From: Archangium lipolyticum
GTDB taxonomy: Bacteria > Myxococcota > Myxococcia > Myxococcales > Myxococcaceae
Reading direction: 5' to 3'
NCBI RefSeq assembly: GCF_024623785.1
Contig: NZ_JANKBZ010000001.1
Span: forward strand, 372,001 to 436,000
DNA: 64,000 nt
Under the pieces are notes generated by a model. That model saw only the letters and a list, made by a program, of their open reading frames with translations. It was not told the DNA's origin and did not search any database. The translations under genes and the position numbers were made by a program. Positions 1 through 64,000 of the stretch are shown here, piece after piece (position 1 is the first letter of the stretch; each line of letters begins with the position of its first letter).

Positions 1-2
1 GC

Positions 3-506
3 GCCGGGCGCAAGGGCTCGGAGGACATGAGCTTCAGCGAGGTGGACGAGGACTTCCGCGCCTACCGCGTGCTGCGCCACCAGCACACGCCGGAGATCGC
101 CCAGACGCTCGCCCTCACGGCCGGCCGGAAGGTGCCCCTGACGTTCACCGCGCACCTGCTGCCGCTCAAGCGGGGCATCCTCGTGACCGCCTACGCGCGC
201 CTGCGCCCGGGAGCCACCGCCGCCGAGGCCCGCGCCGCGCTGGAGCAGGCCTATGCCTCCACTCCTTTCGTGACGGTGGAGTCCTCGCCGGACGCGGTGG
301 GCCTGAAGGCCGTGGTGGGCACCAACCGCTGCGTGGTGGGCCTGGCCGCGGACAACACGGGGTTCGACCCGGGCCGCGTGGTGGTGACGGCCGCCATCGA
401 CAACCTGGTGAAGGGGGCGGCCGGACAGGCCGTCCAGAACCTCAACCTCATGATGGGGTGGGACGAGACCCAAGGCCTCTCCACCCTGCGGGGTTTCAAT
501 CCGTGA
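3..506 (+). CDS. argC: N-acetyl-gamma-glutamyl-phosphate reductase, C-terminal part
   Basis: This is the last 167 codons of ArgC; the frame is open to the left edge of the window, so the gene starts outside. ArgC reduces N-acetylglutamyl phosphate to the semialdehyde with NADPH in arginine synthesis. The visible part holds the family's substrate-side segment (FTAHLLPLKRGIL, then TAYARLR) and the closing region ending NLMMGWDETQGL, typical of ArgC C-termini. The N-terminal NADPH fold and the catalytic Cys lie off the window. Its TGA overlaps the GTG of the next gene (GTGA at 503-506), so the two are translationally coupled. The identity is secure because the next four genes are also arginine genes. 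Confidence 0.93.
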   Translation, partial: AGRKGSEDMSFSEVDEDFRAYRVLRHQHTPEIAQTLALTAGRKVPLTFTAHLLPLKRGILVTAYARLRPGATAAEARAALEQAYASTPFVTVESSPDAVGLKAVVGTNRCVVGLAADNTGFDPGRVVVTAAIDNLVKGAAGQAVQNLNLMMGWDETQGLSTLRGFNP

Positions 507-2578
507 AGGTGCCGCTCGGCTTCTCCTTCTCCGGCACGCATGCCGGCCTCAAGCCCCAGCGCAAGGACGTGGCGCTCGTCTACAGCGACACGCCCTGCTC
601 CGCCGCGGGCTGCTTCACCGCCAACAAGGCCAGGGCCGCACCGGTCCAGGACGCCGAGCCCCGCCTGCCCGCCACGGGCATCCAGGCCGTACTCATCAAC
701 TCCGGTAACGCCAACGCCCTCACCGGCCCCTCGGGCCTGGAGGACGTGCGCACCCTGCTGGCGGAGACGGCCCGGGTCCTCTCCGTGCCCGCTTCCGCCG
801 TGCTGTCCGCCTCCACGGGGGTGATCGGCCACCCGCTGCCCGTGAACAAGGTGCTGGCGGTGCTCGGGCCGCTCAAGGGCGCCCTGCGCGCCGAGCCCGA
901 TGCGGCCGCCGAGGCCATCATGACCACCGACACGCGCCCCAAGCAGGCGTGGCGCGAGGTGCGCATTGGCGGGCGGGACGTGACGGTGTCCGCCATCTTC
1001 AAGGGCTCGGGGATGATGCACCCGTCGCTGGCGACGGTGATCGCCGTCATCACCACCGACTGCGCCATCCAGCCTGGAGCGCTCGCGGGTGCCCTGCGCG
1101 AGGCGGTGTCCTCCACCTTCAACAGCCTGACGGTGGATGGGGACATGAGCCCCAACGACACCGTGTACGCGCTGGCCAATGGCCGCGCCGGCAACCCGGC
1201 CATTACGGCTCCGGGGCCGGAGCTGGACGCCTTCACCGCCACGTTGTCGGACCTGTGCCTGGAGATGGCGCGGGAGATTGCCTCGGATGGCGAGGGCGCC
1301 ACCAAGCTGCTCGAGGTGAAGGTCTCGGGAGCGCCCACCGGGGCCATCGCGCAGGATCTGGCGAGGTCCGTGGCCGGCTCCACGCTGGTGAAGGCCGCGG
1401 TCTTCGGGGCGGATCCCAACTGGGGCCGCGTGCTGGCGACCGTGGGAGCGCGCGCCGGCACGCAGGGCTACGAGGTGGATCCCTACTCGGCCCGGGTCCG
1501 CATCCAGGGCATCACCGTCTACCAGGGCCAGCCCCAGCCGCACGATCCCGGGCAGCTCAAGGCGCGCATGCGCGAGCCCGAGGTGCACATCGAGGTGGAG
1601 CTCACCAGCGGCGAGGGCTCGTCGGTGGCCTGGGGGTGCGATCTCTCGTACGACTACGTGAAGATCAACGCGGACTACACCTCGCTCATCATCCCGAGAC
1701 CGGATGGAGGCGTGGGCAAGGACGATCGGCTGGCCAACTACAGCCCCGCGTTCAAGACGACGCTGCTGGTCGAGGCGCTCTCGTACATCTCGCGCTTCAA
1801 GGGCAGGCGCTGCGTCATCCGCTTTGGCGGCGCGGCCATGGTGAAGGAGAACCTCAAGCAGTCCTTCTGCCGGGACATCGAGCTGCTGCGCTCGGCGGGC
1901 CTGCAACCCATCATCGTGCACGGCGGCGGGCCGGAGCTCACCCGCACGCTGGACAAGCTCGGACTGCGGCAGGAGGGCGAGCTCATCACCGACGACTCGG
2001 GCCTCAAGGTGGTGGAGATGGTGATCTCCGGCTCGGTGAACTCGGAGCTGGTCACCCTGCTCAACAAGCTGGGAGACCGGGCGGTGGGCCTGTCCGGCAA
2101 GGACGGGGCGCTGCTGCGGGCGCGGCGGATTCCGGGTGACGACGGACGCGCCAAGGAGCACGTGGGCGAGGTGACGCGCGTCAACCACGAGTTCCTGGAG
2201 ATGCTCCTGGGGCAGGGCTACGTGCCGGTCATCTCCCCCATGGGGTTGGGCGAGGACGGGCAGACGTACGATCTGGGCTCGGACGCGGTGGCCTCGGAGC
2301 TGGCCAGTGCCCTCAAGGCGCACAAGCTCGTCTACCTGCACGATGCGCCGGGCATCCTCCGGGGCGAGGAGCTGTTCTCGGAGCTCACCTCGGCGCAGCT
2401 GGAGGCGCACCTGCTGGCCGGGGCGTTCTCCGGGAGCATGCAGACGCGCTCGAGGATGGCGCTGAAGGCGCTGAGCGCTGGCGTGGAGCGCGTGCACATC
2501 ATCGACGGGCGGGTGCCGCACAGCTTGATCGCCGAGCTCTTCACCGACAAGGGCGTGGGAACGCTCGTCACCCGTTGA
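503..2578 (+). CDS. argJB: fused glutamate N-acetyltransferase / acetylglutamate kinase
   Basis: One uninterrupted 691-aa frame joins ArgJ to an ArgB-like kinase. ArgJ recycles the acetyl group from acetylornithine to glutamate; ArgB phosphorylates acetylglutamate. The ArgJ half (about 1-400) keeps the self-cleavage site (SLATVIAV, nucleophile Thr178) and ends in the usual YVKINADY. After a short linker the kinase half (from about 425) has an N-terminal helix like that of arginine-inhibited kinases (VEALSYISRFKG), the HGGG loop and the conserved Asp of the ATP site. Two lysines essential in characterised kinases appear as Arg here (CVIRFGG, Arg440; SGSMQTR, Arg649). GTG 503 is chosen because it overlaps the argC stop and matches ArgJ N-termini; an ATG at 458 would overlap argC by 49 bp. 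Whether the kinase half is active is open. Confidence 0.9.
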   Translation: MKVPLGFSFSGTHAGLKPQRKDVALVYSDTPCSAAGCFTANKARAAPVQDAEPRLPATGIQAVLINSGNANALTGPSGLEDVRTLLAETARVLSVPASAVLSASTGVIGHPLPVNKVLAVLGPLKGALRAEPDAAAEAIMTTDTRPKQAWREVRIGGRDVTVSAIFKGSGMMHPSLATVIAVITTDCAIQPGALAGALREAVSSTFNSLTVDGDMSPNDTVYALANGRAGNPAITAPGPELDAFTATLSDLCLEMAREIASDGEGATKLLEVKVSGAPTGAIAQDLARSVAGSTLVKAAVFGADPNWGRVLATVGARAGTQGYEVDPYSARVRIQGITVYQGQPQPHDPGQLKARMREPEVHIEVELTSGEGSSVAWGCDLSYDYVKINADYTSLIIPRPDGGVGKDDRLANYSPAFKTTLLVEALSYISRFKGRRCVIRFGGAAMVKENLKQSFCRDIELLRSAGLQPIIVHGGGPELTRTLDKLGLRQEGELITDDSGLKVVEMVISGSVNSELVTLLNKLGDRAVGLSGKDGALLRARRIPGDDGRAKEHVGEVTRVNHEFLEMLLGQGYVPVISPMGLGEDGQTYDLGSDAVASELASALKAHKLVYLHDAPGILRGEELFSELTSAQLEAHLLAGAFSGSMQTRSRMALKALSAGVERVHIIDGRVPHSLIAELFTDKGVGTLVTR

Positions 2579-2602
2579 GCAGATGGCGAGAGGGCCTCGA
2601 AC

Positions 2603-3088
2603 GTGAGTCCGACCCGGAACAATGGAGACAAGGCAGCGCGCCAGGACGCCATCCGCCGCGTCATCCGCACGCACGCGGTGGCGACGCAGGAGGAGCTGGG
2701 GCAGTTGCTGGCGCGCGAGGGCTTCGACGTCACACAGGCCACGCTGTCGAGGGACCTGGCGCAACTGGGGGCCATGAGGGTGTCGAGGCCCGAGGGCGGC
2801 ACGGTCTACGGACTGGGCGAGGCGCCTCCCCCATCGGGCGAGGCGCGGCTGCTGGAGCTGGGGGAGATGATCCTCACGGTGGAAGACAACGAGATGTTGG
2901 TGGTGGTGCGTACGCGACCGGGCTCGGCGCCCCCGGTGGCGGCGGCCATCGATCATGCCCGGCTGGCCGAGAGCCTGGGGACGATCGCCGGAGATGACAC
3001 CATCTTCGTCGCCCCGGCCCGTGGGAAGTCGGCCCGTACGCTGTCCAGGAAGTTGAAGGCGCTCTTCGGAAAGGAAGAAACCCCGTGA
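2603..3088 (+). CDS. argR: arginine repressor ArgR
   Basis: A 161-aa ArgR/AhrC-type regulator. The N-terminal half is a winged helix with the diagnostic helix containing ATLSRDLAQLG (residues about 49-59). The C-terminal half is the oligomerisation and arginine-binding domain, with the hallmark GTIAGDDTIF near residues 132-141. In the family, arginine binding lets a hexamer repress biosynthetic genes. It starts at GTG 2603, 24 bp after argJB, and its stop overlaps the argH start (GTGA at 3085-3088). Having the repressor inside the biosynthetic operon implies that it regulates its own synthesis, which is inferred. Length is normal for the family. Confidence 0.93.
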   Translation: MSPTRNNGDKAARQDAIRRVIRTHAVATQEELGQLLAREGFDVTQATLSRDLAQLGAMRVSRPEGGTVYGLGEAPPPSGEARLLELGEMILTVEDNEMLVVVRTRPGSAPPVAAAIDHARLAESLGTIAGDDTIFVAPARGKSARTLSRKLKALFGKEETP

Positions 3089-4530
3089 CGATTGCCAAGA
3101 CGGCCGCCTCCGGCGGATCCGGCCTCCACCCGGAGGTGCTGGCATTCACCAGCTCGCTGTCGCTCGACAAGGCCCTCCTGCAGGAGGATCTGGTGGGAAG
3201 CCTCGCGCACCTCACCATGCTGTCGCGCACGCGCATCATCCCCTCGGAGGACGCGAAGGCCATCCGCGAGCAGCTGGTGACCATCTGGAAGGCCGCGCAG
3301 GCCGGCACGCTCGTCCTCGCGGACGAGGAGGACGTGCACATGGCCGTGGAGGCGGAGATCACCCGCGTCCTCGGGGAGCGAGCGGGCCTGCTGCACACGG
3401 CGCGCTCGCGCAACGACCAGGTGGCGTTGGACCTGCGCCTGCACGTGCGGGAGAAGGTGGCCGAGGCGCTCGGGGTGGTGGCGAAGCTGCTGGAGAGCCT
3501 GGCGGCGCGGGCGGAGGCGGAGCGCGGGACGATTCTTCCCTCGTACACGCACCGGCAGAGGGCGCAGCCGATCTCGCTGGCGTACCTGCTGTGCGGGTAC
3601 GGGGCGATGTTCGCGCGGGATGTGGACGGGCTGGGCTTCGTGCTGGAGCAGGTGTCCTCGCTGCCGCTGGGCGTGGGGGCGATTGGAGGCACGTCACTGC
3701 CCATCGACCGCGAGGTGACGCGCGAGCTGCTGCGCTTCCCGCGGATGACGATGAACGGGCTGGACACGGTGGGGGATCGCGACTTCGCGATGGACTTCGC
3801 GTACGCGGCGATGCGCTCGCTGCTGCACGCGAGCCGGGTGGCGACGGACTTCTACGACTTCGCCTCGCCGGAGTTCGGCTTCGTGAAGCTGGACGGGGAG
3901 ATCGCCTGTGGCTCGAGCATGATGCCGCAGAAGCGCAACCCGGACGTGTTCGAGCTGATCCGGGGCAAGTCGGGACGCGCGGTGGGCAACCTGAACAACC
4001 TGGCGGTGCTGGTGAAGGGGTTGCCGGGCGGGTACAGCCGGGACCTGCAGGAGGACCGTCAGGTGCTGTTGGAGACGGGGCCGCTGCTGACGAGCGTGCT
4101 GTCGATGCTGAACCTGGCGTTGGGGAAGGTGTACTTCGACAAGGAGAGGTGCCTGGCGGCGGTGGAGTCGGACTACACGCAGGCAACGGACGTGGCGGAG
4201 GCTCTGGCGATGAAGGGGATTCCCTTCCGGACGGCGTACAAGGCGACGGGGGCGCTGGTGAGGGCGTGCCAGGAGAAGGGGCTGCCGCTGGCGAAGGTGA
4301 CGCTGGAGCTGGCACAGTCGGTGGATCCGCGTTTCGACGCGGAGGTGTTGAAGAGCGCGGATCCGCGGCGGGCGGTGGAGCGCAAGGCCAACGCTGGGGG
4401 AACGGGACCGGCGTCGGTGGAGAAGCAGATAGTCGAGTTGAAGTCCCACGCGGCACGGGCGAGGACGATGGCGGATGCCATTCCCCGGCTCGGGTCCCTC
4501 TTCGAGTCCTTGCAGGAGGCAGCACTGTGA
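3085..4530 (+). CDS. argH: argininosuccinate lyase
   Basis: A 481-aa member of the fumarase/aspartase superfamily that splits argininosuccinate into arginine and fumarate, the last step of the pathway. The signature loop GSSMMPQKRNPD, which carries the catalytic Ser, is present near residues 276-287. An upstream TARSRNDQV segment (residues about 99-107) matches the substrate-binding region. The usual N-terminal WGGRF motif is replaced by HPEVLAFTSSLS, so the N-terminus is slightly divergent. The start is the GTG overlapping the argR stop, and the gene's own TGA overlaps the next GTG (4527-4530), so argR, argH and argF are coupled in series. Confidence 0.96.
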   Translation: MTIAKTAASGGSGLHPEVLAFTSSLSLDKALLQEDLVGSLAHLTMLSRTRIIPSEDAKAIREQLVTIWKAAQAGTLVLADEEDVHMAVEAEITRVLGERAGLLHTARSRNDQVALDLRLHVREKVAEALGVVAKLLESLAARAEAERGTILPSYTHRQRAQPISLAYLLCGYGAMFARDVDGLGFVLEQVSSLPLGVGAIGGTSLPIDREVTRELLRFPRMTMNGLDTVGDRDFAMDFAYAAMRSLLHASRVATDFYDFASPEFGFVKLDGEIACGSSMMPQKRNPDVFELIRGKSGRAVGNLNNLAVLVKGLPGGYSRDLQEDRQVLLETGPLLTSVLSMLNLALGKVYFDKERCLAAVESDYTQATDVAEALAMKGIPFRTAYKATGALVRACQEKGLPLAKVTLELAQSVDPRFDAEVLKSADPRRAVERKANAGGTGPASVEKQIVELKSHAARARTMADAIPRLGSLFESLQEAAL

Positions 4531-5432
4531 AGCGCGATTTCCTCACCCTGGCAGACCGTACCGAGGCCGAGTACCGAGCCCTCTTCGAGCGGGCGCACGC
4601 GCTGAAGGCGAGCCGCAAGCGCAAGGAAGTGGTGACGACGCTGGCGGGGCGGCACCTGGTGCTGGTGTTCGAGAAGGCGTCGACGCGGACGCACCTGTCG
4701 TTCGAGGCGGCGATGTACCAGCTGGGCGGCACGGTGACGACGATCACCGCGGGCACGAGCCAGATTGGCCGAGGCGAGACGATCGAGGACACGGCGCGAG
4801 TGATCTCGAGCTACGCGGACTGCATCATGTTCCGCACGTTCGGGGATGATCGGCTGAACGCGCTGGCGAAGGCCTCGAGCGTGCCGGTGATCAACGGCCT
4901 GTCGGAGGGAGGACACCCGGTGCAGGTGCTGACGGACCTGTTCACGGTGGAGGAGCGGCTGGGGAGCGTGAAGGGGAAGACGGTGGCGTTCGTGGGCGAC
5001 TGCGCGAGCAACATGGGCCGGTCGTTCGTGGAGGCGACGCGCTACTTCGGGTTCGACCTGCGGCTGGGGTGCCCCGAGGGTTACCGCCCGTCGGCGTCCC
5101 TGCTGGCCGAGGCGGGAGCGCGAGTGCACGTGACGGCGGACGCGACCGAGGCGGTGAAGGGAGCGGACGTGGTGGTGACGGACGTGTGGACGAGCATGGG
5201 CCAGGAGGCGGAGTCGGCGAAGCGCAAGAAGGACCTGCACGAGTACCAGGTCAACGAGGCGCTGATGGCGAAGGCGAAGCCCGGAGCGATCGTGCTGCAC
5301 TGCCTGCCGGCGCACCGAGGGGAAGAGATCACCGACGGAGTGATCGACGGAGGGCAATCAGCGGTGTGGGACGAAGCGGAGAACCGGATGCACGTCCAGA
5401 AGGCGCTACTGGAGCAGCTCATCCTGGGTTGA
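4527..5432 (+). CDS. argF: ornithine carbamoyltransferase
   Basis: A 301-aa carbamoyltransferase forming citrulline from ornithine and carbamoyl phosphate. The carbamoyl-phosphate loop STRTHLSFE (around residue 52), the HPVQVLTDLFT motif (around 130) and the ornithine-side HCLPAHRGEEI (around 258) are all intact. The GTG start at 4527 overlaps the argH stop and gives MKRDFLTLAD, a normal N-terminus. It closes the arginine operon; a palindromic repeat follows 18 bp after its stop and may serve as the transcript end. argG and argD are not in this window. carB, which supplies carbamoyl phosphate, lies 2.5 kb away on the other strand. Confidence 0.96.
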   Translation: MKRDFLTLADRTEAEYRALFERAHALKASRKRKEVVTTLAGRHLVLVFEKASTRTHLSFEAAMYQLGGTVTTITAGTSQIGRGETIEDTARVISSYADCIMFRTFGDDRLNALAKASSVPVINGLSEGGHPVQVLTDLFTVEERLGSVKGKTVAFVGDCASNMGRSFVEATRYFGFDLRLGCPEGYRPSASLLAEAGARVHVTADATEAVKGADVVVTDVWTSMGQEAESAKRKKDLHEYQVNEALMAKAKPGAIVLHCLPAHRGEEITDGVIDGGQSAVWDEAENRMHVQKALLEQLILG

Positions 5433-5434
5433 TC

Positions 5435-5484
5435 ACCCTCCCCCACTCACCCCTCTCCCTCTGGGAGAGGGACGGGGTGAGGGT
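5435..5484. repeat. intergenic palindromic repeat, copy A
   Basis: A 9-bp perfect stem (CCCTCTCCC at 5451-5459, GGGAGAGGG at 5463-5471) with a 3-nt loop, followed on the right by GGGGTGAGGGT and mirrored loosely on the left. It lies between the convergent argF and dacB genes. The same element occurs near 7.86, 12.06, 45.40 and 45.46 kb. Confidence 0.8.
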
Positions 5485-5545
5485 ATAAGGAGTCCCGGGT
5501 TGCCCACTGGAACCCGGGCCATCTCCGCGAGCCACGCCGGGAGAC

Positions 5546-7054
5546 TCACCGCACGGGCAGGGACACCATGGCCTGGGCGAAGTGTTCGAACACCTGGCTC
5601 GCGGTGAGTGCGGGCTGTTCGTCGATATTGCCCAGCATGAGGGCGAAGACGACGCGCGGGTGCTCGGGATCACCGGGCCGCTCGGCGACGCCCACGTAGG
5701 CCTTCTGTCCCGAGAGCGTCCCGGTCTTGGCGCGGATGCGCCCCCGGATGCCATCGGTCACGGCGCTGCCCGCGAGCGTGCCATCCACGCCGGCGACGGG
5801 CAGACTCTCCAGGAGCGCGTGGGCATACGGCTCCTTGAGGGAGGTGTAGATGACCTCCACCAGGCCTCGAGCGGTGGCCACGTTGTAGCGAGACAGCCCA
5901 CTCCCATCCGCCGGCCGCAGGAGCCGAGGGGAGATACCCCGGCGCACCAACTCCTGAGCCATGGCGTCGCGAAGCGCGGGGTAGCTCTCGGTGCCCATGC
6001 GCTCGCGGGTGAACAGCAGGCCGAGCCGCTCGGCGTAGATGTTGAGCGACTCCTTGTTGGTCACCTTCACCAGCTCGGCGAGCGAGGGGCTGACGAAGTC
6101 GAGGAGCGGCTCGCTCGAAGTAGCCGAGGGCACGGCGGCCACGCCGGGAGGAACGGGTGCGCGCCAGATGCCGCGGACGGCCAGCGCCTCCTCCAGGCAC
6201 GAGGTGAACAGCGCCTGGGGCTCGTCGATGGCGACGCGCATGGAGGCCTTGCGCGGGCACTGCTGCGCGGTCGAGCGCCACACGCAGCGCATGCGCCCGG
6301 AGCCCCGCTCGCGCACGCAGCCGAGCCCGGCGCGCTGGGCATTCGGGTCGAGGTACACGACGGTGGGGGGCGCGTTGAAGGCCGGGGAGTAGCGGACGGT
6401 GATGGGCCGCCGGGGCTGCGAGGAGCAGTCCTGACCCTCGGGGCGCTCCAGGGACAGGTCCACCACGTTCTCGCGGAAGACGAAGGGCGTGGGGGCGGCG
6501 CTGTAGGCATAGGCCGCGTCGTCCCAGGCCCAGCCGGGGCCGAAGAGACCATAGGGGCCCTCATCGGCGTTGCTCACCCGCACCGCGCCGAGCCACTGCC
6601 GGATGCCGCGCGCATGGATGGCCTCGGCGAGCTGCTCGCAGGCCATGGTGGTCTCGGGGAAGCGCCACGAGCCCAGGGACGGGTCTCCGGACGCCTCGAC
6701 CACGAGGTCTCCCAGGTAGAGGTTGCCCAGTTGCGTGCCCTCGAGGCGCACGGGGGTGTGGAAGCGGAAGTCCGGGCCGAACGCGGAGAGCGCCGCGGAG
6801 GTGGACACCACCTTCATCGTCGACGCGGGCAGCAGGCGCACGTGCTCGTGGCGCGCGTAGAGGGGCGCGCCCGTCACCGCGTCCACCATGAACACACTGG
6901 CCAGGGTGCCCTCGCTCTCGACGGACTCGAAGAGCGCGTTGGCCACCGAGACGAGGGTGGGCGGCGGGGGCGAGGACGGACGCGTCCCGCGGGGAAGACA
7001 GGCCGACAGCGCGAGGACGGCGGACAGGAGCGTCGTGAGGGGGAGACGGCGCAT
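5546..7054 (-). CDS. dacB: D-alanyl-D-alanine carboxypeptidase/endopeptidase, PBP4 type, lipoprotein
   Basis: A 502-aa serine peptidase of family S13 that trims or cleaves peptidoglycan stem peptides in the periplasm. The start at 7054 gives MRRLPLTTLL and a lipobox (LSAC), so it is probably anchored as a lipoprotein. The frame is open further upstream to 7312, but that extension runs through the next gene's promoter and lacks signal character. The three penicillin-binding motifs are visible: SxxK in PASTMKV, SxN in KESLNIY and KTG in RAKTGTLSG. Pro-rich residues follow the lipid anchor. It is divergent from the gene at 7161 and convergent with argF. Confidence 0.9.
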   Translation of the reverse strand: MRRLPLTTLLSAVLALSACLPRGTRPSSPPPPTLVSVANALFESVESEGTLASVFMVDAVTGAPLYARHEHVRLLPASTMKVVSTSAALSAFGPDFRFHTPVRLEGTQLGNLYLGDLVVEASGDPSLGSWRFPETTMACEQLAEAIHARGIRQWLGAVRVSNADEGPYGLFGPGWAWDDAAYAYSAAPTPFVFRENVVDLSLERPEGQDCSSQPRRPITVRYSPAFNAPPTVVYLDPNAQRAGLGCVRERGSGRMRCVWRSTAQQCPRKASMRVAIDEPQALFTSCLEEALAVRGIWRAPVPPGVAAVPSATSSEPLLDFVSPSLAELVKVTNKESLNIYAERLGLLFTRERMGTESYPALRDAMAQELVRRGISPRLLRPADGSGLSRYNVATARGLVEVIYTSLKEPYAHALLESLPVAGVDGTLAGSAVTDGIRGRIRAKTGTLSGQKAYVGVAERPGDPEHPRVVFALMLGNIDEQPALTASQVFEHFAQAMVSLPVR

Positions 7055-7160
7055 GGCCGCAAGGTACCACCGCCCTCTCGCAAGAGGGTCGACGCCGGGA
7101 GCCCTCACGGCTAGCTTCCCGCGCGAGTGTCCACTCAGGGGGCAAGAGAGCAGAGGGAGC

Positions 7161-7829
7161 ATGAGGGACTTCTCCGAATACCGTGGGTACGAGGTGTACG
7201 GCCTGAGCGTGGTGGGGTTCGTGAAGGGGTTCGCCGCCTTCAGGAGCATCGCGACGACGTTCCTGATGCGGGAGAACATCGGGACGCTGGACCGGGAAGG
7301 CACCATCGTCATCGAGCCCCACGGCTGGTATCCGCTGGACGGCTATCTGCGCGCCTTCAACGCCATCGCGCGGGAGACGGGCGAGTCCGTGGTGCGGCAG
7401 CTCGGCGTGGGAGTGATGCAGAACGTCCACTGGCCCAAGGAGGCCGACTCCCTGGAGGGCATGGTCCGGCTCATCAACGTCGGCTACCACATGCACCACC
7501 GCCGCGATGGCGTGCCGCTCCATGATCCGGTCAAGGGCCTCACGCCCTCGCTCATCGGCAGCTACGAGGGGCGCAAGGTCTCCGACTCGGTCTTCGTCAT
7601 CGAGTGCGCCAACCCCTACCCTTGTCTCTTCGACCAGGGCCTCGTGCAGGGAGGGCTGCGCCGCCTCGGGGTGAAGCCGGGCTCCGTCACCGTCACCCAC
7701 GAGGCGTCCCGTCCCTGCCGCGCGAAGGACGGGGAGAGCTGCACGCTGCGGCTTCAGCTCGGGCCCGGCGCCGAGTGGGGCATCCGGTCCAGGGTTTCGA
7801 CCAGGCCCGGGCCCGGCATCCGGTTCTGA
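7161..7829 (+). CDS. V4R-like ligand-binding-domain protein (unknown function)
   Basis: A 222-aa soluble protein starting at ATG 7161 behind a good ribosome site (GAGGGAGC). I do not recognise a named family with certainty. The C-terminal half has a Cys pattern (IECANPYPC, then SRPC, then ESC) and a HEASxPCR stretch. That resembles V4R/H-NOX-like sensor folds, where clustered Cys bind a ligand or metal. There is no signal peptide or membrane segment. It stands alone between divergent dacB and convergent carB. The last 15 residues (Arg/Pro/Gly-rich) look like a run-on tail. Confidence 0.6.
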   Translation: MRDFSEYRGYEVYGLSVVGFVKGFAAFRSIATTFLMRENIGTLDREGTIVIEPHGWYPLDGYLRAFNAIARETGESVVRQLGVGVMQNVHWPKEADSLEGMVRLINVGYHMHHRRDGVPLHDPVKGLTPSLIGSYEGRKVSDSVFVIECANPYPCLFDQGLVQGGLRRLGVKPGSVTVTHEASRPCRAKDGESCTLRLQLGPGAEWGIRSRVSTRPGPGIRF

Positions 7830-7842
7830 GTTCGGGGCCCGG

Positions 7843-7883
7843 ATACCCTCACCCCGCCCCTCTCCCGGAGGGAGAGGGAGGGG
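7843..7883. repeat. intergenic palindromic repeat, copy B
   Basis: Stem arms CCCTCTCCC (7858-7866) and GGGAGAGGG (7870-7878) with a 3-nt loop, preceded by ACCCTCACCCC, the inverted orientation relative to copy A. It lies between the convergent 7161-7829 gene and carB. Confidence 0.8.
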
Positions 7884-7904
7884 ATTGGGCTGGGAGCCAC
7901 GGAA

Positions 7905-11135
<3,231 letters not shown>

Positions 11136-11289
11136 CGCGGGGGGCCCATACCAACCTTCGCCCCCGCTTGCACGAATCGTGTGAACGGGGTAGCCCCCGG
11201 GGTGGGAAACCGAGCCCGCCCGGTGGCTGGGAGGACGGTTCCGGGCGCCGGGCCGTCTGCTAGTCTGCGCCTCGTCTCTCGGAGGTCTC

Positions 11290-12015
11290 ATGCGCCGCTG
11301 GTCCCTGGTCCTGCTCCTCTCCACCGCGTCTCCGGCTCTTGGCCAGGAGGCCCAGGAAACCCCGACGGCCCCGGCAGCTCCGGCGGCTCCAGAGCCTTCG
11401 GCCCCCCAGGAGACCGAGCCGGCCGCCGCCGCTCCCACTGAATCGGCCCCTGCCCCGGCCGCCGAGAAGCCGGTCCGCCGCCGCCGTGCGAAGCAGGAAG
11501 CCCCCCCAGCGGAGGCACCCGCCCCTACGGCCGGGGCTCCGGCGGCCCAGGCTCCAGCGCCGGTGGCCCAACCGCCCCCTCCTGCCGCTCCCCCTGCCCC
11601 CGTGGCGGCCCCCTCCCAGGCGCCCAAGCCGGGCAGCACCGAGGAGGAGGTACGTGACGAGGCCCGCTATCTGCTCAGCTCCCTGCTCACGGGGGACGTT
11701 CGCGGTGCCGTGCCGATGCTGGCCTTCCCCTTCCAGCTCGAGGAGCGGAAGTTCGAGACGCCCGAGTCGCTCGTGGTGACGTGGGTCAAGCAACTCCGGA
11801 ACAAGCGGACGGACCTCATCACGCTCTACGACGTCGAGGTCCTGCCCTACGCGGAGTTGGAGAGGAAATACGGCAAGCCCCCCGCGCGGCTGGGAGCCAT
11901 CGTGCCGCGCGGCGGCGAGGTGTACGCGGCGGTGGCCAACCTCTCGGGGCGCGCGGCGGTCGTCCTGTACCGGCAGACCGAGGACGGGTGGAAGGCGTTC
12001 GCCTACACGGATTGA
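11290..12015 (+). CDS. secreted Pro/Ala-rich protein with small C-terminal domain
   Basis: A 241-aa protein with a clear Sec signal peptide ([18 protein letters not shown]) and a strong ribosome site (GGAGG, 4 nt before the ATG). Residues 20-115 are a low-complexity Pro/Ala linker with one basic patch (PVRRRRAKQ). The last 120 residues form a compact domain ([18 protein letters not shown] to GWKAFAYTD) that looks like a small alpha+beta SnoaL/lumazine-type fold, but I cannot assign it. The layout suggests an envelope protein with a tether spanning the periplasm. It is divergent from carB. Confidence 0.72.
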
Positions 12016-12045
12016 AGCACGAGGGACGGGGTCCTCCCTCGGGAA

Positions 12046-12083
12046 GACCCTCACCCCCTGCCCTCTCCCAGAGGGAGAGGGAG
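12046..12083. repeat. intergenic palindromic repeat, copy C
   Basis: Arms CCCTCTCCC (12061-12069) and GGGAGAGGG (12073-12081), 3-nt loop, preceded by ACCCTCACCCC. It lies between the convergent 11290 gene and the aspartate aminotransferase gene; its right end touches the aminotransferase stop. Confidence 0.8.
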
Positions 12084-12084
12084 C

Positions 12085-13275
12085 TCAGCGCAAGGAGGCC
12101 GCCAGCTCGCGGAACCGCTCCAGGCCCTTGTTGAGCTGCTCGCGTGACGTCGCGAAGCTCATGCGGATGTAGCCCTCCGCTCCGAAGGGGGCCCCCGGCA
12201 CCGCCGCGACCCGGAAGTCGTTCAGGAGGATCTCCGAGAACTGCACCGAGCCCGTCACCGGCGTGCCCTTGTACGAGCGCCCGAAGAGGCCACTCACGTT
12301 GGGCAGCACGTAGAAGGCGCCCTCGGGACGCCGGCAGCGCACACCCTCGATCGCGTTCAGCGTGTCCACGACCAGGTCCCTCCGTCCCCGGTACTCCTCC
12401 ACCATGGGCACGAAGATGTCCTGCGGTCCCCTGAGCGCCGCCACCGCCGCCTTCTGCGCGAAGGACGCCGCGTTCGACGTGGACTGGTCCTGGATCATCT
12501 GCATGCCCGAGATGAGCCACTTGGGTCCCGCCACGTACCCCATGCGCCAGCCCGTCATCGAGAAGGCCTTGCTCATCCCGTTGATGACGACCAGCCGCGA
12601 CACCAGGTCCGGCGCCACGTTGCCGATGTTCAGGAACTGCCCCTGGTAGAGCAGCTTCTCGTAGATGTCGTCGCTCAGGATGAGGCACTCGTGCCCCCGC
12701 ACCGCCTGGGCGATGCCCTCCAGCGCGGCCTTCGAGAACACCGCCCCCGAGGGATTGCTCGGGCTGTTGAGCACCAGCGCCTTCGTGCGCGGCGAGAGCG
12801 CCTTACGGATGGCGTCTGGATCCGGCGCGAAGCCGTCCTCCTCGCGCGTCTCCACGAACACCGGCTTGCCCCCGGCCAGCTGCACCATGTCCGGGTAGCT
12901 CACCCAGTACGGCGCGACGATGATGACCTCGTCGCCCTCGTTCAGCAGCGCCTGGAACGCGTTGTACAGGGCCTGCTTGGCGCCCACCGTCACCAGCACC
13001 TGCTCCGGCGCGAAGGTGAGGTGGTTGTCCCGCTCCAGCTTCGCGCAGATGGCCTCGCGCAGCTCCTGGATGCCCGACGTGGGCGTGTACTTGGTGAAGC
13101 CCTGCCGCAGGGCCTCGATGGCCGCCTGCTTGATGAAGTCCGGCGTGTCGAAGTCAGGCTCGCCCGCCGCGAGACTCACTACGTCCACACCCTGAGCCAC
13201 CAACGCCTTCGCCTTCGCGTTGAGCGCGAGCGTAGGGGACGGTTTGATCGCCTTGAGCCGATTCGCGAGATTCAT
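12085..13275 (-). CDS. aspC: pyridoxal-phosphate aspartate aminotransferase
   Basis: A 396-aa fold-type I aminotransferase that interconverts aspartate and oxaloacetate with 2-oxoglutarate and glutamate. The PLP lysine sits in GMSKAFSMTGWRMGY (around residue 236). The NSPSNPSG loop and the C-terminal substrate Arg (EGYIRMSFA) are present. It belongs to the Bacillus/Thermus-type Ib subgroup rather than the E. coli AspC subgroup, so the symbol is by function. Start 13275 is preferred because GGAGG lies 8 nt upstream; an in-frame ATG at 13296 would place that site inside the gene. It is last in a leftward group with coaD and rsmD. Confidence 0.92.
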   Translation of the reverse strand: MNLANRLKAIKPSPTLALNAKAKALVAQGVDVVSLAAGEPDFDTPDFIKQAAIEALRQGFTKYTPTSGIQELREAICAKLERDNHLTFAPEQVLVTVGAKQALYNAFQALLNEGDEVIIVAPYWVSYPDMVQLAGGKPVFVETREEDGFAPDPDAIRKALSPRTKALVLNSPSNPSGAVFSKAALEGIAQAVRGHECLILSDDIYEKLLYQGQFLNIGNVAPDLVSRLVVINGMSKAFSMTGWRMGYVAGPKWLISGMQMIQDQSTSNAASFAQKAAVAALRGPQDIFVPMVEEYRGRRDLVVDTLNAIEGVRCRRPEGAFYVLPNVSGLFGRSYKGTPVTGSVQFSEILLNDFRVAAVPGAPFGAEGYIRMSFATSREQLNKGLERFRELAASLR

Positions 13276-13348
13276 GGGAGGCGCCTCCAGACGCACTCCG
13301 CGTAAGGTACCACCCGCATTTCACCGCGTCATGGGGGAAGGAGGGCGC

Positions 13349-13831
13349 TCAGCCCTGCTTGCCGTACTTCGCCCGCAGCACCTTGAGCACGTTGGGCGGT
13401 ACGAGCCCCTCCACGTTGCCACCGAACGAAGCAACCTCCCGGACGAGCTGCGACGACACGTAGAAGTAGTCCTCGCCCGTCATCATGAAGACGGTCTCGA
13501 TGCCAGGGGCCAGCTTGCGGTTCATGTTCGCCAGCTGGAACTCGTACTCGAAGTCGGACACCGCCCGCAGGCCGCGCAGGATGACGTTCACCCCGCGCCC
13601 GTTCGCGTACTCCACCAGCAGGCCGTGGAAGGCGTCCACCTCCACCCGCGGATCCGGGCACGCCTGGCGGATGAGCTCCTTGCGCTCCTCCTCACTGAAG
13701 AGCGGCACCTTCTTCGGGTTGACGGCAACCGCCACGATCACGCGATCGAACATCTGCAACGCGCGCTGGATGATGCTCAGGTGACCGTTGGTGAGCGGAT
13801 CGAATGAACCCGGGTAGATGGCGGTACGCAT
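13349..13831 (-). CDS. coaD: phosphopantetheine adenylyltransferase
   Basis: A 160-aa nucleotidyltransferase that adenylates 4'-phosphopantetheine in coenzyme A synthesis. The signature [14 protein letters not shown] (T/HxGH type) is at residues 8-21. The second loop [10 protein letters not shown], containing the ISSTxVR-like element, is near 128. Length equals the family norm. The start at 13831 gives [12 protein letters not shown]; an upstream ATG at 13852 adds seven atypical residues. It follows rsmD by 33 bp, the classical rsmD-coaD pairing. Confidence 0.96.
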
Positions 13832-13864
13832 GCGGGCGCAGTCTCGACGCACCCCGGCAAGCGG

Positions 13865-14422
13865 TCAAGGAATGCGGAAGAGACTTACCAGCGTGTCCCC
13901 GAACCGCCGCTGATCCACCCGCTCGAAGCCGGCGTGGGACTCGGGGGCCGGCTCGCGCTTGTCGTGCTCGATGACCACCGTCCCCCCGGGAGCCAGCACT
14001 CCGGCCCTGACCACTCCCTCCAGCACCGTCTCCACCACCCGCGCCGCGTAGGGCGGGTCCGCGAAGACGAGCTCGAAGCGATCCCCGCGGCGCCCGAGCG
14101 TCTCGAGCGCCCGCTCCACCGGCTGCGCGAGGATCTCCACCCGGGAGGTGAACCCCAGGGTGTCCGTGTTCGTCCGGCAGAGCGACAGCGCCTCCCGGTC
14201 CGAGTCCACCAACACCGCCTTGGGAGCCCCGCGCGAGACGGACTCGAGGCCCAGCGCCCCCGTCCCCGCGTAGAGATCCAGCACCTTCTGCTGCTCCAAC
14301 CACTGTCCGAGCACGTTGAAGATCGTCTCCCGCACCCGGTCCGCCGTGGGGCGGATGTGCTTCGACGTCGTCTTGGGGCCCGCCAGCGCCCGGCCCTTCG
14401 CCGTACCTGCCACGATGCGCAT
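13865..14422 (-). CDS. rsmD: 16S rRNA (guanine(966)-N2)-methyltransferase
   Basis: A 185-aa SAM-dependent methyltransferase acting on G966 of 16S rRNA. The N-terminal MRIVAGTAKGRALAGPK and the RPTADRVRETIFNVL segment are RsmD hallmarks. SAM motif I is LDLYAGTGALGLES and the catalytic motif is DPPY (residues about 123-126). Its ATG directly follows the stop of the upstream gene (TAGATG on the minus strand), indicating co-transcription, and coaD follows. Confidence 0.95.
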   Translation of the reverse strand: MRIVAGTAKGRALAGPKTTSKHIRPTADRVRETIFNVLGQWLEQQKVLDLYAGTGALGLESVSRGAPKAVLVDSDREALSLCRTNTDTLGFTSRVEILAQPVERALETLGRRGDRFELVFADPPYAARVVETVLEGVVRAGVLAPGGTVVIEHDKREPAPESHAGFERVDQRRFGDTLVSLFRIP

Positions 14423-15460
14423 CTAGTCGCCCCGGTTCTCCGCCAGGAACATCATCGACTTCCACCCCGTCCTCGTCGCGCCCAGCCCCGCCAGCACCTC
14501 GGAGGCCTCGGCGAACGTCAGCGCCTCCAGCCGCGCCGCATCCCGGGCCTCCAGAGGCGCGAGCTGCTCGCCCAGCACGCCCAGCAACTCCCCCGCCGTC
14601 AGGCCCGCCTTCTCCGCCTTCTCCTCCAGGCTCGTGCGCACCGCCTCCGGGTACGAAGCCAGCGCGATCCGCTCGAAAGGGGCCACACATTCCACCTTCC
14701 TCACGCCCGCCGCCACATATGTCGGCAGCGCCCGCACCGAGCGCCGCCCCGCCTCCCCCACCGACACCCCCGCCCCGTGCTGCCGCGTCAGCTCCACCAG
14801 GCTCTGGAGGAACTGCACCTCCGGCTCCTCCTCACCCAGGATCGTGGCGGGCACACGGAGGAAGCGCGCTCCCACGCCCCGCTTCCGCAATCCCTCGAGC
14901 AGCGCGCGGGCGCCCTCCAGCTCCTCGCCCTCGGCACCCGCGGGCAGTGACACCTCCAGCGCCAGCTCGCGCTCCACCACCGCGCCGGACAGCCTCGGCA
15001 CCACCTCCACCGCCACCTCCACGGGCAGCCGCGTCACGTCCAGCGACACCAGCGAGAAGCCCGCGTCCACCAGACGGAAGAGTCCCTCCTGCAGCTGCGC
15101 CATCGTCTCGGGGCCCACCTTCGACACCCGCACGGGCCCGGCCTGTAGGAAGAGGGGCCGCGCATGACCATCCGCCTCGGCCACCTGCTGCACGGAGGCC
15201 ATGAAGCGCTCGGCCGCCCCGCGATCCGCCAGGGGATGCGGGCAGAGCAGCCCCAGCACCGCGTCCTCGCCCCGCGCCGCGGCCAGCATGCCCGGCAACA
15301 TCGGCCGGGTGGGCGCGGGCAGGCACGGCAACGCGGCGGGCACCCCCTCCAGGGCCTTCAGCAGATCACGCGGGTTGAGCACGGGCAGCCGGGAGGCCGT
15401 CCCCAGCCGCGCCACCACGCTCGTCGGCCGCAGTGTCAGCACCTTGTCGAGCACATTCAT
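14423..15460 (-). CDS. conserved protein of unknown function, possible TIM-barrel fold
   Basis: A 345-aa protein that I cannot name. It begins MNVLDKVLTLRPTSVVA and is rich in Leu, Val and Glu without a signal peptide or membrane helix. Segments such as FLQAGPVRVSKVGPETMAQL, VDAGFSLVSLDVTRLP and ALPTYVAAGVRKVE alternate strand and helix in a way that recalls class II aldolase or tagatose-bisphosphate aldolase barrels. No catalytic metal motif was recognised. The upstream extension to 15721 runs through low-complexity Arg/Ser sequence and is not credible. It is directly joined to rsmD. Confidence 0.65.
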   Translation of the reverse strand: MNVLDKVLTLRPTSVVARLGTASRLPVLNPRDLLKALEGVPAALPCLPAPTRPMLPGMLAAARGEDAVLGLLCPHPLADRGAAERFMASVQQVAEADGHARPLFLQAGPVRVSKVGPETMAQLQEGLFRLVDAGFSLVSLDVTRLPVEVAVEVVPRLSGAVVERELALEVSLPAGAEGEELEGARALLEGLRKRGVGARFLRVPATILGEEEPEVQFLQSLVELTRQHGAGVSVGEAGRRSVRALPTYVAAGVRKVECVAPFERIALASYPEAVRTSLEEKAEKAGLTAGELLGVLGEQLAPLEARDAARLEALTFAEASEVLAGLGATRTGWKSMMFLAENRGD

Positions 15461-15542
15461 CCGGGGGCCGAGAATCGTCCGCTCCCGAGGGGGCCGCAAG
15501 CGGCATGTGGGGGTTCCGTTCAACCCCTCACCTCTGGAGGGC

Positions 15543-16871
15543 TCACCCCTCCATCGCGGGCTCGGCGCTGAGGGGCGCCTTCTGCTCGGAGGCGCTGGCC
15601 TGCGCGGGAGCGGCCTCGCGAGGCGCCGACGCGCCGTGGCCGCCACCCAGCGACATGCCGGTGTGGTAGGCGCGCTCGCCATGGACGTGGGGATCCAGCC
15701 CCTCGTACTCGGCCTCGTCATCGACGCGCAGACCCACCACCGCCTGCACCACCTTGAGGAGCACGAAGGTGAGGAGGGAGGAGAAGGCGGCCACGGCCAG
15801 GATGCTCAGGGCCTGCTTGCCGAGCAGCGCCCAGTTGCCACCAGCGAGGACCCCATCGGCTCCCGCCGGATTGACGGCCACGGTGGCGAACACACCGGTG
15901 AGCAGGGCGCCGAGCGCACCGCCCACGCCATGAACACCCACGACATCCAGCGCATCGTCGTAGCGGAAGTGCTCCTTGAGGAGGACGCCGCCGTAGCAGA
16001 CCGCGCCGGCCAGCAGGCCGATGGCCAGCGCGCCCATGGGCGCGACGAAGCCGGCGGCCGGGGTGATGCCCACCAGACCCGCGACGAGACCACTGGCGGC
16101 ACCCAGCGCGGTCACCTTCTTCAGACGGATCAGGTCCACGAGGCCCCACGCCACCGCGCCGGCGGCGGCCGCCAGGTGGGTGTTGGTCGCGGCGACGGCG
16201 GCCAGCTCGTTGGCCGCGAGCGCGCTGCCCGCGTTGAAGCCGAACCAGCCGAACCAGAGGAGCCCCGCGCCCAGCAGGGTGAAGGCGAGGTTATGCGGGG
16301 GCTGACGGGCGCCCTTGCGGCGGCCCACCACGAGCGCCACCACGAGCGCCGACACACCGCTGGTGAGGTGCACCACGGCGCCACCGGCGAAGTCGAGCGC
16401 GCCCAGCTTCAGCAGCCAGCCATCCGCGGCCCACACCCAGTGCGCCACGGGCGCGTACACGAACGTCGCCCACAGCACCGTGAAGAGGAGGAAGGCGGAG
16501 AACTTGAGCCGCTCGGCGTACGCCCCGCTGATGAGCGCGGGCGTGATGGCGGCGAAGGTGCCCTGGAACAGGAAGAAGAGGATGTGCGGCAGCGAGCCCT
16601 TGGCCTCCGTCCCCACCCCCTTCATGAACAGGTACGTGGCGCCTCCGATGAGGCCTCCCTGGCTCTCCCCGAAGGCGAGCGAGTAGCCCCACAGCGCCCA
16701 CACCACCGTGACCACCGCCAGAGCGCCAAAGCTGTGCATGAGGGTGGAGAGCACGTTCTTGCCCTGCACCATGCCCCCGTAGAAGAGCGCCAGACCCGGG
16801 ACCATCAGCATCACCAGCGCACTCGCCACCAACACCCACGCCACATCGGCTCCGACGATTCCGCCTGACAT
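15543..16871 (-). CDS. amtB: ammonium channel AmtB
   Basis: A 442-aa polytopic membrane protein of the Amt/Mep/Rh family conducting ammonium or ammonia. The sequence carries the classic first helix motif (MVPGLALFYGGMV), the two pore histidines (APVAHWVWA and VGVHGVGGALGALLTG) and about 11 hydrophobic segments. The C-terminal tail (from about 385) contains the conserved DDEAEYEGLDPHVHGERAY, the GlnK-docking region, followed by an Ala-rich extension. ATG 16871 is chosen for its spacing from GAGAGG; ATG 16874 and an upstream frame to 16946 (MACWLTGC) are alternatives. No glnK/glnB gene is adjacent. Two large hairpins lie upstream. Confidence 0.95.
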   Translation of the reverse strand: MSGGIVGADVAWVLVASALVMLMVPGLALFYGGMVQGKNVLSTLMHSFGALAVVTVVWALWGYSLAFGESQGGLIGGATYLFMKGVGTEAKGSLPHILFFLFQGTFAAITPALISGAYAERLKFSAFLLFTVLWATFVYAPVAHWVWAADGWLLKLGALDFAGGAVVHLTSGVSALVVALVVGRRKGARQPPHNLAFTLLGAGLLWFGWFGFNAGSALAANELAAVAATNTHLAAAAGAVAWGLVDLIRLKKVTALGAASGLVAGLVGITPAAGFVAPMGALAIGLLAGAVCYGGVLLKEHFRYDDALDVVGVHGVGGALGALLTGVFATVAVNPAGADGVLAGGNWALLGKQALSILAVAAFSSLLTFVLLKVVQAVVGLRVDDEAEYEGLDPHVHGERAYHTGMSLGGGHGASAPREAAPAQASASEQKAPLSAEPAMEG

Positions 16872-17039
16872 CATCACCTCTCGGTCGATGGGCCTCGTGG
16901 GCCCGCCCTGCTCGCGAGCAGTGCAACCGGTGAGCCAACACGCCATCCCCCCCAGGGAACAGGCGCATCCCCTCGAAATCCATGGGGATTTCCAGGTGGG
17001 AGCGGCCTGCCCGCCGGCTTCTGTCGATCCTCCCGGCGG

Positions 17040-17085
17040 CCTACGAATTTGTAGGTTCCCCCTCGCGAACCGACAAATTCGTAGG
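17040..17085. repeat. large hairpin 1 upstream of amtB (paired palindromes)
   Basis: Two 19-nt arms (17040-17058 and 17067-17085) pair with one mismatch around an 8-nt loop. Each arm itself contains a near-palindrome: CCTACGAATTTGTAGG at 17040-17055 and a close variant at 17070-17085, centres 30 bp apart. The AT-rich cores stand out in GC-rich DNA. Function is unknown; an operator pair, a REP/MITE-like element or an RNA hairpin are possible. Confidence 0.75.
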
Positions 17086-17167
17086 ATTCACGGGGAGTGG
17101 GATCGCGAGCCGCGGGAAGGGACGGACACCACGACAGCCACACCGTGAGGACGGCCGCGCCAGCCTC

Positions 17168-17219
17168 CCTCCTACAATTTTGTCGCTCGCGCTCCTTGGA
17201 GCTACGAAATTGTAGGAGG
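17168..17219. repeat. large hairpin 2 upstream of amtB, related to hairpin 1
   Basis: Two 21-nt arms (17168-17188 and 17199-17219) pair with two mismatches around a 10-nt loop; the outer 13 bp pair perfectly. Embedded near-palindromes at 17171-17186 and 17201-17216 (GCTACGAAATTGTAGG) again have centres 30 bp apart and match the hairpin 1 motif. It lies 9 bp beyond the stop of the leftward beta-helix gene, so it could also end that transcript. Confidence 0.75.
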
Positions 17220-17227
17220 CGTGGGGC

Positions 17228-18787
17228 TCACTCCAACAAGCCGGAGCCCTGATCCACGCCGATCACCTGCTGCCACACCTCGAGCTTCTCCGGCGAGGAG
17301 AGCGTGAGCAGGTCTCCGGGGAAGTCTCCCAGGAAACGCGCGAGGTCTCCGTCGAGCCGAGCCGTCACGGCATCGGCCTTCAGGATGCCATCGGCGGCAT
17401 AGAGGTTCTCCTCCATGAGGAGCCCCGGGCGGAAGGGCACATCCCCCAACCGGAGCAACAGCCGTTGCGAGCCGCTCCGCACGGTGTTGTTCCTGACGAC
17501 GAGCCCGGTGATCACCTTGCCATCGGCGGCCAGCATCAGCCCGTAGCTGGCCGTGCCCTCGATGAGGTTGCCCTCCACCCTGGCGGTCCTGGCGCTCTCG
17601 ATGCGGATGCCCTGCCCATTGCCCTCGGGGACGTTGCGGATCTCCTGGAGGTGATTGTCCAGCACCGACACGTTCTCGGGGGGCGAGCTGCCACCCAGCA
17701 CGGAGACACCGCGGCCCGAGCGCGAGATGGAATTGCCCTGGACGAGGATGTCACGGGCGAGCTGCTGGACGAGCACCGCCTCACCCGCGGAAGAGCCGCC
17801 CGGGCGGATGGCGGTATTGGGGAAACCCCAGAGGACGTTGTCGCGCACGGTGACGCCATGGCACTGCTTGATGTCCACTCCGTTCTCGCCCTCGTCGTGC
17901 AGCGTGTTGCCCTCGATGAGCACGAGCTCGGCGGGAGCCGCACCCGCCTGGCATTGGATGGAGTCTCCCGAGTTGTGATGGATGTCGTTGTCCCGGAGGG
18001 TGATGTTCCGTGACGGGCCCACCACCACCACGCCATGGGAGTCATCCCCGGACTTGATGAAGTGGTGGATGGTGTTGCTCTGGATGGTGATGTCCCGCGG
18101 GCCATCCACGAGCACGCCCGCGCTGGTCGTGCCGCTCTTCAGCTCGCTCCCGGACAGGACGGACTGACTGGCACCGCTGTCGAAGATGACGGCGAACATC
18201 GGAGCACCCCCGACGTCGACCTGCAGGTTGTCCAGGTTCCAACGCCCCCGGATGCGGATGACCGCGCTCCGGACCCTGTCTTTCGGGACGAGGGTGGGAC
18301 GGGACGAGCCCTCTCCGCGCAAGGTGATGGGGGCGACGCCCGAGCCCTTGGACTCGAGAACGAGCTCCTCCGGGTACACCCCCGGGAGCACCCGGATGAC
18401 CTCTCCCGGGTTCGCGAGCGCCGCCGCCCGGCCGATGGTGCGAAGCGGGGCCTCGAGCGTGCCCTTCGCCCCATCGGACCCCTTCGTGCTCACGTACCAG
18501 CTCCGGCCCGTGGGCGTTGGAGGTGGAGGTTGTGCCGGTGGTGGGGGCTGCGCAGGAGGCGGATCCGTCGGCGTGGGCTCCTCCTTGGGAGGCGGTTGCA
18601 CCGGAGGGGGTGGCTGCCCCGCTTGAGGCGGCGGCTGCTCCTCTGGAGGGAGCGGCTGCTCCGTCCGAGGCGATGGTGGCAACACCCGAGCCCTGGGTAA
18701 CTCCGGCTCACAGGCGAGCAGGAGCAGACAGGTGAACACTCCGCATGCACCCTTGAGGCTTCTTCCGCCGCGCTCGCCTGGTTTCAC
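17228..18787 (-). CDS. lipoprotein with Pro-rich linker and parallel beta-helix domain
   Basis: A 519-aa exported protein beginning at GTG 18787 behind GGAGGG. A signal peptide ends in a lipobox (LLLAC). Residues 35-95 are an almost pure Pro/Gln/Glu linker. From about 97 (SWYVSTKGSDGAKGTLEAPLRTI, a DUF1565-like entry) the protein is a right-handed parallel beta-helix of NosD/PbH1 type. It has repeated short rungs such as ITIQSNTIHH, ITLRDNDIHHNSG and VTVRDNVLWG. Such folds bind or cleave polysaccharides, but no lyase catalytic set is obvious, so adhesion or sugar binding is equally likely. Confidence 0.85.
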   Translation of the reverse strand: MKPGERGGRSLKGACGVFTCLLLLACEPELPRARVLPPSPRTEQPLPPEEQPPPQAGQPPPPVQPPPKEEPTPTDPPPAQPPPPAQPPPPTPTGRSWYVSTKGSDGAKGTLEAPLRTIGRAAALANPGEVIRVLPGVYPEELVLESKGSGVAPITLRGEGSSRPTLVPKDRVRSAVIRIRGRWNLDNLQVDVGGAPMFAVIFDSGASQSVLSGSELKSGTTSAGVLVDGPRDITIQSNTIHHFIKSGDDSHGVVVVGPSRNITLRDNDIHHNSGDSIQCQAGAAPAELVLIEGNTLHDEGENGVDIKQCHGVTVRDNVLWGFPNTAIRPGGSSAGEAVLVQQLARDILVQGNSISRSGRGVSVLGGSSPPENVSVLDNHLQEIRNVPEGNGQGIRIESARTARVEGNLIEGTASYGLMLAADGKVITGLVVRNNTVRSGSQRLLLRLGDVPFRPGLLMEENLYAADGILKADAVTARLDGDLARFLGDFPGDLLTLSSPEKLEVWQQVIGVDQGSGLLE

Positions 18788-18924
18788 CCGGTGCCCTCCC
18801 CCTCACAACCCCTACCGCGGCGCCGAAAGTCGCCATGAGGGAGGCAGGCAACAAGGGGGACGCCCTGCGGTGAGGTGGCACACCGGGCGACACGCGCCGC
18901 CCCTCACCCGCCAGGTGTCAGGCG

Positions 18925-19704
18925 TCACACGGTCGGGCCCGTGGAGCTCCGCACGAGAGGAACCACTCCCGCCGCGAGGCGCAGCCGCGGTGCCTGCCCG
19001 AGTGTCTTCAACCGGTCATGGGCGATGACCATCAGGAGCGCGTAGAACCCACAGGACACCAGCACATGCCACCACGCGTGGAACTGCGGGTTGGGGACGC
19101 CATGCGCGGGGAGCGTCTCGTTGAGCGTGGGGCAGAACTGGATGTCACTCAGCCAGAGGACGATGGCGAGCGCATAGGCGCCGATGCCGAGCTGGAAGAC
19201 CCGCCTCGCCGCCACGTCCTGACTCCGGCGGTGGATGAGGTAGACGCGCGCGAGCGCGTAGAACTCGAGTGACGCGAAGCTCACCTGGAAGGCGAAGAAC
19301 TGGAAGCGCCCCCGGGTGAAGGCCGAGAGGTACGTCGAGAGCACCGCGTAGCCGAGCAGCGCGAGGGGGAACCCCAGCCCGAAGCGCCGCTCGGGGCGGT
19401 TCTCCACCAGGATGTAGACCATGACGAGGGCGAGGTAGAGCATCGGGAGCTCGTCCAGCATCTGGTACTGGAAGAGGAGCGTCGCGTGGAACGCGATGCT
19501 CCCGAGCCCCACCACCGACACCATCGCGAACGCGAGCATGAACCGGCGCTCCAGCACGCGGTGATGGAGCGCGATGCCGAGGACGCCCGCGAGCACCATG
19601 GCCAGGCTGGAGACCGAGTTGAACAGCTCGCAGACGTAGTGGAGGTGCTCGTAGTTCGTCTCGCACCAATCCACCGTCGATGTGGCCGGTCCCCAGAAGC
19701 CCAT
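18925..19704 (-). CDS. alkaline-ceramidase-family membrane hydrolase
   Basis: A 259-aa protein with about seven hydrophobic helices, matching the alkaline ceramidase (ACER/YPC1) branch of the CREST superfamily. The family's N-terminal GPATSTVDWCETNY is intact. So are SIAFHATL (first zinc His plus Ser), DELPMLYLAL (Asp) and the late HAWWH (two zinc His). Eukaryotic members release fatty acid and sphingoid base from ceramide inside internal membranes. Here it would act in the inner membrane; myxobacteria do make ceramides. It lies 14 bp downstream of ileS on the same strand. The activity is inferred from motifs only. Confidence 0.85.
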   Translation of the reverse strand: MGFWGPATSTVDWCETNYEHLHYVCELFNSVSSLAMVLAGVLGIALHHRVLERRFMLAFAMVSVVGLGSIAFHATLLFQYQMLDELPMLYLALVMVYILVENRPERRFGLGFPLALLGYAVLSTYLSAFTRGRFQFFAFQVSFASLEFYALARVYLIHRRSQDVAARRVFQLGIGAYALAIVLWLSDIQFCPTLNETLPAHGVPNPQFHAWWHVLVSCGFYALLMVIAHDRLKTLGQAPRLRLAAGVVPLVRSSTGPTV

Positions 19705-19718
19705 GGTGGATGCCTGGG

Positions 19719-22700
19719 TCAGGCGCGCTCCACGCGAAGGCGTGCGGGCAGGCCGTTGAGGTTGAACTCCTCTTCCTTGCCGGTGAGGCCCTCGGGGCCC
19801 ACGTGCAGCTCCGAGGCGAGCGTCTCGCGGGAGATGGACTCACGCGCCTCCTCGGTCACCTTGCGCACCCGTGCGTCACCGTCCACCCAGAGGCGGATGC
19901 GGTCCGTGTAGCCGAGCGCCATGTCCTTGCGCGCCGCCTGCACGCGGGCGAGCAGCTCGCGCACCAGGCCCTCGTCCACGAGCGCCTCGGTCAGCTCGGT
20001 GTGGAGCACCACCACGCCCACGCCCGCGCCCGCGGCGGCGTAGCCGGGGTTGGCCTCCACCAGCACCTCCAGCTCCTCGGAGGGGAACACCATCTGCTCG
20101 CCCTCGACGGTGAGCGCTACCCTGCCCTCCCGCGCCAGCTCGCGCTGGAGCGCCCGGCTGTCGGCGGCGTCGAACGCCTTGCGCACCGGGGCCAGCTTGG
20201 GACCCAGGCGGCTGCCCATCGCGCGCAGGTTGGGCCGCACCTTGTAGCGCACCACGTCGGCCTCCTGACCGGCCTCCAGGAAGCGCACCTCGTGGACGTT
20301 CAGCTCGTCGGCGATGAGGTCCTTGTAGACGGCCACGCGCTCCTGCAGCTCGCGGCGCGAGAGCATCACGTCCGCGTGGGACAGGGGCTGGCGCACCTTG
20401 AGCTTGTTGTCCGTGCGGACCTTGAGGCCCAGGGACACCAGCTCGCGCACCGCGCCCATCTCCGTGGAGAGCCCCTCGTCGATGAGGCGCGTGTCCGGCT
20501 CGGGGAAGCGGCCCAGGTGGACGCTCTCCGGCTGGGACGTGGGCCAGGGCCGGCGCACCAGGTTGCTCCACATCTCCTCGGCGAAGAAGGGAATGAAGGG
20601 GGCCGACAGCGCGGTGATGGTGGTGAGCGCCTCGTACAGGGTGAAGTACGCGTCCAGCTTGTCCTGCTCCAGGCCCGGTCCCCAGAAGCGCTCGCGGCTG
20701 CGGCGCAGGTACCAGTTGGAGAGGGCGTCCACCAGCGCCACCAGCCGCTGGGCGGCCTCGTACACCTGATAGGAGTCCAGCGACCGGGTGACGTCGCGCA
20801 GGGCGAGCTGCACCTCGGAGAGGATCCACCGGTCAAGCACGGTGCGCTGCTTCGGCTCGCGCCAGCCGGTGCTCTTGCGGATGGCGAGCCAGGGCACCTC
20901 GGAGGAATCCGGGTTGCCGCGGGCCGGCGAGAAGCCGTCGATGTTCGCGTAGATGGTGAAGAACGAGTAGACGTTGCGCAGCTTGACCTGGAAGTCCTTC
21001 TGCAGGAGCCGCACGTTGCTCAGCGAGTGGCGCGTGTTGGACCAGGTGGGGCTGGCGGCGAAGAAGAACCAGCGGAAGGCGTCCGCGCCCGGGGCCCGGC
21101 TGGCCGGGTCCTTGAGCACCACGCGCTCGGTGTGAGCCAGGCGGGGCACCTCCACCGGCATCACGTCCGCGCCGCGCGCCGAGGGGGCCACCCCCAGCGC
21201 CTCCAGGTCCTTCTTCGCCAGCAACACCACGCGCCGCTTGAGCTTCTTGTGCACCTTCACCGTGAGGGTGAGGGCCTTGTCCGCCGCGTCCGGACGGAAG
21301 AGCTGCACCTTGGAGCCCTCCTGGATGTCCAGGCCCTCGAGGTCCTCGCGGGCGATGAGCGCCTCGCCGGCCACACCGGGGACGCCCGCCGCCTTGTCAT
21401 CGAGCACGGCGAAGTCCATCCGCACCTCGTCGAGGATGATCTCCGGCGGGGTGTAGTTGCCCTTGGACTTGGACTCCTTCTTGCCCTCCTTGTCGGAGAC
21501 GTGGCCCAGGACGATGCAGCTCTTGTACGGCATGGGCCAGCCGCGCTCGGGGGTGATGCCCTCACGCCGCTGCGTCTCCTCGTCGAAGACGAGCGTGCTG
21601 ATCATCAGCAGCGAGTAGAACCAGCCACGGGTCTGGTCGATGGCCTCGGAGATGAAGTCGGCGGGGAAGGCCTGGGCGAACTTCTCGCGCGAGCCGGGCG
21701 CGTGGGGGTAGCCCCACTGGGCGAAGGGCATGCAGCCCGAGTCGAACCACACGTCCACGACCTCGGGGACGCGCACGAAGCGGCCGGGGGTGCCGGGCTT
21801 CTCGTAGGTGACCTTGTCGATCCACGGCTTGTGGACGATGAGGTGCTCGGCGCTGGTGGCGCCGGGCTTGCGGGCGATGAAGGCCTTGAGCTCGGCCTCC
21901 ACGGCGGCCAGGTTGCTGCCGGGCTTGTCGCGCAGGGCCTGGAGCGAGGAGATGGCCTCCACCTCGCCGGTCTCCGAGTGCACCCAGAGCGGCAGGGGCG
22001 TGCCCCAGTAGCGCTCGCGGGAGAGGGCCCAGTCGACGTTGTTGGCGAGGAAGTCGCCGAAGCGGCCCTCCTTGATGTGCTCGGGGACCCAGTTGACGGC
22101 GCGGTTGTTGGCGATGGCCCTGTCCTTCACGGACGTGGTGCGGATGTACCAGGCGGGCCGGGCGAACTGGATGAGCGGGTCGTCATCCGCGCGCCAGCAG
22201 AACGGGTACTCGTGGCGATACTGCTCGATGAGGAGCATCCGGCCGCGCTCTTTGAGCTCGCGCTGGATCTCCTTGTCGGCGTCCTTGACGAAGCGGCCGG
22301 TGAGCTGGGGGAAGTCCTCGGAGAAGGTGCCGTCCGGGCGGATGGCGCAGAACATCTCCAGGGCCTCGGGCTTCGCGAAGCGGGTGCGCTCGTGGCGGAA
22401 GGCCTCGTAGTCGTCCTCGCCGAAGGCCGGGGCGATGTGGACGATGCCCGTGCCGCTGGAGAGGGTGACGAAGTCCGCGCCGATGATGCGCCAGGCGGGC
22501 GTGTCCGTGCCCCCGCCCGCGAGCGGCAGCTCCGTGTTGCCCACGCGCTGGAAGTACACGTCATAGGGAGGCGAGTAGCGCAGACCGACCAGCTCGCTTC
22601 CCTTGCGCGTCTGGAGGACGGGCAGGTCCTTCTTGAGCTTCTTGGCCAGCTCCTCGCGCAGGGCGGCGGCGACGATGAGCTTGCGGTCACCGGCGTCGAC

Positions 22701-23459
22701 GGTGACGTAGTCCACCGTGGGGTTGACGGCGGCGTACATGTTGGACGGGAGCGTCCAGGGCGTGGTGGTCCAGATGAGGAGCGAGGTATCGGGCGAGTCG
22801 CGCAGGGGGAAGGCGACGTAGGCGCTGGGGTCGTCGACGGTGCGGTAGCCCATGCCGACCTCGCCGGAGCTCAGCGCGGTGCCGCCCTGGGGCCACCACC
22901 AGACGATCTTGTGCCCCCGGTAGAGCAGGCCCTTGCGGAACAGCTCGGCGAGGGCCCACCAGACGCTCTCCACGTAGCCGCGGTGATAGGTGACGTAGGC
23001 GTCGGGGAGGTCGACCCAGAAGCCGATGCGCTCGGTCAGCCGCTCCCACTCGTTGGTGTAGCGGAAGACGGACTCGATGCAGCGCTCGGTGAAGGGCTCC
23101 ACGCCGTAGCGCTCGATCTCCGCCTTGCCGTGGATGCGCAGCTCCTTCTCGACCTCGACCTCGACGGGGAGGCCGTGGGTGTCCCAGCCGGCCTTGCGGG
23201 GGACGCGGTAGCCGCGCATGGTCTTGTAGCGCGGGAACAGGTCCTTGATGACGCGGGTGAGGACGTGGCCGTTGTGGGGCAGACCGTTGGCGGTGGGAGG
23301 GCCCTCGTAGAAGACGAAGGCGGGAGCGTCATCCCGGCCCTGGAGCGTCTGCTCGAAGATCCGGCGCTCCTTCCAGAAGGCGAGGATGCGGCGCTCGTCG
23401 GCGGGAAAGTCGATCTCGTTGGGGACGGTGGCGAACAGGGGGCCGGTGGACTGGGACAT
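19719..23459 (-). CDS. ileS: isoleucyl-tRNA synthetase with insertion after the KMSKS loop
   Basis: A 1246-aa class I synthetase charging tRNA-Ile. The HIGH motif is HNGH (LPHNGHVLTRVIKD, about residue 62). The KMSKS motif is KESKS at 661-665. The editing-domain signature WTTTPWTLPSN is present. The zinc-poor C-terminus and overall pattern fit the eukaryote-like type 2 enzymes. Family members are about 1040-1080 aa; here GADAFRWFF follows KESKS by about 125 residues instead of about 18, so roughly 105 residues are inserted there. ATG 23459 gives MSQSTGPLFATVPNEIDFP; the upstream frame to 23579 is not family-like. The ceramidase gene follows closely. Confidence 0.96.
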   Translation of the reverse strand: MSQSTGPLFATVPNEIDFPADERRILAFWKERRIFEQTLQGRDDAPAFVFYEGPPTANGLPHNGHVLTRVIKDLFPRYKTMRGYRVPRKAGWDTHGLPVEVEVEKELRIHGKAEIERYGVEPFTERCIESVFRYTNEWERLTERIGFWVDLPDAYVTYHRGYVESVWWALAELFRKGLLYRGHKIVWWWPQGGTALSSGEVGMGYRTVDDPSAYVAFPLRDSPDTSLLIWTTTPWTLPSNMYAAVNPTVDYVTVDAGDRKLIVAAALREELAKKLKKDLPVLQTRKGSELVGLRYSPPYDVYFQRVGNTELPLAGGGTDTPAWRIIGADFVTLSSGTGIVHIAPAFGEDDYEAFRHERTRFAKPEALEMFCAIRPDGTFSEDFPQLTGRFVKDADKEIQRELKERGRMLLIEQYRHEYPFCWRADDDPLIQFARPAWYIRTTSVKDRAIANNRAVNWVPEHIKEGRFGDFLANNVDWALSRERYWGTPLPLWVHSETGEVEAISSLQALRDKPGSNLAAVEAELKAFIARKPGATSAEHLIVHKPWIDKVTYEKPGTPGRFVRVPEVVDVWFDSGCMPFAQWGYPHAPGSREKFAQAFPADFISEAIDQTRGWFYSLLMISTLVFDEETQRREGITPERGWPMPYKSCIVLGHVSDKEGKKESKSKGNYTPPEIILDEVRMDFAVLDDKAAGVPGVAGEALIAREDLEGLDIQEGSKVQLFRPDAADKALTLTVKVHKKLKRRVVLLAKKDLEALGVAPSARGADVMPVEVPRLAHTERVVLKDPASRAPGADAFRWFFFAASPTWSNTRHSLSNVRLLQKDFQVKLRNVYSFFTIYANIDGFSPARGNPDSSEVPWLAIRKSTGWREPKQRTVLDRWILSEVQLALRDVTRSLDSYQVYEAAQRLVALVDALSNWYLRRSRERFWGPGLEQDKLDAYFTLYEALTTITALSAPFIPFFAEEMWSNLVRRPWPTSQPESVHLGRFPEPDTRLIDEGLSTEMGAVRELVSLGLKVRTDNKLKVRQPLSHADVMLSRRELQERVAVYKDLIADELNVHEVRFLEAGQEADVVRYKVRPNLRAMGSRLGPKLAPVRKAFDAADSRALQRELAREGRVALTVEGEQMVFPSEELEVLVEANPGYAAAGAGVGVVVLHTELTEALVDEGLVRELLARVQAARKDMALGYTDRIRLWVDGDARVRKVTEEARESISRETLASELHVGPEGLTGKEEEFNLNGLPARLRVERA

Positions 23460-23902
23460 GGCGGCCGAGTGATAGCACCTGCCGTGCCCGGGTGTAGGCC
23501 CTTTCGTGACGGCTCTGCCCCCCTCCAGGTGGGCAATGTCGTCCCCGGACGGTGCCGGGTCACCTTCCCGGAGCACCATGGCCAGTGCTGAAACCTACGC
23601 GAGAAGGAGGAAAGAGGCCCTGGATGCGCATGAGCTGAAATGAGCCGATCCCCACTGCCCCGAGCTTCGCCTACCGCACACCAGTGGTCTCCATGAGCCC
23701 GAGCGCCGTTGACCCGGGTTGAGGCGTCGCCCAAAACTTTCAATCTCGACAAACCGGACAATACCCGGGAAGCACTCTGCCTCCTTCGGACTCGTCCATT
23801 CAGCCGAGGTTGAACGGGAGTGCAGGCAGGCAACGCATCGAAGCACTGATGGATGAGGGAATGCACCCAGCAGGTCTAACGCGACTGAGCTACACCAGGT
23901 GC
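23460..23902. other. 443-bp region between ileS and the small lower-GC genes
   Basis: No convincing gene. The first 120 bp must hold the ileS promoter and leader; no T-box-like leader was recognised. GC content falls from about 23.6 kb onward. At 23863-23902 the minus strand carries a stretch resembling the 5' half of a tRNA (GTAGCTCAGTCGCGTTAGA), with no matching T-arm or 3' end. Confidence 0.5.
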
Positions 23903-24190
23903 ATGAGGCGCAAGCCTGAGATCCCATCCATACCGAAGCACTCTGGCAAGCATAAGGAACACTGCACCACGAAGTGCCTCAACGAATTCATGGATTGCGT
24001 CAAGAAGATGGAGGAACTGGAGAGGCAGGAGTCACAGAGCAAGAAGCTTCAATTCCCAAGCATCAACGAAGCGCTCGACTGGCTCAAAGAACACACACCC
24101 GAGGCGCCGCCCGGAACCCATGTGGTCGTGGCAGGAGTAGGCTTTGTTATCGCGATAATCGGCGGCGCACTGTTTCTTGTTCCCATCTAA
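23903..24190 (+). CDS. small protein with C-terminal membrane helix (unknown)
   Basis: A 95-aa protein with noticeably lower GC than its neighbours. A hydrophilic, Cys- and Lys-rich N-terminal part (HCTTKCLNEFMDCVKKMEELERQ, probably helical) leads to LNPxxx-free sequence INEALDWLKEHTPEAPPG and a single C-terminal hydrophobic helix (VVVAGVGFVIAIIGGALFLV), as in tail-anchored proteins. I do not recognise the family. The frame is open from 23810, and ATG 23903 is picked because the earlier part overlaps the tRNA-like stretch; the ribosome site is weak. It precedes the 24240 gene by 49 bp, so the two are probably co-transcribed. Confidence 0.55.
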   Translation: MRRKPEIPSIPKHSGKHKEHCTTKCLNEFMDCVKKMEELERQESQSKKLQFPSINEALDWLKEHTPEAPPGTHVVVAGVGFVIAIIGGALFLVPI

Positions 24191-24239
24191 GCCAAACGTT
24201 GCATCCAAAAAACAGAAACGCAAAAGGCTCGACGCCACC

Positions 24240-24635
24240 ATGCCCTATATTCCAGACTTCGACACAGACGCAATCCTCGGCGCTCTCAACGCCATCAGCC
24301 AGAAGCATCCGGAGGGCTCCCCGGAGAGGGACGTAATCGAACTCGCGCAGATCGCATTGGTCTACCCTCGCCACATCCGGAAAGAGGATGACTTCCGCAG
24401 GTTCTACAAAGAATTCTTTGATCCCTCATTCAAGCTCAAGGTCTCCCATGAGTTCGCAACGCGAGAAGAGGCAGACAAGTGGCTGGCCAGCGGGAAGGCA
24501 GAGGACGCAGAGCGCGTCAAGATCGCTGGCAAGGGTTTCATGGTCGTTCGATTGCCTGGGAGGTTTACGTTCATGAGCGCACCTCTTGAAGACGAAGAGG
24601 TGGAGGAAGACGAATCGGGGGAGGATTCAGAGTAG
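24240..24635 (+). CDS. small acidic-tailed protein (unknown), full-length copy
   Basis: A 131-aa soluble protein, lower GC than the chromosome around it, of unknown function. It starts MPYIPDFDTDAILGALN. It has a central stretch HIRKEDDFRRFYKEFFDP and a C-terminal ERVKIAGKGFMVVRLPGRF, and ends in a strongly acidic tail (EDEEVEEDESGEDSE). A second, internally deleted copy lies inverted at 28450-28679, matching both ends of this protein. The size, acidic tail and low GC recall immunity or antitoxin-like cargo genes, but no partner toxin is identifiable. Confidence 0.65.
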   Translation: MPYIPDFDTDAILGALNAISQKHPEGSPERDVIELAQIALVYPRHIRKEDDFRRFYKEFFDPSFKLKVSHEFATREEADKWLASGKAEDAERVKIAGKGFMVVRLPGRFTFMSAPLEDEEVEEDESGEDSE

Positions 24636-24723
24636 GCAATTCAAGCTTGCGTGCCCTACGCCGCGGACCTGCTCCCACCGGCCTTCGCGGGCTTCTGGGC
24701 GGGCAGATTGCCTCCCGCGAGCA
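24636..24723. other. short gap without a recognised gene
   Basis: Nothing identifiable; GC returns to chromosomal level about 24650, marking the right edge of the lower-GC segment. Confidence 0.5.
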
Positions 24724-24990
24724 CTACCTCTGGGTGCTCGTGATGATGTTGATGTTGTTGGCCTGGTAGTTGGCCGAGGGCGTGAAGTTCCAGGAGCCGT
24801 CCCAGACCGTCTTCTGGTCGAAGACCACCGACTTCACGTGCATGATCTGCCCGGCTTCCGGGCTGGTGCCCACCCAGACAGAGTCCCCCGCCTGGAGCAG
24901 CGTCCGCACGAAGGGCTCCTCCGAGAGCGCACCGTCGTTCTTCTCGTACATGCTGTAGTCCAGCCCGTCACGACCGCGCGATGGCGTCGT
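24724..24990 (-). pseudogene. C-terminal fragment of a phospholipase-D-like (HKD) protein
   Basis: The minus-strand frame encodes about 75-88 residues with an HKD-type motif (MHVKSVVFDQ) followed by VWDGSWNFTPSANYQANNINII. This is the usual second-half pattern of PLD-family nucleases and phospholipases (HxKxxxxD, then GSxNFxxxA). The rest of a PLD protein, including the first HKD motif, is missing; upstream the frame runs straight into the end of the CHAT gene. It therefore looks like the stump of a deleted gene rather than a functional enzyme. Confidence 0.65.
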
Positions 24991-25002
24991 GCGCGAGGCG
25001 CC

Positions 25003-28000
25003 TCATGGCGTCGGCGGCTCGGTCGCGATGGGGGCGATGGCCCGCAGGGGGGCATCACTCCCCAGGGCGATGAAGGGGGCCCAGTAGTGTGGATGGGGCC
25101 GGGAAGCCCGGAACGAGCGCATGGCCTCGCGCAGGGCGGAGGCCCGGCCCTGACCAGCCAACAGGTTTTGGTAGTAGGCCTCCATCAACAGGCGCGTGGA
25201 GTCGTCGTTCACCTTCCACAGGCTCATGACCACCGTCTCGGCCCCGGTCACCACCAGGGCACGGCGCAGACCGTAGACGCCTTGACCCAGGCGGACATCG
25301 CCTCGGCCGGTGTCGCAGGCGGAGAGGACCACGAGCTGTGTCCCCCAGAGATCGAGCCCGGCCAGCTCCAGGGCCGTGACGAGGGCGGCTTCGGGCCGGG
25401 GGGCGGAAGACGTGGAGGCGTCAGGCGCGGAGGCGCGTGCGCCCGCGAGGGCCAGACCGGAGCGCAGCAGTGGATCCTCCGGACGCGGCGTGAGGGGGCC
25501 CTCTCCGAGGACACCGAAGTGGCCCACGGCGCGGGAGCCCGCAGGAGGAGCGGGAGCATCCTCGAGGAAGAAGCCGTGAGTGGCCAGGTGGAGGATGCCC
25601 GGGGGTGAAAGGGAGAGCAGCCGATCCTTGGTGGCATCGGGGCCAAGGAAGAGCTGGGCCTGGGGCAACAGGCGCTGGATGTTCTCGGCCTCCTGACGCG
25701 TGCCCGGCAGGGGCACCCACGCACTGCTGACGAGGTTCCCACGCGTGGTGGAGAAGAAGCGCTCCAGGGAGTCGGAGGGAGCGGCCCGCGAGGAGATGTT
25801 GGCGGGGGTGGAGGACGTGGCACGAGGAGCGGCGGTGAAGTCCGGGTCGGCGAACACGGACACGGAGGACGCGGGAGAGATGTCCTGAGCGCGAGGCAGC
25901 AGCTCCCTGCCGGAGGTGAGGTAGACGAAGTCGAAGGAGTCCAGGAGGAATCCACGGCCATCGTGGAGAGCGTCGAAGGGGACGAGACCCAGCTGTCCGT
26001 CGGGAGACAGGAAGAGGCGGCGGGTGGTGCCCAGCAGGGGCCGCAGGGGCTTGAAGGCGAGGTGGTAGAGCGACTCGGCCTCGGCTTGGAAGGTGGCATC
26101 GCGGTTGGCCAGGGCATTGCGCAGACGCGAGGCGGCGAGGTCGATGGGCCCGGCCGCTCCGAGGTCCACGGCGCGGGTCGAGCCATCGGGCAGGAGCACC
26201 AACGCCAGGTAGCGCAGCTGCTCGGGGGCCGCTGGATGAGTCGTACCGGGTCTGGGGACAAGCTCTCTCCCCCTGTAGGCGATGAACTCGACGAGGGCGC
26301 CGTCCCTGGGAAGGGAGGCGGCGACCCGATCGACGATCTCGGCGGGGGTTGGCAGGGTGGTGAGCGCGCGCAGGGGCGCGGAACGTCTGGCCAGGTCCGC
26401 TTCGAGCGCGTCCCCCTCGCCGGCCAGCGTCTTGAGCCGCTGTTGGTAGGCTTCCGGAGAGAGCGTCCCGATGCCCGAGAGCGAGAGGTCCGCCAGCTGG
26501 GTGCGCAGGCCGCGCAACCGCTCGAAGGTTTCACGGTCCCCCGCCCCCAGGCGGCGGTAGAGGGTACGAGAGATGTTGGCCGTCTCCTCGACGGAGCGGC
26601 CCTTGAGCAGGAGCACGGCACCGAGGGCCAGACGCCGCACACGAGCGTCCTTCGGGTGCTCACGCAGCAAGGAGTAGAGAGCCTGCTCATCCGCGCGCAG
26701 ATAGTGGAGGAAGCTGGCCAGGCGCGACTCGGAGAAGTCGAGCGCCTCCCGGCGCAGGCGCAGCTCGGAAATGGAGAAGGCCCGTGTGTAGAGAGGCAGG
26801 GCGTCGGCGAGGCGATGCTGGGTCAGGCGGAGTTGAGCCAGGCCGCTGAGAGCCAGGGCGACATCGGGGTGGTCCTTGCCCAGGGTTTCCTCCCAGATGG
26901 AGAGTGCGCGCTGATAGAGGGTCGTGGCCCGGCCGTGGAGCCCCTGCGCCATGGCCAGGTTGGCGAGACTGAGCAGCGCGCTCGCGAGAAAGGGGTGTTT
27001 CTTGCCGTAGGCGGCCTGCCAGATGGTGAGTGCGCGCTGGTTGAGGGACTCGGCCCGGGCATACGACCCCTGGCTCTCGTAGAGGATGGCGAGGTTCACG
27101 AGCGCCCGGGCGACGTCGGGGTGGTTCTCGCCGAGCGCCTTCTCCCAGATGCCCAGTGCACGTTGCAACAAGGGCTCGGTCTGGCCGTGCGACCCCTGGC
27201 GCCAGTAGAGGATGGCGAGGTTGTTGAGCGCCATGGCAACGGCGGGGTGGCCCTTTCCGAGGACTTCTTCCTGGATGGCCAGTGCGCGGTTCAGCAAGGG
27301 CTCGGCCCGGCCGTACAATCCCTGGTTCTCGTAGAGATTGGCGAGGTTGTAGAGCGTCTGGGCGACATCGGGATGGCCCTTGCCGAGGACCTCTTCCCGG
27401 ATGGCCAGCGCGCGTTGCAGCAACGGCTCGGCCTGGCTGTACAACCCCTGGTACGCGTAGACGGTGGCGAGGTTGTTGAGCACCTGGGCGACCGCGGGAT
27501 GCTTCTTGCCGAAGGCTGCCTCCAGGATGGCGAGCGCGCGCTGGTAGAGAGGCTCGGCCCGGTCGTACGACCCCTGATCCATGGAGAGGGTGGCGAGGTT
27601 GTTGAGCGTATTGCCGATGGCGGGATCGTTGCCAGGAGCGGCCTCCTGGATGGTGAGCGCGCGTTGCAGCAATGACTCAGCCTGACCATACGACCCCTGC
27701 TGCGCATGGAGCGCGGCCAGACTGCTGAGCGCCTGGGCGACCTCGGGGTGGTTCTTGCCGAGAGCCTCCTCCCGGATGGCCAGCACGCGTTGCAGCAACG
27801 GCTCGGCCTGGCCGAACAATCCTTGTTTGAAATAGAGGACGGCGAGGCTGTTGAGCGTCAGGGCGACCTCGGGGTGGTTCTTGCCGAGGACCTCCTCCCG
27901 GATGGACAGCGCGCGCTGCAGCAACGGCTCGGCCTGACCGTACAGCCCCTGCTCATCGTAGAGGACGGCGAGACCGTTGAGCGTTCGGGCGACGTCGGGG

Positions 28001-28338
28001 TGGCTCTTGCCAAGGCCCGCCTCCTGGATGGAGAGCGCGCGTTGAAACAAGGGCTCGGCCTGGGCGAACGCTCCTTGCCGCGAGTAGAGAGTCCCCATCA
28101 GGGCCAGACAGCTGGCGACATCGGGATGCGAGTCTCCGAGCACAGCCTGTCTGAGCGCGAGCGCACGCTCGGCCCGGGGAAGAGCCTCGGCGTATCCACC
28201 TGACTTCCTGAGGGTTATCGCCTCGTCGAAGGCGGCCTGAGCCTCCGCGAGCCGTGCATCCGGCTTCTCTTCACTGGCCTCCCCTCCTGCCGCACAGCAG
28301 AGGGCAACCACCAACATCCACCCGAAAACCCGACGCAT
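25003..28338 (-). CDS. exported kinesin-light-chain-type TPR protein with C-terminal CHAT peptidase domain
   Basis: A 1111-aa protein. Start ATG 28338 has a strong ribosome site (GGGGGGAGAG) and a Sec signal peptide (MRRVFGWMLVVALCCAAGGEAS). Residues about 40-515 hold eleven 42-residue TPRs of the GKxHPDVAxxLxNLAxLY type. A helical middle follows, then a CHAT domain (from about 800) of the caspase/separase clan. Both catalytic elements are present: the His in HLATHGFF and the Cys in VVLSACDTGRGD. CHAT proteins are cysteine peptidases that in other systems are switched on by TPR-sensed partners. The signal peptide would put this one outside the cytoplasm. No substrate is evident nearby. Confidence 0.9.
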   Translation of the reverse strand: MRRVFGWMLVVALCCAAGGEASEEKPDARLAEAQAAFDEAITLRKSGGYAEALPRAERALALRQAVLGDSHPDVASCLALMGTLYSRQGAFAQAEPLFQRALSIQEAGLGKSHPDVARTLNGLAVLYDEQGLYGQAEPLLQRALSIREEVLGKNHPEVALTLNSLAVLYFKQGLFGQAEPLLQRVLAIREEALGKNHPEVAQALSSLAALHAQQGSYGQAESLLQRALTIQEAAPGNDPAIGNTLNNLATLSMDQGSYDRAEPLYQRALAILEAAFGKKHPAVAQVLNNLATVYAYQGLYSQAEPLLQRALAIREEVLGKGHPDVAQTLYNLANLYENQGLYGRAEPLLNRALAIQEEVLGKGHPAVAMALNNLAILYWRQGSHGQTEPLLQRALGIWEKALGENHPDVARALVNLAILYESQGSYARAESLNQRALTIWQAAYGKKHPFLASALLSLANLAMAQGLHGRATTLYQRALSIWEETLGKDHPDVALALSGLAQLRLTQHRLADALPLYTRAFSISELRLRREALDFSESRLASFLHYLRADEQALYSLLREHPKDARVRRLALGAVLLLKGRSVEETANISRTLYRRLGAGDRETFERLRGLRTQLADLSLSGIGTLSPEAYQQRLKTLAGEGDALEADLARRSAPLRALTTLPTPAEIVDRVAASLPRDGALVEFIAYRGRELVPRPGTTHPAAPEQLRYLALVLLPDGSTRAVDLGAAGPIDLAASRLRNALANRDATFQAEAESLYHLAFKPLRPLLGTTRRLFLSPDGQLGLVPFDALHDGRGFLLDSFDFVYLTSGRELLPRAQDISPASSVSVFADPDFTAAPRATSSTPANISSRAAPSDSLERFFSTTRGNLVSSAWVPLPGTRQEAENIQRLLPQAQLFLGPDATKDRLLSLSPPGILHLATHGFFLEDAPAPPAGSRAVGHFGVLGEGPLTPRPEDPLLRSGLALAGARASAPDASTSSAPRPEAALVTALELAGLDLWGTQLVVLSACDTGRGDVRLGQGVYGLRRALVVTGAETVVMSLWKVNDDSTRLLMEAYYQNLLAGQGRASALREAMRSFRASRPHPHYWAPFIALGSDAPLRAIAPIATEPPTP

Positions 28339-28449
28339 CTCTCCCCCCTCGAAGCCTGTTTCAAGATCAGCGGGAGAGCCGACTGTAGCAGACGCGCGCG
28401 GCGGCCAGGGCACGAAACAAGAGTCGGAAGATTTCCGGCTCACCTCTTC

Positions 28450-28679
28450 CTACTCGGGATCCTCCTTCCATTCCTCATCTGTTTCCAATTCTTCCGGGAG
28501 AGGCGCCACCATGAGCCTCAGCTTTCCTGACACTTCAACGGCCATGAAGCCCTTACCAGCGATCTTCACGCGCTCGGAGTCCATGCCTCCCTCTCTTTCG
28601 TTCCCTCTGCTTGATTCTCGATGAAGGGATTCAGAACGAGGAGCATTTCTTTCAAATCGAGATCTGGATTGGATGCCAT
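28450..28679 (-). pseudogene. internally deleted, frameshifted copy of the 24240-24635 gene
   Basis: On the minus strand, 28679 downward encodes MASNPDLDLKEMLLVLN and ..EGTKERE, matching residues 1-32 of the 24240 protein. From 28584, in another frame, come DSERVKIAGKGFMAVEV and an acidic end (stop at 28450), matching its C-terminal third. The central 60 or so residues are gone and the two parts are out of frame. It lies in inverted orientation to the intact copy, on the other side of the CHAT gene. Confidence 0.7.
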
Positions 28680-28710
28680 ATACGTGCTGGACATGATGGA
28701 ATGCAATGTC

Positions 28711-29697
28711 TCACCAACGCTCATGCACCAACGACCGGATGCGCCGGTCGTACACCGAGCGCACCGTCGCCAGGGTCTGTTCGGATAGAGGTGGCAGCTC
28801 CGCCGCGGCGGCATTGGACTCGGCCTGGGCCGGGTTCCTGGCTCCGGGGATGACGCAGCTCACCGCCTCCTGCATCAGGATCCACCGCAAGGCGAACTGC
28901 GCCATGCTCGCACCGTCAGGCACCAGGGAACGCAGCTCCTCGACCGCCTCCAGGCCAACCTCATACGGCACTCCGGAGAAGGTCTCTCCCACGTCGAAGG
29001 CCTCGCCTTGACGATTGTAATTGCGGTGGTCGTCGGCGGCGAAGCGGGTGTCCCGGCGCAACTTCCCCGTCAACAGTCCGCTCGCGAGCGGCACGCGGGC
29101 AATCACCGCCACGTCACGCGCCACCGTCTCGGCGAACAACGCCTCGGCCGGCTTCTGCCGGAAGATGTTGAAGATGATCTGGATGCTCGTCAGGTTGGCA
29201 TGGTCCAGCGCCCGCCGGGCCTCCTCCACCGTCTCCACGCTGACGCCCCAGTGGCGCAGCTTGCCCTGGCGCACCAGATCATCGAGTGCGGCGAACGTCG
29301 TGTCCTGGCTGTAGACCGCGCTCGGTGGACAGTGAAGTTGCAGCAGGTCGATCCGGTCCGTGCCGAGATTGCGCAACGAGCGTTCGACGAAGCCCGTCAG
29401 GTGGGTGGCGTCATACCCCTCGGCAACGTGGGGGTTCAGGCGGCGTCCCGCCTTGGTGGCGATGTAGACGCGCTCGCGGCCATGGGCCTTCACCGCCCGA
29501 GCCACCAACTGCTCGCTACGCCCATCTCCGTAGACATCCGCCGTGTCGATAAAGTTGATGCCGCGATCGAGCGCCGCGCGGACCGTCGCCAGCGCCTCGT
29601 CCTCGGTCACCGTGCCCCAATCCGCGCCCAGCTGCCAGGCCCCCAGCGCTATCTGCGAAACCTGCCAGCCGGTACGGCCGAAACGGCGGTAGTGCAT
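28711..29697 (-). CDS. aldo/keto reductase
   Basis: A 328-aa NADPH-dependent oxidoreductase of the AKR superfamily ((beta/alpha)8 barrel). The catalytic tetrad is visible: Asp and Tyr in DTADVYG, Lys in ATKAG, His in LLQLHCP. The NADP-binding C-terminal part (SCVIPGARNPAQAESN) is present. It is similar to the YhdN/YajO-type general-stress reductases; the substrate is unknown. The start at 29697 follows AAGGAGGG by 5 nt; ATG 29715 would bury that site. Immediately downstream is the deleted gene copy at 28450-28679. Confidence 0.93.
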   Translation of the reverse strand: MHYRRFGRTGWQVSQIALGAWQLGADWGTVTEDEALATVRAALDRGINFIDTADVYGDGRSEQLVARAVKAHGRERVYIATKAGRRLNPHVAEGYDATHLTGFVERSLRNLGTDRIDLLQLHCPPSAVYSQDTTFAALDDLVRQGKLRHWGVSVETVEEARRALDHANLTSIQIIFNIFRQKPAEALFAETVARDVAVIARVPLASGLLTGKLRRDTRFAADDHRNYNRQGEAFDVGETFSGVPYEVGLEAVEELRSLVPDGASMAQFALRWILMQEAVSCVIPGARNPAQAESNAAAAELPPLSEQTLATVRSVYDRRIRSLVHERW

Positions 29698-29869
29698 CGT
29701 CACCCTCCTTGTCAACGGCTCTCGAGCCCACCTCGGGTCGGTGCGGGCACGGATCTAGAACGACGAACCTCGCGGGACCAGCAGCGGGTCAGGACGTCGT
29801 TCACCAGGAAGCACCGCCTTGCCCGATCCACCCCCCTCACGTGTCCCATGGAAAAAGAGGCGACGACCC

Positions 29870-31594
29870 ATGGGACATCCAGACGTGACCCGGTTCACCG
29901 GAGCAGCCACTCCCCTCACCGCTCAGGGCATCCAGGCCTGCGCCGACAAGCTCTCCGTCCACCCCGCCGAGCTCTGGGCCGTGCTCCAGATCGAGACCCG
30001 GGGCTGTGGCTTCTTCGCGGACCGCCGGCCCGCCATCCTCTTCGAGCGCCACGTCTTCAGCCGCAGGACGAAGGGCCGCTACGACGCGCAGGCCCCCGAC
30101 ATCAGCAACCCCCAGGCAGGGGGCTATCGCTGGGGAGCCTCGGAGTACGAGCGGCTCGATCGGGCCCTGGCGCTCGACGAGCAGGCCGCGCTCGAGAGCG
30201 CCTCGTGGGGTCTCGGCCAGGTGATGGGGTACCACGCCACAGACCTGGGCTACGGCTCCGTCGAGCAGCTCGTCAGCCGCATGATGGCCTCCGAGGACGA
30301 GCAGCTCGCGGCCATGGTGGCGTTCATCCAGCACAATGGTCTGGACCGGGCCCTGCGCGATCATGACTGGGCCGCGTTCGCCCGCGGCTACAACGGCTCG
30401 GGCTACGCGAAGAACCAGTACGACAAGAAGCTGGCGGCGGCCTATCAGCACCTGTCCACCCACCCCTTGCCGGACTTGAGCGTGCGCGAGGGTCAGCTCC
30501 TACTCTCGTTCCTGGGCTTCGATCCGGGCACCGTGGACGGCGTCTTCGGAGCGCACACGAAGGCGGCCCTGAACCGGTTCCAGAGCCAGCATCAACTGCC
30601 CCCCACCTCGGGCTTCGACCCGGCCACCCTCGAGCTGCTGCGGCAGCAGCTCGCCGGCCCGCCGCGGAGCACGGCGCTTCCCCCCCGGCAGGACTCCGTG
30701 GTCCCCGCACCGGCCCCGGCGCCGACCCTCGCGCTGGCCACGCGCCCCCCCGCGCCGGTGGTGAGAAGCGCCGAGACCGCGACGCTGGCACCCGCCGCCG
30801 AGCCCGCTCCGACAGAGGTGCTCACGGAGGTGACCGTCTCACCGCTCCCCGCGCGGCTGTCCGAGCAACTCGGCCAGCGGCTCGCCCAGCCGCTCAGCAA
30901 GGACGTCCAGAAGGAGCTCGCCAGCCTTTTGACGCTGCGCGACAAGGCCGCACAGATCCTCGGCCCCACGGCCGTCCACTCCATCGATCTGGGCCTCACG
31001 GCGCTGCTGTCGGAACAGCCCAACCTCGCGTTCGTGCGGGGCATCCGCCTGCGCGTCACCTCCGCGCTCGCGGACCAGGTCTACCCGCTGCGCCCGCTCC
31101 CCCTGCTGCGATCGGACTCGCCCGCCACCCAGGTGGTGCTCGGGCTGGGGCTGCTGCTGCTCGTCTCCCACGGAGCAGCCGCCTTCGTGCACCAGGTGCT
31201 GACCAGCGAGAGCACCCTGCTCTTCGGCCTCCCCGTCCGCATGCTGTTGCTGGTGGGCCTGTGCGGCGCCATGGGCAGCGTGGTGAGCATCCTCATGCGG
31301 CTCGCGGAGCTCGAGAAGCAGCGGGGGGCCAGCCGCACCTCCATGGTGATGTTGGGGTTCTTCAAGCCGGTGATCGGCATGTACAGCGCGATCTTCTGCT
31401 TCACCCTGATGAAATCAGGGCTGCTGCCCCTCAAGCCGGCGAATCCGGAATCGGAGCTGTACCTCTCCATGGCGGTGTGCTTCCTGGTCGGTTTCAGCGA
31501 GCGGCTCGCGAAGGACATGTTCGCCCGCGCGGAGGAGAGCCTCGTCGCGGCGGCCGGCGGAGAGCGGTCCGCGCCCTCTCCGTCTCGTGGATGA
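29870..31594 (+). CDS. N-acetylmuramidase / peptidoglycan-binding protein with four-helix membrane domain
   Basis: A 574-aa protein with an unusual layout. Residues about 20-195 match the phage-endolysin N-acetylmuramidase family (LQIETRGCGFF with the likely catalytic Glu; LFERHVFSRRT; SWGLGQVMGYH; YNGSGY). Residues about 205-260 are a peptidoglycan-binding repeat (LLLSFLGFDPGTVDGVFGAHT). A Pro/Ala linker follows, then a C-terminal part with four hydrophobic segments (about 410-545). There is no N-terminal signal peptide. The enzyme end could therefore face the periplasm only through the membrane helices or by cell lysis. It starts at ATG 29870 behind AAGAGG. Confidence 0.85.
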   Translation: MGHPDVTRFTGAATPLTAQGIQACADKLSVHPAELWAVLQIETRGCGFFADRRPAILFERHVFSRRTKGRYDAQAPDISNPQAGGYRWGASEYERLDRALALDEQAALESASWGLGQVMGYHATDLGYGSVEQLVSRMMASEDEQLAAMVAFIQHNGLDRALRDHDWAAFARGYNGSGYAKNQYDKKLAAAYQHLSTHPLPDLSVREGQLLLSFLGFDPGTVDGVFGAHTKAALNRFQSQHQLPPTSGFDPATLELLRQQLAGPPRSTALPPRQDSVVPAPAPAPTLALATRPPAPVVRSAETATLAPAAEPAPTEVLTEVTVSPLPARLSEQLGQRLAQPLSKDVQKELASLLTLRDKAAQILGPTAVHSIDLGLTALLSEQPNLAFVRGIRLRVTSALADQVYPLRPLPLLRSDSPATQVVLGLGLLLLVSHGAAAFVHQVLTSESTLLFGLPVRMLLLVGLCGAMGSVVSILMRLAELEKQRGASRTSMVMLGFFKPVIGMYSAIFCFTLMKSGLLPLKPANPESELYLSMAVCFLVGFSERLAKDMFARAEESLVAAAGGERSAPSPSRG

Positions 31595-31670
31595 CATTCT
31601 GGCGCCCAGCATGCCTTCAAAATTCCAGAAGCAACGGGATTCCCGCCGTGTCATTGTCTCCCTGATGACG

Positions 31671-31693
31671 AGGAGGTCCGGGAAAGACCTCCT
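31671..31693. terminator. hairpin between muramidase and deacetylase genes
   Basis: Perfect 8-bp arms (AGGAGGTC, GACCTCCT) with a 7-nt loop, no T-tract. It lies 77 bp after the muramidase stop and 21 bp before the next start. It may be a terminator or a leader hairpin; its left arm resembles an anti-16S sequence. Confidence 0.4.
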
Positions 31694-31714
31694 GCATCAA
31701 CAGAGGGGAAACCC

Positions 31715-33403
31715 ATGGGCAGATCAAATGTCGTGAAGGATTTCATGCGGAGTCTGGCGGTACTGGGCCTGGCGCTGGTGGCGGTTCCCACCCAGGCCGC
31801 GACTCCCTTCCAGGAAGGAATGGTGAGCATCACGCTGGATGACGGGTGGCCCTCGCAGTACACGGCGGCGCGCCCGGTGCTGAACCAGCACGGCATCCGC
31901 GCCACCTACTTCCTCGTCACCGAGGGCATCCGCAACGGGTGGACGGGCTTCATGACGGTGCCCCAGGTCCAGACCGTCATCGCCGAGGGCAACGAGATCG
32001 GCTCCCACACGATGACCCACTCGGATCTCACCACCCTGACCCCGGCGCAGGTGCAGTCCGAGCTGAGCGGCTCGCAAGCGTGGCTGAAGTCGCAGTTCGG
32101 TCTGGCGTCGGTGCCGGCCTTCTCCACCCCCTACGGGGCGTACAACGACAGCGTGCTGGCCTCCGTCAAGCAGTACTACGGCAGCCACCGCACGGTGAAC
32201 GGTGGTCAGAACTTCCGGGACACCAACATCCTCCAGCTCCGGGCCTATGACGTGAATACCAGCGTCACCCTGGACGACGTGCGCACGTGGCTCGACAGGG
32301 CCGCCGCCGACAAGAGCTGGGTCATCCTCACCTTCCACCAGTTCGTGGCCGGCACGCCCACCCAGCCGACGGAGATCAACATCACCCAGTTCTCCCAGAT
32401 CCTCGACTACATCCAGGCCAAGAACCTGCGCACCGTCTCCATCTCCGAGGGCGTGGCGCTCACCGAGGGGCGCACGGAAGATCCCGTGGGTGACACGCCC
32501 GTCTATGACGACGGCATGGGCAATGGCTTCACGGACTGGAGCTGGGCCACGCACAACCTCGATGAGCGCACCGTGGTGCACAACGGGCTGGCGTCCATGT
32601 CCGTCCAGCTCGGTGGCTGGAATGCCCTCTACTTCCACCACACCTCGGGACTCGATGCGACCCAGTATCAGGCCATCGAGCTGTGGGTGAACGGTGGCAC
32701 CAGCGGCGGCCAGGGCGTGCGGCTGGCGTTCTATGACGGCTCCCAGTACATCGGCTCGGCGCGGCTCGACACGGTGCTGGGTCACCCCATCCTGGCGGGC
32801 ACCTGGCAGCGCGTCGTCATCCCGCTCGCCTCCGTGGGACTGGGCTCCGGCACCGTGCGCGACATCTACATCCAGGACGATACCGGCGGCAGCCAGGGCA
32901 CCCTCTACCTCGACGACATCCGGCTGCTCCGCTCCAGCACCCCGCCCCCGCAGAACCCGCCCTTCGCCCTCTACGAGGATGTGCTCGGCGCCGGGTTCCG
33001 GGATTGGAGCTGGGCGGTGCACGACCTGGATCAGCGCTCCATCGTCCACTCGGGCACGTCGTCCATCTCCGTCGAGCTGGACCAGTGGTCGGCCCTCTTC
33101 TTCCACGGCGACAGCCCCATCGACCTGAGCCGGTACAAGTCCATCGAGCTGTGGGTGCACGGCGGCACCTCCGGCGGGCAGATCGCGCGGCTGGTGTTCA
33201 ACGGCGACTCCGGCCTGCTCGGGGAGATCCGCCTGGACGAGGCGCTGGGCCAGGCCATCCAGCCGGGCACCTGGCAGCGGATCTCCGTCCCGTTCAGCGT
33301 GCTGGGCGTGAGCTCGGGCTCGCTCCGGGAGATCTACATCCAGGATCAGTCGGGCGCGGACCAGGGGACCCTCTACCTCGACGACATCCGGCTGCTCCCT
33401 TGA
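31715..33403 (+). CDS. secreted polysaccharide deacetylase with two C-terminal beta-sandwich modules
   Basis: A 562-aa protein with a signal peptide (SLAVLGLALVAVPTQAA) and a NodB-type CE4 catalytic domain (about 35-260). Motif 1 is TLDDGWPS, motif 2 is SHTMTH and motif 3 is FSTPYG. Two consecutive modules of about 145 residues follow (from about 268 and 420). Each opens VYDDGMGNGFTDWSW or LYEDVLGAGFRDWSW and closes GTLYLDDIRLL, so they are duplicates of a carbohydrate-binding-like fold. The enzyme probably removes N- or O-acetyl groups from an extracellular polysaccharide. Start ATG 31715 follows GAGGGG. Confidence 0.9.
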   Translation: MGRSNVVKDFMRSLAVLGLALVAVPTQAATPFQEGMVSITLDDGWPSQYTAARPVLNQHGIRATYFLVTEGIRNGWTGFMTVPQVQTVIAEGNEIGSHTMTHSDLTTLTPAQVQSELSGSQAWLKSQFGLASVPAFSTPYGAYNDSVLASVKQYYGSHRTVNGGQNFRDTNILQLRAYDVNTSVTLDDVRTWLDRAAADKSWVILTFHQFVAGTPTQPTEINITQFSQILDYIQAKNLRTVSISEGVALTEGRTEDPVGDTPVYDDGMGNGFTDWSWATHNLDERTVVHNGLASMSVQLGGWNALYFHHTSGLDATQYQAIELWVNGGTSGGQGVRLAFYDGSQYIGSARLDTVLGHPILAGTWQRVVIPLASVGLGSGTVRDIYIQDDTGGSQGTLYLDDIRLLRSSTPPPQNPPFALYEDVLGAGFRDWSWAVHDLDQRSIVHSGTSSISVELDQWSALFFHGDSPIDLSRYKSIELWVHGGTSGGQIARLVFNGDSGLLGEIRLDEALGQAIQPGTWQRISVPFSVLGVSSGSLREIYIQDQSGADQGTLYLDDIRLLP

Positions 33404-33450
33404 AGTGACAAGTCCTCCCGCCTGAGATTGGCCCCCCAGCGGCCGAGCAT

Positions 33451-33476
33451 GGGCCCCGGCATCACCGCCGGGGCCC
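33451..33476. terminator. strong GC hairpin after the deacetylase gene
   Basis: Perfect 9-bp arms (GGGCCCCGG, CCGGGGCCC) and an 8-nt loop, 48 bp after the stop; no clear T-tract but GTTGCG follows. A transcription end is likely. Confidence 0.6.
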
Positions 33477-33661
33477 GTTGCGCTCCAGCCTGTCCAGGAG
33501 GACACATTGTATTCCTGCGTGAAGTCTTCACCCGTCAACGACGAGTGAATCCCCCCACTACGACGGGAATGTGAGCAGGAATTTCTCGCTGGCGGACACT
33601 GGACGGATTCAATCCCTCTCCTCACCCTCATGTCTCAACTCCAGGCATGCGAGGTAGAGGA

Positions 33662-35233
33662 ATGGGTTCATGGCGAGGCGTGGTACTGCTCTGCTCGCTG
33701 GTGGTGGGCTGCGGTGGAGCCGAGACCGGTACGGGTGGAAGCGGTGACAGCGGCCAGGAGAACGAGCTTCCCCCCGAGAGCGCTCCCTCTGGGGGAGACG
33801 GAGAGCGGACCGGGGCGCCTCCCGCTCCCACTCCACCGCCGGCACCCGCCACGCCCCCGGGCGCTCCAACACTGGGAACGGCCCACCTCGTCAAGGACCT
33901 CTTCCCGCCCTCGAGCGCTTCTCCCTGGACCGGATTCGGTCCGGGGCTCCTGGTGGATTTCCAGGGCCGGCTCTTCTTCGGGGCCTTCTTCGAGGACGGG
34001 CGGACCGGCTTGTGGACGAGCGATGGGACCGCGGCGGGCACCGTGCAGGTGAAGGACTTCCCCGCGTTCCAGGACACCGGCGTGAAGGAGCTGACGCCCC
34101 TGGGCCAGCAGCTCTTCTTCGCTTCGGGTGACACGGCCCATGGCCAGGAGTTGTGGGTCAGCGACGGCACCCCGGGCGGCACGCGACAGGTGAAGGACAT
34201 CGCGCCGGGCGCGGCGAGCGCGTCTCCCTATGCGCTCACGCCCCTGAATGGCTCCCTGCTCTTCTTCTGCTTCCGTGCCGATCCCGCGACGTCGTCCGGA
34301 CGCACCGAGCTGTGGAAGAGCGATGGCACCGAGGCCGGCACGGTGCTCGTGCGCGACATGGGGAACGACTCGTCCCTGAGCTTCTCGCGGGTGCGCGTGG
34401 GCAACACGCTCTTCTTCTCCTTCACGGACCCGGCCCATGGCACCGAGCTGTGGAAGACGGATGGCACCGGCGCCGGCACGGTGCTCGTCAAGGACATCCA
34501 ACCCGGCACCGCCCACTCCTACCCGACTCAACCCCAGGCCCTGGGCACGTCGGTCTTCTTCCTCACCTCGACGCCCTCCCAGGGCCGCGAGCTGTGGCGC
34601 ACGGATGGCACCGAGGCCGGCACGACGCGCGTCCGGGAGATCGCCGCCGACCCGCAGGGCCCCACCGCCACCCTCCTGCCGGGAAGCACGGACAACCAGC
34701 TGTTCCTCGCGCTCGCCGACCCGTCGGATCAGCTCATGCGCCTGTACTCGCTGGAGCTGGACGGCGCCGGCGCCGTCCAGGAGCGGCTCGTCACGACCCT
34801 GCCCAATACCTATGCCCAGCAGCCCGACGCGCTTCCCTACATCACCACCGCCACCCGCGCGGGCGGCAAGCTCTTCTTCGGCCAGGCCCTCTCCTCGCCA
34901 GGCCCCAGTCCCCGGGACGTGCAACTCTGGGTGACGGATGGAACGGCCGCGGGCACCCGGATGCTGTCCCGGCCCCTGAGCAGGTCGGATGAATTCACCA
35001 CCGGGCTCTACGCCCTGGATGACCGCATCCTCTACAGCAACACGAGCGACGCGGAGGGCCTGGAGCCCTGGGTGACGGATGGGACGGCCGCGGGCACGCG
35101 CCTGGTGCAGGACATCGCCTCCAGTTCCTCCTCGTACCCCCACGGCTTCACCCGCGTGGGCTCCTCCGTCTTCTTCGTCGCCACGGACAGCCTCCATGGC
35201 AGCGAGCTCTGGCGGCTCCCTCTGGAGGACTGA
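33662..35233 (+). CDS. ELWxxDGT-repeat lipoprotein
   Basis: A 523-aa exported protein. ATG 33662 (GAGG 7 nt upstream) gives MGSWRGVVLLCSLVVGCGG with a lipobox (VVGC). ATG 33647 is a slightly longer alternative. A Pro/Gly linker follows to about residue 70. The remainder consists of about eight blades built around GxELWxxDGTxxGTxxVKDI (for example TELWKSDGTEAGT and RELWRTDGTEAGT) with FFxxxxxxHGxELW between them. This pattern is common in Myxococcota surface proteins and predicts a beta-propeller. The role is unknown. Confidence 0.85.
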   Translation: MGSWRGVVLLCSLVVGCGGAETGTGGSGDSGQENELPPESAPSGGDGERTGAPPAPTPPPAPATPPGAPTLGTAHLVKDLFPPSSASPWTGFGPGLLVDFQGRLFFGAFFEDGRTGLWTSDGTAAGTVQVKDFPAFQDTGVKELTPLGQQLFFASGDTAHGQELWVSDGTPGGTRQVKDIAPGAASASPYALTPLNGSLLFFCFRADPATSSGRTELWKSDGTEAGTVLVRDMGNDSSLSFSRVRVGNTLFFSFTDPAHGTELWKTDGTGAGTVLVKDIQPGTAHSYPTQPQALGTSVFFLTSTPSQGRELWRTDGTEAGTTRVREIAADPQGPTATLLPGSTDNQLFLALADPSDQLMRLYSLELDGAGAVQERLVTTLPNTYAQQPDALPYITTATRAGGKLFFGQALSSPGPSPRDVQLWVTDGTAAGTRMLSRPLSRSDEFTTGLYALDDRILYSNTSDAEGLEPWVTDGTAAGTRLVQDIASSSSSYPHGFTRVGSSVFFVATDSLHGSELWRLPLED

Positions 35234-35377
35234 CCCCGTCGATCCGCGCCCCGAGCTGGATTCACCCGGGGCGCAAAATTCCGGCAATTCTCCTTGCTCT
35301 CTCAAATGGGTGTCGGCAATCCTGTGAAAGCTCGAATTCACCAGGATTCATCGAGCGACCATTTGAGGGGGTCATTC

Positions 35378-38300
35378 ATGAGAAGAGCGGCAAGAGCCAG
35401 CGCCGTCATCGGAGCGCTGGCGTTGATGGCCACGGCATGCGGAAAGCCGGGGGCGCAGCAGGACGAGGCCCGGGGAGTCGCGGGCCAGGCCCTGGAGTCG
35501 GGTCCGGACTTCGTGGTGACGGTGGTGAGCGGCCCGGCCAGTGCGAGGCTGGGGCAGCCCATCATCGCTTCGGTGACGGTGTGCAACCAGGGCACCCAGC
35601 CCGATAGCACGGAGGTGGAACTGTACCTGTCCTCCGACGCGGTCATCACCCCGCCGGTGCCCCCCGCTCCGTCCGACGACATGCCCCTGGGGCGCGTGGT
35701 CACCGACTACCTCCAGCCGGGCCAATGCCAGACGCTGTCACAGGAGGTCCATGCCATGGCGCCCTCGCATGGCGCCTGGTACCTGGGCGCCGTGGCCGAT
35801 CCGGACAACCAGCGTCCCGAGACCCTCGAGGACAACAACAACCGGGTGGGCAACCGCATCGGCATCGGTGACGAGGCGGACTTCGTGGTGAAGGCGGTGA
35901 ACGGCCCGGCCAGTGCGAGGTCGGGGCAGTCCTTCACCGCTTCGGTGACGGTGTGCAACCAGGGCACCAGGCCCGACAGCACGGACGTGGAGCTGTACCT
36001 GTCCTCCGACACGGTCATCACCCCCCAGGAGACCCCCCCTCCGTCCGGCGACCTGCCCCTGGGGCGCGTGTCCACCGGCTACCTCCATCCGGAGCAGTGC
36101 CAGACGCTGTCGCTGCCGGGCCCTATCTCGACTCCGTCGAACGGCGTCTGGTACCTGGGCGCCGTGGCCGACCCGGACAGCCAGCGCACCGAGCTCTTCG
36201 AGGACAACAACACCGGGGTGAGCGGCCGCATCGGCATCGGTGACGCGGCGGACTTCGTGGTGACGGCGGTCAAGGGTCCCGCGAGCACACGGACGTGGGA
36301 GCCCTTCACCACTTCGGTGACCGTGTGCAACCAGGGCACCCAGACCGATTACACGGAGGTGGAGCTGTACCTGTCCTCCGACGCGGTCATCACCCCGCCG
36401 GTGCCCCCCACTCCGTCCGACGACCAGCCCCTGGGGCGCGTGTCCACCGGCGACCTCTACCCGGGTCAGTGCCAGACGCTGTCGCTGGAGACCTCGACTT
36501 CTTCTGATGGCACCTGGTACCTGGGCGCCGTGGCCGACCCGGACAGCCAGCGCACCGAGCTCTTCGAGGACAACAACACCCGGGCGGGTGACCGCATCGG
36601 CATGGGTGACAAGCCGGACTTCGTGGTGACGGCGGTCACAGCCCCCCCGAGCGCACGGCGGTGGGACTCCTTCACTGCATCGGTGACGGTGTGCAACCAG
36701 GGCACCCGGATCGATTACACGGAGGTGGAGCTGTACCTGTCCTCCGACGACATCCTCTCCCCGCGGACCCCCTCCTCTCCTCCCGGCGACAGGTTCGTGG
36801 GCGGCGAGTACACCGGCGACCTCTTCCCGGGGCAGTGCCGGGTGCTGTCCATTCCCGTGTCGGCCTCGTTGCCAACGGATGGCACGTACTACCTGGGCGC
36901 GGTGGTGGACCCGATGAACAACCGTCCCGAGTTCATCGAGGACAACAACACCCGGGTGGGTAGCCGCATCGGCATTGGTGACAAGCCGGACTTCGTGGTG
37001 TCCGCGATCACCGCCCCCCCGAGCACCCAGCCGTGGGGCTCCTTCACCACCTCGGTGACGGTGTGCAACCAGGGCACGCAGGAGGCCAGCACGGAGGTGG
37101 AGCTGTACCTGTCCTCCGACGCCAGCCTCTCCCCGCGCACGCCCCACTCCCCTCCGGGCGACATGCCCGTGGGCGGCGATTACACCGACTACCTCGTTCC
37201 GGGGCAATGCCAGACACTGTCCATCCCCATCCAGACCTCGGTGCCAACGGACGGCGTGTACTACCTGGGCGCGGTGGTGGACCCGATGAACAACCGTCTC
37301 GAGCTCATCGAGGACAACAACATCCGGGTGGGCAGCCGCATCGGCTTTGGAAACAAGCCGGACTTCGTGGTGTCCGAGGTGACAGGCCCCACGAGCACCC
37401 GGAGGTGGGACTCCTTCACCGCCTCGGTGACGGTGTGCAACCAGGGCACGCAGGAGTCCAGCACGGAGGTGGAGCTGTACCTGTCCTCCGACGACATCCT
37501 CACCCCGCGCACGCCCTACTCTCCTCCCGTCGACAGGTTCGTGGGCGGCGAGTCCACCCAATACCTCTTCCCGGGGCAATGCCAGGTGCTGTCCATTCCC
37601 GTGTCGGCCTCGTTGCCAACGGATGGCACGTACTACCTGGGAGCGGTGGTGGACCCGATGGACAACCGTCCCGAGTTCTTCGAGGACAACAACACCCGGG
37701 TGGGCGGCCGCATCGGCCTCGGTGAGAGGCCGGACTTCGTGGTGTCCGAGGTGACGGGTCCCGCGAGCTCGCTGCCGTGGGATTCCTTCACCGCCTCGGT
37801 GACGGTGTGCAACCAGGGCACGCAGGAGTCCAGCACGGAGGTGGAGCTGTACCTGTCCTCCGACGACATCCTCACCCCGCGCACGCCCTACTCCCCTCCC
37901 GTCGACATGCCCGTGGGCGGTGATCACACCGATTACCTCGCCCCGGGAGAGTGCCAGACGCTGTTCATCCCCGTGTCGCCCTGGGTGCCGATGGAAGGCC
38001 CGTACTACCTGGGCGCGGTGGTGGACCCGATGAACAACCGTCCCGAGTTCATCGAGGACAACAACACCCGGGTGGGCAGCCGCATCGGCATCGGCGAGAG
38101 GCCTGACTTCGTGGTGTCCGAGGTGACGGGCCCCACGAGCGCGCTCCAGGGGGACTCCATCGACATCTCGGTGACGGTGTGCAACCAGGGCACGTATGAG
38201 TCCAGCACGGAGGTGGAGCTGTACCTGTCCCCGGACGACGTCATCACCCCGCGCACGCCCTACTGGCCTTCTGGCGACAGGCCCGTGGGCGGCATGCCCA

Positions 38301-39217
38301 CCGACAACCTCTACCCAGGGCAATGCCAGACGCTGACCATCCCCATCCAGGCCTCGGTGCCGATGGATGGCGCGTACTACCTGGGCGCGGCGGTGGACCC
38401 GATGAACAACCGTCCCGAGTTCATCGAGGACAACAACACCCGGGTGGACAGCCGCATCGGCATCGGCGAGAGGCCTGACTTCGTGGTGTCCACGGTGAAG
38501 GGCCCCGCGAGCGCGCGGAATGGCAACTCCATCAACGTCTCCGTGACGGTGTGCAACCAGGGCACGTATGAGTCCAGCACGGAGGTGGAGCTGTACCTGT
38601 CCTCCGATGCGATCATCAACCCGCGCACGCCCTACTCCCCGATCGGCGACAGGCCCGTGGGCGGCACGTGGACCCAGTCCATCGCGCCGGGCCAATGCCA
38701 GACGCTGTCCATTCCCGCCCAGGCCTCGGTGCCAATGGATGGCGCGTACTACCTGGGCGCGGCGGTGGACCCGATGAACAACCGCCTCGAGTTCATCGAG
38801 GACAACAACATCCGGGTGGGCAGCCGCATCGGCATCGGCGAGAGGCCGGACTTCGTGGTGTCCACGGTGGCGGCGCCCACGCGCCTCCGGCTGAGCCAGC
38901 AGTTCACGGCCTCGGTGAAGGTGTGCAACCAGGGCACGCAGGGGGCCAGCACGGTGGTGGAGCTGTACCTGTCCCCCGATGCGGTCATTACCCCGCGCAC
39001 GCCCTACGGTCCCTCCCCGGAGCAACCCCTGGGGACCGTCCCGAGCGCCTTCCTCAACCCGGGCCAATGCCAGACGCTGTCGCTGGGGGTCCAGGCCTCG
39101 GCCCCCTACACGGGAGCCTGGTACCTGGGCGCCGCGGCCGATCCGGACGACTCCCGGACCGAGTTCTTCGAGGACAACAACACCCGGGCCAGCGCGGTCA
39201 TCTCCATCACGCCGTGA
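35378..39217 (+). CDS. lipoprotein with ten tandem CARDB-type repeats
   Basis: A 1279-aa protein. The ATG is 6 nt after GAGGGGG, with a signal peptide and lipobox (LMATAC). After a 40-residue lead it is ten tandem copies of a domain of about 124 residues. Each copy starts PDFVVxxVxxPxS, contains SVTVCNQGT, TEVELYLSSD and LxPGQCQTLSI, and ends DNNxRVxxRIGIG. The domain fits the CARDB/cell-adhesion fold. Two Cys per copy are invariant and may form a disulfide. It is predicted to be a long surface stalk or adhesin. Confidence 0.9.
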   Translation: MRRAARASAVIGALALMATACGKPGAQQDEARGVAGQALESGPDFVVTVVSGPASARLGQPIIASVTVCNQGTQPDSTEVELYLSSDAVITPPVPPAPSDDMPLGRVVTDYLQPGQCQTLSQEVHAMAPSHGAWYLGAVADPDNQRPETLEDNNNRVGNRIGIGDEADFVVKAVNGPASARSGQSFTASVTVCNQGTRPDSTDVELYLSSDTVITPQETPPPSGDLPLGRVSTGYLHPEQCQTLSLPGPISTPSNGVWYLGAVADPDSQRTELFEDNNTGVSGRIGIGDAADFVVTAVKGPASTRTWEPFTTSVTVCNQGTQTDYTEVELYLSSDAVITPPVPPTPSDDQPLGRVSTGDLYPGQCQTLSLETSTSSDGTWYLGAVADPDSQRTELFEDNNTRAGDRIGMGDKPDFVVTAVTAPPSARRWDSFTASVTVCNQGTRIDYTEVELYLSSDDILSPRTPSSPPGDRFVGGEYTGDLFPGQCRVLSIPVSASLPTDGTYYLGAVVDPMNNRPEFIEDNNTRVGSRIGIGDKPDFVVSAITAPPSTQPWGSFTTSVTVCNQGTQEASTEVELYLSSDASLSPRTPHSPPGDMPVGGDYTDYLVPGQCQTLSIPIQTSVPTDGVYYLGAVVDPMNNRLELIEDNNIRVGSRIGFGNKPDFVVSEVTGPTSTRRWDSFTASVTVCNQGTQESSTEVELYLSSDDILTPRTPYSPPVDRFVGGESTQYLFPGQCQVLSIPVSASLPTDGTYYLGAVVDPMDNRPEFFEDNNTRVGGRIGLGERPDFVVSEVTGPASSLPWDSFTASVTVCNQGTQESSTEVELYLSSDDILTPRTPYSPPVDMPVGGDHTDYLAPGECQTLFIPVSPWVPMEGPYYLGAVVDPMNNRPEFIEDNNTRVGSRIGIGERPDFVVSEVTGPTSALQGDSIDISVTVCNQGTYESSTEVELYLSPDDVITPRTPYWPSGDRPVGGMPTDNLYPGQCQTLTIPIQASVPMDGAYYLGAAVDPMNNRPEFIEDNNTRVDSRIGIGERPDFVVSTVKGPASARNGNSINVSVTVCNQGTYESSTEVELYLSSDAIINPRTPYSPIGDRPVGGTWTQSIAPGQCQTLSIPAQASVPMDGAYYLGAAVDPMNNRLEFIEDNNIRVGSRIGIGERPDFVVSTVAAPTRLRLSQQFTASVKVCNQGTQGASTVVELYLSPDAVITPRTPYGPSPEQPLGTVPSAFLNPGQCQTLSLGVQASAPYTGAWYLGAAADPDDSRTEFFEDNNTRASAVISITP
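35501..39217 (+). repeat. tandem array of ten 366-372-bp coding repeats
   Basis: The DNA repeats with a period of 372 bp in the later units (equivalent positions at 37261, 37633, 38005, 38377 and 38749) and slightly shorter in the first ones. Units 4-9 share long near-identical stretches, indicating recent duplication or gene conversion; units 1-3 and 10 are more diverged. Confidence 0.9.
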
Positions 39218-39230
39218 GCCTGTGATGAAG

Positions 39231-39258
39231 GGAGGGGCCCTCGGCCGGGGGCCCCTCC
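39231..39258. terminator. hairpin after the CARDB-repeat gene
   Basis: Perfect 10-bp arms (GGAGGGGCCC, GGGCCCCTCC) with an 8-nt loop, 13 bp after the stop. Likely terminator of the repeat-protein transcript. Confidence 0.65.
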
Positions 39259-39374
39259 ACCCCTCCCCCAGGGGTGCCATCTCCAGGGATGTCGGAGGTT
39301 GTACCTGAAGCAGGGGGACGGCGCGCCACGTGGTGTTGTTCAGCACGTGGCCAGCCATGTTAAGAGAGCCGGAC

Positions 39375-39680
39375 ATGAAGTCCGCCGAAGTGATCATCTT
39401 CGAAGGAGCGGATCCACGGGAGTTCTCGCGCGTGGATGCCGTCGCCAGGGAACCCGCCCTGGAGGGACTGGCCGACTACCCCGGCTTCGAGAGCATGTCC
39501 GTCTTCGAGGATCCCTCGCTCGGCACGATCCACCTCTTCATGGCGTTCGCGACGGAGCGTGATCGTTTGGGTGCCAACCAGGCGCTCGAGCAGCTCTCGC
39601 GCGTCCTGGCCCTCGCCACGGGAGCGAAGAAGGTGCGCCGGGTCGTCTGCAACGTCTTCAGGGCTCGCAAGCGCGTCTGA
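39375..39680 (+). CDS. small protein of unknown function
   Basis: A 101-aa protein starting MKSAEVIIFEGADPREF. It has alternating strand and helix character, a Val-rich first strand, an Arg/Lys-rich end (GAKKVRRVVCNVFRARKRV) and no signal or membrane segment. I do not recognise it. The ribosome site is weak, and ATG 39330 or 39357 upstream are alternatives. It is convergent with the cation efflux gene. Confidence 0.5.
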   Translation: MKSAEVIIFEGADPREFSRVDAVAREPALEGLADYPGFESMSVFEDPSLGTIHLFMAFATERDRLGANQALEQLSRVLALATGAKKVRRVVCNVFRARKRV

Positions 39681-39723
39681 TGAGCTCGCATCGCGAGGAG
39701 ACGCGGATTCCTGAGAGACGGCT

Positions 39724-40734
39724 TCAGTGAACCTCGCCCAGATGGGCGAAGGACTCACTCTCGATCTGGATGGTGATGTGATCGATCCCGAACCGCTCGA
39801 AGAGCGCGTGCTTCACCGCGGTGAGGATCTCATCGTTGTTGCACACCATCGGATCCGCCACCACCAGGTGCGCCGAGAGCGCGTAGATGCCACTGGCGAT
39901 GGTCCACGCATGCAGGTCGTGCACGTCGCGCACCCCCTGCACCTTGAGCAGCAGCTCCTTCACCACCGACATGTCCACGTGCGCGGGCACCGCCTCGAGC
40001 AGCACGTCCACCGCGTCGCGCACCAGCCGCAATGAGCCCACCACGATCACCACCGAGATGAGCACGGAGATGAGCGGGTCCACCACGTACCAGCCCGTCA
40101 GCCACATCACCCCGGCGCCCACCAGCACGCCCACGCTGGAGAGCGCATCACCCAGCACGTGCAGGAAGGCCCCGCGCACGTTCATCGAGTGCGTGTTGTG
40201 CAGGAAGGCCAGCGCCCCCAGGTTGGACAACAGGCCGATCAGCGCCACCACCGCCATGGGCCCCAGCCGCACCTCGGCCGGCGAGCGGAAGCGCTCCCAG
40301 GCCTCCACCAGGATGACGACGGTGATCCCCAACAGCAGCACGCCGTTGAGCAGCGCGCTGAGGATCTCCATCCGGTAGTACCCGTACGTCTTCTTCTGAT
40401 CCGCCGGCTTGCTCGAGAACCACAGCGCCAGCAGGCTCAGCCCCAGCGCGCTGATGTCCGTGAACATATGGCCCGCATCGGACATGAGGGCCAGGGAGTT
40501 GGTGATGTAGCCGCCCACCGCCTCGGCCACCGCGATGGTGCCCGTCAGCGCCAGGGCGAAGAGCAGCCGGTTGCGATCCTTCCTCCGCTCCTCCGTCCTG
40601 GAAGGCGGCAGACGTTTCGCGGGTTTGCCATGTCCATGCCCCCCGTGCGCTTCGTCGTGCGCGTGGTCATGGTCATGGTCATGCCCGCCATGGGTGTGAG
40701 GAGAGGTAGTCACGAGCGGGTGGTGTGCGAACAC
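39724..40734 (-). CDS. cation diffusion facilitator (zinc/cadmium/cobalt efflux)
   Basis: A 336-aa CDF transporter of the CzcD/ZitB group that exports divalent metal in exchange for protons. A His/Asp-rich N-terminal tail (THGGHDHDHDHAHDEAHGGHGHG) precedes six hydrophobic helices. Transport-site motifs are present in helix 2 (SDAGHMFTD) and helix 5 (HVLGDALSS). The C-terminal cytoplasmic domain (VHDLHAWTIASG) is of the usual metal-sensing type. It is divergent from the sigma-54 activator with 93 bp between starts. Confidence 0.94.
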   Translation of the reverse strand: MFAHHPLVTTSPHTHGGHDHDHDHAHDEAHGGHGHGKPAKRLPPSRTEERRKDRNRLLFALALTGTIAVAEAVGGYITNSLALMSDAGHMFTDISALGLSLLALWFSSKPADQKKTYGYYRMEILSALLNGVLLLGITVVILVEAWERFRSPAEVRLGPMAVVALIGLLSNLGALAFLHNTHSMNVRGAFLHVLGDALSSVGVLVGAGVMWLTGWYVVDPLISVLISVVIVVGSLRLVRDAVDVLLEAVPAHVDMSVVKELLLKVQGVRDVHDLHAWTIASGIYALSAHLVVADPMVCNNDEILTAVKHALFERFGIDHITIQIESESFAHLGEVH

Positions 40735-40827
40735 TCCTCCACGGAGAAACGCCGAGCAGCTAGAGTCCAGATACCTCAGTATGTTTCAAGGTTCACCCCC
40801 CCGTTGAACATCCCCAGGGCCCGGCAG

Positions 40828-42411
<1,584 letters not shown>

Positions 42412-42415
42412 GCCC

Positions 42416-43354
42416 ATGAGCCATTACTTCCGGCAGGACTACCTCACCGTGCCCGATGGGGCCTCGCTGTACTACCGGGTGCAGGGCGAGGGCGAGCCGG
42501 GAATGGTGCTGTGCGACGGCCTGGGGTGTGATGGCTTCGTCTGGAAGTACCTGGCGCCCTACCTGGAGCAGCGCTACCGCGTCCTGCGCTGGCACTACCG
42601 GGGCCACGGCCGCTCGGGCCTGCCCCGCCAGCGCGAGCGCATCGGCATGCTCTACACCTGTGATGATCTCAACCGGGTGATGGATGCCGCGGGCATCGAC
42701 CAGGCCGTCCTCTTCGCCCACTCCATGGGCGTGCAGGTGGCGCTCGAGTTCCACCGGCGCTACGCCGAGCGCGTGCGCGGGCTCGTCCTCCTCTGCGGCA
42801 GCTACGGCACCCCGCTGGACACCTTCCACGACGGCAACTGGCTCAAGCGGCTCTTCCCCCTCATCCGCCTCACCGTGGAGAGCTTCCCCCAGCCCGTGGC
42901 CCGGATGACCCGCGCCCTGCTCAGCACCGAGCTGGCCATGCAGGTGGCCCTCTCCGTGGAGCTCAACCGATCCCTGCTCGCCAGGAGCGACCTCGTCCCC
43001 TACTTCACCCACCTGGCCAACATGGACCCGGTGGTCTTCGTCCGCACCCTGGAGTCCGCCTCCCACCACAGCGCGTGGGATCACCTGCCCCACGTGGACG
43101 TGCCCACCCTCATCATCGCGGGTGAGCGGGACAAGTTCACCCCGGCCTGGCTCTCGCGCCGGATGGCCGCCCACATCCCCGACGCCGAGTTCATGATGGT
43201 GCCCCAGGGCACCCACGCCGCTCCCCTGGAGCACAAGGAGCTGGTGGAGCTCCGGGTGGAGCGCTTCCTGCGCGAGCACCTGCCCGCGGCCCCTCCGGCT
43301 CCGCTCGGAACGGAAAAGCCGGGCCTGGATGTCGCCTCTCTGCCTACCCGGTAG
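42416..43354 (+). CDS. alpha/beta hydrolase
   Basis: A 312-aa alpha/beta-hydrolase-fold protein. The nucleophile elbow is AHSMGVQ (Ser about 103), the acid is in AGERDKFTP and the His in PQGTHAAPLEH. The oxyanion region is LCDGLGCDGFVW. It resembles esterases and haloperoxidase-like hydrolases; the substrate is unknown. It lacks a signal peptide and is coupled to the sigma-54 activator (4 bp), so the activator may control it or respond to its substrate. That link is inferred from spacing only. Confidence 0.88.
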   Translation: MSHYFRQDYLTVPDGASLYYRVQGEGEPGMVLCDGLGCDGFVWKYLAPYLEQRYRVLRWHYRGHGRSGLPRQRERIGMLYTCDDLNRVMDAAGIDQAVLFAHSMGVQVALEFHRRYAERVRGLVLLCGSYGTPLDTFHDGNWLKRLFPLIRLTVESFPQPVARMTRALLSTELAMQVALSVELNRSLLARSDLVPYFTHLANMDPVVFVRTLESASHHSAWDHLPHVDVPTLIIAGERDKFTPAWLSRRMAAHIPDAEFMMVPQGTHAAPLEHKELVELRVERFLREHLPAAPPAPLGTEKPGLDVASLPTR

Positions 43355-43549
43355 GCGGAGAAGTCAGGGGTGAGCGCCCCTGTCCGCGCGCCTTTCTTCC
43401 AGCCACGTTGCAGGTGGAAGACCCACGGCATATAAGCGCCCGCCCTCCGCGTTCCTGTGGGGTTCACACAGGGTCCCCTACGCGGGGCCTGGGCGCCTTC
43501 GCCCTTCACGATTTCCTCCGCCGGGAGTGCGCTCCGGCCCGCCTCGCTC

Positions 43550-45391
43550 ATGATTGCCCGAGAGAACATCCGCAACGTCGCCATCGTCGCCCACGTCGAC
43601 CACGGCAAGACCACCCTCGTCGACCACATGCTCCGCCAGGCGGGCATCTTCCGCAGCAACGAAGCCGTCACCGAACGGGTGATGGACTCCAACGACCTCG
43701 AGCGCGAGAAGGGCATCACCATTCTCGCGAAGAACACGGCCGTCACCTACAAGGGAAAGCAGATCAACATCATCGACACCCCGGGTCACGCGGACTTCGG
43801 TGGTGAGGTGGAGCGTGGTCTGCGCCTGGTGGATGGCGTCATCCTCCTGGTGGACGCGGCCGAGGGTCCCCTGCCCCAGACGCGCTTCGTGCTCAGCAAG
43901 GCGCTGGGCATGGGCCTGAAGACGGTGCTCGTCATCAACAAGATCGACCGCCAGGACGCCCGCCCCAAGGAGATCCTGGATCAGGTCTACTCGCTCTACA
44001 TCGACCTGGGAGCGGACGATCAGCAGCTCGAGTTCCCGGTCCTCTACACGATCGCCCGCCAGGGCCAGAGCTCGCCCTCGCTGGAGCAGCCGGGCAAGAG
44101 CCTGGAGCCGCTGTTCGAGGCGATCCTCTCGCACATCTCGCCCCCGCCGGCGCCGACCCAGGAGCCGCTGCAGCTGCTGGTGGCCAACCTGGACTACGAC
44201 GACTACGTGGGCCGCCTCGCGGTGGGCCGCGTGCAGGCCGGCCGCCTGACGCCGAACATGTCCGTGGCGGTGATGCGGGACGGCGGCAAGGTGGAGCAGG
44301 GCAAGATCGTCAAGCTGTACGGCTTCCAGGGCCTGAAGCGGACGGAGATCCAGGACGCGGGTCCGGGAGAGATCGTCTCCATCGCGGGCATCGAGGCCAT
44401 CTCCATCGGTGACACCATCGCCGACGTGGAGAAGCCGGTGGCCCTGCCGCGCATCACCGTGGACGAGCCCACGATGATGATGATCTTCAAGGTGAACGAC
44501 GGGCCGCTGGCGGGCAAGGAAGGCAAGTACGTCACCAGCCGCAACCTGCGCGAGCGCCTGTACCGCGAGGCCTACCGTAACGTGTCCATCCGAGTGGAGG
44601 ACACGGAGACGCCGGACGCGTTCCGCGTGGTGGGCCGTGGCGAGCTCCAGCTGGCGGTCATCATCGAGACGATGCGCCGCGAGGGCTACGAGCTGACGGC
44701 GTCGAACCCGGAGCCGGTGACGAAGACGATCGACGGCCAGGTGCACGAGCCGATGGAGCTGATCTTCTGCGACGTGCCCGAGGGCAGCGTGGGAGCGGTG
44801 ACGGAGCGGCTGGGGCCCCGCAAGGGCCGCATGACGGACATGGCGCAGCTGGGCGGTGGGCGTACGCGCCTGCAGTTCCGGATTCCGGCGCGTGGCCTCA
44901 TCGGGTTCCGCTCGGAGTTCCTCACCATCACGCGCGGTGAGGGCATCATGAGCAGCCAGTTCGACGGGTACGAGCCGTGGTTCGGCTACATCCCGAAGCG
45001 GGCCAACGGGGCGATCGTGTCCGACCGCCTGGGCGAGACGGTGCCCTACGCACTGTTCAGCATCCAGGAGCGTGGGCAGCTCTTCGTGGGAGCGGGCGTG
45101 ACGGTGTACGAGGGGATGATCATCGGCGAGCACGCGCACCCCTCGGAGCTGAACGTGAACGCCTGCCGCGAGAAGAAGCTGACGAACATCCGCGCGGCGG
45201 GCCGTGACGAGAACGTCATCCTGACGCCGCCGCGCGAGATGGGGCTGGAGAAGGCGCTGGAGTGGATCGCGGACGACGAGCTGGTGGAGGTGACGCCGAA
45301 GTCGGTGCGCATGCGCAAGAAGGCGCTGAGCTCGGGCGAGCGTTACCGTGCGGATCGTGACCGCAAGCGCGAGGAGCGCGGCGAGGCATGA
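43550..45391 (+). CDS. typA: ribosome-associated GTPase TypA/BipA
   Basis: A 613-aa translational GTPase related to EF-G and LepA, acting on the ribosome in 50S assembly and stress responses. G1 is AHVDHGKTT, the switch region GITI, G3 DTPGHADF and G4 NKIDR. The TypA-specific C-terminal domain is intact (GRGELQLAVIIETMRREGYE; NIRAAGRDENVILTPPREM). The start at ATG 43550 gives MIARENIRNVAIVAHVDHGK, matching the family; the longer frame from 43457 is upstream leader. Two palindromic repeats follow its stop. Confidence 0.97.
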   Translation: MIARENIRNVAIVAHVDHGKTTLVDHMLRQAGIFRSNEAVTERVMDSNDLEREKGITILAKNTAVTYKGKQINIIDTPGHADFGGEVERGLRLVDGVILLVDAAEGPLPQTRFVLSKALGMGLKTVLVINKIDRQDARPKEILDQVYSLYIDLGADDQQLEFPVLYTIARQGQSSPSLEQPGKSLEPLFEAILSHISPPPAPTQEPLQLLVANLDYDDYVGRLAVGRVQAGRLTPNMSVAVMRDGGKVEQGKIVKLYGFQGLKRTEIQDAGPGEIVSIAGIEAISIGDTIADVEKPVALPRITVDEPTMMMIFKVNDGPLAGKEGKYVTSRNLRERLYREAYRNVSIRVEDTETPDAFRVVGRGELQLAVIIETMRREGYELTASNPEPVTKTIDGQVHEPMELIFCDVPEGSVGAVTERLGPRKGRMTDMAQLGGGRTRLQFRIPARGLIGFRSEFLTITRGEGIMSSQFDGYEPWFGYIPKRANGAIVSDRLGETVPYALFSIQERGQLFVGAGVTVYEGMIIGEHAHPSELNVNACREKKLTNIRAAGRDENVILTPPREMGLEKALEWIADDELVEVTPKSVRMRKKALSSGERYRADRDRKREERGEA

Positions 45392-45396
45392 ACCAC

Positions 45397-45430
45397 CCCT
45401 CTCCCACCGGGAGAGGGCCGGGGTGAGGGT
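45397..45430. repeat. intergenic palindromic repeat, copy D
   Basis: Arms CCCTCTCCC (45397-45405) and GGGAGAGGG (45409-45417), 3-nt loop, followed by CCGGGGTGAGGGT. It lies 5 bp after the typA stop. Confidence 0.85.
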
Positions 45431-45455
45431 ACCGGGCCCACTCGGGTTCCGGTCT

Positions 45456-45490
45456 CCCTCTCCCTCTGGGAGAGGGCCGGGGTGAGGGTC
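45456..45490. repeat. intergenic palindromic repeat, copy E
   Basis: Arms CCCTCTCCC (45456-45464) and GGGAGAGGG (45468-45476), followed by the same CCGGGGTGAGGGT. A direct neighbour of copy D with a 59-bp period, forming a tandem pair between typA and the next gene. Confidence 0.85.
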
Positions 45491-45539
45491 TACGGGCCCC
45501 TACCCGCGGCCCTCTTGGCGTTTCAGGACAGGAGAAGAG

Positions 45540-45944
45540 ATGGAACTGACGCTCACCACGCCCGGGCTGCTCTTTCCAACGGTGTCGTTGCTCCTGCTCG
45601 CCTTCACCAACCGGTTCCTGGCGATCGCGGCGCTGATCCGGAACATGTACGCGCAATACAAAGCGAATCCGGATCCACTGCTGCTGCCGCAGATCGAGAA
45701 CCTGAAGATCCGGGTGCGGCTCATCCGAGACATGCAGTTCCTGGGGGTCTCCAGCCTTTTCCTCTGCGTGGTGTGCATGCTCCTGCTCTTCGCGGGGATG
45801 CAGCGAGCAGGAGAGTATGTCTTCGGCGGCAGCCTGCTGCTGATGCTCGCTTCACTGGCCCTCTCCATCTGGGAGATCCAGATCTCCATCCGGGCGCTAC
45901 AGATCCAGTTGGGGGACTTGCAGGAGGAGAAGCGGAGGAAGTGA
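45540..45944 (+). CDS. DUF2721-type small membrane protein
   Basis: A 134-aa protein with three hydrophobic helices (about 8-28, 68-88, 92-112). It has a conserved-looking helix between the first two (FLAIAALIRNMYAQYKANPD and LLPQIENLKIRVRLIRDMQFLG) and a Lys/Glu-rich cytoplasmic tail. This pattern matches DUF2721. Function unknown. It stands alone downstream of the tandem repeats. Confidence 0.8.
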   Translation: MELTLTTPGLLFPTVSLLLLAFTNRFLAIAALIRNMYAQYKANPDPLLLPQIENLKIRVRLIRDMQFLGVSSLFLCVVCMLLLFAGMQRAGEYVFGGSLLLMLASLALSIWEIQISIRALQIQLGDLQEEKRRK

Positions 45945-45962
45945 GGCGAGAGCCCATCGCTC

Positions 45963-47390
45963 TCAGCGCGCGGAGCCCCCATACCGCCGCAGGTTCTCCC
46001 GCCACAGCTCGGAGGTCCACCCATCGCGCTCCATGCGCTCGCGGCGCGCCAGGGGAATCTCCTCCCAACGAAGCCGCTGCTCCTGCTCGGGCAGGGGCCC
46101 GAAGAGCGTGCCGTTCTCCGTCGAGGCGACGTCCCGAGCGCGCTCGAGCCGCGCGCCCTGCATGCCGAAGCCCACTCCCAGCTTCACCTCCCCGTCCTCG
46201 CCCAGCTTCCGCCCGAAGCTCACGCCGCCTCCGAACGTGCCCTCCTTCTGGTTGAACTCGGAGTAAGCGCCGAAGCCGCCGCCCGCCGGCAGCTCCATGC
46301 GCACGCTGCCCTCCGAATCCGCGCTGATCCCCACCGACATCGGGTCCTTCTTCCCCAGCGACCCCGGCGCGTGCTCCAGCCCCACCGACCACTTGGGCTC
46401 GCCCGACTCCGAGAACTCGGTGCCCACCTTGACGACGCCCCTGGTCACCTCCGCGCCGCCCTTCGGGGCCCACTTCATCTGGCCATCCTGGGTCAGGGTC
46501 ATCTCCGCGCCGGCCTTGAAACCCACGCCCGCGAGCTCGGCCTTGAGCTCCACCTCGGCCTTGAACCAGAAGGAGCCCGGCCGCATCCGTCCAGTGAGAT
46601 CCGCCATGCGCCTGGAGACGGCCTCGTAGGCGACGTTGCGCATGTCGTTCCCGGGCACACGGCTCCAGCTCTCCCGGAAGCGCTCGGAGTCCGGGTGGGG
46701 ATGGACCAGGCCGTCACCGACCTTGAAGTGCTCCACGGGCTCACCGAGCGAACGAATCTCGAGCAGACTCTTCGCCCGCATGACCTGCTCGGCGTACCGC
46801 TTCACGTACGCTTCATGAGCGTCGTGATGGGTCCTCTTGGCCATCCGGTTCGACTCATGGACGAGCTCTCGAACGCACGCGGGCAGCCGCGCCTCGTTCC
46901 TGTAGATGGCGGGAACACCCGGCGGCTCGAGCGGAGCCGGGGGCGCCTTCCTTCCAGGCTCGCTCGTGATGTAGCCCTTGCGCTCGGCCTGGCCCAGGAA
47001 CTCCTTCCGCGCCTCCGGGCTCATGCGCTCCACGTACTTCGCGAGCAGCCCGTCCTTGTCCATCCGCTCCAGCATCCGGGCGTAGTCACCCGCGGGCAGC
47101 TTCTCCAGCTGCGCGTGCACCCCGCGCACGTCCGCGTCCGTGATGGCCCAGTCCTTCCAGTCCGTGTGCAGGCGGGTCCGGATGTCCGCGTACGCCGCCG
47201 TCGGCCCTTCCGCCCGGGGACGCGGCTGTTCCACCGGTCCTCGATACGTCTCGACCTGATTGCCCTGGACCGCACCGGCCGGGGTCTTCTGCGTCCCCGA
47301 TACCCGGGATGAAGCACCCTCGGACTCCGGGTGTGGGACCGTCAGGTCCGTGGCCAGCGGGTGGGACTCGCGCCGCGATACCGAGCTCAT
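45963..47390 (-). CDS. large unknown protein with beta-strand-rich C-terminal half
   Basis: A 475-aa protein starting at ATG 47390 behind GGAGGAAGA. I do not recognise it. Residues 1-75 are disordered (Ser/Pro/Arg). Residues 75-290 are helical and charged, with LPACVRELVHESNRMAKRTHHDAHEAYVKRYAEQ. From about 300 to 430 come alternating strands (KAEVELKAELAGVGFKAGAEMTL, GEVKLGVGFGMQGARLER) rich in Gly and Glu, like a beta-barrel or lectin-like sheet. There is no signal peptide, so a non-Sec or contact-dependent route, or a cytoplasmic role, would be needed. It is divergent from the 47622 gene. Confidence 0.65.
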   Translation of the reverse strand: MSSVSRRESHPLATDLTVPHPESEGASSRVSGTQKTPAGAVQGNQVETYRGPVEQPRPRAEGPTAAYADIRTRLHTDWKDWAITDADVRGVHAQLEKLPAGDYARMLERMDKDGLLAKYVERMSPEARKEFLGQAERKGYITSEPGRKAPPAPLEPPGVPAIYRNEARLPACVRELVHESNRMAKRTHHDAHEAYVKRYAEQVMRAKSLLEIRSLGEPVEHFKVGDGLVHPHPDSERFRESWSRVPGNDMRNVAYEAVSRRMADLTGRMRPGSFWFKAEVELKAELAGVGFKAGAEMTLTQDGQMKWAPKGGAEVTRGVVKVGTEFSESGEPKWSVGLEHAPGSLGKKDPMSVGISADSEGSVRMELPAGGGFGAYSEFNQKEGTFGGGVSFGRKLGEDGEVKLGVGFGMQGARLERARDVASTENGTLFGPLPEQEQRLRWEEIPLARRERMERDGWTSELWRENLRRYGGSAR

Positions 47391-47621
47391 TCTTCCTCCT
47401 CCGAGAGACATGCAGGCGCGAGCCCTGTGCAATGCCGGCTCCACCGCCTCTTCCCTCGGAGCGCACGGTGACCGCGCCCGCGTGCCCATCCTTCGAAGGG
47501 GATACCTGTCTCACCGGGTGGACAGACCCCCTACCCCGGATTCCGCGCGCCCAGAGCGCCAGGTGGACCCCCGGCATCTACCTCCCGGGTGTCGCACTCT
47601 GTTAGAACGTAAGGGGCCCCC

Positions 47622-48896
47622 ATGGACGACACCTGGATCAACTGCCCCCACTGCGGACTCAAGCACCGGCCGAGGGCCCAGGGCCTCTGCCCCCGCTGTG
47701 GCCGGACCTCGAGCGCCTCCCGCGCGTCCGCCACGTCCATCCCGGCCATTCCCGTGGCCCCGAGCATTCCCGTGGCCCGGGTCGCTCCGGCCAGTCCGTC
47801 CGTGTCCATGCCCCGCGCGCCGGCCCTGGAGCACGTGCCCACGGTGGAGCACATCCCACCGATTCCGCTGGAGCACCACCCCCTCCGGGAGCACCTCCCC
47901 GCGCTGGAGCGCGCCCCGGCCCAGGAGCGCGCCCAGCCCCAGGCCGATTCATCCGGAACGGGCGTGCTCCAGCTCGGCGGCGGCATCCTGCTGCTCAACG
48001 CGGTGCTCCACCTGTTCGAGTTCCTCTTCCTGCCCTCGGTGTCGACGGATGCGTCGCTCCGGGCGGCCCAGCTCGCGGGGACGCTCATCGGCGTGGGACT
48101 CGATCTGCTGCTCGGCGTCAGCTTCCTCCGGGGAAAGGACCAGCTGCGCACCCTGGCGCTGATCCGGCTGGTGGTGGGCATGTTCCTGTTCGGAGGCATG
48201 AGCCTCTACCAGGCCCAGTACCTCTTCACGCTCGTCGTGGTCGCCTTCTCCTGCGGCGTCCTGGTGCTCGTCTGGGGCAAACCCTCCGCCCTCCTCGCCG
48301 GTGTCGGCCTCACCGCCGTGCTGCTCGGCGTGGTCGTCGAGCTCTTCGGCTTCCACCGGCTCGCCGAGACCCAGCCCCTGGCCGATCGGGCCAGGATCGC
48401 CCTGCGACCGGATCTCGAGGGACGCCGGTTCGGTGAGGACATGTCGATCGTCGGCGACCGCCACGCCTACAAGCTGCGCGTCCCCTCCGACGGCTGGTAC
48501 CGCCGCAAGGCGGAGGTGGCCCGCGTCTCGGACTCCCACATCGACCTGTGGCTGACCCAGCCGGATGGAAATGCCCACCTCTCGGTGGCCGTGCGCGACT
48601 GGAGCGACGCGAACGCGACGGACCTGCGCGAGGCCCGGGATCAGGCGCTCGAGGAGCTCAAGCGCCAGTACCCCGGCTTCCAGGTGAGTGAGACCTCGGA
48701 CAACGGCACCCGGATCGAGGATCCCAGCATCGCCACCCTCAACGGCGGCGCGACCCGGAGCGGCCAGCCCTTCCTCTTCGAGGTGTCGCTCCACAAGGTG
48801 GGCAACACGCTCCTGCGGGTCACCGCCTTCGCCCCGAACGGCAGCTTCGAGACGCTCCACCTCCACGGAGCCACCCTGGGGCTGCGGGCCAACTAG
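47622..48896 (+). CDS. zinc-ribbon membrane protein with soluble C-terminal domain (unknown)
   Basis: A 424-aa protein. The first 28 residues are a zinc ribbon (CPHCGLKHRP.. and CPRCGR). A Pro/Ala/His linker follows to about 108. Then come about five hydrophobic helices (110-255, from GTGVLQLGGGILLLNAVLHL to LLGVVVELFGF). The C-terminal 165 residues form a soluble alpha+beta domain (YKLRVPSDGWYRRKAEVARVSDSHIDLWL; FLFEVSLHKVGNTLLRV) resembling PsbP or lipoprotein-like ligand domains. Similar zinc-ribbon/TM proteins are frequent in Myxococcota but uncharacterised. It is convergent with the marR gene, 19 bp apart. Confidence 0.72.
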   Translation: MDDTWINCPHCGLKHRPRAQGLCPRCGRTSSASRASATSIPAIPVAPSIPVARVAPASPSVSMPRAPALEHVPTVEHIPPIPLEHHPLREHLPALERAPAQERAQPQADSSGTGVLQLGGGILLLNAVLHLFEFLFLPSVSTDASLRAAQLAGTLIGVGLDLLLGVSFLRGKDQLRTLALIRLVVGMFLFGGMSLYQAQYLFTLVVVAFSCGVLVLVWGKPSALLAGVGLTAVLLGVVVELFGFHRLAETQPLADRARIALRPDLEGRRFGEDMSIVGDRHAYKLRVPSDGWYRRKAEVARVSDSHIDLWLTQPDGNAHLSVAVRDWSDANATDLREARDQALEELKRQYPGFQVSETSDNGTRIEDPSIATLNGGATRSGQPFLFEVSLHKVGNTLLRVTAFAPNGSFETLHLHGATLGLRAN

Positions 48897-48915
48897 CGCC
48901 CGCTCCCTCGCCAGG

Positions 48916-49359
48916 TCAGTTCGAGGAGTTGCTCGCCTCGACGGGGCAGTGCCCCTGCGTCAGCGCCACCTGGAGCTTCTCCAGCAGGCGCTTGAGCTCC
49001 TGCATCTCCGCGGACGTGAGGTGCTGGCTCGCCTCCTCATCCAGCCAATGCCCCGCCTCTCGCAGCACCGAGATGTCCGCATGGCTGGCCTCGGTCACCT
49101 CCAGGCGGACGCAGCGGCGATCCTCCCCCGCGCAGCGCTTGACCAGCCCCTCCTCTTCCAACCGATCCACCATCCGGCTCACCGCCGGTGCATCCATCAA
49201 CAACCGCTCGGCCAGCGCCGCCTGGGTGCGCACCCCCTCCTGGATGACCTTCAGGGCCACCAGTTGCTGGAAGGGCCGACGTGTCCGCCCACTCACCCGG
49301 CGAGAAATCAGCCGGTGGATGGTGCGTCGCACGGATGCCATTTGCTCCGCGAGCGTCAT
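48916..49359 (-). CDS. MarR-family transcription regulator
   Basis: A 147-aa winged-helix repressor. It has the typical helix-turn-helix QAALAERLLMDAPAVSRMVDRLEEEGLVKR and wing CAGEDRRCVRLEVTEAS. Start ATG 49359 gives MTLAEQMASV; an in-frame ATG at 49458 would run through the operator palindrome and is unlikely. It is divergent from the TolC/MFP/RND efflux operon, the standard place for a repressor of such pumps, and a 21-bp palindrome lies 20 bp upstream. The inducing compound is unknown. Confidence 0.88.
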   Translation of the reverse strand: MTLAEQMASVRRTIHRLISRRVSGRTRRPFQQLVALKVIQEGVRTQAALAERLLMDAPAVSRMVDRLEEEGLVKRCAGEDRRCVRLEVTEASHADISVLREAGHWLDEEASQHLTSAEMQELKRLLEKLQVALTQGHCPVEASNSSN

Positions 49360-49378
49360 TTGTCGTAACAATGCTTGT

Positions 49379-49399
49379 TGTTGACAACAATTGTCAACA
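49379..49399. promoter_or_regulatory. palindromic operator between marR and the efflux operon
   Basis: Perfect 9-3-9 inverted repeat (TGTTGACAA, CAA, TTGTCAACA). Both arms contain TTGACA on opposite strands, so the site overlaps potential -35 boxes of both divergent promoters. It is a probable binding site of the MarR protein. Confidence 0.7.
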
Positions 49400-49491
49400 G
49401 CATCATTACACCGAATAAATCCGTGCGCTGACCGTTCAGGGGGGCAATCGATCAGCACACTTGAGGCTCAAAGTTTCTGGTTCACACCTGT

Positions 49492-50883
49492 ATGCTCCTC
49501 AGACCCACATACCTCCTCGCGGTGCTCCTCGCGGCCCCGGCCCTGGCACAACAGCAGGAGCCGCTCGTGCCGCCGCCGCCCCTGTTCCAGCCGCAGGTGG
49601 ATGATCCGATGCTCGTCCCCGCCCCTCCCGCCGCCAAGCTGGTGGGGACCTGGGAGGAGGCGCTCGGGTTGGTGCGCGAGCGCTCCACGGACCTGCGCAC
49701 CGCCCAGGCCAACGTCGAGCGCGCCGAGGGCCGCTGGCGCCAAGCGCTGTCGCTGCTGTTGCCCAACGCCCGCGTGTCGGCGGGGGTCGCCATCGACGTG
49801 CTCAACCCCAACAACCCCGTGGGGCTCACGGGCGCGCCGGTCATCACGCCGCCCGGAACCGAGCGCCAACCCACCGTGCCGCTCGGCAGCGGAACGGTGT
49901 CCTTGACGCAGTCGGTGGTGGACTTCAGCGCCTGGCGCGGGCTGGCGTCGGCCGACAAGGCCGAGGACAGCGCCCGGGCTAACCTCCAGGACGTGCAGCG
50001 CCGCCTCACCCTGGGGCTGGCGCGCACCCTGGTGGCCACCGTGGCCGCCGAGCGCACCGCGGAGATCAACCGCGTGGGCCTGCGCCGGGCCATCGAGCGC
50101 GCCGCGCTCACCCAGCGCTCCTTCGAGCTGGGCGCGGGCACCCAGCTGGACGTGGTGCGCGTGCGCCAGGACGTGGAGGTGGCGCGGCAGGCGCTCATCT
50201 CCGGTGACGAGCAGCTGCGCCGCGCCCGGGAGGCGCTCGGCCTGTCCCTGGGCTTCCCCCAGGAGGTGGGCGTGAGCACGTCCTTCAACCTCCAGGGGCT
50301 GGTGGAGCAGACCCGCGCCACCTGCGCGCCGCTGAAGGCCCTGAGCGAGCGGCCCGACCTGGAGGCCGCGCGCACCAACCTGGAGTCGACGCGCGAGAGC
50401 AGGCGCCAGGCTTCCGCCGGGTACCTCCCCTCGCTCGGCCTCACCAGCGGCCTGAATGCGCTCACCACGGATCCCGGCCCCGGACGGGTGGCCACCTGGA
50501 GCATCGCCGCCGTGCTGTCGGTGCCCATCTGGGAAGGCGGTCTGCGGGGCGGGCTGGTGCGTGAGCGCGCGGGCCTCGAGCAGCAGGCGGCCGAGTCGCT
50601 CGAGCGCACCCGGCGCGAGGTGGACGTGGAGGTGGCGCGCGCCCGGCGGAACGTGGAGGTGGCCGAGTCGCTGGTGAAGACGGCGACCGAGTCCCGGGAG
50701 CTGGCCGCGAAGACGGACCAGCTCACCCGCCGTGCTTATGAGGTAGGCCGCGGCAGCAGCCTGGAGCTGGTGCAAAGCGGTGCGGCCCTGCGACAGGCGG
50801 AGCTGTCGCTGGCCCTGCGTGAATTCGAACTCGTCCAGGCGCGCCTGGACGCATTCTTGACGGAGGCCCGGTGCGACTGGTGA
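49492..50883 (+). CDS. TolC-type outer-membrane efflux protein
   Basis: A 463-aa outer-membrane channel with a signal peptide (MLLRPTYLLAVLLAAPALA). It has the two-fold repeated coiled-coil pattern of TolC/OprM proteins (EALGLVRERSTDLRTAQANVERAEGRWRQA and LEAARTNLESTRESRRQA). The late segment VGRGSSLELVQSGAALRQAELSLA is also family-typical. It carries efflux substrates from the RND pump across the outer membrane. There is no lipobox, unlike OprM. First gene of a three-gene operon; its stop overlaps the adaptor gene. Confidence 0.93.
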   Translation: MLLRPTYLLAVLLAAPALAQQQEPLVPPPPLFQPQVDDPMLVPAPPAAKLVGTWEEALGLVRERSTDLRTAQANVERAEGRWRQALSLLLPNARVSAGVAIDVLNPNNPVGLTGAPVITPPGTERQPTVPLGSGTVSLTQSVVDFSAWRGLASADKAEDSARANLQDVQRRLTLGLARTLVATVAAERTAEINRVGLRRAIERAALTQRSFELGAGTQLDVVRVRQDVEVARQALISGDEQLRRAREALGLSLGFPQEVGVSTSFNLQGLVEQTRATCAPLKALSERPDLEAARTNLESTRESRRQASAGYLPSLGLTSGLNALTTDPGPGRVATWSIAAVLSVPIWEGGLRGGLVRERAGLEQQAAESLERTRREVDVEVARARRNVEVAESLVKTATESRELAAKTDQLTRRAYEVGRGSSLELVQSGAALRQAELSLALREFELVQARLDAFLTEARCDW

Positions 50884-52034
50884 GAAGGGTACGCCCCCTG
50901 AAGGCGATCGTGATGGGAGTGTGGGGTGCCGCGCTGGTGGTGGGCGCCTCGGGTTGTGGCAACAAGCCGGCGGCCAAGGCGCCGCCCCCCGCGCGTGAGA
51001 TCGAGGTGGTACAGCTCGCGCCCAGCGAGGTGCGGGATACCGGCGAGTACCTGGGCACGCTGATGTCGCGCCAGAGCGTCAACGTGCTGCCCCAGGTGGC
51101 CGGCTACGTGCGCCGCATCCACGTGCGCCCGGGCCAGAAGGTGGAGGCAGGTGCGCCCCTCATCGACGTGGATGCGCGCGAGGAGACGGCGGCGCTCGAG
51201 ACGGCCCGCGCCCAGCGCACCTCCTCCGAGGTGAACCTGGAGCAGGCCCGCCGCACGCGCGCCCGCATCGAGTCCCTCTACAAGGAAGGGCTGGCGAGCG
51301 CCCAGGAGCTGGAGCAGGCCCGGGCCCAGGTGGACGCGCTGGAGGCCAACACGCGCGCCGCCGCCGCCACGGAGGCCCAGCGCGAGGTGCAGCTCGGGTT
51401 CAACACCGTGCGCGCTCCCTTCGCCGGCACGGTGGGCGACGTGCTGGTGCGCGTGGGCGACTTCGTGAGCGCCACCACGCCGCTGACCAGCGTGGCCCAG
51501 GCGGACGTGCTCGAGGTGAGCGTGGCGGTGCCGTCCGAGCGGGCCCGCTCGCTGCGGCCCGAGACGCCGCTCGAGGTGCTCGACTCGAACGGGAAGGTGC
51601 TGCTCACCAGCACCGTCTTCTTCGTCGCGCCCCAGGCGGATCCCCGCACCCAGCTGGTGGAGGTGAAGGCCGCCTTCCGCAACACCGTGGGCCTGCGTCC
51701 CAGCGAGCTGGTGCGCGCGCGCCTCGTCTACTCCACGCGCAACGCCCTGCAGCTGCCGGCGCTCGCGGTGGTGCGCCAGAGCGGCCAGCCGTTCGCCCTG
51801 GTGGTGACGGACAAGGGAGGCCAGAAGGTGGTGGAGCGCCGCCCCATCAAGCTCGGAGCGCTCGGGGAGCTGGCCTACGTGGTGGAGAGTGGATTGAAGG
51901 AGGGCGAGCAGGTGGCCGTCACCTCGTTGCAGGCGCTGCGTGATGGGGCGCCTGTGAAGGTGAAGGGCACGGTCGCCCAGGCCGGAACGCAAGCAGCGAC
52001 CGCTGGCGGTGGAGCCGCCGGGGGCAGCCGGTAG
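50871..52034 (+). CDS. membrane-fusion adaptor of RND efflux pump (lipoprotein)
   Basis: A 387-aa periplasmic adaptor. A signal peptide with lipobox (VVGASGC) anchors it to the inner membrane. The order is lipoyl half (VLPQVAGYVRRIHVRPGQKVEAGAPLIDVD), helical hairpin (about 100-170), second lipoyl half (TVRAPFAGTVGDVLVRVGDFVSATTPL) and a beta-barrel domain, as in AcrA. GTG 50871 (GGAGG 4 nt upstream) overlaps the TolC gene by 13 bp. GTG 50880 is a close alternative that makes a GTGA overlap. Confidence 0.93.
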   Translation: MRLVRRVRPLKAIVMGVWGAALVVGASGCGNKPAAKAPPPAREIEVVQLAPSEVRDTGEYLGTLMSRQSVNVLPQVAGYVRRIHVRPGQKVEAGAPLIDVDAREETAALETARAQRTSSEVNLEQARRTRARIESLYKEGLASAQELEQARAQVDALEANTRAAAATEAQREVQLGFNTVRAPFAGTVGDVLVRVGDFVSATTPLTSVAQADVLEVSVAVPSERARSLRPETPLEVLDSNGKVLLTSTVFFVAPQADPRTQLVEVKAAFRNTVGLRPSELVRARLVYSTRNALQLPALAVVRQSGQPFALVVTDKGGQKVVERRPIKLGALGELAYVVESGLKEGEQVAVTSLQALRDGAPVKVKGTVAQAGTQAATAGGGAAGGSR

Positions 52035-52066
52035 GCAACAGCAGAGAGAATGAGGGCGCCAACGCC

Positions 52067-55216
<3,150 letters not shown>

Positions 55217-55222
55217 GCCCCA

Positions 55223-55258
55223 GGCCCCTCTCCCCGGCTCACACGCCGGGGAGGGGCA
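55223..55258. terminator. GC hairpin between RND and carotenoid operons
   Basis: Arms GCCCCTCTCCCCGGC and GCCGGGGAGGGGC with one bulge and a 6-nt loop, 7 bp after the RND stop and overlapping the end of the convergent crtU-like gene. Probable bidirectional terminator. Confidence 0.65.
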
Positions 55259-56786
55259 GGCCGGCCAGCAGCCCGGTCCTGGGCACGGACCAGATCTCCT
55301 CGCCCTGAGTGCCCCAACCCGCCAGCAGGTGGTTGGCCGCCATGAAGCCCGAGGTGGTGGCCCGCTCCATCAGCGCGGTGGGAATGGGCAGGCGGACGAA
55401 GTCTCCAGCGAGCGCCACCCGTGGCGATGCCGTCTCCACCGTGGGACGCTCCTGGAAGGAGCCCGGCGCGAACGCGGGGCAATCCTGGCGCAGCAGGAAT
55501 CGCTCCTCGAGAACGCGTGCGCCGGCGAGCTCCGGATAGAGCTGATGCAGGGCCCCGAGGAGCTCGCGCCTCACCTCCTCCTCGTCGGCTCCCGGTGGCA
55601 GGCCATAGGCATGGAGCTCGACCACCGAGCCCCCGGTCCGCGCCGCCCAGCGCCGACTCTCGCCCTCGAAGAGATGGTAGAGCGAGATGTTGTCGATCAT
55701 CCCCATCCCCGTGGTGCCCACGAAGGGATGACGGCCCGGCACCGTCGGCCGATCCATCCACAACCGCCAGACCGCGAACGGCGAGGTCAGCGCGAGCGCC
55801 CTCACCTTCGCGCGCCACTTCTTGTCGAGCAGCTCCGGTGAGTCCGCGACGATCCGCTGGAGCGCGGGCACGGGAGTGGCGAGCACCACCGCGTCCGCCT
55901 CGACGGGCTCGCCTCCTTCCACCCGGAGCCGGAACCCGCCGTCCACGCACGGGGTCACCGCGGTGACCGAACGGCCGAGTTGGAACCGGACGTGCCGCTC
56001 CTCCAGGTAACGCCTCAGCGGGAGCCAGAGCGCCGAGGCGAACGACTCGTCGAGCACGTCGAAGACGAGGCCCTCCGGATTCCCCATGAAGTAGAAGTGG
56101 AACATCATCAGCAGCTCGGCCGCCGACATCTCCTCCTCCGGGTTGAAGAAGGAGTGGGAGAAGACATCGAAGAGCATGCGCCGGGCGTGCGGCGGGAAAC
56201 GGAGCGAGTCCAGGTACTCGCGCGCATTGCGGTGATCGAACGTGGCGTACGTCCGCTCCATGTCGAACGCCAGCATCGCCAGGCCGGACCGGACATCGAT
56301 GTGGCGCAGCTCCGTCAGCTTCAACGAGGAGGTGCGGCGGACGAGACCGATGAGATTGAAGGGCGGGAGCGCGGGGAGGTTGGAGAAAGACTCCACGCTG
56401 CCCCCAGGACCGAGGATGGGGTAGTCCTCCAACCTGCGCAGACGCTCCAGCCGGGGATCCACCCGGCGCAGCAGCGCCCGCAGGTTGTAGTACTGGCGGA
56501 AGAAGGCGTGGAAGCCGCGCTCCATGTCGAAGGGCTCGCCGTCCGACAGGCGATCCCTCCAGCCCCCTACCCGGCCCCCGAGGAAGGGCTCGCGCTCGAT
56601 GACGGTGACGTGGACGCCGCGCTCGGCCAGGACGGTGGCGGCCGCCATGCCCGCCAACCCGCCGCCCACGATCGCCGCACGGCGGCCTTCTGGCGCACGC
56701 GGGAGCCGGGCCCGGGAAGAGGAAGCAAGCCGCTCGGGAGAGAGGCGCCCGATGGACAGCTTCGGCAGTTCGAGCGGAAGGCGCAT
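55239..56786 (-). CDS. crtU: CrtU-type FAD carotenoid desaturase/methyltransferase
   Basis: A 515-aa flavoprotein. A Rossmann FAD fold opens at AIVGGGLAGMAAATVLAERG (about 38-57), with the second GR motif EPFLGGRVGGW. The block MERGFHAFFRQYYNLRALLRRVDP and LEDYPILGPGGSVESF is characteristic of CrtU beta-carotene desaturase/methyltransferases. These turn beta-rings into aromatic rings (isorenieratene, chlorobactene). A FAD-binding C-terminus (PRVALAGDFVRLPIPTALMERATTSG) is present. Start 56786 follows GGAG; it lies 11 bp after the cruA-like stop. A general phytoene-desaturase-like amine oxidase is the main alternative. Confidence 0.75.
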   Translation of the reverse strand: MRLPLELPKLSIGRLSPERLASSSRARLPRAPEGRRAAIVGGGLAGMAAATVLAERGVHVTVIEREPFLGGRVGGWRDRLSDGEPFDMERGFHAFFRQYYNLRALLRRVDPRLERLRRLEDYPILGPGGSVESFSNLPALPPFNLIGLVRRTSSLKLTELRHIDVRSGLAMLAFDMERTYATFDHRNAREYLDSLRFPPHARRMLFDVFSHSFFNPEEEMSAAELLMMFHFYFMGNPEGLVFDVLDESFASALWLPLRRYLEERHVRFQLGRSVTAVTPCVDGGFRLRVEGGEPVEADAVVLATPVPALQRIVADSPELLDKKWRAKVRALALTSPFAVWRLWMDRPTVPGRHPFVGTTGMGMIDNISLYHLFEGESRRWAARTGGSVVELHAYGLPPGADEEEVRRELLGALHQLYPELAGARVLEERFLLRQDCPAFAPGSFQERPTVETASPRVALAGDFVRLPIPTALMERATTSGFMAANHLLAGWGTQGEEIWSVPRTGLLAGLPLPGV

Positions 56787-56797
56787 GGGAGCTCCGG

Positions 56798-58252
56798 TCA
56801 GGGTGGGAGGGGCCGAAGGAGCAACACGCGGGAGAGCCCCTCCAACCATCGGACGACGGCGAGCGGACCGAAGCCCGCGAGCGTGAGGGCATCCCTGTAG
56901 ACCCGGGGCCGCTTCCACGCGATGTGCTGGAGGAAGCGCACGAAATCGGGCCCGGGCATCTGGTCTTTGAGCAGTGACGCGTAGACGTCATTGCCCATCT
57001 CGTGGAGCGCGGCGAAGGCGGTATCCAGGAGCCGGTTCACCTCGTCGCGGCGCTCCGGCTCGCGCGGAGGCACGGCCATGAAGAGCGCCAGCGCCCCGGT
57101 CACCGAGTGCAGCGGCGTGTCGTGGACGATCGACCCCAATGGGAAACGGTCGCTCGCGAGCGCGGCGGCGATGGCCCTCGACCCGGGGAGGAACGAGCGC
57201 ATCATCGCGCCGAAGCCGCAGTAGGTGAGCGGCGAATGGCGCGCGGCCGCATCGCCCACCAGCACCACGCGGCGCCCCGGGGCACTCGGAGGCGGCACCA
57301 GCCGCGACCAGCCCGGGATGTAGCCGAACGTCGGCCGGAGGAGACGCGGCGCTCCCCGCTTGTACCCTCCGAGCCGCTCGAAGAACCGCCCGTAGAGCTG
57401 GAGCAGCGCATGCTGCCGGATCTTCCGTGCCCGCGCGTAATAGAACAGGTAGACCGTCGCCTCGCCCGGGCGCCCGGGAAACCCCTCCCAGATGTGCTGG
57501 CGCCCCTCCTCCACGCCCTCGGTCGTCACCAGGATGTCGCCCACCCGGGGATCCAGCTCGTCGGGAGCGGTGCCTTCCTTCAGTCCGGCGAGCACGCCTC
57601 CCACGGTGGGACAGAGGAGATCCGCGGTCGCATGGGGACTGGAGATGCCCCGCGCATCGAGCACCACGCGGGCGGTCACCTCGGCTCGTCCGCCTCCGGT
57701 CCGCTCGAACAGCAGGCGCACCGCCTCGGAACCCTCGCCCATGCCCACCAGGGAATGCCCATCGTGGAAGGCGACGCCGCGCCGCTCGGCACGGCGGCGG
57801 ATCTCCGAGAGGAGCCGGCCGGCATCGACGGCGTGGTCGAGCACGCCCTGGACCGGATACTCACCACCACCATGCCAGCGGCAGACGCCCCGCTCGTAGC
57901 GGGCGACGATGAGCGACTCCACCTCCTCTGGCCGGAAGAGGCCGCTCGCCGTCAGGGGCGCGAGCTCGGGACGGCTGATGTTCCACTCGCGATGAGCCAC
58001 CGCCGCCCGGGCCCGCTCGAACACCCCGACCTTCAGGCCCAGGCTGGCCAGCACGGGCGCGAACAGCAGCGACAGGCCGCCGCCCACGAGCACCACGTCG
58101 AAGTCCGGGCGGGTGCCCCTTCCGGGTGCGCGCACGAAGCGCGCCTCGACAGGCGGCCGGACGCGCTCCGCATCGAGCCGCTCCAGACGTTCGAGCAACT
58201 CGGGCCCTCCCGCCTCGCGAACCCGGGCCTTGATCTCCTCGAGTTCCAGCAC
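56798..58252 (-). CDS. cruA: CruA-type lycopene cyclase
   Basis: A 484-aa FAD protein of the CruA/CruP cyclase family known from green sulfur bacteria and cyanobacteria. The FAD motif is DFDVVLVGGGLSLLFAPVLASLGLKVGVFER (about 49-79). The family-specific block HREWNISRPELAPLTASGLF follows. Later markers are LDARGISSPHA and VVLVGDAAARHSPLTYCGFGAMMRS. It converts psi ends of lycopene to beta or gamma rings. GTG 58252 follows GAGGAGGG by 3 nt and lies 9 bp after the kinase gene. Its pairing with a CrtU homologue supports a carotenoid role. Confidence 0.8.
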   Translation of the reverse strand: MLELEEIKARVREAGGPELLERLERLDAERVRPPVEARFVRAPGRGTRPDFDVVLVGGGLSLLFAPVLASLGLKVGVFERARAAVAHREWNISRPELAPLTASGLFRPEEVESLIVARYERGVCRWHGGGEYPVQGVLDHAVDAGRLLSEIRRRAERRGVAFHDGHSLVGMGEGSEAVRLLFERTGGGRAEVTARVVLDARGISSPHATADLLCPTVGGVLAGLKEGTAPDELDPRVGDILVTTEGVEEGRQHIWEGFPGRPGEATVYLFYYARARKIRQHALLQLYGRFFERLGGYKRGAPRLLRPTFGYIPGWSRLVPPPSAPGRRVVLVGDAAARHSPLTYCGFGAMMRSFLPGSRAIAAALASDRFPLGSIVHDTPLHSVTGALALFMAVPPREPERRDEVNRLLDTAFAALHEMGNDVYASLLKDQMPGPDFVRFLQHIAWKRPRVYRDALTLAGFGPLAVVRWLEGLSRVLLLRPLPP

Positions 58253-58261
58253 GGTCCCTCC

Positions 58262-59554
58262 TCAGCCACGCTCGAGCACCCGCAGGTAGACGGACCGGAA
58301 ATCGCCTCGGGCGCCCAGGGCTCGCAGGTTCTGCGCGCAGCCGCCCACCGCGCGCCCGAGCATCACCGCCTCCGCTGGCGGACGGACGCGCAGGAAGTCA
58401 CCGGCCCGGCGCAGGCCCAGCGCCCGCATGTCCGGCACCGAGGTGTCCCGCGCGTAGTCGTAGACATTCGTGCGCAGGGGCCGGGTGGCGATCTCCAGGA
58501 TCTCCGAGAGCAGACTCCGGGCGGTGGCCTCGTCGGTGTCCACCTCGAAGCCCGCGGCGCGGACGCCGGCCAGAGGGTCGTAGGGCAACCCGAGCACCTC
58601 GGACCGCATGAAGGCACGAATGGCCTCGACGAACTCGGGGCGGAACGTCTTCACGCACCCGAAGTCGAGCAGGGCCAGCCGGCCCTCCTCGGTGACGAGG
58701 AAGTTGCCAGGGTGCGGATCCGCGTGGAGCAGCGCCGCGGAGAAGAAGGGGCCGTGCACGGCGCGGATGAGCAGCTCGCTCACCCGCCAACGTGCGCTCG
58801 CGTCAGGCGCGGAGTCGATGAACTGCTGGAGCGTCCTGCCGCGCACCCGGGTCAGACAAAGCACATGACCTGACGAACGTTCCGGTACCGGCAGGGGAAC
58901 GACCAGCTCCGGTTCGGACGAGAGGACCTCCGCGAAACGGCGGGCCCGCTCCGCCTCGAGCAGGTAATCCGTCTCCCGCACCACTTCGCTCCGGAGCTCA
59001 TCCACGTAGCGGCGGCCATCGAGCAGCTTCGTGGTCAGACCCGCCGCGCGGGCCAGGGTGGAGAGGTTGTCGAAGTCGGACTCGACCGCTTCGGCGATGC
59101 CGGGATACTGGACCTTGACCACCACCTCGCGGCCATCTTCCAGGCGGGCGGCATGAACCTGCCCGAGCGAGGCGGCGGCCAGGGGCTCACGCGAGAACTC
59201 GGCGAACAGCCGCTCGGGCGGAGCGCCCAGCTCCGCCTCGATGATCTCCGCGATCTCCTCCACTGGGATGGGCGGTGCCTCGCTCTGCAGGCGGGCGATG
59301 ATCTGCCGCAGCTCTGGAGGGAGTGCATCCACGTCCATCGAGAGCGCCTGGCCGAGCTTCATCGCGGCGCCCTTCATCTCACCCAGCACGTGGGCGAAAT
59401 GACCGAGGGTGGAGCGGTCAATCGCCTCCGTCTCCGCGCCCGCCAGCTTGCGGACGGCTCGCCAGGCCAGTCCCGCCGAGCCCCGAGCGGAGAGCGCGGC
59501 CACCTTGCCGATTCGGGCCAGGCGGCCACGGGGCGGGTTCCGGGACTTGGACAT
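58262..59554 (-). CDS. ABC1/UbiB/ADCK-family atypical kinase
   Basis: A 430-aa protein-kinase-like fold with all ABC1 hallmarks. These are the KxGQ motif in MKLGQALSMD (about 70), the Ala-rich loop AAASLGQVHAA, VVVKVQYPG with the ATP lysine, HADPHPGNF (catalytic loop) and LLDFGCV. The family supports quinone synthesis and, in plastids and cyanobacteria, prenyl-lipid and carotenoid homeostasis. It heads a three-gene operon with the CruA- and CrtU-like genes, so a link to isoprenoid lipids is plausible but inferred. Start 59554 is chosen because the upstream frame to 60034 overlaps the divergent phosphoesterase gene. Confidence 0.9.
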   Translation of the reverse strand: MSKSRNPPRGRLARIGKVAALSARGSAGLAWRAVRKLAGAETEAIDRSTLGHFAHVLGEMKGAAMKLGQALSMDVDALPPELRQIIARLQSEAPPIPVEEIAEIIEAELGAPPERLFAEFSREPLAAASLGQVHAARLEDGREVVVKVQYPGIAEAVESDFDNLSTLARAAGLTTKLLDGRRYVDELRSEVVRETDYLLEAERARRFAEVLSSEPELVVPLPVPERSSGHVLCLTRVRGRTLQQFIDSAPDASARWRVSELLIRAVHGPFFSAALLHADPHPGNFLVTEEGRLALLDFGCVKTFRPEFVEAIRAFMRSEVLGLPYDPLAGVRAAGFEVDTDEATARSLLSEILEIATRPLRTNVYDYARDTSVPDMRALGLRRAGDFLRVRPPAEAVMLGRAVGGCAQNLRALGARGDFRSVYLRVLERG

Positions 59555-59627
59555 GGAGCTCAAGATAGGAGCGCGCGATCGACGCGGCCAGCGAGGCACG
59601 ACCGAGCGAGCGTGATATCCCTGGGCC

Positions 59628-60818
59628 ATGCCGTTCCGCTTGTTCTCCTTCTCGCTCTTCATCGCGCTCGGCGCCTTGCTGGGACACCTGTACCTGTACC
59701 GGAGACTGGTGCGAGGCCTGCTGCGTGGACGCGTGGCCCGGCTCCTGGCGATGGCCTTCCTCTTCCTGATGACGCTCCTGCTGATGCTCCGGCGGACGCT
59801 GCAGCGCGAGCTGCCCGTGGAGCTCGCCGATGGGGTCGCGGTGGTGTCGTACACCTGGATGGGCCTGGCGCTCCTGCTGGTGATCTCACTCCTCGTCGCG
59901 GACCTCGCCCGGGGGCTCCTCGCGCTGGGACAACGGCTCCGCGCGCCCGCCACCGCGCACGTCTCCCCTGCCCCGTCCGTGGACGAAGGACGGAGGCTCT
60001 TCCTCGCGCAGGCGATGACCGGGAGCGCCGCCATCGCCGGTGGCTCCGTGGCCGCCTACGGCCGCTGGCGCGCCTTCGCGCCACCGGTGGTGACCGAGCT
60101 CGCGGTGAAGATTCCCAAGCTGCCACGGGCGCTGGAGGGCCTCAGCATCGTCCAGCTCACGGACATCCACGTGGGCCCCTTCATCCGGCGCGAGTTCATG
60201 GACGAGCTGGTCCACCGCGCCAATGCGCTCCGGCCGGACCTCATCGCCGTCACGGGGGACCTCGTGGACGGGGACGTGCCCACGCTCGGCGGGTCCGTGG
60301 CGGCGCTCGGGAACCTGAAGGCGCGCTTCGGCAGCTTCTTCGTCACCGGCAACCACGACTACTACTCGGGCGACGAGGAGTGGACGGCGTTCCTCCAGAC
60401 GCTCGGCCTCCAGGTGCTGCGCAACCGCCACGTGCGCATCGGCGACGCGGGCGGCTCGCTGGACCTGGTGGGCGTGGATGATTGGAGCGGAGGAAAGCGG
60501 CGCGGCAGGAAGGGCTACGACCTCGACCAGGCGCTCGCGGGGCGGGACCCGGACCGGGCCGCGGTGCTGCTCGCGCACCAGCCCGCGAACTTCAAGGTGG
60601 CGGCGGAGCGGGGCGTGGACCTCCAGATCTCCGGCCACACCCACGGCGGGCAGATCTTCCCCATGACCCTCCTCATCGGACTGGGCTGGGAGCACTCCGC
60701 CGGGCTCTACCGGCACGGCGACTCACACATCTACGTGAGCCGCGGCTGCGGCTTCTGGGGCCCGCCCATGCGCGTGGGCAGCCCGCCGGAGATCGTCAAG
60801 CTCGTGCTGACGGCCTGA
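59628..60818 (+). CDS. membrane-anchored metallophosphoesterase
   Basis: A 396-aa protein with three N-terminal hydrophobic helices (about 5-25, 42-58, 75-98). A fourth Tat-like hydrophobic stretch follows (GRRLFLAQAMTGSAAIAGG, about 122-145), then a calcineurin-like phosphoesterase domain. Metal-site motifs are all present: DIH in LTDIHVG, GDLVDG, GNHDYY and GHTHGGQ. It matches the YkuE/YaeI branch, some of which act on envelope lipids. The substrate is unknown. It is divergent from the ABC1 kinase operon by 73 bp. Confidence 0.92.
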   Translation: MPFRLFSFSLFIALGALLGHLYLYRRLVRGLLRGRVARLLAMAFLFLMTLLLMLRRTLQRELPVELADGVAVVSYTWMGLALLLVISLLVADLARGLLALGQRLRAPATAHVSPAPSVDEGRRLFLAQAMTGSAAIAGGSVAAYGRWRAFAPPVVTELAVKIPKLPRALEGLSIVQLTDIHVGPFIRREFMDELVHRANALRPDLIAVTGDLVDGDVPTLGGSVAALGNLKARFGSFFVTGNHDYYSGDEEWTAFLQTLGLQVLRNRHVRIGDAGGSLDLVGVDDWSGGKRRGRKGYDLDQALAGRDPDRAAVLLAHQPANFKVAAERGVDLQISGHTHGGQIFPMTLLIGLGWEHSAGLYRHGDSHIYVSRGCGFWGPPMRVGSPPEIVKLVLTA

Positions 60819-60824
60819 CGCCCC

Positions 60825-61964
60825 TCAAGGCGCCCAGCGGAGGGCCGCCGCCGTGGCGGGCCCCACGCGCACTTCGTCCAGGGACTCGGGCAGCCGCCCC
60901 TGCCCTTCTCCCAGCGGGACCTCGCCCACCATGACCTCGGCGGCGGGCTGCGGGTAGAGGGGCTGACGCTCGGGCTCCACCAGCCCCTCGGGGACGCGCG
61001 CATGGCCCTGCTCGTCGTAGGCATCCGCCGCGCCGAGACAGTGGAAGAGCTCGTGGGCCACGGCCGTCAGCTCCAGGGTGAGCTCGGTGTCCTCCAGCAC
61101 CCCGCGCACCAGACCCACCGAGCCACCCGCCTCGGCCATGCCCTCCACGAGGCGCTCGCCTCCCTCGCCCGCGGGCTCCAACACCACGTAGATGCGAGCA
61201 TCCAGCCCGAGCGAGCCCAGACCGGCGGCCTCATCCACTGCGGCCAGGCCGCGGGACAGCGCCCAGGCATGACGGGCCCGCGCCACCAGCGACTCCCCGG
61301 GCGAGGACAGCTCCAGCCCGGCGGCGGACTGGGGCCCGGCCAGGACGAACCGGACTGGCGGATCCACGCCCACGCCGTGGCGGCGGGCCTCGCGCGCGAG
61401 CCACGTCTCCAGCTGACCGACCCCATCCCGCCAGGCCTGGTGCACCCCGGGCTTCACATCGCCTCGAGAGAGCAGCACCACCGCCACGCTCAAGGATCGA
61501 TCCCACTCCAGGCGGGTCTCCCGGAGGCGGTTGCGAGAGGTGCCCCAGAACACCACGAGCACCAGGACGACGAGCAACACGGACACACGCAGCCACTTGG
61601 CCCGCGTCCGGCGCGCTCGGAGGGCGGCACACCGGGCACAGAGCGCCTCGCCCTCCGGGCTCCTGCACAGCACGCACACCAGCTCGCGGCAGTCCGCGCA
61701 CGGTGACTCGGGAGCCAGGGACGGATGGGCGCTGCACACGGCGCTGCCATGGCCGGCCACCGCCACCGGCTCACAGCTCACCCCGTGCTTCCGGAGCGCC
61801 TCCACCAGCCGCTGTGCCTCGGCCGCCTCCAGGTCCCGAGGCAGGACGCGCTCCTCGGACAACAGCTGGCGAGCCGCCTCCAGGGGAACCTGGAAGGCGC
61901 GCGCCAGCACCATCGCGGCCCCTCGGGAGTCGGAGGCAACCACCCTGACACGGACTCCGCTCAC
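60825..61964 (-). CDS. zinc-finger/transmembrane protein with HExxH metalloprotease-like domain
   Basis: A 379-aa protein. An N-terminal domain of about 70 residues (AFQVPLEAARQLLSEERVLPRDL) is followed by a Cys/His-rich segment (CSAHPSLAPESPCADCRELVCVLC, CARC) like a B-box or zinc ribbon. A single membrane helix follows (VSVLLVVLVLVVFWG, about 128-142). The large outer domain contains VAHELFHCLGAADAYDEQGHA, an HExxH site with further His/Asp ligands, so a secreted-side zinc peptidase is likely. The start is GTG 61964, which overlaps the GST stop. The substrate is unknown. Confidence 0.75.
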   Translation of the reverse strand: MSGVRVRVVASDSRGAAMVLARAFQVPLEAARQLLSEERVLPRDLEAAEAQRLVEALRKHGVSCEPVAVAGHGSAVCSAHPSLAPESPCADCRELVCVLCRSPEGEALCARCAALRARRTRAKWLRVSVLLVVLVLVVFWGTSRNRLRETRLEWDRSLSVAVVLLSRGDVKPGVHQAWRDGVGQLETWLAREARRHGVGVDPPVRFVLAGPQSAAGLELSSPGESLVARARHAWALSRGLAAVDEAAGLGSLGLDARIYVVLEPAGEGGERLVEGMAEAGGSVGLVRGVLEDTELTLELTAVAHELFHCLGAADAYDEQGHARVPEGLVEPERQPLYPQPAAEVMVGEVPLGEGQGRLPESLDEVRVGPATAAALRWAP

Positions 61965-62893
61965 CCCTGTCTCTGGAGCCGGAAGCCGATGCGGGGGAAG
62001 TGCACCACGACCTCGCCCGCGCGCGGATCCACCCGGCGGATCGCGATCTCATTCGGGCGCGACAACACGAGCTCGCCCTCCACGGGATCGACGCCGTAGT
62101 CCGTCGCCGCGACCGTGACGCGCTCGCCTCGCGCGATGCCATGCAGATCCAGGAACGCCTCTCCTTCCGTGGAGGAGGGCTTGCTCGCGGCCGCGAGCGC
62201 GATGGCCTCCCCGCTCTCCATCTTCTCGGACGTGCCATTCCCCAGGGCCTGGACACGCTCCATCCAGGCCAGCACGTGCCGGTACGGCTCGAGGATGCCC
62301 GCGACCGGGGGCACCCGCCGCACGAACCAGAGCGAGTGGTAGACGGAGAAATCCGCGATGCTCGTGGCCTTTCCGAGCAGCCAGGGCCGGCCATCCGCGA
62401 GCTGCGCCTCGAACTGCTCGAGGTACAGCCGCAGCGCTCCGGTGGATTCCGGAACCTGCATGATCGGCGCGTTGCCCCGGAAGGCGGCGCGGTCGGCCAT
62501 GAACGCCTTGAGCTGCTCCGGCGTCATCCCGGAGAGGCTGTGCTGGAACGCCGCCGGCTGGAGGGTGTACGGGATCGCCGTCCAGAACAGGGTCGAATCC
62601 GCCCACTGCGCCACGATGCGTGCCATTCCGGCCGATTCAGCCGGATACAGGGTCGGCGTGGGCGCGAGCCGCTCCAGCACGTCCGCGATCAATGCCGAGT
62701 CACAGTAGATGTCCGCGCCGATCTGCAGCAGGGGCGTCTTGCGGTAACCGCCCGTCAGCGCGATCACGTCCGGCTTGGGCATGATCATCGGGATGTGGAC
62801 CGAGGTCCATCGCAGGCCCTTGAAGCCGAAGATCGCCCGGATCTTCTCGGCGAAAGGGGAGCTTGGATAGTGATGGAAGATGAGCTGGGTCAC
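61961..62893 (-). CDS. glutathione S-transferase-like protein
   Basis: A 310-aa protein with an N-terminal thioredoxin-fold GST domain (IFHHYPSSPFAEKIRAIFGFKGLRW; the PLLQ and DSALIADVLE segments bind glutathione) and the all-helical second domain. About 80 extra C-terminal residues form a small beta module (GEAFLDLHGIARGERVTV...PNEIAIRRVDPRAGEVVVHFPRIGF) not found in standard GSTs. It starts at GTG 62893 behind AGGAG. Its TGA overlaps the GTG of the HExxH gene, so the two are coupled. The reaction is unknown. Confidence 0.87.
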   Translation of the reverse strand: MTQLIFHHYPSSPFAEKIRAIFGFKGLRWTSVHIPMIMPKPDVIALTGGYRKTPLLQIGADIYCDSALIADVLERLAPTPTLYPAESAGMARIVAQWADSTLFWTAIPYTLQPAAFQHSLSGMTPEQLKAFMADRAAFRGNAPIMQVPESTGALRLYLEQFEAQLADGRPWLLGKATSIADFSVYHSLWFVRRVPPVAGILEPYRHVLAWMERVQALGNGTSEKMESGEAIALAAASKPSSTEGEAFLDLHGIARGERVTVAATDYGVDPVEGELVLSRPNEIAIRRVDPRAGEVVVHFPRIGFRLQRQG

Positions 62894-63147
62894 GAGGGCT
62901 CCTGTTGGAATCGCGAGGCAGGAGATACCTCATCGAGGAGAGAAAGGCGCTCCCATTTCCCCTCCGCCATCCTCTGCCCCATCCTCCGACTGGGCCGGAG
63001 GCGCCTGGCGAGCAACCCGACGCCGAGCATGTCTGCTGGAACGCGGGCCCGGCGCTTGCGGATCCATTCGTGCACCTGAAGCTTCAGTCGAGGGTCCTCA
63101 CGTGTCCGTCGGGATACTGGAACCACCGGATTCGAGAGGGGCAACCA
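62894..63147. promoter_or_regulatory. divergent intergenic region, GST-like gene / PAS sensor gene
   Basis: This 254-bp gap between divergent starts must carry both promoters. No convincing gene, palindrome or sigma-54 site was recognised; short frames here lack coding character. Confidence 0.4.
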
Positions 63148-64000
63148 ATGATAGACGCGCAAACCGGTGCACACTCGGCCGAGGGCCTGATTGACGAGCT
63201 ACTACAGAACCTTCACGGGGCCATCATCTGGGAGGCGCATGCCGCGACGGCCCGGCTCTCGTTCATCAGTGAGTCGGCCGCGGAGATGTTCGGTCATCCC
63301 GGCGAGCAGTGGGCGGCCGATGCGGATTTCCTGAAAAAGCACGTCCTCTCCGAGGACTGGGGCCGTTTCCTGGAGATGCTGTATCAGGTGGCCGCCGAAG
63401 GCGGCGTGCAGACGTGCGAGCACCGGATGCGCAGGTCGGATGGCTCGATCCTCTGGGTCCAGACCACCCTGCAGCGCAGCAGCCGCTCGAATGGTGCGCT
63501 TCTCCTCTCCGGGCTGACCGTCGACATCTCCAGGGTCAAGGAGCGGGAGGTCGCCCTCGGCGAAGCCGAAGCACATTTCCGGTTGCTCGTCGAAAACCTC
63601 CGCGACTACGGCGTGTTCATGCTGTCGCACGACGGGACCGTGGCGAGCTGGACCCCTGGTGCGCAACGACTCAAGGGTTATCGGGCCGATGAGGTCCTCG
63701 GTGCGCCGCTCTCGTATTTCTTCCCTCCCGAGGAGAACGCGAAAGGGACTCCCCAGCGGCTCCTGGACAAGGCCGAGTTGGAGCGTGAGGCTGAGTACGT
63801 GGGCTGGATGCTCCGGAAAGGCGGCACGCCCTTCTGGGCGAGCTTGACCCTGAGCGCCATCACCGACGAGCGAGGACGCCTTCGAGGCTTCTCGAACGTG
63901 GCGAAGGATCTGACCCAGAGCAAGATGACCGAGCAGGCGCTGAAAGAGAGCGAGGAGCACTTCCGGCTGCTCGTCGAGAGTCAGGACTACGGCGTGTTCA
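63148..64000 (+). CDS. PAS-domain sensor protein, 5' part (probable sensor histidine kinase)
   Basis: A reading frame from ATG 63148 (GAGAGGGG 6 nt upstream) stays open to the window end (284 codons). Residues about 10-125 form a first PAS domain (LHGAIIWEAHAATARLSFISESAAEMFGHP; QTTLQRSSRSNGALLLSGLTVDIS). Residues 140-265 form a second (HFRLLVENLRDYGVFMLSHDGTVASWTPGAQRLKGY; PFWASLTLSAITDERGRLRGFSNVAKDLTQ). A third starts at the edge with the same HFRLLVExxxDYGVF lead. The order PAS-PAS-PAS is usual for cytosolic sensor histidine kinases, but the output domain is not visible. Confidence 0.85.
   Translation, partial: MIDAQTGAHSAEGLIDELLQNLHGAIIWEAHAATARLSFISESAAEMFGHPGEQWAADADFLKKHVLSEDWGRFLEMLYQVAAEGGVQTCEHRMRRSDGSILWVQTTLQRSSRSNGALLLSGLTVDISRVKEREVALGEAEAHFRLLVENLRDYGVFMLSHDGTVASWTPGAQRLKGYRADEVLGAPLSYFFPPEENAKGTPQRLLDKAELEREAEYVGWMLRKGGTPFWASLTLSAITDERGRLRGFSNVAKDLTQSKMTEQALKESEEHFRLLVESQDYGVF

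Follow-up and report, generated by a model that had tools for sequence, protein, structure and literature searches.

An ArgJ-ArgB fusion in Archangium lipolyticum with a degenerate kinase active site and a retained arginine motif: a candidate arginine sensor for ArgJ

A gene in the window (the whole 64,000-nucleotide stretch of Archangium lipolyticum DNA analyzed here) encodes a fusion of ArgJ (ornithine acetyltransferase / N-acetylglutamate (NAG) synthase) to a NAG kinase (NAGK, ArgB) domain that has lost active-site residues and kept an arginine-binding motif. On balance, we favor the interpretation that this fused NAGK lost catalysis and became a pseudokinase that senses arginine and, most likely, gates ArgJ in cis. 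The fusion, intact in other Myxococcota families, would have lost its NAGK active site in the window's family while the allosteric arginine site was retained, and a separate ArgB2, which has no arginine motif, would perform the catalytic step. The fused half would assemble through its N-terminal helix, like arginine-sensitive NAGKs, and bind arginine, and through the linker it would most likely turn down ArgJ, mirroring the way the kinase-like domain of the classical NAG synthase ArgA gates its acetyltransferase.

Profile searches in the window identified the gene row argC1-argJB-argR-argH-argF. The GTG start of the fused frame overlaps the argC stop at 506, and positions 503-2578 form a single open frame of 691 residues with no stop.

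1..506, + strand: 3' part of argC1, whose start precedes the window (TIGR01850 match to 27-506; full open reading frame at L041:7395-8507)
503..1684, + strand: ArgJ half, residues 1-394 (NF003802 of NCBIfam over residues 2-394, 441.5 bits against a cutoff of 351; TIGR00120, 394.4 bits against a cutoff of 298)
1031..1036, + strand: ArgJ autoprocessing site Ala177/Thr178 (from ArgJ chain ends in 1vra and 3it4)
1685..1744, + strand: linker joining the two halves, approximately residues 395-414 (pLDDT is low here in the full-length model)
1745..2575, + strand: NAGK-like (amino-acid kinase) half, residues 415-691 (argB model TIGR00761 over residues 437-666, 195 bits, above the cutoff of 151.3; PF00696; AF2 model; structural matches)
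2603..3088, + strand: argR, arginine repressor, the next gene in the operon (PF01316 and PF02863 above cutoffs; TIGR01529 slightly under its cutoff, 130.1 against 130.45 bits)
3085..4530, + strand: argH (TIGR00838, 441.7 bits)
4524..5432, + strand: argF, ornithine carbamoyltransferase (NF001986, 410.7 bits)

An earlier sequence-only reading had described a complete ArgJ, ending in YVKINADY, that continues in one frame into an ArgB-like domain; both families were matched, and YVKINADY occupies residues 385-392. Pfam searches of the fused protein (E up to 0.001) identified solely PF01960 and PF00696, with no GNAT acetyltransferase domain. The alpha chains 1vra_A and 3it4_A stop at query residue 177, the beta chains 1vra_B and 3it4_B start at residue 178, and Ala177 and Thr178 are invariant across 15 fused proteins, suggesting that the mature protein would consist of an alpha chain and a beta chain bearing the kinase half. 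The protein thus resembles ArgJ (1vz6, 1vra, 3it4) in having the whole domain and the autoprocessing site; unlike in those proteins, a C-terminal kinase domain follows. The full-length model gave pLDDT values of 37-47 across the junction (residues 381-430), as expected of a flexible linker, and with a pTM of 0.52 it provided no reliable domain arrangement.

The fusion was found in all six genomes of the window's genus, the window genome included, and in one frame in 39 of the 96 genomes of the window's family, with a 40th genome (G020) carrying the two halves on different contigs. Families and genera are coded here as f1, f2, g1 and so on, f1 being the window's family. The fusion also occurs in families f2, f5, f6, and f7 of the order and, as a broken frame, in f9; at least 16 of the 80 loci listed carry it, among them those of Anaeromyxobacter soli and Polyangium fumosum. 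This recurrence in the genus, the family, and other families argues against chance or artefact. A sequencing error hiding a stop or start at the junction, which the sequence-only reading had named as a danger to its claim, is ruled out by the presence of the same fusion in tens of assemblies.

Alignment to E. coli NAGK, whose numbering is used below, located the following replacements in the kinase half.

1820..1822, + strand: Arg440 replacing catalytic Lys8
1982..1984, + strand: Leu494 replacing NAG-site Arg66, adjoining the 3-residue shortening of the lid
2270..2278, + strand: Asp590-Leu-Gly592 replacing Asn158-x-Asn160
2435..2437, + strand: Ser645 replacing conserved Gly213
2447..2449, + strand: Arg649 replacing catalytic Lys217

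Arginine at both catalytic lysine positions had been proposed from the sequence, and the alignment places Arg440 at Lys8 and Arg649 at Lys217 accordingly. On this alignment, the Lys-to-Arg changes belong to a broader loss of active-site residues; R66 and N158 are NAG-binding residues of NAGK, and the substrate lid is shorter by three residues than in E. coli NAGK. The window kinase half retains Asp162 (Asp594), Gly184, and the loop glycines G10, G11, and G43-G45, and with them the GG loop and HGGG, so it could still bind nucleotide. PMC3329491 gives the catalytic residues of NAGK as K8, K217, and D162. Judged from these residues, the kinase half is very probably inactive.

Three further features relate to arginine binding and assembly.

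1745..1792, + strand: residues 415-430 of the kinase half, its N-terminal helix (residues 28-43 in the half-model)
2324..2326, + strand: Lys608, retained, the putative arginine-site strand lysine (alignment; role as given in PMC4490483)
2534..2563, + strand: arginine-binding motif ELFTDKGVGT, residues 678-687, kept (strict fit to the PMC4490483 motif)

PMC4490483 gives the arginine-site motif as E-(L/I)-(F/M)-(T/S)-x-x-G-x-G-T and names one strand lysine and one glutamate as key residues. The key glutamate of the predicted site in the window protein is Glu678; Lys608 was assigned by strand position, without direct alignment to the protein of that paper. Modeled alone with AF2, the kinase half reached a mean pLDDT of 84.9, and its top structural matches, which take in the N-terminal helix, were arginine-sensitive NAGKs (2rd5: Z 38.0, rmsd 2.2, 273 aligned; 2bty: Z 37.6, rmsd 2.3, 275 aligned); the alignments to 2bty and 2buf cover the helix. 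The pLDDT of the arginine loop was about 69 in the half-model and <50 at residues 681-684 in the full-length model, in which the N-terminal helix scored 39-47. The half is similar to arginine-sensitive hexameric NAGKs (T. maritima 2bty, P. aeruginosa 2buf, S. elongatus 2jj4) in fold, N-terminal helix, and arginine motif, with 39-42% identity over the aligned chains; unlike those enzymes, it has lost the active-site lysines, the residues that bind NAG, and some of the lid, and it sits behind ArgJ. These features make it likely that the kinase half is an arginine-binding sensor.

We scored 13 active-site and 8 arginine-site positions across the kinases; the arginine-site score accepts V and F as well as L/I, and S in place of the final T, and is looser than the published motif. 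In f1, all 39 complete fused halves had 3-10 of 13 active-site positions and, with these swaps allowed, 8/8 of the arginine site; L fills the L/I place in 24 of the 39, and the other form, EFFT...GxGS (F for L/I, S for T), accounts for 15/39. This set includes the G020 half, although its ArgJ is on another contig, and excludes the broken frame of G035, the second fused copy of G062, and the G106 half (L064), which is cut by a contig end and was also left out of the column test described below. The fused halves of f2, f6, and f7 had 13/13 active-site positions in 12 of the 12 read, and those of f5 had 11/13 in all 17 read out of the f5 genomes matched.

Active-site losses differ between genera of f1. 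The sequence-only reading had held that lysine at both positions in close relatives would speak against it. Arginine occupies both positions in the window's genus (6/6), in g11 (4/4), and in g4 (1/1), whereas some other family genera retain both lysines yet lose other sites, and the fused halves of f2, f5, f6, and f7 have both lysines in 29/29. The fused halves of g1 and g11 carry RGGGGGLDGDGSR, and those of g5, g13, and g16 carry KGRGES-PEDGNK; K8 is replaced by G in g7 and by Q in g8, g34, and g39, and HGGG has become HGES in some related genera. The G016 half keeps 10/13 active-site positions, both lysines among them. Across family genera, retention of the two lysines was 0.50 and 0.61, or about half. 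On a tree of the ArgJ half (73 rows), the presence of K8 and the presence of K217 each change at least seven times; these counts depend on a tree made by a quick method, whose backbone is weak (21 of 70 inner branches are open) and in which f1 does not form one clade.

Selection on the kinase half was assessed in two ways. Among 101 columns invariant in 29 intact fusions, mean retention in 18 family genera (first-listed sequence per genus) was 0.57 for 11 active-site columns, 0.96 for 7 arginine-motif columns, 0.97 for 6 N-helix columns, and 0.74 for 69 other columns. The arginine motif differed from the active site (p=0.008) and from the other columns (p=0.011); active-site retention was not significantly lower than that of the other invariant columns in these genera (p=0.12), so the contrast resides in the retained arginine site. 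Between close species, dN/dS of the degenerate half was 0.009-0.178, and in 13 family pairs it was lower than that of the ArgJ half in 10, equal in 1, and higher in 2. Between f1 genera, the kinase half evolves somewhat faster than ArgJ (distance ratio 1.17), compared with a ratio of 0.89 in f2, f5, f6, and f7. Low dN/dS and column retention together indicate a constrained half; a decaying pseudogene part is ruled out by the dN/dS values and the conserved helix and arginine motif.

A second argB, for which the sequence-only reading had suggested a search, is present in the window genome (G000:C19:114409-115257; P0002). This gene, ArgB2, is the candidate maker of INTERMEDIATE; it overlaps the end of a second argC and sits on a different contig from the fusion. 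Its product has 13/13 active-site positions and no arginine motif, and it scored 188.7 bits with the argB model, above the 151.3-bit cutoff; a LysW-type kinase is ruled out, as the [LysW]-aminoadipate kinase model gave 119.4 bits against a cutoff of 223. The predicted start lies just 14 residues ahead of the Lys8-equivalent lysine, too close for an N-terminal helix, and ArgB2 is presumably insensitive to arginine. An ArgB2-type partner with 12-13/13 active-site positions is present in 33 of the 40 fusion-bearing family genomes, and a fragment or interrupted copy in 4 (G008, G016, G043, G108); no ArgB2 was found in the remaining 3 (G041, which is 98% complete, G103, and G109), in which the fused half is degenerate. 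Across 46 stand-alone ArgB2-type sequences, the active site scored 12-13/13 and the arginine site 3-5/8, indicating that neither the fold nor an intact kinase active site depends on the arginine motif. The window genome has eight amino-acid-kinase matches, none of which resembles ArgA (a kinase-like domain plus GNAT). Two are the fused protein and ArgB2, and three are aspartate kinases (one aspartate kinase/homoserine dehydrogenase-like); the three others we take, by sequence appearance, to be an aspartate kinase, a glutamate 5-kinase, and a UMP kinase.

In other families, the intact fused half can be the only ArgB found. It was the single ArgB match (E up to 1e-20) in 10 of 12 f7 genomes and in the single f2 genome, counts that rest on the scoring of part of the first-look candidates; full candidate scoring agreed on a single match for G028, G034, G038, and G023. 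In the remaining f7 genomes, the gene was in two pieces (G113) or had no match (G114). The fused half was likewise the sole ArgB found in Polyangium fumosum, and most f5 genomes and both f6 genomes had a second ArgB match. The families with a single match, and Polyangium, suggest that the fused kinase was probably functional as a NAGK at the outset.

A further stand-alone kinase, ArgB3, scored 13/13 and 8/8 in all 30 sequences from the 45 genomes of g17, g33, and g38, and these genera have no ArgB2 match above 41% identity. In g14/g15, ArgB3 kept 5-7/13 active-site positions and 8/8 of the arginine site in all eight genomes; these genomes have an intact ArgB2, and no ArgJ was found in them. 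A degenerate kinase that is unfused, in genomes with no ArgJ found, indicates that a dead sensor can serve something besides ArgJ, and in g14/g15 it favors a role on ArgB2.

The distribution of ArgB2 and ArgB3 bears on an alternative in which the degenerate half acts in trans, binding arginine, co-assembling with ArgB2, and supplying it with feedback, while the ArgJ fusion is an anchor or historical. This would fit an ArgB2 with neither an arginine motif nor room for the helix, the degenerate ArgB3 of g14/g15, and the intact ArgB3 of genera with no close ArgB2. However, the genome of L123 has a separate intact ArgB with its own arginine motif, and its degenerate fused half still scores 8/8; a motif kept despite that of the partner favors a role on ArgJ. 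ArgB2 is also encoded on another contig. All complete degenerate domains of this type read in f1 are joined to ArgJ (38/38 in one frame, plus G020 across contigs), which leads us to rank cis over trans for the window protein. We regard action in trans as the less likely of the two, though a serious alternative, and lean toward control of ArgJ in cis. An arginine-sensing regulatory domain had been among the roles proposed from the sequence; the site, the helix, and the low dN/dS support it, and its target may be either ArgJ or ArgB2.

Two accounts dispense with the sensor. The fused half may instead be an active variant, as had also been proposed, still phosphorylating NAG or another acyl-amino acid with arginines in place of the lysines; Asp162, Gly184, the GG loop, HGGG, and the TIGR00761 score are in keeping with this. 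Against it, both lysines, R66, N158, N160, and G213 are changed, the lid is shortened, related genera lose other sites (such as HGGG), and an intact ArgB2 is present in the same genome, making continued kinase activity highly improbable. About as improbable as an active variant, and marginally more so, is a scaffold that merely holds ArgJ in an oligomer or complex, the C-terminal motif being structural rather than arginine-sensing: low dN/dS along the whole half and conserved N-helix columns would be expected of it, but ArgB2-type proteins have an intact active site without the motif. For the degenerate versions, substrate channeling, the last of the proposed roles, finds no support, since they should be unable to supply the intermediate; it is still a candidate role in other families, where the fusions are intact.

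The favored reading, an arginine-sensing pseudokinase gating ArgJ, has parallels in the same pathway. That the kinase-like domain of NAG synthase is an arginine sensor is already known: according to PMC4490483, arginine is sensed in classical ArgA by a kinase-like domain, which is attached to an acetyltransferase working in the same pathway. The fused protein is like ArgA (e.g., N. gonorrhoeae 2r8v) in combining a predicted arginine-sensing kinase-like domain with a same-pathway acetyltransferase; unlike in ArgA, that acetyltransferase is ArgJ, is N-terminal, and has no detectable GNAT similarity, and the kinase half is a NAGK-type domain. PMC1865377, PMC3236213, and PMC3329491 describe the NAGS-K of Xanthomonas and Maricaulis, a first-step acetyltransferase fused to NAGK under arginine control, and the yeast NAGK/NAGS metabolon, a complex with arginine control; both differ in having a GNAT-type acetyltransferase, and NAGS-K is described there as an active kinase too. 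In Polytomella, an accessory subunit is required for proper arginine sensing by NAGK (PMC7027753); that subunit is PII, whereas here the candidate is a dead NAGK. Our literature search, which reached subscription journals only in small part, found no description of an ArgJ-ArgB fusion or of a pseudoenzyme NAGK like it.

To our knowledge, no arginine-sensing domain is known for the ArgJ enzyme family. We tentatively suggest that myxobacteria may have re-invented an arginine-gated acetyltransferase, the fused NAGK having repeatedly become a dead sensor that controls ArgJ, with an arginine-blind ArgB2 as the catalytic kinase; as part of this possibility, the dead-sensor state would have arisen separately in the stand-alone kinase of g14/g15. 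If so, a kinase may generally come to lose catalysis and retain its sensor once an arginine-blind ArgB is present. Within one pathway and phylum, the fusions form a natural series that starts with an intact fused kinase, the sole ArgB found in its genome, and ends with a degenerate domain that keeps the sensor site, which allows stepwise study of an enzyme becoming a regulatory domain. Annotation by TIGR00761 scores over the cutoff calls the window protein an acetylglutamate kinase despite its lost active site, which matters for myxobacterial metabolic models.

ArgJ is absent in the g38 genomes; if g38 is Myxococcus, this agrees with reports on Myxococcus xanthus, which PMC1865377 and PMC1382215 describe as having no ornithine acetyltransferase or as using ArgE instead. 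In g15, the degenerate kinase at L089 lies between a gene for N-acetylornithine carbamoyltransferase and a gene resembling the L091 deacetylase.

An arg cluster at each of three loci, L089 (g15), L090 (g14) and L091 (g38), combines an ArgF-like gene with argH and with ArgB3, a stand-alone ArgB type. At L089 and L091, the ArgF-like gene is identified as an N-acetylornithine carbamoyltransferase (432.6 and 446 bits, respectively; cutoff 288), and a deacetylase-like gene lies after ArgB3; this combination suggests an acetylcitrulline route. Based on the loss of active-site residues, ArgB3 is predicted to be catalytically dead in g14 and g15.

An additional amino-acid kinase scored above the argB cutoff in G001 (L290; 174.6 bits) and in G084 (L291; 167.8 bits). 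Both sequences carry Asp in place of Asn160 and Arg in place of Gly213, and the arginine motif is absent from both. Within the window's family, searches at the thresholds applied returned zero ArgB-like or ArgJ matches in three genomes (G013, G014 and G073) with completeness of 90-98%; these are possibly arginine auxotrophs.

The window genome contains three further features:

L039:7343-9258 (contig C19), second argC-argB pair, separate from the arg operon
L039:6633-7205 (contig C19), divergent GNAT-like gene upstream of that pair
L278:2239-3558 (contig C35), (-) strand, second, divergent ArgJ (NF003802)

The GNAT-like gene had zero matches to NCBIfam models at E up to 1e-8. The second ArgJ aligned to NF003802 with 349.1 bits, slightly below the cutoff of 351; many genomes of the window's family carry ArgJ twice, in a fused and in an unfused gene.

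In G035 (f9), the fused ArgJ-kinase gene is split into two frames (L019), with the break inside the kinase half, reflecting either a true break or an assembly error. G062 has a second gene of this fused type (L279, contig C66), and its kinase half is likewise degenerate, retaining 6 of 13 active-site positions and all 8 arginine-site positions.
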